Assembly: GCA_009694475.1 (NCBI GenBank)
Contig: SHUX01000007.1
Span: forward strand, 1-39,366
Direction of reading: 5' to 3'
From: Thermoleophilia bacterium
GTDB taxonomy: Bacteria; Actinomycetota; Thermoleophilia; Gaiellales; F1-60-MAGs149
Length of the DNA stretch: 39,366 nucleotides
Numbering within the stretch: position 1 is the stretch's first letter; each line of letters begins with the position of its first letter. A program made the translations under genes and the position numbers. Of this stretch, positions 1-39,366 are shown piece after piece. Under the pieces are notes generated by a model. The model was not told where the DNA came from. It ran no database searches and saw only the letters and a program-made list of their open reading frames with translations.

Positions 1-2
1 TC

Positions 3-338
3 GACATCTTCAGCCTACCCGCTGAAGAGCAAGAATTCGATCGCATCCTCGTTGATGCACCCTGCTCGGGTTTTGGCACGATCGGCTCAAGGCCAGACCT
101 ACGCTGGCGTCGCACACCCGAGGACGTTGCGCGCCTCGCCGCCATGCAACGGGGGATGGTCGACTTTCTCGTACCGCGGCTTGCGCCCGGGGGCGTGCTC
201 GTGTTTGCCGTCTGCACGCTTGGCACGGTCGAGTCCGACTCGGCCGATGGCTACCCAGTCGACAAGGTTCTCACCCTCCGGCCCGATGAAGGCGCAGGCG
301 AAGGGTTCGTCGCGGCGCGACTCGCCGCTACGTCCTAA
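3..338 (+). CDS. rsmB: 16S rRNA (cytosine-C5) methyltransferase, 3' end only
   Basis: Only the C-terminal about 111 codons are present; the gene enters from the left edge in frame 3 and stops at TAA 336-338. The sequence shows the SAM-methyltransferase motif ILVDAPCSGFGTIG, carrying the first conserved Cys of the RsmB/NOP2 family, then RWRR and VLVFAVCTLGTVESD, which holds the second Cys used in m5C catalysis. The usual TCS at this second site reads VCT here. RsmB normally methylates C967 of 16S rRNA. Its place ahead of rpe is common in actinobacteria. The family (RsmB/NOP2/SUN) is secure; the exact target base is inferred. Confidence 0.85.
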   Translation, partial: DIFSLPAEEQEFDRILVDAPCSGFGTIGSRPDLRWRRTPEDVARLAAMQRGMVDFLVPRLAPGGVLVFAVCTLGTVESDSADGYPVDKVLTLRPDEGAGEGFVAARLAATS

Positions 339-350
339 TGGCTGTCCTGC

Positions 351-356
351 CATGAT
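351..356 (+). promoter_or_regulatory. -10 box for leaderless rpe
   Basis: CATGAT lies six bases before ATG 363 and no Shine-Dalgarno sequence is present. This spacing recurs at many first genes in the window and suggests transcription starts at or next to the start codon. No convincing -35 box is seen. Confidence 0.4.
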
Positions 357-362
357 CCGCGT

Positions 363-1064
363 ATGAGTCGAAGCGATGCATGGGTCACAGAGGTCCAGGT
401 CTGCCCATCGATCTTGGCAGCCGATTTCGGCGCGTTTCGTGCTCAGGTACGCGATCTGATGGATGCCGGCGCACGCACATTCCATGTGGACGTGATGGAC
501 GGCCACTTCGTTCCCGTTATCACCTTCGGTCATGAGGTTGTCTCGGCACTCGCCGACGACGTCCACGACCGTGGTGGTTCGCTGGCCGTGCACATGATGG
601 TCGAGCAGCCCGAGCGCTTCGCCGCCGAGTACGCCAAGGCTGGCGCCGACTCGTTCACGATTCATGTCGAGGCGACGCGCGATATCCATCTGGCTCTCCA
701 GATCGTTGAGGAGACGGGGATGATTCCAGGCGTCACACTCAATCCGGCGACGCCGGTCAGTGCCATTGCCGAGGCGGCTCGCTACGCGCGCAACCTGCTC
801 TGCATGAGTGTCAGTCCAGGTTGGGGCGGCCAGAAGTTCATCAAGGCCACGACGGATCGGCTGCCCGAGTTGCGCAAGCTCGCACGACCTGATGCGGGTG
901 TCGAGGTCGACGGCGGTATTGCCTCCGAGACGATCGTCGACGTCTACAAGGCTGGTGCGAATCGTCTGACGGCCGGCTCGGCGATCTACAAGCAGAAGAA
1001 TCCCGGCGAGGCCTATCAGGCACTCGTCGAGCAGGTCCGCGCCGCCGGAGCCACGATCGCCTGA
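363..1064 (+). CDS. rpe: Ribulose-phosphate 3-epimerase
   Basis: This 233-residue protein interconverts D-ribulose-5-phosphate and D-xylulose-5-phosphate in the pentose phosphate pathway. It is a TIM-barrel with the family motifs CPSILAADFG near the N terminus, FHVDVMDGHFVP (metal-binding His and Asp), HMMVEQPE, MSVSPGWGGQKFI (phosphate loop) and VEVDGGI with the catalytic Asp. Length is normal for the family. ATG 363 is the first start after rsmB, and no better start lies between it and the conserved CPSILAADF. Its substrate ribulose-5-phosphate is also the precursor used by RibB downstream, so grouping with the riboflavin genes makes metabolic sense. Confidence 0.96.
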   Translation: MSRSDAWVTEVQVCPSILAADFGAFRAQVRDLMDAGARTFHVDVMDGHFVPVITFGHEVVSALADDVHDRGGSLAVHMMVEQPERFAAEYAKAGADSFTIHVEATRDIHLALQIVEETGMIPGVTLNPATPVSAIAEAARYARNLLCMSVSPGWGGQKFIKATTDRLPELRKLARPDAGVEVDGGIASETIVDVYKAGANRLTAGSAIYKQKNPGEAYQALVEQVRAAGATIA

Positions 1065-1133
1065 GGCGGAGCCGCACGGCGGCCCGCGCGCGCTGTTCTG
1101 CGATCTGACCAGCCGGCTCTAGGCCGGCTCGCG

Positions 1134-1139
1134 TACCAT
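1134..1139 (+). promoter_or_regulatory. -10 box for leaderless ribD
   Basis: TACCAT lies six bases before GTG 1146, with no ribosome binding site between. The 81-bp gap from rpe shows no FMN riboswitch consensus, so riboflavin control at this point is not evident. Confidence 0.45.
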
Positions 1140-1145
1140 TCTGGC

Positions 1146-2261
1146 GTGATCGACGACGCCGACCGAATCCTTCTGCAGCGCACGCTCGACCTCGCCGAGC
1201 GTGGGGCGCGCACCGCAGCGCCGAATCCGTGCGTTGGTTGCGTGATTGCACGCCATGGAACGGTCGTCGCTGAGGGCTGGCACATCGCTCCCGGTTTGGC
1301 GCACGCTGAGGCGATGGCGCTCGACGTCGCGCAGGAGGGCGCGCGTGACGCGACCGTCTACGTCTCACTCGAGCCATGCTCCCACCATGGCCGCACGCCG
1401 CCGTGCTCCGAGGCCTTGATTGCGGCCGGGGTAGGGCGCGTGGTTGTGCTGTCGAACGATCCGGCGCCCCATGCATCCGGCAAAGCGCTGCTGCAACTGG
1501 TCGATGCCGGTATCCCTGTCGACATTGTTCCCGATGACGATCCACTCGCAATTGCGGCGCGGCGACAGAACGCCGGCTTTCGATCCGCCCAGATCCTTGG
1601 TCGCCCTCACGTCACGTACAAAGCAGCGCAGACGCTCGATGGACGGTCGGCAACGCGGACGGGAGATAGTCGCTGGATCTCGGGTCCCGAGGCTCGAGCG
1701 CGCGTGCACGAGCTTCGCGCGCGAGCAGGGGCCGTCCTTGTCGGTTCGGGCACGGCGCTAACGGATGATCCAGAGTTGACCGCTCGTGATTGTGATCCTC
1801 CCGTCGAGCAGCAGCCACTCCGCGTCGTGTGGGATCGATCCGCTCGACTGGGCGCCGCCTCTCGGCTCGCACAGACGGTGTCGCGCGGGCCGGTGCTGCT
1901 GCTCTGTGCGCCGGGTGCCGATGCGTCAAGACGCGCAGCAGTAGCCGAGACGGGCATCGAAGTCGTCGAGGTGGCAGACCTCGCGGCGGGGCTCGATCAT
2001 CTCCACGCTCGCGGTATTCAGTCGGTGCTCTGTGAGGGTGGTGCTGGGTTGGCCGGCGCGCTCTTCGGGGTAGGGCTCCTCGATCGCATGATCGTTGTGG
2101 TCGCGCCGAAGCTGCTCGGCGACCCTTTGGCACCTGGCCTGCTGGGCGAGAGCGGAGCGGCCTCCGAGCAGATGGCTGATGCGCTTGGTTTGGCGGCGTG
2201 GTCGTGCGAACGGATCGGTGACGATCTATGGGTCGATGCGTGGCTACGAGAGCCACGCTGA
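1146..2261 (+). CDS. ribD: Bifunctional riboflavin deaminase/reductase RibD
   Basis: The 371-residue protein has an N-terminal cytidine-deaminase-like domain (about residues 1-145) with the zinc motifs HAEAMAL and EPCSHHGRTPPC, and a C-terminal RibD reductase domain (about 150-370) with HVTYKAAQTLDGRSAT and the nucleotide-binding LCEGGAGLAGAL. It deaminates the pyrimidine from GTP cyclohydrolase II and reduces its ribosyl chain to ribityl using NADPH. Length is typical. The GTG start is chosen because it directly precedes the conserved deaminase region and has a well-spaced -10 box. The stop at 2261 is ten bases before ribE, which has its own strong ribosome binding site. Confidence 0.96.
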   Translation: MIDDADRILLQRTLDLAERGARTAAPNPCVGCVIARHGTVVAEGWHIAPGLAHAEAMALDVAQEGARDATVYVSLEPCSHHGRTPPCSEALIAAGVGRVVVLSNDPAPHASGKALLQLVDAGIPVDIVPDDDPLAIAARRQNAGFRSAQILGRPHVTYKAAQTLDGRSATRTGDSRWISGPEARARVHELRARAGAVLVGSGTALTDDPELTARDCDPPVEQQPLRVVWDRSARLGAASRLAQTVSRGPVLLLCAPGADASRRAAVAETGIEVVEVADLAAGLDHLHARGIQSVLCEGGAGLAGALFGVGLLDRMIVVVAPKLLGDPLAPGLLGESGAASEQMADALGLAAWSCERIGDDLWVDAWLREPR

Positions 2262-2271
2262 CGGAGGCACC

Positions 2272-2880
2272 ATGTTTACTGGAATCGTGCAGGAGATCGG
2301 CGAGGTCGAGGAGGTTCAGCCCGCCGAGAACGGCGCGCGCATCGTGGTCCGCATGCCGGCACTCGCACCCGAGGTTGCTATGGGCGACTCCGTCAACGTC
2401 AACGGTACCTGTCTGACGGCTGTTGAGCTTGGTCCAGAACGCATCGCATTCGAGGCGATGGGTGAAACACTGGCACGGACCACTACGGGTGCTCTAGCCA
2501 GCGGCGCTCCCGTCAATCTTGAGCCGGCGTTGCGCCCGACCGATCGCATGGGTGGACACGTCGTACAGGGACATGTTGACGCGGTTGGAACCGTCGCCGC
2601 GATTCGTGCAGACGGAATCGCCATGGTTATTACGATCACCGCGCCACCCGCAATCACGCGCTACGTCGTCGAGAAGGGGTCGATCGCCGTCAATGGCGTC
2701 TCGTTGACGGTCTCGCAGGTTGTTGCCGAGGGTTTTGAGATCTGGTTGATCCCCCATACGTGCGAAGTGACTACCTTCGGCTCAATCAAGATGGGTGATG
2801 GTGTCAATCTTGAGGTAGACATTTATGCGAAGTACGTTGAGAAGTTTGCAGCCGAACGTGATCACGCGGCGGGCAATTGA
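2272..2880 (+). CDS. ribE: Riboflavin synthase alpha chain
   Basis: This 202-residue enzyme dismutates two 6,7-dimethyl-8-ribityllumazine molecules into riboflavin and the pyrimidinedione. The sequence begins MFTGIVQEIGEVEE, the hallmark N terminus whose Phe takes part in catalysis, and contains two lumazine-binding barrels. The first has NVNGTCLTAVEL and the second MGGHVVQGHVDAVG followed by IAVNGVSLTV, the usual internal duplication. ATG 2272 is preferred to upstream in-frame starts because ACGGAGG at 2261-2267 is a good ribosome binding site and the protein start matches the family. It lies ten bases after the ribD stop, so they are probably cotranscribed. Confidence 0.96.
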   Translation: MFTGIVQEIGEVEEVQPAENGARIVVRMPALAPEVAMGDSVNVNGTCLTAVELGPERIAFEAMGETLARTTTGALASGAPVNLEPALRPTDRMGGHVVQGHVDAVGTVAAIRADGIAMVITITAPPAITRYVVEKGSIAVNGVSLTVSQVVAEGFEIWLIPHTCEVTTFGSIKMGDGVNLEVDIYAKYVEKFAAERDHAAGN

Positions 2881-2924
2881 TGCTACTTCGCTACGATGAT
2901 CCAAACCCGTAAGCAGGGAATCTG

Positions 2925-4226
2925 ATGCATACGCCCGAACCCCCGTTCAGCCCAGTCGAGGACGCCATCGAGGATATTCGGCGTGGCAAGATGATCATCA
3001 TCATCGACGCTCCCGACCGCGAGAACGAAGGTGATCTCTGCATGGCAGCGGAGTTCGTGTCCGCCGATGACATCAACTTCATGGCGACGTACGCCCGCGG
3101 TCTGGTCTGTCTGACCTTGACGGCTGAGCGCTGTGACGAGTTGGGTCTGCAGCCGATGGTGGCGCATAACGTGACGACCTATGAGACGGCCTTCACTGTC
3201 ACGATCGAGGCGCGTGAAGGCATTACCACTGGCATTTCCGCTGCTGATCGTGCTCATACCTGCCGGGTCGCCGTTGACCCGTCGAAGGGTGCTGGCGACA
3301 TTCAGATGCCAGGCCACATCTTCCCGCTACGCGCCCGCCCGGGTGGCGTGCTTGAGCGCACCGGGCAGACTGAGGCCTCCGTCGACATTGCTCGGCTCGC
3401 TGGCTGCACACCGGCAGGCGTGATCTGCGAGGTGATGAATGTCGACGGCACAATGGCGCGCGTCGACGACCTCGCCATCTTTAGTGCCGAGCACGACATC
3501 AAAATCGTCACGGTTGCCGACATGATTGAGTATCGTCGGCGCACGGAGCAGCTGATTGAGCGAGTCGCGGAGGTGAGTCTGCCCACGCCATACGGCGAGT
3601 TCCACGCGATCGGCTATCGTGAGACGTTGGCCGACAAGCAGCACATGGCGCTGATCTACGGCGACGTCGCGGGCAAGGAAGACGTGCTCGTGCGTGTGCA
3701 CTCTGAGTGCCTGACGGGCGACGTCTTTGGTTCCCTGCGCTGCGATTGTGGCGAGCAGTTGCACATGGCGATGCAGCAGGTGGTCCAGGCTGGCAGCGGT
3801 GTCGTCTTGTACATGGCGCAGGAAGGCCGTGGCATTGGACTCCTCAACAAATTGCGTGCCTATGAGTTGCAGGAGAAGGGTCGCGACACTGTCGAGGCCA
3901 ATCTCGAACTCGGCTTCATGGACGATCAGCGCGAGTACGGTATTGGCGCGCAGATCCTCGCCGACCTTGATCTCACGACGATCAAGATCATGACGAATAA
4001 TCCCCGCAAGATCATTGGGCTCGAAGGCTATGGCCTGACCGTTACCGAGCAGGTACCGATTGAGGTCGAGCCGGGCGAGCACAACGCGCTCTACCTCAAG
4101 GCTAAGCGCGACAAGATGGGTCACTCTCTGCACCACCAGCACATCAAGGCAGCCGATGGTCTGCCGGGTGAGCCGCCGCGCATGACGGATCCGGCTGCAG
4201 AGGAGACGGCGGGCGCCCAGCAGTGA
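2925..4226 (+). CDS. ribBA: Bifunctional DHBP synthase / GTP cyclohydrolase II
   Basis: The 433-residue fusion supplies both arms of the riboflavin pathway. The N-terminal half (about 1-205) is 3,4-dihydroxy-2-butanone-4-phosphate synthase with DAPDRENEGDL, acidic metal ligands and SAADRAHTCR. The C-terminal half (about 215-410) is GTP cyclohydrolase II with VRVHSECLTGDVFGSLRCDC (three zinc Cys), MAQEGRGIGLLNKLRAYELQ and MTNNPRKIIGL. ATG 2925 has AAGCAGGGA upstream, and TACGAT at 2892-2897 could be a promoter. The 44-bp gap from ribE contains no obvious terminator. The stop overlaps the ribH GTG. Confidence 0.97.
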   Translation: MHTPEPPFSPVEDAIEDIRRGKMIIIIDAPDRENEGDLCMAAEFVSADDINFMATYARGLVCLTLTAERCDELGLQPMVAHNVTTYETAFTVTIEAREGITTGISAADRAHTCRVAVDPSKGAGDIQMPGHIFPLRARPGGVLERTGQTEASVDIARLAGCTPAGVICEVMNVDGTMARVDDLAIFSAEHDIKIVTVADMIEYRRRTEQLIERVAEVSLPTPYGEFHAIGYRETLADKQHMALIYGDVAGKEDVLVRVHSECLTGDVFGSLRCDCGEQLHMAMQQVVQAGSGVVLYMAQEGRGIGLLNKLRAYELQEKGRDTVEANLELGFMDDQREYGIGAQILADLDLTTIKIMTNNPRKIIGLEGYGLTVTEQVPIEVEPGEHNALYLKAKRDKMGHSLHHQHIKAADGLPGEPPRMTDPAAEETAGAQQ

Positions 4227-4720
4227 CGGCGCCCGACGCCGCTGGTTCGATCTCTGCGCCTGCAGGTGCGACGCGCCTAGAGCCGGTTGCGCTCGACGCT
4301 GCAACGCGGGTCGCCATTGTGGCGGCTGAGTATCACACAGACATCGTTCAGCCCCTGGTCGATGGAGCCGTCGCGGAGTGTCGCGAGCGTGGTGTCACGG
4401 ACGTCGTGGTGGTGCCTGTGCCGGGCGCGTTCGAGGTTGGCTTAGCGGCGCTGTACTGCGCCGAGTCGGACTTTGATGCTGTCGTGGTGCTTGCCTGTGT
4501 GATTCGCGGCGATACCCCGCACTTCGAGTACGTCTCAAGAGAGGCTGCCCGTGGTGTCTCTGATGCCGGGATGGCGACTGGGGTCCCGATGGGCTTTGGT
4601 GTCCTCACCGTTGAGACGCACCAACAGGCCGTCGATCGTGTCGGCGGCAGCGAAGGTCACAAGGGTCGCGAAGCAGCCGCTGCTGCGCTCGGCCTGCTGG
4701 CCACGCTGCGCGCGCTCTAG
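4223..4720 (+). CDS. ribH: 6,7-dimethyl-8-ribityllumazine synthase
   Basis: The 165-residue enzyme condenses the ribitylamino-pyrimidinedione with 3,4-dihydroxy-2-butanone 4-phosphate, giving the substrate of RibE. Family motifs are VPVPGAFEVGLAAL, ACVIRGDTPHFEYVS (catalytic His region) and MGFGVLTVET. The start GTG overlaps the ribBA stop as GTGA, so translation is probably coupled. The N-terminal extension of about 25 residues before RVAIVAAEY is low in complexity. It is the last gene of the riboflavin cluster. Confidence 0.96.
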   Translation: MTAPDAAGSISAPAGATRLEPVALDAATRVAIVAAEYHTDIVQPLVDGAVAECRERGVTDVVVVPVPGAFEVGLAALYCAESDFDAVVVLACVIRGDTPHFEYVSREAARGVSDAGMATGVPMGFGVLTVETHQQAVDRVGGSEGHKGREAAAAALGLLATLRAL

Positions 4721-4802
4721 TAGCGGCAATCTACATCCGTTTGTAGTGGGAGAGGACACCACACGTGCGCACTTGTCATGTCCTCCTAGCGCACGCCGCT
4801 AC
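4720..4802. other. Nested inverted repeats after ribH
   Basis: An 8-bp arm GTAGCGGC (4720-4727) pairs perfectly with GCCGCTAC (4795-4802) and encloses a second arm GAGGACA (4752-4758) pairing with TGTCCTC (4779-4785). The structure begins at the last base of the ribH stop and lies between convergent ribH and rpmB. It has no T-tract, so it may be a Rho-independent-like 3' end, an mRNA-stabilising structure or a small RNA. Confidence 0.3.
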
Positions 4803-4836
4803 AAGCCGGTCGAACTGATCCGCGCAGGGCCCTCGC

Positions 4837-5028
4837 TTAGAGGGCGCGTTGCACTTTGCCGGCCTTGAGGCAGCGAGTGCAGACGTACGCGCGAACGGCA
4901 ACACCGTTCTGGAGGATGCGCAGCTTCTGGAGGTTCGCGTCGAAGCGGCGCTTCGTGGCGATCATGGAATGACTGCGGTTGTTACCGAACGATGGACCAC
5001 GACCACAAGAGGTACAGATGCGCGACAT
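4837..5028 (-). CDS. rpmB: 50S ribosomal protein L28
   Basis: The 63-residue protein starts [20 protein letters not shown] and ends [15 protein letters not shown]. Two CxxC pairs make it the zinc-binding (C+) form of L28. An in-frame start 14 codons upstream is rejected because L28 begins at MSR. It is transcribed away from the DhaL-DegV gene, an arrangement common in many bacteria. A -10-like CATACT lies six bases upstream of the start on the minus strand, pointing to a leaderless mRNA. A short inverted repeat GCCCTC/GAGGGC (4829-4845) overlaps its stop codon. Confidence 0.96.
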
Positions 5029-5034
5029 GGGGGC

Positions 5035-5040
5035 AGTATG
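5035..5040 (-). promoter_or_regulatory. -10 box for leaderless rpmB
   Basis: On the minus strand CATACT sits six bases before the rpmB ATG with no Shine-Dalgarno sequence between them. Confidence 0.4.
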
Positions 5041-5082
5041 CTGGATCGGCGCGGATGCCGCAAACGACACCCGTCACGAAAC

Positions 5083-6801
5083 GTGCCCGGACCACTCTCA
5101 CCCACCCTCCTCGAACTCGCCTTAGGTGCCCGGATGCGGCTTGCGGGAGAGTGTGAGCGGTTGAATGCGATCAATGTCTTTCCGGTCGCCGATGGGGATA
5201 CCGGGTCGAATCTTCTGCACACCATTGATGCCGTCGTCGAGAGCCTGCGTGGTGACCCCGCTGATCCCGCACGTGCGGTCGGTGACGCGGCACTACTGGG
5301 TGCGCGGGGAAATAGCGGCACGATCCTCGCCAGCATGATCCGTACAGCAGCCAGCGAACTTGGCGCGGGGCAGCCGTTGACGCAGGCACTCCTGCGTGGG
5401 GCGCAAGCCGCCTACCGCGCCGTGCCCGAACCAGTCGAGGGCACGATGTTGACTGTTGCGCAGGCGCTCGCGGATGCCGCGCACGGCGAAACAATCGAGG
5501 AGTGCCTAGTGACTGCGCTCGCTGGTGCGCAGGCAGCGTTGGCACAGACACCCGACCAGCTCGAGCAACTGCGTTCGGCTGGTGTTGTCGACGCGGGTGC
5601 TGCTGGACTCGTCGCGCTGCTTGAGGGTGTTGCGGCCGTGTTGGCGGGCGAGCCAGTCGTCGACCACGGGTCCGTCGTGTCATTGCCGGCGGTGCACAGC
5701 GCAGACCCCACCAGTCACTATCGGTACTGCATTGGGTTCGTGGTGCGCAATGCCGATCTCGACGGCCTACGCAGCGCGGCCGACGGGTGGGGCGACTCAC
5801 TCGTGCTCGCGGGCGATCGGGAGTTGTTGCGTGTCCATGTGCATGCTGATGTTGTCGAGCACGTGACGGCAGCGGCCGGGGTATTCGGGGCAGTCTCCGA
5901 TCTCGCAGTCTTGGACATGCGCGCCGACAGTGTGGCCCCGCGCAGGCAACGGTCGCAGTTGGCAGGGACGGCGATTGTCTACGACTCAACCGCCGATCTG
6001 CCAGTGGCCGAGCACCCCGACTGGACGATGGTGCCGCTGACGGTGCACTTCGGGGAGACGGAATTTCGCGACTACGTCGACCTCAGCGCCGCTGAGTTCT
6101 ACGAGCGCCTCGCGTCGTCAGCGACGCACCCGACCACATCACAGCCGGCACCTGGAGCCTTTATTGCCACCTACCGCGACCTACTCGAGCGGTACGAGCA
6201 CGTCGTCTCGGTCCACATCTCCGCGGGGCTCAGCGGTACCTACGGTTCCGCCTGTACCGCCGCTCAAGAGTTTCCTGGCCGCGTGACGGTGATCGATAGT
6301 CGTCTTGTCTCGATGCCGTTGGCGCTTGGACTGGTGCGTGCGCAGGCGGCGCTCGACGCGGGGGCGAGCCCCGCCGAACTCCCGCTGCTATTCGAGCGAC
6401 TCCGCGAGCGCTCCGACTGCCTGTTTAGCGTTGCGACCTTGGAGTTTTTACAGCGCGGCGGCCGGATTGGGCGCGCTCAGGCGCTGGTTGGATCGCTGCT
6501 TGGCGTCCATCCCTTACTGGCGATCGAGCAGGGCGAGGTGGTGCCAATCGGGCGAGTGCGAGGCGAGGCGCGGGTGCTGCCCGAACTCGTGGCCGAGTTT
6601 GTGCGGCGCGCGTCGCCGTATCCGACGCTCGACGTCGCGATCGCTCATGCCGACGATCTGGAGCGCGCAGTGGAGCTCGAGGCGCTGGTGCGGGCGGCTC
6701 GGACGGGTATCCGTTCGGTCCGAATTCTTACGCTGGGCGCAGTGGTCGGCACGCATGCGGGACCCGGGGCACTCGGGCTTGCCTCCCTCGCGGCGGACTA
6801 G
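5083..6801 (+). CDS. FakA-FakB-like fusion: DhaL/DAK2 domain plus DegV domain
   Basis: The protein (about 572 residues from GTG 5083) joins two normally separate proteins. Residues about 1-200 form a DhaL (DAK2) kinase domain with NVFPVADGDTGSN, ARGNSGTILASMI and VDAGAAGLVALLEG. Residues about 210-290 resemble the FakA middle domain (YRYCIGFVVRN, GDSLVLAGDRELLRVHVH, VLDMR). Residues about 296-570 are a DegV/FakB fatty-acid-binding domain (IVYDSTADLP, TTSQPAPGAF, VHISAGLSGTYGSA, LFSVATLEFLQRGGRIGR). FakA phosphorylates fatty acids presented by FakB to make acyl-phosphate for phospholipid synthesis; here kinase and carrier are one chain, and the FakA C-terminal domain seems absent. The start is uncertain: ATG 5038 is also in frame. 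The 3' end overlaps the convergent small gene by four bases. Confidence 0.88.
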   Translation: MPGPLSPTLLELALGARMRLAGECERLNAINVFPVADGDTGSNLLHTIDAVVESLRGDPADPARAVGDAALLGARGNSGTILASMIRTAASELGAGQPLTQALLRGAQAAYRAVPEPVEGTMLTVAQALADAAHGETIEECLVTALAGAQAALAQTPDQLEQLRSAGVVDAGAAGLVALLEGVAAVLAGEPVVDHGSVVSLPAVHSADPTSHYRYCIGFVVRNADLDGLRSAADGWGDSLVLAGDRELLRVHVHADVVEHVTAAAGVFGAVSDLAVLDMRADSVAPRRQRSQLAGTAIVYDSTADLPVAEHPDWTMVPLTVHFGETEFRDYVDLSAAEFYERLASSATHPTTSQPAPGAFIATYRDLLERYEHVVSVHISAGLSGTYGSACTAAQEFPGRVTVIDSRLVSMPLALGLVRAQAALDAGASPAELPLLFERLRERSDCLFSVATLEFLQRGGRIGRAQALVGSLLGVHPLLAIEQGEVVPIGRVRGEARVLPELVAEFVRRASPYPTLDVAIAHADDLERAVELEALVRAARTGIRSVRILTLGAVVGTHAGPGALGLASLAAD

Positions 6802-6968
6802 GTCGGGGGAGTGCTGGCGCGTGCGGCCTTGCGTTCGCGGTGCTCGTTGACGAGTCGCGAGCCTTGCCGAATGGCGCAGCCGGGACCGTAGACTGGGCGC
6901 TTGAGGATCGTCGTCACAACCGCAATCACGATCCAAGCAACGACGAGAATAATGACCCACGACGGCAT
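6798..6968 (-). CDS. Small single-pass membrane protein, unknown
   Basis: A 56-residue ORF beginning MPSWVIILVVAWIVIAVVTT, which is one hydrophobic segment at the N terminus, followed by a basic cytoplasmic-type tail ending in REREAR-like residues and TPPT. The start was moved inward from longer in-frame options so the protein begins directly at the membrane segment. A -10-like TAGCGT lies seven bases upstream on the minus strand, fitting a leaderless start. It is divergent from the next gene and converges on the DhaL-DegV gene with overlapping stops. I do not recognise a family. Confidence 0.55.
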   Translation of the reverse strand: MPSWVIILVVAWIVIAVVTTILKRPVYGPGCAIRQGSRLVNEHRERKAARASTPPT

Positions 6969-7003
6969 GCAGCACACGCTAGCAGTACCCGAACCCCGAA
7001 TGC

Positions 7004-7009
7004 TATAGT
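7004..7009 (+). promoter_or_regulatory. Extended -10 promoter for leaderless gene at 7017
   Basis: TATAGT preceded by TGC lies seven bases before ATG 7017. No ribosome binding site is present, so transcription should begin at or next to the start codon. Confidence 0.55.
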
Positions 7010-7016
7010 GCGTTAC

Positions 7017-7322
7017 ATGAGCGAATATCAGATTACCTATTGGCGCGACATCCCCTCCATGGTCGTGGCGCGTGAAGGCGACGAGACCGCCCGGGCCCAG
7101 TTGGCACAGCGGTTTCAAGAGGCGATTGACGAGGCCGCCATGCGTGTTGGCGCGGCCGATGCCGACGCCTATATGGAGGGCTGGCGCAAGGGTGAGTGGA
7201 CGCCAACGGAGGGCACGCCGACTGAGGTTGCCGAACGGGTGACCGGCGAACTAGAAGCCGAGTTGAGCGAAGAAAGCCTGACCGCATTGCTCGACGAGCT
7301 CGGCCCCGCCCAGGAGGCCTGA
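7017..7322 (+). CDS. YWRDIP-type small protein (Virulence_fact-like family)
   Basis: The 101-residue acidic protein begins MSEYQITYWRDIPSMVVA and contains FQEAIDEAAMRVGAADADAY and MEGWRKGEW. This pattern matches, from memory, the small family labelled Virulence_fact (YWRDIPAQV ... AIDRAAM ... DAYLxxWR), whose members occur beside corrinoid- or folate-linked methyltransferase genes; the name is historical and the biochemical role is not known to me. Here it is followed after one base by a homocysteine-methyltransferase-like gene, supporting a role in one-carbon metabolism. The C-terminal 30 residues are acidic. The ATG is fixed by the leaderless promoter. Confidence 0.7.
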   Translation: MSEYQITYWRDIPSMVVAREGDETARAQLAQRFQEAIDEAAMRVGAADADAYMEGWRKGEWTPTEGTPTEVAERVTGELEAELSEESLTALLDELGPAQEA

Positions 7323-7323
7323 G

Positions 7324-8208
7324 ATGGTTGGCATACTTGAAACTCTGCAGTCCGGAGGGCACATCCTCGGGGACGGCGCGATGGGCACGATGCTTCAAGA
7401 GGCTGGTCTGACGGACGGTGGCGCGCCTGAACTCTGGAATGTTGAGCACCCCGACAGGATCGAGACGATCCTCGAGGCCTATGCCGCGGCTGGCTCGAAC
7501 CTGATCACCACCTGTACCTTTGGCGGTACGCGGCCGCGCCTCGAGATGCACGATCTCGGCGATCGCGTGTTCGAGCTCAACAAGGCTGGCGCCGCAGTAG
7601 CCCGTACGGTTGCCGATCGTCACCCAGGCGCCTACGTGCTGGGCGATGTTGGACCCAGTGGCGAACTAATGGAACCGATGGGCACGCTGACCCCGGAGGA
7701 CGCACAAGAGCTCTTCGCCGAGCAGATTCGCGGGCTCGTGGCTGGCGGAGCCGACGCGATTCTGATTGAGACGATGAGTGATCTGGGCGAAGTCGAGGCC
7801 GCCGTTCGTGCTGCTCAGGCTGAGGCGCCAGGTCTACCGATTCTCGCGACGATGTCCTTCGACACCAACCTGCACACCATGATGGGCGTGAAGCCGGGGC
7901 AGGCTGTCGAGGCGATTGCCGCCATGGGAGTGCCGATCATCGGTGCCAACTGCGGGCGCGGTGTAGACGAAATGCGCGTTATCGCTGCCGGCATGGTCGC
8001 GGCTCGGCCAGAGGGCGTATTTCTGATGGCCCAGTCGAATGCCGGTCTGCCCAAGCTCGTCGGCGATGAGTTTCTCTATGACGGCTCGCCTGAGGTGATG
8101 GCGGAATGGGCGACAGATATGCGCGAACTCGGCATCGATGTCATCGGTGCCTGTTGTGGTTCGACACCCGAGCACATCGCTGCGATGCGCCCGATCGTGC
8201 TTGCCTGA
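7324..8208 (+). CDS. Homocysteine S-methyltransferase family protein
   Basis: The 294-residue protein is a single Hcy-binding TIM-barrel, as in the first domain of MetH and in BHMT. It shows LGDGAMGTMLQEAGL, ITTCTFGGTRPRL, VLGDVGPSGELMEPMG and LIETMSDLGEVEAA. The three zinc Cys are in GANCGRG and in IGACCGSTPEHI near the C terminus. It should move a methyl group to homocysteine or another thiol; the methyl donor (betaine, a corrinoid, methyl-folate) cannot be read from sequence. It has no cobalamin domain. It starts one base after the YWRDIP protein stop, so the two are cotranscribed and may act together. Confidence 0.85.
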   Translation: MVGILETLQSGGHILGDGAMGTMLQEAGLTDGGAPELWNVEHPDRIETILEAYAAAGSNLITTCTFGGTRPRLEMHDLGDRVFELNKAGAAVARTVADRHPGAYVLGDVGPSGELMEPMGTLTPEDAQELFAEQIRGLVAGGADAILIETMSDLGEVEAAVRAAQAEAPGLPILATMSFDTNLHTMMGVKPGQAVEAIAAMGVPIIGANCGRGVDEMRVIAAGMVAARPEGVFLMAQSNAGLPKLVGDEFLYDGSPEVMAEWATDMRELGIDVIGACCGSTPEHIAAMRPIVLA

Positions 8209-8227
8209 CACGGTCCCGCCCGTCGAG

Positions 8228-8917
8228 CTAGCGCGCGTGCGTCAGCCAGGCGACGAGCCGGCGCCGGCGGGAGGGCTGGGGGTAAAGCAGTGCGGCCTCT
8301 GCTGTGGTGATACCCAGGTGCGCGCGGGGGAGTCTCAGTGCCGACGGTGCATAGCGCGGTAGCGGGCCAAGCGGGTCCTCGCCCGGATCGATCCCGACAG
8401 GAACGCCATAGACCTCGCTCAGCGCGGGTGCCAGTTCCTCTGCTGGCACGGCTCGGAGTTGACCCGATTCCCACGTGAAGACGAAGCAGAGACCGTCTGT
8501 TGTGGTCGCATGGACCGTCAGTGCCCGCGGATAAGCGAAGGCGCTGCGCCAGCCTCGGGTGTGCTTGAGCACGCTGCCGCACAACGCGAGCTCGCCGCTG
8601 ACAGCCCGCAAGCCACGCGTGTCAGCCGCATCGAGCAGTGCGGCTCCCCGCGAACGCCAGGCGTGGACGCCGCAGGTACATCCAGCAGCGGGAACCTCGT
8701 GGCCGGGTGCCGCACGGGGCGCCGGACGGATGCCGATTGGCGACGTCCAGTTGGTCATCCCGCATGTCGCTTTCTGCACTTCCCCAGGGAGCCAGATCGA
8801 GCGTCGATACGGCGAGCACAGCCGCGGCTCGCCCGAGGGGTGGACGCGGATCGTCCACGAGCGGTAGCCGATGATCGGCTCGATCAGGTCTGGGACGACG
8901 AAGTCGTGCGTCGTCAT
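8228..8917 (-). CDS. Unknown protein with Cys-containing CTCGVHAW motif
   Basis: The 229-residue protein begins MTTHDFVVPDLIEPIIGYRS with YRSW and later GCTCGVHAWRSR, a layout I associate with a family of uncharacterised actinobacterial and actinophage proteins (GxRxW ... C ... C.CGIYA). No signal peptide or membrane segment is seen. Conserved-looking Cys occur at LCSPYRR, KATCGMTN, GCTCGV and LALCGSV. Its start overlaps the stop of the 45-residue Pro/Glu-rich ORF upstream as ATGA, so they are translationally coupled. Function unknown. Confidence 0.7.
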   Translation of the reverse strand: MTTHDFVVPDLIEPIIGYRSWTIRVHPSGEPRLCSPYRRSIWLPGEVQKATCGMTNWTSPIGIRPAPRAAPGHEVPAAGCTCGVHAWRSRGAALLDAADTRGLRAVSGELALCGSVLKHTRGWRSAFAYPRALTVHATTTDGLCFVFTWESGQLRAVPAEELAPALSEVYGVPVGIDPGEDPLGPLPRYAPSALRLPRAHLGITTAEAALLYPQPSRRRRLVAWLTHAR

Positions 8918-9051
8918 GCCGGCGTGGGCTCAGGCTGAGGCGTCGGTGCTGGTTCGGGGAGATGCTCTGGCTCTGGCGTTGGTGTGCGCTCAGGCACAGG
9001 GGGATGCACGGGTTCGATCACGATGCGTTTTTCTTCCTCGCCAATGTCCAT
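8914..9051 (-). CDS. Small Pro/Glu-rich protein (45 aa)
   Basis: This short ORF encodes MDIGEEEKRIVIEPV followed by a low-complexity tail of alternating Pro, Glu and Thr. Its stop overlaps the start of the 229-residue gene (ATGA). The KRIVIEP start plus acidic Pro tail resembles small actinobacterial proteins found beside this family. TAATCT at about 9065-9070 on the minus strand could be its promoter. It may be a disordered partner or adaptor for the larger protein; function unknown. Confidence 0.6.
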   Translation of the reverse strand: MDIGEEEKRIVIEPVHPPVPERTPTPEPEHLPEPAPTPQPEPTPA

Positions 9052-9068
9052 AATGGAAGCCTGCCAGA

Positions 9069-9851
9069 TTAGGGGGCTCGGAGCATGCTCGCTGGTATCA
9101 GCATCGAGCCCTCTCGGGGATCACCAATGAGCGGTGCCGACAGCGTCGCGGCGAGGTCACTGCAGCGGGATAGAACGAGTGCGCTCGCTGCCGCATCGAA
9201 AGCGTCTTCGCCGGAGGCCGCACGGTTGGCGACAGGTGGGGGGAGTGTGGCGTGTGCATCGAGCCAGGTGCGGCGCTCGATCGGAGACGACTTGGCGACC
9301 GGACCAGTCAAAAGGCGCGGCCAGATCTCCGCAATCAGATGTGTCGACGGTGCATCAAAGGGCCAGATTGCCCAGCCACTTTCGCGCAGCCGAGGGAGCA
9401 AGGGGATGCCGCGAATCGTGCCGGTACCGACGGCCCCAGCCCCACCGATCTGAAACACGCTCTTGGGGACGATGCCCCGCACGTTCCAGCCTTCCTCGCA
9501 GGCGCGCAGTTGTATCTCGTTGCCACGGCGCTGGCCGGGGCGGCCCCAGAAGGGAGCGGGGGAGGTCGCCAGCCACTGTTCGCCGTGCTCGCGCACGACC
9601 TCCCACAGCGTGTCGATGCTGTCGCAGTGATGGGCGTCGAGAAACCAGCTCGGGTACGAGAACGCGAAGTCGACACCAACGATCGCCTCGGGCACCTGCG
9701 CGCGACGCTCGACCAGCCAGTCGACAACTTGCTCGCGCGAACGACCGTCCTCGAGCAGCAGGAGTTCGCCATCGACTGCCTCTGCAATCCAGATGCGACG
9801 CTCGGCTCCTACTGCGGCCCCAGACCAGTCGATTGCGATCACGCGCGCCAT
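9069..9851 (-). CDS. DUF429 family protein (RNase H-fold, predicted nuclease)
   Basis: The 260-residue protein begins MARVIAIDWSGAAVGAERRI, with GVDFAFSYPSWF, LIAEIWPRLLTG and a C-terminal ASGEDAFDAAASALVLSR. These acidic positions (IDWSG, VDFAF, E of AEIWP, ED-D of GEDAFDA) match the RNase H-like DUF429 family. Activity is predicted only. Longer in-frame starts upstream would run into recG and are rejected; a -10-like CAGAGT lies six bases before this ATG on the minus strand. It is divergent from recG and precedes the Pro/Glu-rich ORF by 17 bases. Confidence 0.8.
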   Translation of the reverse strand: MARVIAIDWSGAAVGAERRIWIAEAVDGELLLLEDGRSREQVVDWLVERRAQVPEAIVGVDFAFSYPSWFLDAHHCDSIDTLWEVVREHGEQWLATSPAPFWGRPGQRRGNEIQLRACEEGWNVRGIVPKSVFQIGGAGAVGTGTIRGIPLLPRLRESGWAIWPFDAPSTHLIAEIWPRLLTGPVAKSSPIERRTWLDAHATLPPPVANRAASGEDAFDAAASALVLSRCSDLAATLSAPLIGDPREGSMLIPASMLRAP

Positions 9852-9897
9852 GGGGAGACTCTGCCAGATCTGTGCCCGGCGGTGCGGACGGCAGAAT

Positions 9898-12021
9898 GTG
9901 GTGGTGCTGGCGCCCTTTCCAGGAGTTTCGGAGACAACCATCGCGCCACGCCCGCGTACGGCGCCGGCCCCGGAGCGGCTGGCCGTGCCGATTACTGGTC
10001 CCGCCAAACGCGTCGCTGCGTTGAAGGCGATGGGTCTTGAGACGCGTGGCGATCTCCTTGAAGATCTGCCCTTTCGCTTTGAGGACATGACGGCGTTGAC
10101 GACCATTGCTGAGGCGATTCAGAGCGGGGACGATGAGGTGACGGTCGTTGGCCGGGTTGGCTCAATCACCGAGCGGCCAACTCGTCGCCGAGGTCTACGC
10201 ATCCTGCAGACGCGTCTGACGGACGAGACGGGCGAGATTTCGTTGACGTGGTTTAACCAGCGCTATCTCGCGCGCACACTCGAGCCCGGCTCGCGTTTGG
10301 TCGCCCGCGGCGTGCTCAAGGTGGGCGCGCGGGGTGCCGAGCTGACAGTCAAGTCGCACGAAGTGGCGGGTGGTCCCGACGAGTTGGCGGCGATGGGGCC
10401 GGGACTGGTGCCGGTCTACCACGCCTCGGCCAAGGTCTCGACGGGCGTCTTACGTGCCCTTGTCGGCGAGGCGATAACGGATCTGATCGATGGTGTTGCA
10501 GATCCGCTCCCCGTCGAGTTACGGGTGCGTCATAGCCTGCCGTTACGGCGCGACGCGTTGCGTGCCGGCCATCAGCCAAGCAGGCTGGATGCGTACGAGA
10601 CGGCGCGTCAGCGATTGGCCTACGAGGAACTGCTGCTGCTCCAACTCGCCCTACTACAGCATCGCCACGACACCGATGCGCGGGCCGGGGCACTTGCGAT
10701 GGGCACCCCAGGGGAGCTGTCAGTGGCCTTTCGCGCGGCCCTGCCCTTCACGCTTACCGCCGCGCAGGAGCACGTGCTCGCGGCGATCGAAGTTGACCTC
10801 AATCGCACGCAGCCGATGCAGCGTCTGTTGGAGGGCGATGTCGGTTCGGGCAAGACGGTTGTTGCGTTTGCCGCGCTGGTGCGCGCGGTCGAGCAGGGCG
10901 GTCAGGGCGCGTTGATGGTGCCGACCGAGGTACTTGCGCTCCAGCATCTGCGTGGTGCCGAGCGCCTGCTCGAGCCCTTAGGAATCGAGATCGCCTACCT
11001 GTCGGGCGATGTTCCCGACAAGGAGAGGCGTGCGCGTCGTGCCCGTATCGAGGCCGGCGAGCCATTGATTGCCATCGGTACGCATGCGTTGTTGCACACG
11101 TCATTTGCCGATCTCCGTGTGCTGGTCGTCGACGAGCAGCACCGCTTCGGAGTGGCTCAACGGGCAGCGCTATCAGCGGGCGGCCAGACGGTGCCGCACG
11201 TCTTACATATGACGGCCACGCCGATTCCCCGCTCGCTTGCCTTGACGGCTTTTGGTGATCTGGATCTGAGTGTTATCGACGAGTTGCCACCCGGTCGCAT
11301 ATCAATCAAGACGAGCATTATTCCCGAGGCGAAACGCGAAGACGGCTACCGCTGGATCCGCGAGCAGATCGCCGCTGGACGCCAGGCCTACGTCGTCTGT
11401 GCCTTGGTCGAGGAGAACCCGGACGTCGAGGCGCGCGCTGCCGAAGCGGAGGCCGAGCGCCTTGCGGGTGGGCCACTGCAGGGTCTACGCGTGGCCTGTG
11501 CACACGGCCAAATGCCTGCCGGTGATCGGCAGCGTGTGATGGCAGCATTCGCGGCTGGAGACCTAGATGTACTGGTCGCCACGACGGTGATCGAAGTCGG
11601 CGTGGACGTTGCTAACGCGTCGGTGATGGTGGTTGAGGATGCTGATCGATTTGGTCTTGCGCAACTCCATCAGCTACGCGGTCGGGTGGGGCGTGGCAGC
11701 GAGCAGTCGTATTGCCTGCTCTATAGCTCGGCGGAGCCAACGCCGGACGGTCGCGAGCGGCTCGATGCGCTTGTGCGGCACCAGAGCGGCTTCGAATTGG
11801 CCGATGTTGATCTGCGGATGCGCGGCGAAGGGCGCCTGCTGGGCGAGGCTCAGAGTGGTCGCACGGACTTACGCTACGCCCGTCTGCATAGTGATCGTAA
11901 ACTGCTTGAGCAGGCCCGAGAGGATGCGCTTTCTATCCTGCAGGAGGGCGCGGACGAGGTCTTGGCGCAGGCCGCAATCGATCGCTTTGGCGACCTCATC
12001 GAAGCACTGCGTCGAGCCTAA
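9898..12021 (+). CDS. recG: ATP-dependent DNA helicase RecG
   Basis: The roughly 707-residue protein remodels stalled replication forks and Holliday junctions. It has an N-terminal wedge/OB domain (VTVVGRVGSITERPTRR, FNQRYLARTL), then helicase motifs: LEGDVGSGKTVVAFAAL (Walker A), VDEQHRFGVAQR (Walker B), MTATPIPRSLALT, and the C-terminal ATTVIEVGVDVANASVMVVE and LHQLRGRVGRG. Length is normal. The start is one of three tandem GTG codons (9898, 9901, 9904); CAGAAT at 9892-9897 is six bases before GTG 9904, so a leaderless start there is possible. It precedes rsmD by 27 bases. Confidence 0.95.
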   Translation: MVVLAPFPGVSETTIAPRPRTAPAPERLAVPITGPAKRVAALKAMGLETRGDLLEDLPFRFEDMTALTTIAEAIQSGDDEVTVVGRVGSITERPTRRRGLRILQTRLTDETGEISLTWFNQRYLARTLEPGSRLVARGVLKVGARGAELTVKSHEVAGGPDELAAMGPGLVPVYHASAKVSTGVLRALVGEAITDLIDGVADPLPVELRVRHSLPLRRDALRAGHQPSRLDAYETARQRLAYEELLLLQLALLQHRHDTDARAGALAMGTPGELSVAFRAALPFTLTAAQEHVLAAIEVDLNRTQPMQRLLEGDVGSGKTVVAFAALVRAVEQGGQGALMVPTEVLALQHLRGAERLLEPLGIEIAYLSGDVPDKERRARRARIEAGEPLIAIGTHALLHTSFADLRVLVVDEQHRFGVAQRAALSAGGQTVPHVLHMTATPIPRSLALTAFGDLDLSVIDELPPGRISIKTSIIPEAKREDGYRWIREQIAAGRQAYVVCALVEENPDVEARAAEAEAERLAGGPLQGLRVACAHGQMPAGDRQRVMAAFAAGDLDVLVATTVIEVGVDVANASVMVVEDADRFGLAQLHQLRGRVGRGSEQSYCLLYSSAEPTPDGRERLDALVRHQSGFELADVDLRMRGEGRLLGEAQSGRTDLRYARLHSDRKLLEQAREDALSILQEGADEVLAQAAIDRFGDLIEALRRA

Positions 12022-12036
12022 ACTGCCGTCGCACGG

Positions 12037-12042
12037 TAGGCT
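12037..12042 (+). promoter_or_regulatory. -10 box for leaderless rsmD
   Basis: TAGGCT sits six bases before GTG 12049, just behind the recG stop, with no ribosome binding site. It supports GTG 12049 over the in-frame TTG at 12043. Confidence 0.5.
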
Positions 12043-12048
12043 TTGCGA

Positions 12049-12603
12049 GTGCGCATTGTGGCTGGGCAGTATCGATCGCGGCGTCTCGTCACGCCGCCGG
12101 GCAAGGGCGTTCGCCCGACGTCCGATCGCGCCCGTGAGGCAATCTTTGCGTCGCTCGGTGCGAGCGTTGTTGACGCGCACGTGCTCGACCTCTTCGCCGG
12201 CTCGGGGGCATTGGGTCTTGAGGCGCTCTCGCGTGGGGCAGCCTCCTGCCTGTTCGTCGAGCGCAATGCGGCCGCGTTGGCAGCGATTCGAACCAATCTC
12301 GATACGCTCGGTGAATCCTCGCAGGCGCGGATCGAGCGGGGCAATGCGATGACCGTGCTGCAGCGTCTGGTCGACGCGGGCGACCAGTTCGACCTCGTGC
12401 TGGTTGACCCGCCCTATGAGGCGGTGCAAGACTTGGCAGTGATGCTGACGACGCTGCTACCACAGGTGCTGACAGCGACTGGTTCGATCGTCTTCGAGAC
12501 GGCTGTGGGCTCCGCCGTGCCCATTCCTGGCCTCGTCGAGCGCTACAACCGCCGCATTGCCGCCGCCGAAATCGTCATCCTGCAGCGTATGGAGACCGTA
12601 TGA
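12049..12603 (+). CDS. rsmD: 16S rRNA (guanine-N2) methyltransferase RsmD
   Basis: The 184-residue SAM-dependent enzyme methylates G966 of 16S rRNA. It shows the family start RIVAGQYRSRRLVTPPG, KGVRPTSDRAREAIF, motif I LDLFAGSGALGLEALSRGA, and the catalytic VLVDPPYE. GTG 12049 is chosen because RsmD proteins start with MRI(I/V)AG and a -10 box lies at the leaderless distance. The stop overlaps the coaD start as ATGA, the usual rsmD-coaD pair. Confidence 0.95.
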   Translation: MRIVAGQYRSRRLVTPPGKGVRPTSDRAREAIFASLGASVVDAHVLDLFAGSGALGLEALSRGAASCLFVERNAAALAAIRTNLDTLGESSQARIERGNAMTVLQRLVDAGDQFDLVLVDPPYEAVQDLAVMLTTLLPQVLTATGSIVFETAVGSAVPIPGLVERYNRRIAAAEIVILQRMETV

Positions 12604-13097
12604 CCAAGCGCATCGCAATTTGTCCGGGTAGTTATGACCCCGTCACGCTCGGCCATATCGACATCATTCAGCGCGCCGCGGACCTTTTCGACCACGTCGT
12701 CGTTGGTGTTGTACGCCGACCCAAACACAAGGAACCACTGATCCCAGCCGATGACCGGGTGACGCTCCTGCAAGAATCACTTGCAGATGTGCCGAATGTC
12801 ACAGTTGAGACGTTCTCAGACCTCGTTGTAGAGTTTGCTAAGCGCTCACGCGCAACGGCACTCGTTAAGGGGCTGCGTGCGGTCTCGGACTTTGAGTGGG
12901 AATTCCAGATGCAGCAACTCAACAAACACCTCGCTCCCAATATCGAATCGGTCTATCTCGCGGCATCTGGCCGCTACATGTTCGTGTCGTCGAGTGGCGT
13001 CCGCGAAATCGCCGCGTTTGGCGGCTCTGTCGAAAACCTTGTCCCTCCCTGTGTCGTCCGCTGGTTCGACGACCATCCGTCTTCGCGAAACCTGTGA
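12600..13097 (+). CDS. coaD: Phosphopantetheine adenylyltransferase
   Basis: The 165-residue enzyme transfers AMP to 4'-phosphopantetheine, the penultimate step to coenzyme A. It has the nucleotidyltransferase start ICPGSYDPVTLGHIDII with the (H/T)xGH motif, VVVGVVRRPKHKEPL, ALVKGLRAVSDFEWEFQM and YMFVSSSGVREIA. Length is standard. Coupled to rsmD by a four-base overlap. CoA made here supplies the prosthetic group of AcpP encoded nearby. Confidence 0.97.
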   Translation: MTKRIAICPGSYDPVTLGHIDIIQRAADLFDHVVVGVVRRPKHKEPLIPADDRVTLLQESLADVPNVTVETFSDLVVEFAKRSRATALVKGLRAVSDFEWEFQMQQLNKHLAPNIESVYLAASGRYMFVSSSGVREIAAFGGSVENLVPPCVVRWFDDHPSSRNL

Positions 13098-13107
13098 AGG
13101 AGACCTC

Positions 13108-13602
13108 ATGGATGTCCTCGTCCTCATTGACAAGCTCGACGAGCTTGTCCACAACGCCAAAGCGGTGCCACTGACCGATCAAGTCCGCATCGATCGCGAG
13201 GAGATCTGGGAGATTCTCGACCAGATGCGCGCGACGATTCCGGATGAGATCAAGCAGGCGCGTTGGATCGTGAAGGAGCGTCAGGAGATGCTCGGCGAGG
13301 CCAAGCGCGAGGCCGAGCGCGTCGTCGTTGAGGCTCGCGAGACTGCGCAGCGTGAGGCATCGCAGCAGGAGGTCGTGCGGTTGGCCGAGCGCCAGGCGCA
13401 GGAGATCCTCGAGAACGCCCGTAATCGCGAGCGCGAGATCCGTCTCGGCGCAGAGGACTATGCCGACGAGATTCTCGGAACGCTCGAGACGAATCTCGGC
13501 AAGTTCCTTGGCGCTGTCCAGCGTGGCCGTGGCCAGTTGGCGAGTGCCTCGCCGGAGCGCACCGAGGGTGGCTCGGCGCAGTTCACCGAAATCACGACGT
13601 AG
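13108..13602 (+). CDS. SepIVA-like DivIVA-family coiled-coil protein
   Basis: The 164-residue protein begins MDVLVLIDKLDELVHNAKAV, then a long charged coiled coil (about residues 55-125, rich in Arg/Glu/Ala), and ends LGKFLGAVQRGRGQL. Start, end and gene position (between coaD and DUF177) match mycobacterial SepIVA (Rv2927c), a septum/cell-envelope growth factor, but this version has a much shorter coiled coil. It probably associates with the membrane or divisome; that is inferred from the family. GAAGGAGA upstream of ATG 13108 is a good ribosome binding site, unlike the leaderless genes around it. An in-frame longer reading overlaps coaD and is rejected. Confidence 0.8.
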   Translation: MDVLVLIDKLDELVHNAKAVPLTDQVRIDREEIWEILDQMRATIPDEIKQARWIVKERQEMLGEAKREAERVVVEARETAQREASQQEVVRLAERQAQEILENARNREREIRLGAEDYADEILGTLETNLGKFLGAVQRGRGQLASASPERTEGGSAQFTEITT

Positions 13603-13623
13603 TCGTCACGAGCGGCGGTAGCC

Positions 13624-14142
13624 ATGATTGACATTGCGCAGCTCCGGCTCGAGCCGGGCGTCGAACGCTCGCTCGAGGTGCCGGTTGCATTGCCCGAGAT
13701 CATCATCGGTGGCGTTGTCTATAGCGGTCCGGCTGCGCCCGCGATCGCACGGGTCGACATCACGCGACTGATCTCGGGGCTCTTGATGCGCATGCGCCTA
13801 TCGAGCACGATTCTTGGACCGTGTCATCGCTGTCTCGAGGAGGCGGCGATCCCCGTTTCGATTGATGCACGGGAGTACCAGGCCGATCAGCCCGAGAAGG
13901 GCGCCGAGGCCGAGGAGGTCTGCGACTACCTCGACGGTGACGACCTCGATGTCGCGGCATGGGCGGCCGACGCGATCGTGCTGATCCTGCCGCACAAGAT
14001 TCTCTGCCGCGAGGACTGTTCGGGTCTCTGTCCGACCTGCGGCACGAATCTCAACCACGCGTCCTGTACCTGTCCCCCCGCCGAAGGTGACGACCGTTGG
14101 GGCGCGCTGCGTGGGCTACTCAAGGACGACTCCGAGGGGTAG
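13624..14142 (+). CDS. DUF177 / YceD family protein
   Basis: The 172-residue protein contains PCHRCLE in the middle and the C-terminal cluster CREDCSGLCPTCGTNLN followed by CTC, the metal-binding Cys pattern of the YceD/DUF177 family. Members are encoded directly before rpmF and, from plant and E. coli work, are linked with 23S rRNA accumulation. A ribosome binding-like GGCGGTAG precedes ATG 13624. It is followed by rpmF, with which it usually forms a unit. Confidence 0.92.
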   Translation: MIDIAQLRLEPGVERSLEVPVALPEIIIGGVVYSGPAAPAIARVDITRLISGLLMRMRLSSTILGPCHRCLEEAAIPVSIDAREYQADQPEKGAEAEEVCDYLDGDDLDVAAWAADAIVLILPHKILCREDCSGLCPTCGTNLNHASCTCPPAEGDDRWGALRGLLKDDSEG

Positions 14143-14168
14143 TTGCGACGTGCCGTGTAGGCGTTCGC

Positions 14169-14174
14169 TACGCT
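14169..14174 (+). promoter_or_regulatory. -10 box upstream of rpmF
   Basis: TACGCT lies ten bases before ATG 14185. If used, the mRNA leader would be only about three or four bases, with no Shine-Dalgarno sequence. Confidence 0.3.
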
Positions 14175-14184
14175 GCGCAGCGTT

Positions 14185-14373
14185 ATGGCAGTCCCCAAAC
14201 GGAAAACGTCCAAGGCTCGTCGCGATAAGCGCCGTGCTACGCACAAGATTGCCATTCCCGTGGTCGCAACGTGCACGGTTTGCTCCGCTCCGAAACTGCC
14301 GCACCGTGTATGTCCGAGCTGTGGAACCTACCGCGGTCGGCGCTACATCACGACCGACGCTCCTGTCAGCTAG
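14185..14373 (+). CDS. rpmF: 50S ribosomal protein L32
   Basis: The 62-residue protein starts MAVPKRKTSKARRDKRRATH and carries a zinc ribbon CTVCSAPKLPHRVCPSC (two CxxC pairs). Length and motifs are standard. It is followed by the plsX remnant, preserving the ancestral rpmF-plsX-acpP order. Confidence 0.97.
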   Translation: MAVPKRKTSKARRDKRRATHKIAIPVVATCTVCSAPKLPHRVCPSCGTYRGRRYITTDAPVS

Positions 14374-14377
14374 CGCG

Positions 14378-14818
14378 ATGAGCGTGGCCATCGCGGTTGA
14401 CGCGATGGGGGTGACAACGTTCCAGAGTCGATCGTCGAAGGTGTTCGCATAGCCGTTGCCGTAGGCGAGGCTACAGCATGTGTTTCGGCTGGGCATTCTG
14501 GAGTCACGCTGGCTGCAGCAACACCTCTGATCGGGCGCATCCACGGGGTCAGTCGCTCTGGCCTAGCGGCCGTTCTCCCCGGCGCGAACGGGCCGGCGGT
14601 CCCGATTGACGCGGGCGCCAACCTGTGGCGGCACTGCCCCGGGTCCGAGCCTCGCTGGACGCCGATACGCATGGCGGTGCACACCTCCTCGGCACCAAGG
14701 CCGTCACGATCATCGCCACGGCTTTTTGCGCCCTGCTGGTATTGCAGAGGCCTGTCGCTATGTAGCCGACGGTGTGCGTTGCGACCTCGGTGGCACGATT
14801 GAACAACACGTGCAGTAG
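14378..14818 (+). pseudogene. plsX: Decayed plsX (phosphate acyltransferase)
   Basis: Three pieces of PlsX remain in three frames. The start MSVAIAVDAMG (14378-14410) is in one frame; after loss of a G in the run at 14407-14411 the next frame reads DNVPESIVEGVRIAVAVGE, then jumps directly to ACVSAGHSGVTLAAA and IDAGANL. A third frame from about 14649 reads HGGAHLLGTKAVTIIA, and the last, from 14720, reads GIAEACRYVADGVRCDL and stops at 14818. Family PlsX has about 330 residues; only 441 bp remain, so about 75 residues before VSAG and over 100 residues between DAGAN and GGAHLLG are deleted. PlsX makes acyl-phosphate from acyl-ACP. The frameshifts plus deletions exclude a simple sequencing error. 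Confidence 0.85.
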
Positions 14819-14880
14819 TACCGTTGCAGCGCCTGCTACTGTCGGCAGCGTTTACGTGAGTACAACAAAGGTGGAGAACA

Positions 14881-15126
14881 GTGGCTGAGCGAGCAGAGGT
14901 TTTGGCGAAAGTGCAGGAGATCCTCGTCGAGCGACTCGATGTCGATCCGGCTGATATCACCGAGGCAGCGCACATGCGCGACGATCTTCAGGCCGACTCG
15001 CTCGACCTGGTCGAGTTGATCATGGACCTCGAAGAGGGCTTCGGTGTCAAGATTTCCGACGAAGAGGCTCAGTCGATCGGCACTGTCGGCGACGCCGTCG
15101 ACTTCATCGTCGCCCGCGCTGACTGA
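14881..15126 (+). CDS. acpP: Acyl carrier protein
   Basis: The 81-residue acidic protein carries fatty acyl chains on a 4'-phosphopantetheine attached to Ser40 in QADSLDLVEL. It shows the typical four-helix ACP pattern and ends VDFIVARAD. GTG 14881 is preceded by AAAGGTGGAGA, a good ribosome binding site. It is intact although plsX just upstream is broken, as expected because fatty acid synthesis still needs ACP. The rnc reading frame overlaps its 3' end. Confidence 0.96.
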   Translation: MAERAEVLAKVQEILVERLDVDPADITEAAHMRDDLQADSLDLVELIMDLEEGFGVKISDEEAQSIGTVGDAVDFIVARAD

Positions 15127-15811
15127 GCCCACGGGCCCGATTGGGGCGCGGCTCGACGCGCTCGCGTCGACGACGCGTCGCCGTGCGCTGACGCATTCGA
15201 GTTGGGCAGCATCGCCCGGCGACTCGTACGAACGGTACGAGTTGCTAGGCGATGCTGTGCTCGACCTTGCCCTCGGCGCCTACCTTTTGGAGCGCTTTCC
15301 CGCGGCTACTCAGGGGGAGGTCTCACGAATCAAAAACCAGGTGAGGTCGTCGCGCTTCTGCGCGATCGTGGCACGCAACGAGGACCTTGGCGGTCGCCTG
15401 CGCGAGAGTGCGCGCGGTCAGAAACATGCAGAGGCGGCGCAACGGCTGTCCTTCAACCGCTCCGTCCTCGCCGACCTAGCAGAGTCCGCGTTGGGCGCGA
15501 TCTTCTTGGAAACCGGCTGGGAGGTGGCTCGTGAGGTGGCGGTGCTGGCCTTCGCTCCGCTCGTCGATTACGCGCTGGATCCACGCATCGACCCCAAGAC
15601 GGCGCTCCAAGAAATCCTGCAGCGTCAGGGTCGCCGTGTAGCGTACGAAGTGGTGGAGGCAACAGGACCAGCACACGCGCGTCACTATCGAGCCGTCGTT
15701 ATGATCGACGCTGACGTCTTTGGCGAGGGTGAGGGTGTGTCTCGCCGGGCCGCCGAGCAGGCCGCTGCGCGCCGTGCTCTCACAGCGATAGATGCGGGTG
15801 GCACTGGATGA
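15119..15811 (+). CDS. rnc: Ribonuclease III
   Basis: The protein cuts double-stranded RNA in rRNA and mRNA processing. The catalytic domain has RRALTHSSWA, YERYELLGDAVLDLA (catalytic Glu and Asp) and VLADLAESALGAIFLE (second Asp/Glu pair); the C-terminal dsRNA-binding domain begins DPKTALQEILQRQG and ends SRRAAEQAAARRAL. The start is unresolved: no ATG, GTG or TTG occurs in frame between GTG 15044 (83 bases inside acpP) and the conserved region. CTG 15119, overlapping the acpP stop, is given as a plausible coupled start. Stop overlaps the smc start (ATGA). Confidence 0.92.
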   Translation: MTEPTGPIGARLDALASTTRRRALTHSSWAASPGDSYERYELLGDAVLDLALGAYLLERFPAATQGEVSRIKNQVRSSRFCAIVARNEDLGGRLRESARGQKHAEAAQRLSFNRSVLADLAESALGAIFLETGWEVAREVAVLAFAPLVDYALDPRIDPKTALQEILQRQGRRVAYEVVEATGPAHARHYRAVVMIDADVFGEGEGVSRRAAEQAAARRALTAIDAGGTG

Positions 15812-18800
15812 GACTGACGCGCATCCGCATCAAGGGCTTTAAGAGTTTTGCCGATGAGACCGAGCTCCATTTCGACAAGGGTGTCGGGGTCATCGTTGGT
15901 CCCAACGGCTCGGGCAAGTCGAATATCGCTGAGGCTCTGCGCTGGGCGATGGCCTCGTCGGCACCGTCCGAGGTACGAGTCACGACCGGTTTGGACGTGC
16001 TCTTTAGTGGTTCCGAGAGTCGCGCTGCTGCCGGCCTTGCCGAGGTTGAACTCGTGCTCGAGGATGAGGGTGGTGTCGCCCCGGGTGGCCGGCCAGAGTT
16101 GTCCGTTCTGCGTCGCCTGAGCCGCGATGGTGAGAGCGCCTATCTACTCAATCGCGTGCCGGTGCGTCGTCTCGATGTCCACGAGGTGTTGGCAGACGTT
16201 GGCCTTGGCCGCGACAGTCACGCGATCATCGGTCAAAACCAGATTGATCAGGTTCTGCTTGCCAGTCCTACTGTGCGGCGCGGTCTGATCGAAGAGGTCG
16301 CGGGGCTCGGCAAGTACAAGCGCCGCCGTGTCCGGGCTCAACAGAAACTCAACCGCGTCGAGCGGCACTTAGTTGAGGCACGCACTCGGCAGGCCGAGAT
16401 CCAGGGACGCCTGCGTCCACTCGCGCTGCAGGCCTCGGCCGCCGAGCGCGCTGCGTTGCTCGCTGCCGAGTTGCTCGAGCTCCGACTCGAATTGGTGTTG
16501 TCGGCCATTGCCGGGTCGCGGCGCGACCACCTGGCGCGCCAGCACGATGCGCGCGAGGCTAAGGCAGTGCAGGAGAAACTTGACGCGGAAGCCGCGGCGA
16601 TTATTGCTCGGCGCGAGGCCGCCGAGGACGCCTTAGGAGCACTCGTTAGCGAGCAGGAGGCTGCCTCGCGCCTCGTGCAGCGTCTCGACGCTGGTGTCGA
16701 GCGTCTGACCGACCGCGCGACGCAGTTGGAGGAGCGGCGCGAGGAGTTCGCGCACGACGCCGAACGTCTACGGATTCGAGCCGGTCGACTGATCGACGAG
16801 GCCGGTACGACAGCGTCGGCCGCCGCCTCGGTCGAGGTGGACGCGGAGCGTGAGCGTTCCGAGCTCGCTGCCGACCCCGACGACACCGGCGTCGAAGATC
16901 GCTTCGCCGCGGTCACACAGGCCTCTGAGGTAGCGCTGTCGTCAGTGCTAGAGGCGCGACGTGCCGAGGCAGAGCATGAAGGGCGTCTTGCACGCGCACA
17001 GGCGGAGGCGACTGAGAATCGCGAACGAGCCGCCGCGGCCACGCTCCGGCGTGCAGAGTTGACCGAAGGCAGTGGTGACCGCGAAGTAGCCCGTCGCGAG
17101 GCACAGATTGCGCTCGAGGTGATCGAGGCAAACGTCGTCAGTGCCCGTGAGGCATTGGCCGAGGCCGAGCGACTCGAACAGGAGGCGCGTGCCGCAGCCG
17201 ATCTTGCCCGCACGCATGAGGCTCAGGTTCGTGGCGATGCTGCTGCTGCTGACGCCAAGGCGCAGTCGTCCGAGGCGCGGTTCCACGAGTTGCGGCAGTC
17301 GGTCGCGCGCGGCGACGGTCTGGATGGTGCACTCGTGCGCCTGCGCGACCGTGGCGTCTCGCTGGTGGCCGATCAGATTCGGCCAGAGTCCGGTGTCGAG
17401 CGCGCTGTTGCGGCCGTGCTCGCGTGGCGCGCCACCGAGGCCGTGGCGCGGGTTGCCAGCGACGCCGTCGAACTGCTGGCCGACGACGCGCTTGAAGGTG
17501 CCGCGCTGCTCTGTCTGGATCGTCTCCCAACGCGGCAGGCGGATGGGCCAGGTGTGCCGCTCGATTCGCGGGTCGAACTGCTGGGCGACATCCCCATGGG
17601 CCTGCTCGATGGTGTACTGCTGGTTGACCGAGCCGAGGATCTGCTTGCCGTTAAGCGTGGGATTGGCGTACTCGCTGATGGTCGCGGCTTCGACGCGGAT
17701 CGTGGCATCGCCTTCCGTGCCGGCGATGCGGCTGGCCGGGCGTTGGAGCGTAAGCGTGACCTCGCCGGCGCAGAACAACAGGTACGAGACGATACGAGTG
17801 CCCGCGACGCCGTCGCGACGAGTCTGATCACGGCCTCTGAGGAGCGGATCAGGATCGAGCAGGCCGAGACCAATGCCCGTAGTGCCGTTGCTGAGGCGCG
17901 CGATGCGCAATTGCGACTCGAGCGCGAACTGGCCGAGGCAACGCGTGAGGCCGATCGGCTTGCGCGCCAGGACGAGGCCACCGGCGAGCGCCTGCGCACT
18001 GCCAGCGAGGAGGCCGAGCAGAGTGAGGCTCGTGCTGCCGCTGCTCAGACCGAGTTTGTAGCCCTCGAAACGGGGCTCTTGGCGTTGCGCGAGCGCGTTG
18101 CCGAGCGCATGATCGAGCATGATGCAGCCGAGCTCGTCCGTGTCTCGCTGCAGAGCGAGGTTGCCGATCGGCGCGGGCGTCGGGCAGCCTCTGAAGAGCG
18201 TGCCGAGCGGGCTCGTGTTGAAGGCGCCCGTCTGCGTGCGCTCGCCGTCGAGCAAGAACGCCAAGCAGAGGCTGCTCAAAATGGGGCAGACCGGCTAGCC
18301 GCGGTGACAACGCGGTTGCCCATGATTCTCGAAACGATCCGCACTGCACTCGTTATTGCCGAGCGTTTTCGCGAGCCCGCGCGTGCGCAGACGCAAGCCG
18401 GAGAGTCGCGCGTGGCCGAGCTTGGGGCAGAACTCCGTACCTGTGCAGACGAGGATGCTCGGCTTGGTGCTGCTCGGCGCGACGGTGCCGGACGTGTTGC
18501 CGCGCTTGGTGTCGAGTTAGAGCGCTGCGAGGAACGCCTGCAGGAGCTTAGTCACCGCCGCCAGGTTCTCAGTGAGGAGCGAGGCGAGCAGAGCGGCGGG
18601 CTTGTGGATCTGGAAGAGCCGTATCCCGAGGACGAGCGGACGATGCGTGAGGGCAAGGTCGAACGGCTTGAGCGCCGTATCGTCCAACTTGGCGCTGTCA
18701 ATCCGCTCGCCAAGGAGGCGTACGAGGAGGCCAAGGCCGAGGCCGATGATATCGGCGAGCAGATCACTGATCTTGAGACGTCTGTTGCGGAACTGCGCAA

Positions 18801-19428
18801 GTTGGTGCGCGAGCTCGGCACCGAGATTCGTAATCGTTTCGAGTCGACGTATGCAACTGTCGAGGCGGGCTTCGTCGAGGTGATCGGCACCCTCTTCCCG
18901 GGTGGCAGTGGTCGCCTCCGTCTCGTTGAGCCTGCCGAGTTCGTCGAGCTGGATCCGACTGACGCCGTCGAGGGCGAAGCCGGTGCTGAGGCCGAGCCCG
19001 AGAGCGAGGATATTGACGCTGTCGTTGAGGCACCCGAGCCTGGTGTCGAGTTGGAGGTCCAGCCGGAGGGCAAGAAGATCCGCTCCCTGTCGGTCCTTTC
19101 TGGTGGCGAGAAGTCGATGGCTGCGCTTGGCTTTACCTTTGCACTGATGCTGGCCCGCCCGAGCCCGTTCTACGTGCTCGACGAGGTCGACGCTGCGCTT
19201 GATGAGGTCAATATCGATCGCTTTCTCGAACTCGTCGATCGCTTCCGTGACCGGGCGCAGTTCGTCGTCATCACGCATCAAGCCGGCACGATGGAGGCGG
19301 CCGATGCGCTGTACGGCGTATCGATGCCGGGTAATGGTGTTTCACAGGTCATCTCGCGGCGTCTGCCGCGCCAGAGCGATGGCTCAGTGGGAACGCTCAG
19401 CGCGGTACCGTCGCCGAGCAGTTCGTAG
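15808..19428 (+). CDS. smc: Chromosome segregation protein SMC
   Basis: The 1206-residue ATPase organises and segregates the chromosome with ScpA/ScpB. It has Walker A VGPNGSGKSN (residues about 30-39), a hook-proximal IIGQNQIDQVL, two long coiled coils (about 170-500 and 670-1000), a hinge between (about 500-660), and the C-terminal signature VLSGGEKSMAALGF (about 1095-1108) with Walker B FYVLDEVDAALDE. An acidic insertion (about 1050-1080) precedes the signature. Coiled-coil Glu/Arg/Ala bias produces long antisense open frames that are not genes. Start overlaps the rnc stop; ftsY follows closely. Confidence 0.97.
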   Translation: MRLTRIRIKGFKSFADETELHFDKGVGVIVGPNGSGKSNIAEALRWAMASSAPSEVRVTTGLDVLFSGSESRAAAGLAEVELVLEDEGGVAPGGRPELSVLRRLSRDGESAYLLNRVPVRRLDVHEVLADVGLGRDSHAIIGQNQIDQVLLASPTVRRGLIEEVAGLGKYKRRRVRAQQKLNRVERHLVEARTRQAEIQGRLRPLALQASAAERAALLAAELLELRLELVLSAIAGSRRDHLARQHDAREAKAVQEKLDAEAAAIIARREAAEDALGALVSEQEAASRLVQRLDAGVERLTDRATQLEERREEFAHDAERLRIRAGRLIDEAGTTASAAASVEVDAERERSELAADPDDTGVEDRFAAVTQASEVALSSVLEARRAEAEHEGRLARAQAEATENRERAAAATLRRAELTEGSGDREVARREAQIALEVIEANVVSAREALAEAERLEQEARAAADLARTHEAQVRGDAAAADAKAQSSEARFHELRQSVARGDGLDGALVRLRDRGVSLVADQIRPESGVERAVAAVLAWRATEAVARVASDAVELLADDALEGAALLCLDRLPTRQADGPGVPLDSRVELLGDIPMGLLDGVLLVDRAEDLLAVKRGIGVLADGRGFDADRGIAFRAGDAAGRALERKRDLAGAEQQVRDDTSARDAVATSLITASEERIRIEQAETNARSAVAEARDAQLRLERELAEATREADRLARQDEATGERLRTASEEAEQSEARAAAAQTEFVALETGLLALRERVAERMIEHDAAELVRVSLQSEVADRRGRRAASEERAERARVEGARLRALAVEQERQAEAAQNGADRLAAVTTRLPMILETIRTALVIAERFREPARAQTQAGESRVAELGAELRTCADEDARLGAARRDGAGRVAALGVELERCEERLQELSHRRQVLSEERGEQSGGLVDLEEPYPEDERTMREGKVERLERRIVQLGAVNPLAKEAYEEAKAEADDIGEQITDLETSVAELRKLVRELGTEIRNRFESTYATVEAGFVEVIGTLFPGGSGRLRLVEPAEFVELDPTDAVEGEAGAEAEPESEDIDAVVEAPEPGVELEVQPEGKKIRSLSVLSGGEKSMAALGFTFALMLARPSPFYVLDEVDAALDEVNIDRFLELVDRFRDRAQFVVITHQAGTMEAADALYGVSMPGNGVSQVISRRLPRQSDGSVGTLSAVPSPSSS

Positions 19429-19450
19429 TCCTGTGGCTGATCCACACCTG

Positions 19451-20422
19451 ATGTTTTCGGGTCTTGGCGATGTCGAGTTCGTTGAGCCGGCGGTTGAGAC
19501 GACCGAGGAGAGCGGCGGCTTTTTCCGCCGGCTCGTCGATGGTCTCGCTAAGTCCAGTAAGGCACTGACCGGGCAGATCCAGGCAATTGCCTTCGATCCC
19601 ACCGACGCCGCGGCCTGGGAGCGGCTCGAAGAGGCGCTGCTTTTGGCCGACTGTGGCGTGGCCGCAACGGTCGAGATCATCGGTCGTCTGGAGCGCCGGG
19701 CCGCAGCCGGGGCGCTGGCTCCTGGCGAGGACCTTGCCCCTGCGCTGGCCGAGGAGATCGCGGATCTCTTGGTGGGTGCAGAGGCGCGTATCGACATCTC
19801 GCACACGCCGACGGTCATCCTGATGGTCGGTGTTAACGGTACCGGCAAGACGACGACGGTCGGCAAACTCGCCGAGCATCTCCGGCGCGTCGACAAGACC
19901 GTCGTTGTGGCGGCTGCCGACACGTTCCGCGCGGCGGCCGACGAGCAGCTTGAGGCGTGGGCGAACCGGGCGGGCGCGGACTTTGTCGGATCGTCGCACG
20001 GTCAGGATCCGGCTGCCGTTGCCTACGACGGCATGGAGGCTGCGGTGGCGCGTGGACGTGACGTCGTGTTGGTCGATACTGCCGGGCGTCTGCAGACGCA
20101 GGTCGGGTTGATGGACGAGCTCGCCAAGATCCGTCGTGTCATCGCCGGCCGCATGGAGGGTGCCCCGCACGAGACGCTCTTGGTCCTCGATGCAACGACG
20201 GGCCAGAACGGGCTCGTGCAGGCGCGGCAGTTCAGCGAGGCGACGCCGCTGACTGGGATCGTGCTGACAAAGTTGGATGGCACTGCCAAAGGTGGTATCG
20301 CCCTTGCCATCGCGCACGAATTGGGTGTGCCGATCAAGCTGATTGGTGTGGGGGAGTCGCTCGACGACCTGCGCTCATTCGATGCGGCGTCGTTCTCGCG
20401 CGCCTTGCTCGGCCTCGCGTAG
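19451..20422 (+). CDS. ftsY: Signal recognition particle receptor FtsY
   Basis: The 323-residue GTPase docks SRP-ribosome complexes at the membrane. N domain (about 20-110) is followed by the G domain: G1 MVGVNGTGKTTTVGKLA, DTFRAAADEQL, G3 VLVDTAGRLQTQ, LTKLDGTAKGG and IGVGESLDDLRSF. It lacks the long acidic A domain of E. coli FtsY, as in other actinobacteria; a short acidic stretch (EPAVETTEES) stands in its place. ATG 19451 is chosen; GTG 19433, five bases after the smc stop, is an alternative. Paralogue of ffh further on. Confidence 0.94.
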   Translation: MFSGLGDVEFVEPAVETTEESGGFFRRLVDGLAKSSKALTGQIQAIAFDPTDAAAWERLEEALLLADCGVAATVEIIGRLERRAAAGALAPGEDLAPALAEEIADLLVGAEARIDISHTPTVILMVGVNGTGKTTTVGKLAEHLRRVDKTVVVAAADTFRAAADEQLEAWANRAGADFVGSSHGQDPAAVAYDGMEAAVARGRDVVLVDTAGRLQTQVGLMDELAKIRRVIAGRMEGAPHETLLVLDATTGQNGLVQARQFSEATPLTGIVLTKLDGTAKGGIALAIAHELGVPIKLIGVGESLDDLRSFDAASFSRALLGLA

Positions 20423-20471
20423 AGATCCCCATCTGGACATTGACGCCGTGCGGTGTGCGAATGTATTGCAT

Positions 20472-21797
20472 GTGACTCCTCCCGTACTCGTCTGGCTTCG
20501 GCGCGACCTTCGTCTTGACGACTCGCATGCGATTGCGGCTGCTGTGCAGACAGGTTCGCCGTTGGCGTTCGTGTATGTCTTGGACCCAGCCATGAAGAAC
20601 CGTGGCGTCGGCCATGCTCAGTTCGGCTTTATCGTCGAGGGCCTTGGGGATCTGCAGACACGTCTGGCCGAGCGTGGGGGCGGGCTGGTCGTCCGCCGTG
20701 GCGACACCGTGCAGCACCTTGTAGCTGTTGCGCGCGAACTCGGAGTTCAGTGCGTCTGCGCCAATCGTGATGAGGAGCCGGCGGCCGATATCGTTGAGCG
20801 TGCGGCCGAGGATGCCCTGCGCGCTATCGGTGTCGAGCTGCTGGTTGTGGACGACGAGGTCAACGTGCCACACGAGCTGGTGCTGACCAAGGAGGGCAAT
20901 CCCTGCCGCACCTATTCGGCCTACGCGCGCGGCGTGCGGCGCGTACTCGACGCGCTGCCCGCGCCGCCGCAGGATTACGACCTCCTGGGGCGGCTTGTGC
21001 CGACGCCGGTGCCGGAGATTCCGAGCGTCGAGACCCTAGTTGGTCGTTCCGTCACGCTGCTCTCCGACGTGCCGGGTGGCGAGACGCACGCGCTTGCGCG
21101 CCTGCGCAGGTGGCGTGACGATGGCTTCCTCGCGCGCTATGCCGACGACCGCGACTTGGTCGCCGAGCCGGATGCCACCTCGCGCCTGTCGGGCTACTTG
21201 CGTCAGGGGATGCTCTCGCCGCGGCGTGCGCTACAGGTGGCGGATCGCGCGGGAGCGCCAAAGTTTGCTAGCGAGCTCCTTTGGCGCGAGTGGTTTAAGT
21301 ACGTCCTTCATCACCATCCGGATCTCGCGGAGCGTTGTATCGATGCTCGCTACGACCAGATCGAGTGGACTGGCTCCGACGCGCACTTTGAGGCGTGGAC
21401 GCGTGGCGAGACCGGTTTTGGCATGGTCGATGCGGCAATGCGGCAATTGCTCGAGACCGGCACGATTGCTAATCGAGCCCGGATGGTGGCGGCCAGTTTC
21501 CTCGTCAAGGACCTGCACATCGATTGGCGTCGCGGTGAGCAGTGGTTTCGTCGCCATCTGACCGACGGTGATCTCGCCTCAAACGCGGGCTCCTGGCAGT
21601 GGGTGGCGGGCACAGGCCTCGACGCTGCGCCGTATTTCCGTATCTTCAACCCGACGTTGCAGGAACAGCGGTTCGATCCGACGGGCGCCTACGCGGCTCG
21701 CTGGGCGCCCGATCGTCCCCCACCAATCGTCGAGCACGCACTCGAGCGTGACAAGACGCTCGTCGCCTACAAGGCAGTCGCCGCAGAGCCGATCTGA
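20472..21797 (+). CDS. phr: Class I deoxyribodipyrimidine photolyase
   Basis: The roughly 441-residue flavoprotein repairs UV cyclobutane dimers using blue light. The N-terminal antenna domain begins PPVLVWLRRDLRLDDSHA; the C-terminal FAD domain has FASELLWREWFKYVL, TGFGMVDAAMRQLLETG, NRARMVAASFLVKDLHIDWR, GEQWF and NAGSWQWVAGTGLDAAPYF. FAD-contacting Asn/Trp positions of CPD photolyases are present. Start GTG 20472 is near PPVLVW; TTG 20466 is possible. Antenna chromophore type cannot be told. It converges on the CYTH gene with a perfect palindrome between. Confidence 0.92.
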   Translation: MTPPVLVWLRRDLRLDDSHAIAAAVQTGSPLAFVYVLDPAMKNRGVGHAQFGFIVEGLGDLQTRLAERGGGLVVRRGDTVQHLVAVARELGVQCVCANRDEEPAADIVERAAEDALRAIGVELLVVDDEVNVPHELVLTKEGNPCRTYSAYARGVRRVLDALPAPPQDYDLLGRLVPTPVPEIPSVETLVGRSVTLLSDVPGGETHALARLRRWRDDGFLARYADDRDLVAEPDATSRLSGYLRQGMLSPRRALQVADRAGAPKFASELLWREWFKYVLHHHPDLAERCIDARYDQIEWTGSDAHFEAWTRGETGFGMVDAAMRQLLETGTIANRARMVAASFLVKDLHIDWRRGEQWFRRHLTDGDLASNAGSWQWVAGTGLDAAPYFRIFNPTLQEQRFDPTGAYAARWAPDRPPPIVEHALERDKTLVAYKAVAAEPI

Positions 21798-21799
21798 CT

Positions 21800-21839
21800 G
21801 CAGGCGACATTTTGGGCCCGGGCCCAAAATGTCGCCTGC
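21800..21839. terminator. Perfect 40-bp palindrome between convergent genes
   Basis: Bases 21800-21819 are exactly complementary to 21820-21839 with no spacer; the centre is GGGCCC repeated twice. It lies just after the phr stop and before the end of the minus-strand CYTH gene. It could act as a terminator in both directions, but it lacks external T-tracts; the TTTT and AAAA lie inside the arms. Confidence 0.55.
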
Positions 21840-21873
21840 TGCGTCTGCTTTCTGCGCAAAGCGCGCAGAGGTG

Positions 21874-22521
21874 TCAGGCAGCTTTCGGTGCAAACAGCTC
21901 GGGGTAGAGCCGCACGCAGAGCTCTTTCGCCTTGCCGTACTCGGCGTCCGAAAGGTCGCCGTTGAGGAGCGTCCGTAGTTCTTCGTCGAAGGCGCTGATA
22001 AAGCGGCCCGCCGCATCGCTTTGCGTCTCGAGTTCGAGGCGGATCTGCGTCGGTCCAAGCGGGAAGCGCAGGCGATCCCAGCACATCTCCACGCGGTGCA
22101 GGCCCTGAATATAGTCGTGCGTACTACGACGGTTCTCGAGCTCGCCGATTAATTCGAGTTGGGGCGTGGTATCAAGCACGCCAGCGACCTTCTCGAGCAA
22201 TCCTGTGGCCGCAATCATCTCGACCATCTCGTCACCGTCGCTGGGAATGTGATCGACGGGAGCCTCAATCTCCTCGCGCTCGCGGGCGCGATCGGGCCGC
22301 CGTGTCGACGGGCCCTTCCAGGTCAGAATCGGCTTCGGCAGGTTCGACTGGCGACGTACCCGCAACGAGCAACCAGCGCGCCGAAGGTCGAGATTGTTGG
22401 TGTCAAAAAACGAATCGCGGATGTCGAAGATCTGGGAAGTCGCCAGAGTGAAGTTCGCGAGTTCCACCGGCACGATCAGCGGACCGTCGCCGGTATAGAG
22501 ATACTGGAGTTCGATTTCCAT
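21874..22521 (-). CDS. CYTH domain protein (triphosphate tunnel metalloenzyme family)
   Basis: The 215-residue protein shows the CYTH tunnel pattern: N-terminal MEIELQY, FFDTNNLDLRRAGCSLRVRR, LTWKGPS, REREEIEAP and late RLELETQSD. These provide the acidic and basic residues that line the triphosphate-binding tunnel. The N-terminal ExExK signature reads EIELQ, so the family Lys is Gln. The C terminus ends with an AEYGKAKELCVRLYPELF helix. Possible activities are inorganic triphosphatase or thiamine triphosphatase. Divergent from ffh. Confidence 0.85.
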   Translation of the reverse strand: MEIELQYLYTGDGPLIVPVELANFTLATSQIFDIRDSFFDTNNLDLRRAGCSLRVRRQSNLPKPILTWKGPSTRRPDRAREREEIEAPVDHIPSDGDEMVEMIAATGLLEKVAGVLDTTPQLELIGELENRRSTHDYIQGLHRVEMCWDRLRFPLGPTQIRLELETQSDAAGRFISAFDEELRTLLNGDLSDAEYGKAKELCVRLYPELFAPKAA

Positions 22522-22574
22522 CCGCTAAGCAGCATTCTTCCATTTGATGCGGCGGACATCGGTTGGTAACCCCG

Positions 22575-22580
22575 TATCAT
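22575..22580 (+). promoter_or_regulatory. -10 box for leaderless ffh
   Basis: TATCAT lies seven bases before ATG 22588 with no ribosome binding site, pointing to a leaderless mRNA. Confidence 0.55.
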
Positions 22581-22587
22581 CCGATCA

Positions 22588-23922
22588 ATGCTCGACTCTC
22601 TCTCCGACCGACTCGGCGACGTTCTCGGCGACCTACGCTCGCGCGGGCGCCTCAGCGAAGAGGATGTCAACGCGGCGATCCGCGAGATTCGCCTTGCACT
22701 GCTAGAAGCCGACGTCAACTTCGACGTCGTCAAGCAGTTTGTCGCGACCGTCAAGGAGCGCGCGCTCGGGTCCGAGGTGTCGGAGAGCCTGACACCAGGC
22801 CAAGAGGTCGTCAAGATCGTCCATGACGAATTGACGAAGCTGATGGGCGAGGGCTCGTCGAAACTCTCACTCGCCGGCAATCCTGCCGTGATCCTCGTCT
22901 GTGGCCTTCAGGGCTCCGGCAAGACGACGACTTGCGCAAAGCTTGCCAAACTAATTGCGAAGCAGGGCAAAAAGCCCGCGCTGGTGGCCTGCGACGTCTA
23001 TCGCCCCGCCGCGATCCAGCAGCTCGTCACGGTCGGCACGGAGGCCGGTGTGCCCGTCTATGAGCGTGGCATTGACATGGACCCCGTCGAAATCGCCAAG
23101 TGGGGCATCCAGCAAGCCAAGGAACAGGGTCGCGATGTCGTGATCGTCGACACCGCTGGACGGCTGACGGTCGACAAGGAATTGATGGGCGAGCTCGTCA
23201 AGATTCGCGATGCGGTGCGCCCGACCGACACGCTACTTGTGCTCGACAGCATGACCGGCCAAGACGCGGTCGTGACGGCGCAAAACTTCCAGGCTGCGAT
23301 CGCCTTCGACGGATTGATCCTGACGAAACTCGACGGCGATGCGCGCGGCGGCGCGGCGCTCTCGGTGCGGGCAATCACGGGCGTGCCGATCAAGGTCATC
23401 ACGACGGGTGAGAAGATCGATCAGATCGAGGAGTTCCATCCGGAGCGTCTCGCCTCGCGCATCCTCGGCATGGGCGATGTGCTGAGCCTGATCGAGAAGG
23501 CCGAGGAGCTCGTCGACAAGGACAAGGCCGAGGAGCTCGAGCGCAAGATGCGCAAGGCCGAGTTTGGTCTCGACGACATGCTCGACCAGCTCCATTCGAT
23601 CCGCAAGATGGGTTCGCTGTCGTCGGTGATCGGCATGCTGCCGGGTGTCGGCAAGCAGTTGAAGAACGCCAACATCGATGACGGACAACTCGATCGGGTC
23701 GAGGCGATCATCCTCTCGATGACGCTGCAGGAGCGCAAGAACCCCGCATTGATCAATGGATCTCGGCGCGCACGCATCGCCGCCGGCTCGGGGGTGACGG
23801 TCCAGCAGGTCAACGAATTGCTGAAGCAGTACGAGCAAATGAAGAAAATGATGAAGCAGATGGCGAGTGGAAAGAAGCCAAAAATGCCGATGCTGCCGCC
23901 TAATATGCAAGGTAAGTTGTAG
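22588..23922 (+). CDS. ffh: Signal recognition particle protein Ffh
   Basis: The 444-residue SRP54 GTPase binds signal sequences with the 4.5S RNA and delivers ribosomes to FtsY. N domain MLDSLSDRLGDVLGDL, G domain VCGLQGSGKTTTCAKLA, ACDVYRPAAIQQL, VIVDTAGRL, LTKLDGDARGG, then the methionine-rich M domain (about 325-444) with RKMGSLSSVIGMLPG, SMTLQERKNPALI, RRARIAAGSGV and MKKMMKQM. Length is standard. Its TAG stop forms the first bases of the rpsP -10 box. Confidence 0.97.
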   Translation: MLDSLSDRLGDVLGDLRSRGRLSEEDVNAAIREIRLALLEADVNFDVVKQFVATVKERALGSEVSESLTPGQEVVKIVHDELTKLMGEGSSKLSLAGNPAVILVCGLQGSGKTTTCAKLAKLIAKQGKKPALVACDVYRPAAIQQLVTVGTEAGVPVYERGIDMDPVEIAKWGIQQAKEQGRDVVIVDTAGRLTVDKELMGELVKIRDAVRPTDTLLVLDSMTGQDAVVTAQNFQAAIAFDGLILTKLDGDARGGAALSVRAITGVPIKVITTGEKIDQIEEFHPERLASRILGMGDVLSLIEKAEELVDKDKAEELERKMRKAEFGLDDMLDQLHSIRKMGSLSSVIGMLPGVGKQLKNANIDDGQLDRVEAIILSMTLQERKNPALINGSRRARIAAGSGVTVQQVNELLKQYEQMKKMMKQMASGKKPKMPMLPPNMQGKL

Positions 23923-23925
23923 GAT
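23920..23925 (+). promoter_or_regulatory. -10 box for rpsP overlapping the ffh stop
   Basis: TAGGAT begins with the ffh stop codon and lies six bases before GTG 23932. It supports an internal leaderless promoter for rpsP and downstream genes. Confidence 0.5.
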
Positions 23926-23931
23926 CCCGCC

Positions 23932-24171
23932 GTGGTTAAAATTCGTCTCTCCCGTTTTGGGTCCAAGAAAAACCCGATCTACCGCGTTGTCGTCACTGAC
24001 GACGCCTCGCCGCGCGATGGCCGCGCGATCGAGTCGATTGGGCGTTACAACCCTCAGCTCGAGCCGTCGTTGATTGAAATCGACGAGGTTCGCGCCAAGC
24101 ATTGGCTCAGCAAGGGCGCTCAGCCCTCACAGCCCGTCTATCGCCTGCTGCAGAAGCAAGGCATCATTTAG
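23932..24171 (+). CDS. rpsP: 30S ribosomal protein S16
   Basis: The 79-residue protein begins [20 protein letters not shown] and contains [11 protein letters not shown] and the C-terminal [10 protein letters not shown], all S16 hallmarks. GTG start fixed by the conserved N terminus and the leaderless -10 box. Followed after three bases by the KH gene; rpsP-KH-rimM-trmD-rplS is a conserved ribosome-maturation cluster. Confidence 0.97.
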
Positions 24172-24174
24172 CCG

Positions 24175-24450
24175 ATGGGGGTCGAGCCCCCGAAGGACGT
24201 TCGGGAGCTGTGCGAGTACCTCGTACTCGGCCTGGTCGATGAGCCCGACGCCGTCAAGGTGACTGTCGAGATGACGGATGAGGCGATTGTGCTGCGCATT
24301 GTCGTGGCGCCGGAGGATCGCGGCAAGGTGATTGGCCGTGGCGGTCGTGTCGTACGAGCGATTCGCTCGGTCGTACGTGCGGGTGCCGTCAAGAGTGGTC
24401 GTCGTGTACTCGTCGAGGTCGACGAGTCGCCTGCTGCTCAACCCGCATGA
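24175..24450 (+). CDS. khpA: KH-domain RNA-binding protein KhpA
   Basis: The 91-residue protein is a single type II KH domain with the RNA-binding loop VIGRGGRVVRAIRS (GRGG at residues 54-57). KhpA proteins work with KhpB in RNA binding and cell-size control in Gram-positive bacteria. It lies between rpsP and rimM, its usual place, and its stop overlaps rimM ATG (ATGA). Confidence 0.93.
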   Translation: MGVEPPKDVRELCEYLVLGLVDEPDAVKVTVEMTDEAIVLRIVVAPEDRGKVIGRGGRVVRAIRSVVRAGAVKSGRRVLVEVDESPAAQPA

Positions 24451-24953
24451 GCGACGCCTTTTCGTGGCGCCCAGAGCGGGTGCGTGTCGGTACGGTCGGC
24501 AAGCCACACGGCCTTGATGGCTCGTTTAAGGTTGCCGATCCTTGTGGTTGGTGGGATTTCCCTCAGGACAGCGTGGTGCTTGTCAATGGCACCGAACGCA
24601 CGGTTTCGCGGAGTCGCGGCGACGAGTTGGCGCCGCTGATCAACCTCGCGGGTGCTGCTGACCGCTCCGCCTGTGAGGCGCTGCGTGGTGCACCGCTCGA
24701 GTTGCCACGGGCGGCGTTGCCCGAGCCAGACGACGATGCCTACTTCCGCTTCGATCTGATCGGTTGCACGATCGAGTACGCCGACGGTACGCCGCTGGGC
24801 GTGATCACAGCGGTCGAGGATGGGGTCGCGCACGACACGCTCTTGATTGGCGAATCGCGGGTTCCGTTTGTTGCAGCGGTGGTGCCGAGGGTAAACATTA
24901 GCGGGCGTCGCTTGGTGCTGATCGAGGGTTTTGAGATCGAGCCCGTCGAGTAG
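24447..24953 (+). CDS. rimM: Ribosome maturation factor RimM
   Basis: The 168-residue protein helps 30S head assembly by binding S19. N-terminal RVRVGTVGKPHGLDGSFKV is the RimM barrel signature; the C-terminal PRC-barrel has DLIGCTIEYADGTPLGVITA, HDTLLIGESRVPFVAAVVP and a final VLIEGFEI. Coupled to khpA by overlap. Confidence 0.94.
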   Translation: MSDAFSWRPERVRVGTVGKPHGLDGSFKVADPCGWWDFPQDSVVLVNGTERTVSRSRGDELAPLINLAGAADRSACEALRGAPLELPRAALPEPDDDAYFRFDLIGCTIEYADGTPLGVITAVEDGVAHDTLLIGESRVPFVAAVVPRVNISGRRLVLIEGFEIEPVE

Positions 24954-24976
24954 AGCCACAACTTCGACCTAACCGT

Positions 24977-24982
24977 CATCAT
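24977..24982 (+). promoter_or_regulatory. -10 box for leaderless trmD
   Basis: CATCAT lies six bases before ATG 24989, matching the CATGAT box of rpe in form and distance. No ribosome binding site is seen. Confidence 0.35.
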
Positions 24983-24988
24983 GTACGG

Positions 24989-25666
24989 ATGCTCTCGCTC
25001 GACATCCTGACGCTCTTCCCCGCCTGGTTCGACTGGCTGGGCGAGGAGCGGCATATCAAGAACGCGCAGGACGGCGAGCTCGCGCTTGGTATCCACGACA
25101 TGCGTCCGTTTAGCGACCTCCCGCACCATGCCGTTGACGATACGCCGTACGGGGGCGGGGCGGGGATGATCGTGCGTGTGGATACGACGGTCGCGGCCGT
25201 TGAGGGCGTCTACGGGCAGCCGCTCGACGACGTTCGCAACGCGCGCCGCATCATCGCGCTGGACGCGCGTGGTCGCCGTTTCGACGACGCCTACGCGCGC
25301 GATCTGGCAGCTGCGGGCGCGATCACGCTGCTCTGCGGCCGCTATGAGGGTTTCGATCAGCGCGTGCTCGATCATGTCGCGACGGAGACGCTCTCGCTCG
25401 GCCCGTACGTGCTGGCGGGTGGTGAGGTGGCGGCGATGGTCGTTACCGATGCCGTGACCCGTTTTCTGCCCGGTGCGCTGGGCCACGACGCGTCGGCGGA
25501 GGAGGAGTCGTTTGCGCCCGCGTTGGACGGACTGCCCGAGTATCCGCACTACACGCGCCCGCTCGAGTTTCGGGGCTGGGAGGTGCCAGAAGTGCTCCGT
25601 TCTGGTGATCACGGACATATCGCGGCCTGGCGGCGCGAGCAATCCGAACGACTATCAAGTTCCTAA
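24989..25666 (+). CDS. trmD: tRNA (guanine-N1-)-methyltransferase TrmD
   Basis: The 225-residue SPOUT-class enzyme makes m1G37 in tRNAs, preventing frameshifts. It shows LSLDILTLFPAWF, VDDTPYGGGAGMIVR, ITLLCGRYEGFDQRVLDH (knot SAM site), SLGPYVLAGGE and EYPHYTRPLEFRGWEVPEVL. Length is slightly short at the C terminus, normal for actinobacteria. The stop TAA at 25664-25666 is followed by a short GGGGTCAGACCC element. Confidence 0.96.
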   Translation: MLSLDILTLFPAWFDWLGEERHIKNAQDGELALGIHDMRPFSDLPHHAVDDTPYGGGAGMIVRVDTTVAAVEGVYGQPLDDVRNARRIIALDARGRRFDDAYARDLAAAGAITLLCGRYEGFDQRVLDHVATETLSLGPYVLAGGEVAAMVVTDAVTRFLPGALGHDASAEEESFAPALDGLPEYPHYTRPLEFRGWEVPEVLRSGDHGHIAAWRREQSERLSSS

Positions 25667-25667
25667 T

Positions 25668-25682
25668 GGGGTCAGACCCTTT
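25668..25682. repeat. GGGGTCAGACCC element with T-tract
   Basis: Just after trmD, GGGTC-A-GACCC is self-complementary and followed by TTTT. It resembles the GGGGTC(A/T)GACCC intergenic repeats found in many high-GC genomes, possibly a short terminator-like or REP-like element. Only one copy is seen here. Confidence 0.3.
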
Positions 25683-25791
25683 TAGGACCTCGATTGTGTA
25701 AGAGAGGAAACCAGTGGCCCTCGCGTTCCTCGAACTGTCTGAGCCCATTTGGGAACGACGGGTACCTGCGGGGTCGAACGGCGATCTGGGG

Positions 25792-25797
25792 TAGGAT
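25792..25797 (+). promoter_or_regulatory. -10 box upstream of rplS
   Basis: TAGGAT lies ten bases before ATG 25808, implying a leader of only a few bases. The 141-bp gap before rplS holds no other recognised feature beyond an imperfect CGTTCC/GGAACG inverted repeat (25724-25757). Confidence 0.4.
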
Positions 25798-25807
25798 CCC
25801 CGCCGGT

Positions 25808-26149
25808 ATGAACATTGTCGAAGAGATCGAAGCAGCACAGCGCCGAGAGGTCCCGCAGTTCAAAGCGGGCGATACGGTCAAGGTGCATTTCCGCGTGATC
25901 GAGGGCAACCGCCAGCGCGTGCAGGTCTTTGAGGGTGTCTGCATCAAGCGTCATGGTCATGGCACGCGCGAGACCTTTACGGTCCGCAAGCAGTCGTTCG
26001 GTGTCGGTGTTGAGCGTACGTTCCCGCTGCACTCTCCTAAGATTGACAAGATTGATGTGGGCGCAATTGGCATGGTTCGGCGCGCGAAGCTGTACTACCT
26101 GCGTGACAAGGTTGGCAAGCAGGCACGTATCCGCGAGAAGCTCCAGTAG
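25808..26149 (+). CDS. rplS: 50S ribosomal protein L19
   Basis: The 113-residue protein has the L19 pattern [54 protein letters not shown] and a C-terminal [19 protein letters not shown] longer in-frame reading upstream is rejected because L19 begins near MNIVEEIE. Followed by lepB after 44 bases. Confidence 0.97.
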
Positions 26150-26178
26150 CCGCATGCCACGGCCGCGTGCGCGCGTCG

Positions 26179-26184
26179 TAGTAT
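26179..26184 (+). promoter_or_regulatory. -10 box upstream of lepB
   Basis: TAGTAT lies nine bases before GTG 26194. A promoter here would give a transcript with at most two or three leader bases for the two signal-peptidase genes. Confidence 0.4.
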
Positions 26185-26193
26185 GAGGTCTTC

Positions 26194-26793
26194 GTGGCAA
26201 CGCTAAACGCATTGCGCAAGCATCCGGTCATCGATCTGATTCTGACCGTCGCGGTGGCGATTGGTATTGCCTATCTCGTTCAGGCGTTTATCGTCAAGCC
26301 GTACCGCGTGCCGTCGGGTTCGATGGAGCCGACGATCGCGATTGGCGAGCGCATCATTGCCGCGCGCTTCACATTCCGCTTCTCTGACCCGACGCGCAAT
26401 CAGATCATCGTGTTTCATCCCAATGGCGTGGGGGACGATGTCTACGACACCGATACGGCGTCGGATCAGACGTTCGTCAAGCGTCTGATCGGTATGCCGG
26501 GCGAGGTCGTTGGCGCTGTCGATGGTCGGGTCTACATCTGCACGGGGCAGGGTCCGCAGGAGGGGCAGGAGATCGTGTCGACGCCCGACTGTTCGTTCCC
26601 GGATCAGTTGTTTGTGTCGAGTCCGCAGGACGATTTTGGTCCAACCGCGATTCCGGCGGATCGCTACTTCATGATGGGTGATAACCGTGCCGACTCCGAT
26701 GACTCCCGCAACTGGGGCCCGATTACGCGTGATCAGATGATTGGTGTCACGTTCATGTCGTACTGGCCACCCAGTCGCATCTCGATCTGGTAG
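26194..26793 (+). CDS. lepB: Signal peptidase I (active)
   Basis: The 199-residue serine protease removes signal peptides at the membrane. One N-terminal membrane segment (about 12-33) is followed by box B YRVPSGSMEPTIAIGERI with catalytic Ser43, box D FVKRLIGMPGEVV with catalytic Lys96, and box E MMGDNRADSDDSRNWGPI. All catalytic elements are present. GTG start. It is the first of two tandem paralogues; only three bases separate them. Location next to rplS and rnhB is the usual actinobacterial lepB site. Confidence 0.95.
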   Translation: MATLNALRKHPVIDLILTVAVAIGIAYLVQAFIVKPYRVPSGSMEPTIAIGERIIAARFTFRFSDPTRNQIIVFHPNGVGDDVYDTDTASDQTFVKRLIGMPGEVVGAVDGRVYICTGQGPQEGQEIVSTPDCSFPDQLFVSSPQDDFGPTAIPADRYFMMGDNRADSDDSRNWGPITRDQMIGVTFMSYWPPSRISIW

Positions 26794-26796
26794 GCG

Positions 26797-27711
26797 ATGG
26801 CAGCGAGCGAGCCCCGACAACGGCGCCGCAATCGGCTCAGGCGTGTGCCGCGCCTGCTCTGGTTGGCTGGCTGGGCACGTTGGCCGCGCCCACTGATTGG
26901 GCTCCTGTTGGTGATTGTGTTCTTGCTCGCGGGGGTTGTCTGGCCACCGTTTGTCTGGGCTGCGGCGTTCGTGTGGGGATTGTGGGCGGCTATCGTCGTC
27001 TTGGATGCTGGTCTGAGGCGCTCGCAGGGTGTGCTGGCCGCGATCGTCGCGATCGTGTTCGGTCCGCTTGGCGTCTGTCTTGTGATGTGGAGTCGGCGGC
27101 GCGCGATTCGGAAGGTCCCCGACGATGGCCTATCGTGGCCGATGGGTTATGCGGTCGTTGCACTGCTCGCGGGCTTTGTCATGAGCGCCTTGCTGATGGG
27201 CGTCGTGGTGCGGGCAGGCCCGCACGGTGTCGATGTGCCGCGCGCAGCCATGGGTGAGCGCATCTTGGCGGGTGATCGCGTGCTTGTCGTGCCGGTCTCG
27301 ATGGTTGCGGTTGGGCGTGGTGACCTGGTTGCGGTCGATCGATTCGAGGGCGTTGATGAGGCACTCAGTTCGTCGGCTGGGATTGCGGGTGTTGGTCGTA
27401 TTGTGGGTCAGCCGGGCGAGGTGATCGGTGCGGCTAATGGGGCTCTTTATATCTGCAAAAAGCTGCCGGATGCGGCCGTTGGTTTGCAGCCAGAGGATGA
27501 GTGTACGAATCCGTCTGAATTGATGTATCTGCGTACACCAACCCCTGACTTCGGGCCGATTCTGATCCCAGCGGGCACCGTCTGGGTGATGACGGATGAT
27601 CGTGCCGGCGCGCTGATCGATTCGCGCGTGTACGGCGCGGTGCCGGAGCAGGCGCTGATGGGTCGTGTGGTGGCCGTCCTGACCCCGCTGTCACGCCTCG
27701 GCATTCTCTAG
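26797..27711 (+). CDS. Signal-peptidase-like protein lacking catalytic residues
   Basis: The 304-residue protein has an Arg-rich N terminus and several hydrophobic segments (about 32-48, 52-70, 78-98, 115-138), then a domain aligning along its length with the LepB just upstream. Matching pieces are VPRAAMGERILAGDRVLV, GRIVGQPGEVIGAANGALYI, TPDFGPILIPAGTVWVM and IDSRVYGAV. At the catalytic Ser (PSGSM in the neighbour) it has Ala151 (PRAAM), and at the catalytic Lys (VKRLIG) it has Gly200 (VGRIVG). It also loses the GDNR motif (TDDR). It is therefore predicted to be a membrane pseudoprotease, perhaps a partner or regulator of LepB. ATG follows the lepB stop by three bases. Confidence 0.85.
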   Translation: MAASEPRQRRRNRLRRVPRLLWLAGWARWPRPLIGLLLVIVFLLAGVVWPPFVWAAAFVWGLWAAIVVLDAGLRRSQGVLAAIVAIVFGPLGVCLVMWSRRRAIRKVPDDGLSWPMGYAVVALLAGFVMSALLMGVVVRAGPHGVDVPRAAMGERILAGDRVLVVPVSMVAVGRGDLVAVDRFEGVDEALSSSAGIAGVGRIVGQPGEVIGAANGALYICKKLPDAAVGLQPEDECTNPSELMYLRTPTPDFGPILIPAGTVWVMTDDRAGALIDSRVYGAVPEQALMGRVVAVLTPLSRLGIL

Positions 27712-27758
27712 CGCGCCTTCGGCACCAATCTGCGCGCCTCGGGCGCCGACGCAGCGGC

Positions 27759-27764
27759 TAGTCT
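27759..27764 (+). promoter_or_regulatory. -10 box for leaderless rnhB
   Basis: TAGTCT lies six bases before ATG 27771; no ribosome binding site is seen. Confidence 0.5.
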
Positions 27765-27770
27765 CATGCC

Positions 27771-28421
27771 ATGGCTACCGCGACACGTAATCGCGCTCCC
27801 GGACTGGCGCTGATTGCGCATGATCAGACTCTTGGGCAGCGTTTTGTGGCCGGAGCCGACGAGGCAGGGCGTGGCGCCTTGGCGGGACCGCTCGTCGCCG
27901 CTGCGGTGTTGCTGGAGCCGGGCGCTTTGGGTGCGGATGAACAGGTCTTGCTCGCGCGACTAAACGACTCGAAGAAGCTCTCCGCTGGTGTGCGTGACGA
28001 GCTTGCGCTGGCGATTAGTTCAGTGGCCGTGCGGATTGCGGTTGTCACGATCGCGAGTACAGAGATCGACGAGCATGGTATTCAGGTGGCTAATCTCGGT
28101 GGGCTGAGTCGCGCGCTCGATCTGCTCGAGGTGCCCGAGGGAGCGGTGTTGCTGGTCGATGGGTTTGCACTGCCGATGCAGGTGCGCGCGCATCGTCCGC
28201 TTGTCAAGGGTGATGCCATTAGCGCTGCGATCGCGGCCGCGTCGATCATTGCCAAGACGACGCGTGATCGTGTGATGGAAGGTCTTGACGTGGCTTCGCC
28301 GGGCTACGGCTTTGCGGCCCACGCGGGGTATGGCACGGCGGTGCATCGAGAGGCCATCTCGCGACTGGGGCCGTGCCATGTGCATCGCTACTCGTTTGCG
28401 CCGATCGCTGTCGCTGCGTAG
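27771..28421 (+). CDS. rnhB: Ribonuclease HII
   Basis: The 216-residue enzyme removes ribonucleotides and RNA from RNA-DNA hybrids. Catalytic acids are in VAGADEAGRGALAGPLVAAA (Asp-Glu) and LLVDGFALP; other motifs are LNDSKKLSAG and VKGDAISAAIAAASIIAKTT, ending GYGTAVHREAISRLGPC. Length normal. The yraN reading frame overlaps its 3' end. Confidence 0.95.
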   Translation: MATATRNRAPGLALIAHDQTLGQRFVAGADEAGRGALAGPLVAAAVLLEPGALGADEQVLLARLNDSKKLSAGVRDELALAISSVAVRIAVVTIASTEIDEHGIQVANLGGLSRALDLLEVPEGAVLLVDGFALPMQVRAHRPLVKGDAISAAIAAASIIAKTTRDRVMEGLDVASPGYGFAAHAGYGTAVHREAISRLGPCHVHRYSFAPIAVAA

Positions 28422-28797
28422 ATCTCCCGCGCAGGTCGGGCGCGATGGCGAGCGGCTGGCGATGGTGCTCTATTTCGCCCGAGGGTACCGGGTGTTGGGT
28501 CGCAATCTGCGAGTTGGTCATACGCAGGTCGACCTCGTCTGTCGACGTGGCAACCAGTTGGTGCTCGTCGAGGTCAAGCGGCGGCGAACATCGGCACATG
28601 GGGGTGCACGCCAAGCGTTGGGCTACGACCAGGCACGGCGGCTCTTGCGAGCTGGCATGTGGCTGCGAGGGTCCTACCCATGGGCACGTGGAATGCGAGT
28701 CGATCTCGTCGCAATTGATGGGTGGCGTGTGCAGGTTGTGCACGGTGCGGTCGACGGCGACACGTACCTGTCGGATTCTGAGCGAGTGATGCTCTAA
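28378..28797 (+). CDS. yraN: UPF0102 / YraN family nuclease-like protein
   Basis: The 139-residue protein has the UPF0102 pattern VGRDGERLAMVLYFARGYRV, LGRNLRVGHTQVDLVCRRG and LVLVEVKRRR, giving the PD-(D/E)xK-like Asp ... Glu-x-Lys residues. The normally conserved GEID reads TQVD. ATG 28378 overlaps rnhB by 44 bases; longer in-frame starts run deeper into rnhB. Its role is unknown but it is always near rnhB and dprA/comM, suggesting DNA processing. Confidence 0.88.
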   Translation: MCIATRLRRSLSLRRSPAQVGRDGERLAMVLYFARGYRVLGRNLRVGHTQVDLVCRRGNQLVLVEVKRRRTSAHGGARQALGYDQARRLLRAGMWLRGSYPWARGMRVDLVAIDGWRVQVVHGAVDGDTYLSDSERVML

Positions 28798-28827
28798 AGG
28801 GGCACTCGAGTGTCTGTCGAGCTGTGA

Positions 28828-28833
28828 CAGGCT
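28828..28833 (+). promoter_or_regulatory. -10-like box for comM
   Basis: CAGGCT lies six bases before ATG 28840, the same spacing as the other leaderless starts. The match to TANNNT is weak. Confidence 0.25.
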
Positions 28834-28839
28834 CGAATC

Positions 28840-30333
28840 ATGCTCACACATGCTCGTGCCTATGCCGTGATTGGACTCGATGCGATCCCGATTGAAGTGG
28901 AGACCTACGTCTCTGAACAAGACGGTGCTGGCGCCTTTACGATCGTGGGCCTACCGGATAAGGCGTTGCAGGAGGCGCGGGCGCGGATTCGCTCGGCTGC
29001 GGCTGCGGCGGGGCTCTTGATCCATAAGGCCGTGATTCTCGCCAACCTTGCTCCAGCGGAGGTGCGCAAAGAAGGGGCAGGCTTCGACCTTCCGATTGCG
29101 CTCGCGGTGATGGCAGGCTTTGGTTGGGTCAATCAGGACATGCTCGGCGAGGTCTCAGCTGTCGGCGAGTTGGCTTTTGATGGTCGGTTGCGGCCGGTGC
29201 CCGGGATTCTGTCGATTGCCGAGGCGGCTGTGCGCGATGGTCACTCGACGCTGCTGTGTCCTGAGCAATGCGCGCATGAGGCGTCGTTGGTGCCGGGCTG
29301 TCGGCCGATTGGCTGCGCGACGCTGCGCGAGGCGGTTCGCATCCTCAATGGTGAGGACTTGCCGAGGCCAGTTGTGGAACGCCAGCCGCGCGTTGATCTG
29401 CCCGTGCCGGATCTGGTTGATGTACGTGGTCAACCTTCGGCGCGCCGCGCGTTGGAGATCTGCGCGGCGGGAGACCATAACCTGCTCTTGGTCGGGCCAC
29501 CCGGTGTGGGCAAGACCATGCTTGCCAAGCGTCTCCCTGGCATCCTGCCGCCGCTTGATGATGAGCAGGCGCTGCTCGCGACACGTATCCACTCGGCTGC
29601 GGGCGTCCTGCCAGACGGTTCGGGTCTGTTGCGGTCGCCGCCGTTTCGTGCCCCGCACCACTCGGCAACCACGGCAGCGTTGGTGGGTGGCGGCTCGAGG
29701 ATTCGTCCGGGTGAGGTCACGCTGGCGACGTGCGGCGTCTTATTTCTCGACGAGTTGCCCGAGTTTCGTCGGGATGCGCTGGAGGCGTTGCGCGTGCCGA
29801 TCGAGGATGGTGCGGTGAGGATCTCGCGCGCCTCGGGCTCGTTGCTCTTGCCTGCGCGCTTCGCCCTGATCGCGGCGATGAATCCCTGTCCGTGTGGCAG
29901 TCCCGAGCCGGGCGCATGTACGTGTTCTCGTGAGCGTGTGCAGGCCTACCAGCGCAAGGCCAGCGGTCCGCTCTTGGATCGTATTGACGTGGAGGTTTAC
30001 TTGGCACGACCGACGCCAGAGGTGTTGCGGCACGATCGACCGGAGACGACGCTTCAGGTTCGCGAGCGCGTCCTCACTGCCCGCGCGTTTCAGGCGGCGC
30101 GCGGCTGTGTCAACGGACGTATTCCGGTCGGTCGGCTCGACGAATTGGCAGCACCTGGTGCGCAGGGAGAACAGTTGCTCGATCAGGCCACCACACGACT
30201 CTTGCTCTCGCCGCGCGGCGTACACCGCATTCGGCGTGTGGCGCGCACGATCGCGGACCTGGCCGGCGAGGTAGAGATTGGGAGTGACAGCATTGCCGAG
30301 GCGATCTCGTTGCGATTGGGATCGCTGACATGA
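28840..30333 (+). CDS. comM: ComM/YifB family Mg-chelatase-like AAA+ ATPase
   Basis: The 497-residue protein has the N-terminal ChlI domain (YAVIGLDAIPIEVETYV, FTIVGLPDKALQEARARIRS), then the AAA+ core with LLVGPPGVGKTMLAKRLPGI (Walker A), FRAPHHSATTAALVGGG, VLFLDELPEF (Walker B) and the C-terminal zinc motif NPCPCGSPEPGACTCS. ComM is a helicase that promotes branch migration in natural transformation. The stop overlaps dprA (ATGA), so both DNA-uptake recombination genes are coupled. Confidence 0.95.
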   Translation: MLTHARAYAVIGLDAIPIEVETYVSEQDGAGAFTIVGLPDKALQEARARIRSAAAAAGLLIHKAVILANLAPAEVRKEGAGFDLPIALAVMAGFGWVNQDMLGEVSAVGELAFDGRLRPVPGILSIAEAAVRDGHSTLLCPEQCAHEASLVPGCRPIGCATLREAVRILNGEDLPRPVVERQPRVDLPVPDLVDVRGQPSARRALEICAAGDHNLLLVGPPGVGKTMLAKRLPGILPPLDDEQALLATRIHSAAGVLPDGSGLLRSPPFRAPHHSATTAALVGGGSRIRPGEVTLATCGVLFLDELPEFRRDALEALRVPIEDGAVRISRASGSLLLPARFALIAAMNPCPCGSPEPGACTCSRERVQAYQRKASGPLLDRIDVEVYLARPTPEVLRHDRPETTLQVRERVLTARAFQAARGCVNGRIPVGRLDELAAPGAQGEQLLDQATTRLLLSPRGVHRIRRVARTIADLAGEVEIGSDSIAEAISLRLGSLT

Positions 30334-31196
30334 AGGTGATCGGGTTTGGCTCGCGCGGGTATCCCGAACGGCTGTGTGATCTCGCCAACCCGCCTGACCG
30401 CCTGTTCCTCCGTGCGCCAGTGGATACAGAGCGTTTGGGCCTGCTGCTCGCGCCACCGTTGGTCGCGATCGTTGGATCGCGCAGTGCAAGTGCCGCTGGC
30501 GTCGCCTTCGCGCGCCGACTGGCGGGCGAGTTGGCTGCGAGTGGGGTCGGGGTCGTGTCAGGGTTGGCGCGCGGCATCGATGCGGGGGCTCACGAGGGAG
30601 CATTGGAGCGGGGTGGGCGCACGGTTGCGGTCTTGGGGTGTGGCATCGACCGAGACTATCCTGCTGCCACAATCCCTCTGGCGCGGCGCATCACCATGGA
30701 GGGGGCAGTGCTGTCCGAATACTCGATGGGGACGCCGCCCGCACCCTTCCGCTTTCCTGAACGCAATCGCATCGTCGCGGCACTTGCTGATGCCACGATC
30801 GTGATCGAGGCAGCCGCGCGGAGTGGTGCTTTGATTACCGCGCGGCTGGCGCTCGACCTCGGCCGCGATGTCTTGGCGGTGCCAGGAGCCCCGTGGACGA
30901 CGGGGTCGAGTGGCACCAACGCGCTGCTCAAGGACGGTGCCTTGGCCTTAACGGAGACCGCCGATGCTCTGATCGCGCTCGGCATCGATCCTGGGGCGGC
31001 GCGTGTCGACGACCCGCTGATCACAGGCCCTGCTTCGAAGGTGCTCGCTGCGTTGCGCCGGGAACCGGTCTCGGCGGATGTGCTGGCGGCTCGCTGTGGG
31101 TTGACGCCAGCGGGTGCTGCCGCGCTGATTGTGCAGCTCGAATTGGCGGGAATCATCGTGCGAGAGAGCGATGGGCGGCTCGTCTCAACGCGGTAG
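30330..31196 (+). CDS. dprA: DNA processing protein DprA
   Basis: The 288-residue Rossmann-fold protein loads RecA on incoming single-stranded DNA. It shows [59 protein letters not shown] and the AVPGAPW strand, then a C-terminal winged-helix (about 225-288, [20 protein letters not shown]). N-terminal SAM-like part is short. Coupled to comM. Competence uptake genes (comEA/comEC) are not in this window. Confidence 0.94.
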
Positions 31197-31282
31197 TTGC
31201 GCGAAAGGCTGCACGAGTCGCCAAGATCGACAACACTGCACTCAGCAGAACCTACGTCGCCCATCCCTCCCGAGGAGAACCC

Positions 31283-31885
31283 ATGGCCTTTGAACTTCCC
31301 GCTCTCGACTACTCGTTCGATGCACTCGAGCCGCACATCGATGCGCTGACGATGGAGATCCACCACGATCGCCATCACAAGGCCTACGTCGATAACGCGA
31401 ATGCGGCGCTTGCTGGCACGGATTGGGAGAACACCCCCGTCGAGGAGCTCTTGACGCAGCTGCCGTCGTTGCCCGCCGACAAGCAGGGTCCAGTTCGCAA
31501 TAACGCCGGTGGTCATGCCAACCACACGCTCTTTTGGGAGATCCTCGGTGCCAATGGGGGCGCGCCGTCTGGTGCCCTCGCAGCCGCGATCGATGCCGAT
31601 TGTGGTGGTCTGGATGCACTCAAGGCTGCCATGACCGACGCCGGTATTAAGCGCTTCGGTTCGGGTTGGTCTTGGCTCGTCGTTGATGGCGGCACGCTGG
31701 CCGTGATGTCGACGGCCAATCAGGACTCGCCGATCTCCGAAGGCAAGACGCCGATCCTCGGCATCGATGTCTGGGAGCACGCGTACTACCTCAACTACCA
31801 GAACAAGCGCCCAGGGTACCTCGAGGCAATCTGGAATGTCATCAATTGGGACGCAGTCGGCGCAAAGTACGACGCTGCAGTCTAA
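31283..31885 (+). CDS. sodA: Superoxide dismutase, Mn type
   Basis: The 200-residue enzyme dismutates superoxide to peroxide and oxygen. Metal ligands are His27 in MEIHHDRHH, the His of [10 protein letters not shown], and Asp and His of [24 protein letters not shown] and [11 protein letters not shown] favour manganese over iron. ATG 31283 has GAGGAGA upstream, a clear ribosome binding site. An upstream in-frame open reading overlaps dprA and is rejected. Followed by a strong hairpin terminator. Confidence 0.96.
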
Positions 31886-31896
31886 GTCGTAGAACG

Positions 31897-31948
31897 AAAA
31901 AAGAGCCCTGGCTGCCGCTCCGTAGGGAGTGGCAGCCAAGGCTCTTTG
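31897..31948 (+). terminator. Terminator after sodA (bidirectional)
   Basis: AAAGAGCC (31900-31907) pairs with GGCTCTTT (31940-31947), and TGGCTGCC (31909-31916) with GGCAGCCA (31931-31938), one mismatch between. An A-run precedes the stem and a TTT follows it. Confidence 0.85.
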
Positions 31949-31957
31949 TCGTTGTGG

Positions 31958-31978
31958 ACCGCTACCAGTGGTAGCGGT
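31958..31978. terminator. Second hairpin between sodA and HDAC-like gene
   Basis: ACCGCTACC (31958-31966) pairs perfectly with GGTAGCGGT (31970-31978) around a three-base loop. With the previous hairpin it separates the convergent sodA and amidohydrolase genes. The remaining gap to 32098 has only a small ACAGCC/GGCTGT dyad at 32071-32083. Confidence 0.5.
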
Positions 31979-32098
31979 GGAATTTAAACACCGGGTTGAT
32001 TCCCTGCTTGTTCGCTCAGAGCGCGACAGGGGACGTCGTGGCGATTTGGTTCAGCATGCTGCTGCGGCTTACAGCCAGGCTGTCGCCGGAGCCAGCAG

Positions 32099-33220
32099 CT
32101 AGGGCGTTGGAATCCCGTCAATGAGAGCCGCAGCCTGATCAATCGCCGCGACTTGGTGTGGCTGAAGATCCTGCTGACCCATGATGTCGCCTGTCTCGTA
32201 CATCATCGAACCACGCACGTCGGTCGTGATGCCCGAGAGTTCTTCCATCACGGCGAGTCCGCAGAAGGGCACGAGTGGTACGGAGTAGCCGCCCTCATGC
32301 GTCATCGCAAGGCGGCCTTCACAGACCTCGCTGGCGACATCCATCATGGCGCGCGTCAGACGTCCATAGCCGCGTGGCGTCACCATCATGCGTCCGAGCG
32401 GATCCCAGACCGATGCATCAAAGCCACTGGCGACGATGATGAACTCGGGCTGGAAGCGTTGGAGGGCGGGGACGATGACGCGCGCAAAAGCGTCCTCGTA
32501 GGCGCCGTTGCCGGAACCGGGAGGGAGCGGCACGTTGAGTGCTGTGCCAACGCCGGCATCCTCACCGATCTCGCTGACGAGTCCGGAGTCGGGTGGAAAA
32601 TTGTTGTCTTGGTGGAGCGAGATCGTCAGGACCCGCGGGTCGTTGTAGAACGCGGCTTGTGTGCCATTGCCGTGGTGTACATCCCAGTCGACGATGGCGA
32701 CGCGGCTTAGGCCACGCGCCTCGAGCAGGTGGTAGGCGGCGACTGCCGCATTGCCAAAGATGCAGAAACCCATGCCCGTATCGGCTAGCGCATGATGCCC
32801 AGGCGGGCGGGTCAGGGCGTAGCCGTTGTCGACGACGCCGTCGAGGACGGCATCGCACATCGTGATCGTGCCGCCCGCTGCGAGGAGTGCAACCTCGTAC
32901 GAGCCCTTGCCAAACGGCACGCCTTCGTCGCCGGCGTCACCGCCGAATGCTGCGGAGTCGCGCTCGATCTGCTCGACGTAGGCGCGTGTATGGAAGCGGC
33001 AGATCTCGTCGACAGTCGCCGGGCGCGGCTTCAATTCGACGAGTTGCTCGAGCAGGCCGCTGACGTCGAGCAGGTTGCGAACACGGCGTTTAGAGTCCGA
33101 GTTTTCGGAGTGTCGTACGTCGGGTTCGTTCCAGCCCGATGCGTCCGAGTGATAAGGGCCGGTACCGCGCCCCGTGTCGTGCCACGCATAACGCTCATGC
33201 CAGAGGAAGCCAGTTTTCAT
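32099..33220 (-). CDS. Class II histone deacetylase-like amidohydrolase
   Basis: The 373-residue zinc enzyme belongs to the arginase/deacetylase fold. It shows ALTRPPGHHALADTGMGFC (charge-relay His pair), VAIVDWDVHHGNGTQAAFY (zinc Asp and His), IIVASGFDASVWDPLGRM (second zinc Asp) and AMTHEGGYSVPL (catalytic Tyr). Bacterial members remove acetyl or similar groups from polyamines or other small amines, or from proteins such as acetoin-pathway enzymes; the substrate here is unknown. On the minus strand, AATGAT lies six bases before the ATG, fitting a leaderless start. Confidence 0.9.
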   Translation of the reverse strand: MKTGFLWHERYAWHDTGRGTGPYHSDASGWNEPDVRHSENSDSKRRVRNLLDVSGLLEQLVELKPRPATVDEICRFHTRAYVEQIERDSAAFGGDAGDEGVPFGKGSYEVALLAAGGTITMCDAVLDGVVDNGYALTRPPGHHALADTGMGFCIFGNAAVAAYHLLEARGLSRVAIVDWDVHHGNGTQAAFYNDPRVLTISLHQDNNFPPDSGLVSEIGEDAGVGTALNVPLPPGSGNGAYEDAFARVIVPALQRFQPEFIIVASGFDASVWDPLGRMMVTPRGYGRLTRAMMDVASEVCEGRLAMTHEGGYSVPLVPFCGLAVMEELSGITTDVRGSMMYETGDIMGQQDLQPHQVAAIDQAAALIDGIPTP

Positions 33221-33226
33221 AGCGGC

Positions 33227-33232
33227 ATCATT
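33227..33232 (-). promoter_or_regulatory. -10-like box for HDAC-like gene
   Basis: On the minus strand AATGAT lies six bases before the start codon at 33220, the recurring leaderless spacing. Confidence 0.3.
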
Positions 33233-33357
33233 TCACGTTGAAGTGCGATATGCACGAGAAGTTTTCTCCTACGCCCGCGCGACCCGAATGCCCGACGATC
33301 AACTGGGCTGCGACCCGCTACGGCGTCTGCTCGGGTTCGGGTATCGTGTGCGCACGT

Positions 33358-33430
33358 AGGGTCGTAGCTCAATTGGTAGAGCACTGGTCTCCAAAACCAG
33401 GGGTTGTAGGTTCAAGTCCTACCGGCCCTG
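33358..33430 (+). tRNA. tRNA-Trp (CCA)
   Basis: A complete cloverleaf: acceptor AGGGTCG (33358-33364) pairs with CGGCCCT (33423-33429), D-arm GCTC/GAGC, anticodon stem CTGGT/ACCAG with anticodon CCA at 33391-33393, T-arm GTAGG/CCTAC with TTCAAGT loop, discriminator G. CCA is not encoded. TATCGT at 33342-33347 could be its -10 box. In many actinobacteria tRNA-Trp is followed by secE-nusG; here an integrase follows, so the 3' end of this gene is the likely attachment site. Confidence 0.95.
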
Positions 33431-33453
33431 TTTCGTCTGTTTGTTCTATAGCT

Positions 33454-33463
33454 CGAATATTCG
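33454..33463. repeat. Palindrome CGAATATTCG near presumed att site
   Basis: A perfect 10-bp palindrome 24 bases behind tRNA-Trp, within a larger imperfect dyad (GCTC...GAGC). It might be an integrase or excisionase binding site. Confidence 0.3.
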
Positions 33464-33537
33464 CTTAATAGAGCGAGTTAACGGCAATTTGTCACTATTT
33501 GGGCGAATTCTGGTGGCGTCAGTATGCGTCCTGAAAC

Positions 33538-33580
33538 GTCCCGCGGAACAGACTGAGTGTCCCGCAGAGTGTCCCGCAAA
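33538..33580 (+). repeat. Direct repeats upstream of the integrase
   Basis: GAGTGTCCCGCA occurs twice in perfect tandem (33555-33566 and 33567-33578), and a related CGTCCCGCGGA lies at 33537-33547. They end 14 bases before the integrase -10 box, so a protein bound there would affect integrase transcription or act as arm sites for recombination. Confidence 0.5.
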
Positions 33581-33593
33581 GTGATTTTTGGTG

Positions 33594-33599
33594 TATATT
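33594..33599 (+). promoter_or_regulatory. -10 box for leaderless integrase
   Basis: TATATT lies six bases before ATG 33606, the best -10 match in the window, with no ribosome binding site. It supports ATG 33606 over the in-frame upstream start. Confidence 0.55.
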
Positions 33600-33605
33600 C
33601 GACGC

Positions 33606-34778
33606 ATGGCTCACAGTCGAAGTGCGGGTATCAATCAGCGTCATCAACGTTCGTGTGGCCTTAATGCGGGGAAGCAGCGCTGTTCGTGTCAGGTGACGTG
33701 GGTTGCTGAGGTAGGTGCGGGCGAGCAAGGGAAGCGAATTCGGCGGTCTTTCTCTTCGTATGCGGCTGCCGTTAATTGGAGGGTGGATCAATTACAAGCG
33801 AAGCAGTCGAATCGCCTCAATACGCCTGGTGACCAAACTATCGGCGAGGCAGCAGGGATCTTCCTGAATGATCTTGACGTTGGTCGAGCAATGGATAGAA
33901 GTGGGGCACCATACAAGCCCTCAACGGTACGAGACTATCGGCGAAGTCTTGAACTTCACATCGTTCCTCTGCTCGGTGATTGCAATCTTGGGTCTGTTGA
34001 GCGATCCCAGATTCAAGCGATCGTGGATCGTTGGCATCGGGATGGTCTGAGCGCGAGTCGTATTCGCAATCGCTTGATGCCTTTACGTGTGATCTATCGG
34101 ATGGCGGTTGAGCGCGATGTCGTGAAGATCAGCCCGGTAGATCGTGTCGTCCTGCCACGCGTCGTTCGCAATCGCCAGTCGGAGATGATGAAGCCGGCCG
34201 ACATTCAACGATTGATTTTGGCATTGCCGAGCACGGTTCGTGCGATCTATGCGGTCGCTGCGTATGCTGGTTTGCGTCGGGGGGAGATTCGTGGCTTGCG
34301 CTGGAAGAACGTGAATCTTGCCGAGCGATTTATTCGGGTTGAGGCTGCCTGGGATGACGAAGAGGGTGAGATTACGCCAAAGAGTGCTGCGGGGTACCGC
34401 CGTGTCCCCATCATTGAACCTCTAAGGGCCGAACTAATCGCATTACGTTCGAGGGTTGACGAGCTCGGTCTAGATTGGTCGAATCCCGATGCACTTGTTT
34501 TCCCATCATCGACAAGCTCATCGCGCCCATTTACTTCAACGAATGTTCGTCGGCAAGCGAATGCGGCATGGGCTGCCCAAGGCGTTTCTGGTTTTAAACT
34601 GCATGAGGGCCGCCATTTCGCGGCAAGCGCAATGATTGCTGCAGGTGCTTCGATTAAGGATGTGCAGACGGCGTTGGGTCATGCTGATTCGAGCGTGACT
34701 CTTGATGTTTACGGTCACTTGATGTCTGGTGCTCTGGATGATCTGCGTGAGCGCATGGACCAGCAGTTCGCGTCGTAG
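33606..34778 (+). CDS. Tyrosine recombinase / integrase
   Basis: The 390-residue protein has an N-terminal arm/zinc-like region (RSCGLNAGKQRCSCQVTW), a SAM-like core-binding domain (about 75-170), and the catalytic domain with AAYAGLRRGEIRGLRW (first Arg), ITPKSAAGYRRVPI (Lys), KLHEGRHFAASAMI (His-x-x-Arg) and LGHADSSVTLDVYGHL (His and nucleophile Tyr). All catalytic residues are present. It is the type used by phages and integrative elements that insert in tRNA genes, and it sits immediately behind tRNA-Trp in the same direction. Confidence 0.93.
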   Translation: MAHSRSAGINQRHQRSCGLNAGKQRCSCQVTWVAEVGAGEQGKRIRRSFSSYAAAVNWRVDQLQAKQSNRLNTPGDQTIGEAAGIFLNDLDVGRAMDRSGAPYKPSTVRDYRRSLELHIVPLLGDCNLGSVERSQIQAIVDRWHRDGLSASRIRNRLMPLRVIYRMAVERDVVKISPVDRVVLPRVVRNRQSEMMKPADIQRLILALPSTVRAIYAVAAYAGLRRGEIRGLRWKNVNLAERFIRVEAAWDDEEGEITPKSAAGYRRVPIIEPLRAELIALRSRVDELGLDWSNPDALVFPSSTSSSRPFTSTNVRRQANAAWAAQGVSGFKLHEGRHFAASAMIAAGASIKDVQTALGHADSSVTLDVYGHLMSGALDDLRERMDQQFAS

Positions 34779-34856
34779 AACACGGAATACGCAGTTTGGG
34801 CGACAGGAGGTCGGCCTTGTTGCGTCCTCGCGACTTGAGACGTTGATCGGCTGAAT

Positions 34857-35063
34857 CTATAAGCCCAACTGTTCGAGAATGAGTCCAGCTGACATCAGGC
34901 GACTATTCTGAATTAGCTGGGAAACTTGCCCCTCAGTTGCTTCATCCCACCACTTGCTCGGATTGTCGTGAAGCACAATATCGGCGAGGATGACGCCCGT
35001 GAGTATCAGTTTGTTCTGTGCATAAGATTGGCACAGCGTTTCGTACGAGCCGTGATCGGCCAC
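34857..35063 (-). CDS. Small hypothetical protein, unknown
   Basis: A 68-residue ORF starting with GTG 35063 encodes MADHGSYETLCQSYAQNKLI followed by a helical, acidic sequence with SKWWDEATEGQVSQLIQ and a final LILEQLGL. AGGA lies about nine bases upstream on the minus strand. Composition looks like a real protein, but no family is recognised. It converges with the integrase. Confidence 0.45.
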   Translation of the reverse strand: MADHGSYETLCQSYAQNKLILTGVILADIVLHDNPSKWWDEATEGQVSQLIQNSRLMSAGLILEQLGL

Positions 35064-35747
35064 TGGCGCGTCCTAATTCTGAGGATAGTTAGTGGGTGTG
35101 GGTCCAGATTCCAGCTTGGTTTGTTGGGGTCTGGACCTGCGGACTCTGGTTGGGTTGTTGTGTGGTGCCTTCTCCGTAGACGGGATGTTTCTTTTTGGTT
35201 TTGTTAAGCCATATTGTCATTAATCGTTTGGTGTCTTGTTTCCTCGTGTTTAAGCCAATTCTTGTGTTTGGTGGGTATTGGTGAGGGTTGGTTGATTCGT
35301 TCACCAGGAGGGCTTACACGGGATTCAGTGGTGAAATACCTCCTTGATATGGCATTTCTGCGGGTACAGGGTAACTAGAAATGGTGATTCCAGGGTGTGG
35401 CTTGGTGGTGTTTTCTTTTGTGTACGAAGTATGAGCCTCATTCTTTGGTTATGAGATTCTGTAAGCATCATTATTTCGCTTTTTTAAGCCAAAAAATACT
35501 GTTTTATGTTGTGGAACATGAGGAATAAACTTCGCACTTTGGGGAATAAAATGGGCCTCAAATTCGTTATATAAGGGTAAGGCAAAAGAACCGTTCACTC
35601 GTACACGGGGTGTCTGGTTTCTAGGCCATAGATAAGGCATTGGGAGTCCTCGTTTTAGAGGATTTAAGCCAGACGTAGGTTTGTTGGGTTTGAATGTTTA
35701 CGTTCTGGTGTTTTGTTTCTAGTTGGTTTGAGGAGAAAGGAGAGGTA

Positions 35748-35762
35748 ATGATGATTATTTAG
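35748..35762 (+). other. Minigene ATG ATG ATT ATT TAG with strong ribosome binding site
   Basis: AGGAGAAAGGAGAGGT (35731-35746) is a near-perfect, doubled Shine-Dalgarno but the reading frame behind it ends after four sense codons. A second start at 35768 opens a 17-codon frame to 35821. It may be a regulatory leader or a translation-blocking minigene. Confidence 0.3.
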
Positions 35763-35940
35763 TCTTTATGTTTGTGTTTCTTATAGGTACTTTAGTTCCA
35801 CCGTCTGCGCAGAAAACCTAGTATCTAAGCGGTTTCTATGGTCTTAATTGTCTGCGCAATAAATGGCTCTACTAGGCGTAAAAGGGTAGGCGTTGAATGA
35901 TCGTCCCAACGCACAAAAATACTCACAAGAAAGGCGATCA

Positions 35941-35997
35941 ATGAACAACTATGGAGTAAGAAATGGTACGACACGAAAGGGTGTGCTCAACCTGTAA
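35941..35997 (+). CDS. Possible 18-residue leader peptide
   Basis: ATG 35941, preceded by AAGAAAGG, opens a frame encoding MNNYGVRNGTTRKGVLNL and ending at TAA 35995-35997. It overlaps the start of the zinc-cluster gene in another frame. It may couple or regulate translation of that gene; alternatively it is chance. Confidence 0.25.
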   Translation: MNNYGVRNGTTRKGVLNL

Positions 35998-36526
35998 CAG
36001 GACGAAGCACCGAGATGAATATAGGTTCGACAACCGACGTAATCAGTATCGAGCGGATTGCAGAGAATGTGAAGGGGCGAAGGATCGGGAGAGGAAGGCA
36101 AAAAGAGGCGAACTTGCACGCGAATATCGAGCATGGATTTATCGCTCCGTCTTGACTAAACAGGGTGGTGCGTGCTTATCGTGCGGACGCTTCCTAAACG
36201 GTATGCAGCAGCGAGAGACATGGTCTGACACGTCCCAGCGGTACGTAGTTCGATCCGGCTTGCGTTGTGTTGAAACAAGTTACGCAGAAGCAATCAAAGC
36301 CCGCATCAAATGGGAACAAACAAAAGAGGGAACAGCGGCACCAACCAAGCGATACGTAGATGCCAGGGACTTAGACAATGCAACACGCCTAAGTGAGTAC
36401 TGCGTCAAAACGCACGATCAAGTTGGAGCAGAACGAGATCAAGAGATCCAGATTCGCGTAAAGAACTTTGCGTGCCTCTGTTCTCAATGTTGGCAACGAT
36501 GGGTACGTCCAGGGGGCCAGCGATGA
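35963..36526 (+). CDS. Zinc-cluster protein of the mobile element
   Basis: The 187-residue basic protein has an N-terminal CSTCNRTKHRDEYRF ... ADCRECEGAKDRER (two CxxC pairs about 20 residues apart, the zinc-ribbon found at the start of many phage HNH endonucleases), then GGACLSCGRFL and a final ACLCSQCWQRW. A true HNH triad is not visible, so it may be a degenerate endonuclease or a DNA-binding regulator. GGAGTAAG precedes the ATG. Its stop overlaps the ATPase start (ATGA). Confidence 0.6.
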   Translation: MVRHERVCSTCNRTKHRDEYRFDNRRNQYRADCRECEGAKDRERKAKRGELAREYRAWIYRSVLTKQGGACLSCGRFLNGMQQRETWSDTSQRYVVRSGLRCVETSYAEAIKARIKWEQTKEGTAAPTKRYVDARDLDNATRLSEYCVKTHDQVGAERDQEIQIRVKNFACLCSQCWQRWVRPGGQR

Positions 36527-37314
36527 ATACCCTGAACTGGGCTGATTGGAACCCATTCGCGCTGAAGGATGACCTCCGCTACGTCTGGGACAGGATTCCT
36601 GCCGGTGGAATCACGATGCTCGTCGCCGACAGTGGCATTGGCAAAAGCATGCTCGCACAACACCTAGCAATCAGCCTTGCTCAAGGCCGGAATGAGTTCC
36701 TCGGGAAACAACTCGACGGGAAAACCAGACAAGTCATCTACGTAGATCTCGAAGGAACACCCACCGGCACAAAGCAACGACTCTTCCAAATGGGACTAAA
36801 TGCTGAAGATCTGGATCGCCTTCACTTCAAACGACCACGAGGCTTCCGCGTCGAAGAACACATTGCTCACTTAGTCAACGAAGCCGAGCAATTAAAACCA
36901 GACCTAATCGTGATTGACTCGTTCGCAGCAAGCCATCGCCTGCTCGAAAACGATCATGCCTCGATGCAGAAGTACTTTGATGATCACCTGAGGCTCCTTA
37001 CGGAGGCATCACCAAATACAGCAGTCGTGCTCCTCGCACACACGAATAAAACCGAAGGTGGAAAGACCGCCCAATCCACTGATTGGCACTTGAAGTACCG
37101 AGGCTCAAGCGCAATCTGGGCAGCAGTTGACTGCGTCTACTGCCTCGGAAAAAGCACGAAGGGCCAACTGGCTCTTATGAACACAAAATCAAAAGACGCA
37201 TCTGCAGCAGACATCTTGCTGTTGGAGATCGACGTCAAAGCGGGCGGACTGTCGCCCATCAAAACAACGACCAACGGAGGTCAAAATGAAATTCATGTAC
37301 CAACCCACGCCTAA
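36523..37314 (+). CDS. RepA/AAA_25-like ATPase
   Basis: The 263-residue protein has a RecA-type fold: TMLVADSGIGKSMLAQHLA (Walker A), RQVIYVDLEGTPTGTKQRLF, DLIVIDSFAASHRL (Walker B), VVLLAHTNKTEGG and KYRGSSAIWAAVDCVYCLG. This matches the RSF1010 RepA / AAA_25 class of hexameric replicative helicases and regulators carried by plasmids and phages. Start ATG 36523 overlaps the upstream stop, so the two are coupled. It is the likely replication or DNA-handling enzyme of the element. Codons are A-rich, unlike the host genes. Confidence 0.75.
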   Translation: MNTLNWADWNPFALKDDLRYVWDRIPAGGITMLVADSGIGKSMLAQHLAISLAQGRNEFLGKQLDGKTRQVIYVDLEGTPTGTKQRLFQMGLNAEDLDRLHFKRPRGFRVEEHIAHLVNEAEQLKPDLIVIDSFAASHRLLENDHASMQKYFDDHLRLLTEASPNTAVVLLAHTNKTEGGKTAQSTDWHLKYRGSSAIWAAVDCVYCLGKSTKGQLALMNTKSKDASAADILLLEIDVKAGGLSPIKTTTNGGQNEIHVPTHA

Positions 37315-37356
37315 CACGGGCCTGACAAAACGAGACTCTCAGATTGGAGGTCTGCA

Positions 37357-38058
37357 ATGAGCACTGAGATCTATATGGAGGGCGATGTCGTAGTGACCGT
37401 AACCAGAGAGCCGATCACTGGAAACCCAGACACTGAATGGGGCGTAATCGGCGAAACATCGGTCGAATGGCTGATCAACTATTGGGATTCCGAAGCACGC
37501 AAGCAGTGGGAGGACCTATATCCAGAAGCGGCAGCAACACTGTTTCTTCTGCTACTGCGTAATCGACATAACGTGTGGGAATCGCTCGCCAACTTTGAGA
37601 TTGGGTTCATTCAAGACTCTGGCGAGACAGTCGAACAAGACATGCTGCTTCGTAGTTTTGGCGTCTCATGCGCCGCTCACTATGACTTCTACGATCCCCA
37701 GCAAGTCTGGACAATGATCATCAGCCTGCTATTCGATCTGGCTATGCAGTCGGTAGACAATGCTGAAAGTGACGAGACAACGCTTCATTCCGACATCGCG
37801 TGGATCAATAAGGTCTTCGTGTTCACCGACGAAGTCTCGGATGAGCTATGGCCACTGTTGGCTGATGGGGAACTAGGTTTCATCGAGGTCTTTAATGAGA
37901 CGCTTGAGAAGCTTTGTGATTGTTGTGGAGAGTTCTTATCACCGGACGTCCTTCAACGCGATGTAATGGATTGCATCGGAGGTCGGATCTTCCGTAACCT
38001 TGTTGAGTGGCTAAACAAGGGTGGTTACGAGCGAATCGGTGTCACCAAAAATGCCTAA
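37357..38058 (+). CDS. Acidic hypothetical protein of the mobile element
   Basis: The 233-residue protein begins MSTEIYMEGDVVVTVTREPI and is rich in Asp, Glu and Trp with few basic residues, no membrane segment and one CDCCGEF motif near the C terminus. TTGGAGGT is a strong ribosome binding site before ATG 37357. The acidity would suit a DNA-mimic or anti-defence role, but there is no family match that I recognise. Located between the ATPase and the HNH gene, whose start overlaps its end. Confidence 0.6.
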   Translation: MSTEIYMEGDVVVTVTREPITGNPDTEWGVIGETSVEWLINYWDSEARKQWEDLYPEAAATLFLLLLRNRHNVWESLANFEIGFIQDSGETVEQDMLLRSFGVSCAAHYDFYDPQQVWTMIISLLFDLAMQSVDNAESDETTLHSDIAWINKVFVFTDEVSDELWPLLADGELGFIEVFNETLEKLCDCCGEFLSPDVLQRDVMDCIGGRIFRNLVEWLNKGGYERIGVTKNA

Positions 38059-38593
38059 GGCCCTAAAAATCCCTGGCCTCATTCAGGAGTGGATGAAGGA
38101 ATGCTCTGACTGTGGAACCCGCTTCATTGGAACCCGATTAGTAGAACTCCACTTCCCCAAAAACAAGAGAACGGCAGATGGGCATACCTACGAGTGCAAA
38201 CAGTGTCTTAAACGCAAACGTGACACAACGAGAGCATCGGGTCGCGGCTTTCTCGATGACCTCAAGAACCTCTTCGGGTGTCAGGCCCCTGATTGCGCAT
38301 GCACTGCCGAAGAAAAATCCCGACGCGTAGCAAGTTGCCTGGCCTTCCACCACGCAGACCCAGCAAGCAAGGCATACAACCCAGCACACGGAACACAAAA
38401 ACGATTCTGGGACCAGCACAAAGAACTCGAAAAATGCATCCTCCTATGTTCAGAAAAACACAGAGCCGCCCACAAGAACGACGGATCACTGACTCCCTAC
38501 GGTCTCGAACTTCTCCGCGGCCATAACGAGGCTCAAGCACAAATCAAACGGCCACGTCGTCATGAAGTGGGAGCAGGTAAACCACCCGAATAA
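38051..38593 (+). CDS. HNH-type endonuclease-like protein
   Basis: The 180-residue basic protein has an N-terminal zinc ribbon CSDCGTRF ... YECKQCLKRKRD, then a central GCQAPDCACT and the HNH-like SCLAFHHADPASKAYNPA followed by LEKCILLCSEKHRAAHKN. In typical phage HNH proteins the last part reads LLCxNCHR; here LLCSEKHR lacks the second Cys, so metal binding may be altered. ATG 38051 overlaps the preceding stop; an upstream in-frame ATG at 38021 is less likely. It probably cuts DNA or is a decayed relative. Confidence 0.7.
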   Translation: MPKALKIPGLIQEWMKECSDCGTRFIGTRLVELHFPKNKRTADGHTYECKQCLKRKRDTTRASGRGFLDDLKNLFGCQAPDCACTAEEKSRRVASCLAFHHADPASKAYNPAHGTQKRFWDQHKELEKCILLCSEKHRAAHKNDGSLTPYGLELLRGHNEAQAQIKRPRRHEVGAGKPPE

Positions 38594-38677
38594 GGTCGGC
38601 CAGAAAACTAGAAGCACTTTGGGGGATGGGGAAACTGACAATAAGCCGGTACTTGAGGCTATTGAATGGTGCCCTGT

Positions 38678-38703
38678 CCCCCTTTGAAGCCTTAATTAGG
38701 GGG
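38678..38703 (+). promoter_or_regulatory. Hairpin covering the ribosome binding site of the repeat protein
   Basis: CCCCCT (38678-38683) pairs with AGGGGG (38698-38703). The right arm is the only Shine-Dalgarno-like stretch before ATG 38712, so the hairpin could limit translation. Confidence 0.3.
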
Positions 38704-38711
38704 TAGATTCA

Positions 38712-39366
38712 ATGAAGGCTAAGATAAGAATCGTGACGATTTATTCTCGATGCGGGTTTTGCCGGTTGGGTGTGGTGCTGGTTTGTTTGGTGGGTTTGTT
38801 TGTCGTTGCGGGTTCGGCGCAGGCTGTGATGGGACAGCAACAAAACATCACCCAAACCGGTGGTGCGGCAAGCGATGATTTTGGCGTTTCGGTTGCGTTG
38901 TCGTCGGATGGGAATACGGCGATTGTTGGCGCGTACTTGGATGATGTGAGTGGGGTGGCGGATCAGGGGAGTGCGACGATCTTTACGCGTTCTGGCTCGA
39001 CCTGGACACAACAACAAAACATCACCCAAACCGATGGTGCGACAAGCGATTCGTTTGGCGTTTCGGTTGCGTTGTCGGCGGATGGGAATACGACGATTGT
39101 TGGCGCGAGGGCCGATGATGTGAGTGGGGCGGCGGATCAGGGGAGTGCGACGATCTTTACGCGTTCTGGCTCGACCTGGACACAACAACAAAACATCACC
39201 CAAACCGGTGGTGCGGCAGGCGATTCGTTTGGCGTTTCGGTTGCGTTGTCGGCGGATGGGACTACGACGATTGTTGGCGCGTGGGCCGATGATGTGAGTG
39301 GGGTGGCGGATCAGGGGAGTGCGACGATCTTTACGCGTTCTGGCTCGACCTGGACACAACAACAAA
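38712..39366 (+). CDS. Secreted FG-GAP-like repeat protein, 5' part
   Basis: The open frame starts at ATG 38712 and runs off the right edge. A signal peptide (residues 1-38, hydrophobic core GVVLVCLVGLFVVAG, cleavage after SAQA) is followed by near-identical 58-residue repeats. Each has QQQNITQT, FGVSVALS-DGNT-IVGA, an acidic DDVSG loop and GSATIFTRSGSTWT. This is the FG-GAP/beta-propeller type of repeat found in bacterial surface proteins that bind ligands or calcium. Three full repeats and the start of a fourth are present. Whether it belongs to the element or to the chromosome beyond it is unclear. Confidence 0.85.
   Translation, partial: MKAKIRIVTIYSRCGFCRLGVVLVCLVGLFVVAGSAQAVMGQQQNITQTGGAASDDFGVSVALSSDGNTAIVGAYLDDVSGVADQGSATIFTRSGSTWTQQQNITQTDGATSDSFGVSVALSADGNTTIVGARADDVSGAADQGSATIFTRSGSTWTQQQNITQTGGAAGDSFGVSVALSADGTTTIVGAWADDVSGVADQGSATIFTRSGSTWTQQQ
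38835..39356 (+). repeat. Three tandem 174-bp coding repeats
   Basis: Units begin at 38835, 39009 and 39183, with a fourth starting at 39357. They differ at only a handful of positions, mostly in the QT(G/D)GA and A(Y/R/W) codons, which points to recent duplication. The exact repeat number in the genome may be misassembled. Confidence 0.9.

What the first reader, a model, noticed from the sequence alone, without database searches (positions are those of the whole stretch)
26797..27711. Dead signal peptidase paralogue directly behind active lepB
It aligns along its length with the upstream LepB but has Ala151 for the catalytic Ser and Gly200 for the catalytic Lys, loses GDNR, and gains several membrane segments. 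Yet it is a full open frame three bases downstream of lepB, which suggests a kept non-catalytic role such as a LepB partner.
Basis: partly seen in the sequence, partly recalled or inferred. Interest (0 to 1): 0.6.

Follow-up and report, generated by a model that had tools for sequence, protein, structure and literature searches.

The report
Conserved dead signal peptidase beside lepB
Directly behind the gene for the enzyme that trims exported proteins, this lake bacterium and all 15 held relatives in its family keep a second copy that cannot cut and has gained extra membrane helices, so the dead copy probably does a non-cutting job in protein export.

Summary
Window 26797-27711 (+) encodes a 304-aa protein, here called X. 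Its last ~178 residues are a type I signal peptidase (S26) domain (Pfam 3.6e-14, above the NCBIfam cut-off, AlphaFold/Foldseek match), and it starts 3 nt after an intact lepB. Ala151 and Gly200 stand for the catalytic Ser43 and Lys96 of LepB; GDNR is TDDR. One correction: residues 1 to ~110 are not LepB-like but a separate three-helix membrane domain.

It is neither decay nor chance. X is present, dead and intact in all 16 held genomes of its family (4 genera, freshwater Thermoleophilia/Gaiellales), always between lepB and rnhB where assembly allows. All X form one clade (100/100), under purifying selection (dN/dS 0.05-0.31, like lepB). No Lys or His is conserved in its S26 domain, so no shifted dyad exists. 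Other families of the order have lepB without X. The 13 genus members have exactly two S26 proteins, LepB and X, and no sortase, which excludes the pilus job of streptococcal SipA.

Best reading: a membrane pseudo-signal-peptidase, a non-catalytic accessory of export or LepB. 'Dead and kept' is near certain; the LepB partnership is inference (coevolution and fusion-model tests gave no support). It is a new variant of a known kind (SpsA, SipA).

The parts
25808..26149 (+). rplS (ribosomal protein L19), conserved upstream neighbour
   Evidence: Found by tblastn in the same order in relatives; name from gene order and general knowledge, inferred.
26194..26793 (+). lepB, active type I signal peptidase, 199 aa, GTG start; catalytic Ser43 (26320-26322) and Lys96 (26479-26481), box E GDNR intact
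   Evidence: PF10502 2.7e-40; TIGR02227 127 bits; boxes.
26797..27711 (+). X: catalytically dead S26 paralogue (pseudo-signal-peptidase), 304 aa
26797..27138 (+). X residues 1-114: Arg-rich tail plus three predicted extra membrane helices (32-48, 51-73, 78-99; conserved RWPRP, W49, W60, D70, GPL, RRxxRK), found only in X of this family
   Evidence: AF2 helices; 17 invariant positions; no family at cut-off; no counterpart in class or phylum samples.
27217..27708 (+). X residues 141-304: S26-fold domain, predicted to lie outside the membrane
   Evidence: Foldseek to SPase I structures and SipA 4n31; profile hits 4k8w/4n31/4wvg/1b12.
27247..27249 (+). Ala151 codon at the place of the catalytic serine (A in 14, E in 1, G in 1 of 16 X)
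27394..27396 (+). Gly200 codon at the place of the catalytic lysine (G in 14, A in 1, L in 1 of 16 X)
27592..27603 (+). TDDR (residues 266-269) in place of GDNR
27619..27627 (+). Asp275-Ser276-Arg277, the structural DSR motif, kept in all 16 X
27771..28421 (+). rnhB (ribonuclease HII), conserved downstream neighbour
   Evidence: Same order in relatives; name from general knowledge, inferred.

Best explanation
X is a membrane-anchored pseudo-signal-peptidase. Shown by sequence and comparison: an ancient paralogue of LepB lost Ser, Lys and their supporting residues, kept the S26 fold, acquired a new N-terminal membrane domain, and has since been inherited vertically directly behind lepB under purifying selection. 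Inferred: it is made together with LepB at matched amounts (3-4 nt spacing, same strand); the S26 domain sits on the outer face of the cytoplasmic membrane like that of LepB; and it acts without cutting, as an accessory of signal-peptide processing, either holding or presenting exported precursors through its residual hydrophobic groove or binding LepB and modulating it. The extra helices would place it in the membrane next to LepB or the translocon.
For: X is present in 16/16 genomes of the family, four genera, in the order rplS-lepB-X-rnhB wherever contigs allow. Spacing is 3-4 nt in 11 contiguous genus loci; the two loci split by contig ends show the same geometry. Catalytic Ser and Lys are absent in all 16 while every genus lepB keeps both. 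X is one clade with 100/100 support. dN/dS is 0.05-0.31 against 0.06-0.21 for lepB. No Lys or His is conserved in the S26 domain of X; structural residues (GDR, R201, C220/C236, FGP, DSR) are invariant. The fold matches SPase I, with the best target-normalised score (0.71) to the dead homologue SipA. Cleft-lining hydrophobic positions (V147, P148, M152, V162) are conserved in 15-16 of 16. The genus has exactly two S26 proteins, LepB and X.
Against: No direct sign of contact with LepB: the X-LepB distance correlation vanishes when neighbouring genes are controlled for (partial r 0.12; 0.75 with rnhB). The fused LepB-X model is poor (pTM 0.46, LepB half pLDDT often below 50), which is uninformative rather than negative. 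X evolves faster than LepB (mean distance 0.64 against 0.39). Adjacency may partly be a relic of tandem duplication. In the genus the groove residue Ser41 is mostly Arg, so peptide binding may be altered. No expression data exist.
Confidence: 0.5

Rival explanations
1. X acts independently of LepB as an escort or assembly factor for particular exported or surface proteins, like streptococcal SipA in pilus polymerisation; the place behind lepB only reflects its origin by tandem duplication.
For: SipA is a dead SPase homologue with Lys replaced by Gly, cleft retained, essential for pilus assembly (PMC4049620). X profile's best PDB hits are the dead LepA/SipA. X-LepB coevolution is not specific.
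Against: No sortase (PF04203) in any of 13 genus members, so the known SipA job is impossible there (the genomes are incomplete drafts). The neighbours are housekeeping genes, no pilus cluster.
Confidence: 0.27
2. X is a fading tandem duplicate with no selected function.
For: Tandem lepB copies are common in the class, and one in G013 is half-decayed with Ser replaced by Ala but Lys kept. S. aureus SpsA, an inactive homologue beside the active SpsB, is reported dispensable (PMC12445088).
Against: 16/16 retention without stops across four genera, dN/dS well below 1, a conserved added membrane domain, invariant structural motifs.
Confidence: 0.04
3. X is a still-active hydrolase with a rearranged or different active site.
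For: Thr266/Ser at the former Gly of GDNR and invariant Asp267 and Ser276 lie near the old active site; the outer domain is conserved.
Against: No Lys or His conserved in the S26 domain (best Lys column 7 of 16, best His column 11 of 16, at the domain edge). Ser position varies A/E/G. Ser276 and Asp275 belong to the structural DSR motif shared with LepB.
Confidence: 0.05
4. X is mainly a membrane protein whose new N-terminal helices carry the function (for example a lipid or translocon-binding module), with the S26 domain as a structural outer cap.
For: The three-helix domain is specific to X and holds 17 positions invariant in 14 aligned members. Its selection is as strong as that of the S26 domain (w 0.073 and 0.081).
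Against: Over all 16 it is slightly less conserved than the S26 domain (entropy 1.18 against 0.98); no known membrane domain matches.
Confidence: 0.14

Closest known systems
SpsA of Staphylococcus aureus (inactive type I signal peptidase next to SpsB)
   Same: Dead type I SPase homologue in a species with an active one; lacks both catalytic residues and is listed as inactive (PMC12445088). That spsA lies directly beside spsB is from general knowledge.
   Different: X lies downstream of lepB, carries an extra three-helix membrane domain, and is a separate lineage; SpsA is reported dispensable, for X it is unknown.
SipA/LepA of Streptococcus pyogenes pilus clusters (PDB 4n31, 4k8w)
   Same: SPase I fold without the dyad, Lys replaced by Gly in both, invariant Gly272 and Ser278 also lost; best sequence-profile and target-normalised structural matches.
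   Different: SipA sits in a sortase pilus cluster and works in pilus polymerisation; X sits with lepB in housekeeping surroundings and its genus has no sortase. Ser is Asp in SipA, Ala in X.
Bacterial LepB / SPase I (PF10502, TIGR02227)
   Same: Fold, anchor helix before the outer domain, GD-R, R-x-x-G, FGP and DSR motifs, Cys pair.
   Different: No catalytic Ser or Lys, no GDNR; extra membrane domain.
Tandem multiple SPases (Streptomyces sipW/X/Y/Z, from general knowledge; tandem lepB in sister families here)
   Same: Several S26 genes in a row.
   Different: The arrays read in other families keep Ser and Lys, apart from one lone Glu/Glu copy in G250; X alone forms a conserved dead clade.

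Membership tests
Type I signal peptidase, active enzyme (S26) | S26 fold/sequence family | tested here: met
   PF10502 3.6e-14, TIGR02227 above cut-off; Foldseek.
Type I signal peptidase, active enzyme (S26) | Catalytic Ser in box B | tested here: not met
   A/E/G in all 16 X.
Type I signal peptidase, active enzyme (S26) | General-base Lys in box D | tested here: not met
   G/A/L in all 16 X; no conserved Lys elsewhere in the domain.
Type I signal peptidase, active enzyme (S26) | Box E GDNR with the Ser that supports Lys | tested here: not met
   TDDR/SDDR and no Ser in the genus; GDNR kept in G013 X and GDDR in G014 X.
Type I signal peptidase, active enzyme (S26) | Peptidase activity | not testable with these tools
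   Needs a biochemical assay.
SpsA-type inactive SPase paired with an active one | Both catalytic residues lost, fold kept | tested here: met
SpsA-type inactive SPase paired with an active one | Next to an active SPase gene, conserved | tested here: met
   16/16 genomes.
SpsA-type inactive SPase paired with an active one | Common descent with SpsA after inactivation | not tested
   SpsA sequence not held; restriction of X to one family suggests independent origin.
SipA/LepA pilus factor | SPase fold without dyad | tested here: met
SipA/LepA pilus factor | Hydrophobic peptide cleft kept | tested here: inconclusive
   Hydrophobic floor positions conserved, but Ser41 to Arg in 11 of 16 and Phe94 to Gly.
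SipA/LepA pilus factor | Encoded with pilins and sortase | tested here: not met
   Housekeeping neighbours; no sortase in 13 genus genomes.
SipA/LepA pilus factor | Needed for pilus polymerisation | not testable with these tools

The most novel reading that the evidence does not exclude
X is a dedicated non-catalytic subunit of a two-part bacterial signal peptidase: LepB and X form an obligate membrane complex in this family, with X selecting or holding substrates, an independent counterpart of the accessory subunits of the eukaryotic signal peptidase complex.
Probability: 0.2. Interest if true: 0.65.

Novelty: new variant of a known kind. Interest (0 to 1): 0.4.

Why it matters
Dead signal peptidases are known in a few Gram-positive bacteria, where one is reported dispensable and one is a pilus factor. 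Here is one kept by every held genome of an environmental family, next to what is in the genus the sole active signal peptidase, with a membrane domain of its own and in a genus without sortases. It separates 'dead SPase' from pilus biology and offers a clean case for asking whether bacteria can have accessory signal-peptidase subunits.

Tried and rejected
Decay or pseudogene: rejected by 16/16 retention and dN/dS. Shifted Ser/Lys or Ser/His dyad: rejected, no conserved Lys or His in the domain. SipA-type sortase-pilus function: rejected for the genus, no sortase. Known N-terminal domain: Pfam scan of 14 members gave nothing at cut-off, and class and phylum samples gave no convincing counterpart. 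Spread on viruses or plasmids: none among viral contigs; on plasmids only distant lepB-like matches. LepB-X coevolution: no signal beyond phylogeny. Promoter between lepB and X: none found by consensus scan, which is weak evidence in this lineage.

Full report
What is there. The window carries rplS (25808-26149), lepB (26194-26793), X (26797-27711) and rnhB (27771-28421) on the + strand. X begins 3 nt after the lepB stop and in the same frame. LepB is a normal type I signal peptidase (PF10502 2.7e-40; TIGR02227 127 bits) and X is a weaker but certain member of the same family (3.6e-14; 59.9 bits against a curated cut-off of 47). The two align at 31% over 166 residues, E = 2e-19.

Catalytic residues. 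Over 16 X proteins the Ser place is A (14), E (1), G (1) and the Lys place G (14), A (1), L (1). GDNR is TDDR here, SDDR in the other genus members, and GDNR or GDDR in two sister genera. No Lys column in the S26 domain reaches more than 7 of 16 and the best His column, at the very edge of the domain, 11 of 16, so no relocated dyad exists. What stays invariant is structural: GDR, R201, the Cys pair 220/236, FGP, DR, DSR, G289.

Architecture. Residues 1-114 form an Arg-rich tail and a domain with three extra predicted helices (32-48, 51-73, 78-99), followed by an anchor helix 113-140. This domain has 17 positions invariant in 14 aligned members, matches no Pfam family at cut-off, and has no convincing counterpart outside X in samples of 249 genomes of the class and 296 of the phylum. 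The AlphaFold2 model (pLDDT 78, pTM 0.67) matches solved signal peptidases (SpsB, E. coli LepB) with E near 1e-6 and fits the dead homologue SipA (4n31) best by target-normalised TM-score, 0.71; a profile of X also finds LepA/SipA first in the PDB.

Distribution and history. Every one of the 16 held genomes of the family has X (13 of the genus, 3 sister genera), in the order rplS-lepB-X-rnhB wherever the contigs show it; in two genomes the gene is cut by a contig end. Spacing lepB-X is 3 or 4 nt in the contiguous genus loci. Other families of the order that were read (G016, G019, G028) have a single lepB between rplS and rnhB. Named records place the lineage among freshwater Actinobacteria, with titles Thermoleophilia and Gaiellales. 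All X form one clade with 100/100 support on a long stem. The tree joins long branches, so from which lepB copy X arose is not settled. Tandem lepB arrays in other families of the class keep Ser and Lys, apart from a lone Glu/Glu copy in G250.

Selection. NG86 dN/dS in three groups of near relatives is 0.05-0.31 for X and 0.06-0.21 for lepB; in the window's own group the membrane domain (0.073) and the S26 domain (0.081) are equally constrained. X changes faster than LepB overall (mean distance 0.64 against 0.39), but this is far from neutral decay.

Mechanism. Shown: dead, intact, conserved, S26-folded, with an added membrane domain, always behind lepB. Inferred: coupled expression with LepB, outer-face location of the S26 domain (as in LepB), and a binding rather than cutting role. 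The groove floor stays hydrophobic (V147, P148, M152, V162 conserved), but Ser41 of LepB is Arg in 11 of 16 and Phe94 is Gly, so the groove is modified. The residue mapping to E. coli subsites rests on published descriptions and general knowledge. Each genus member has exactly two S26 proteins, LepB and X, so LepB is the only other S26 protein with which X could work. Against a special LepB partnership: the distance correlation of X with LepB given neighbouring genes is 0.12, lower than with rnhB (0.75); a LepB-X read-through fusion gave only pTM 0.46 with a shallow alignment. Hence 'accessory of LepB or export' is held at about even odds, with an independent escort role next.

Comparison with the known. 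Two precedents exist: S. aureus SpsA, inactive and reported dispensable (PMC12445088), and S. pyogenes SipA, which lacks the dyad (Asp48, Gly85), keeps the cleft and is needed for pilus assembly (PMC4049620). X shares the loss of the whole catalytic environment with SipA, including Lys to Gly, but sits in no pilus cluster, and none of the 13 genus genomes has a sortase, so the SipA job cannot be its job there. The extra membrane domain and the strict family-wide pairing with lepB were not met in these precedents as described. It is therefore a new variant of a known kind.

Noticed in passing
L047 (G013:C5) 5038-7565: A sister genus has four tandem lepB copies before X; the third (6320-6934) has Ala for the catalytic Ser but keeps Lys, a second, younger case of inactivation.
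   Followed up: partly
L105 (G250:C47), minus strand, frame starting at 1913: A 172-aa S26 protein in another family of the order has Glu at both catalytic positions, apparently an independent inactivation without extra membrane helices.
   Followed up: no
L033 (G001) 7164-7310 and L037 (G004) 822-968: In these two genus members yraN and comM are missing between rnhB and dprA, where the others keep them.
   Followed up: no
L046 (G012) 3288-4716 and L049 (G015) 1164-4886: Extra DNA of about 1.4 kb (trmD-rimM) and 3.7 kb (trmD-rplS) interrupts the otherwise conserved gene row.
   Followed up: no
L054 and L062 record titles: Two lake MAGs of this lineage are titled Bifidobacterium breve in the public records, evidently misnamed.
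   Followed up: no
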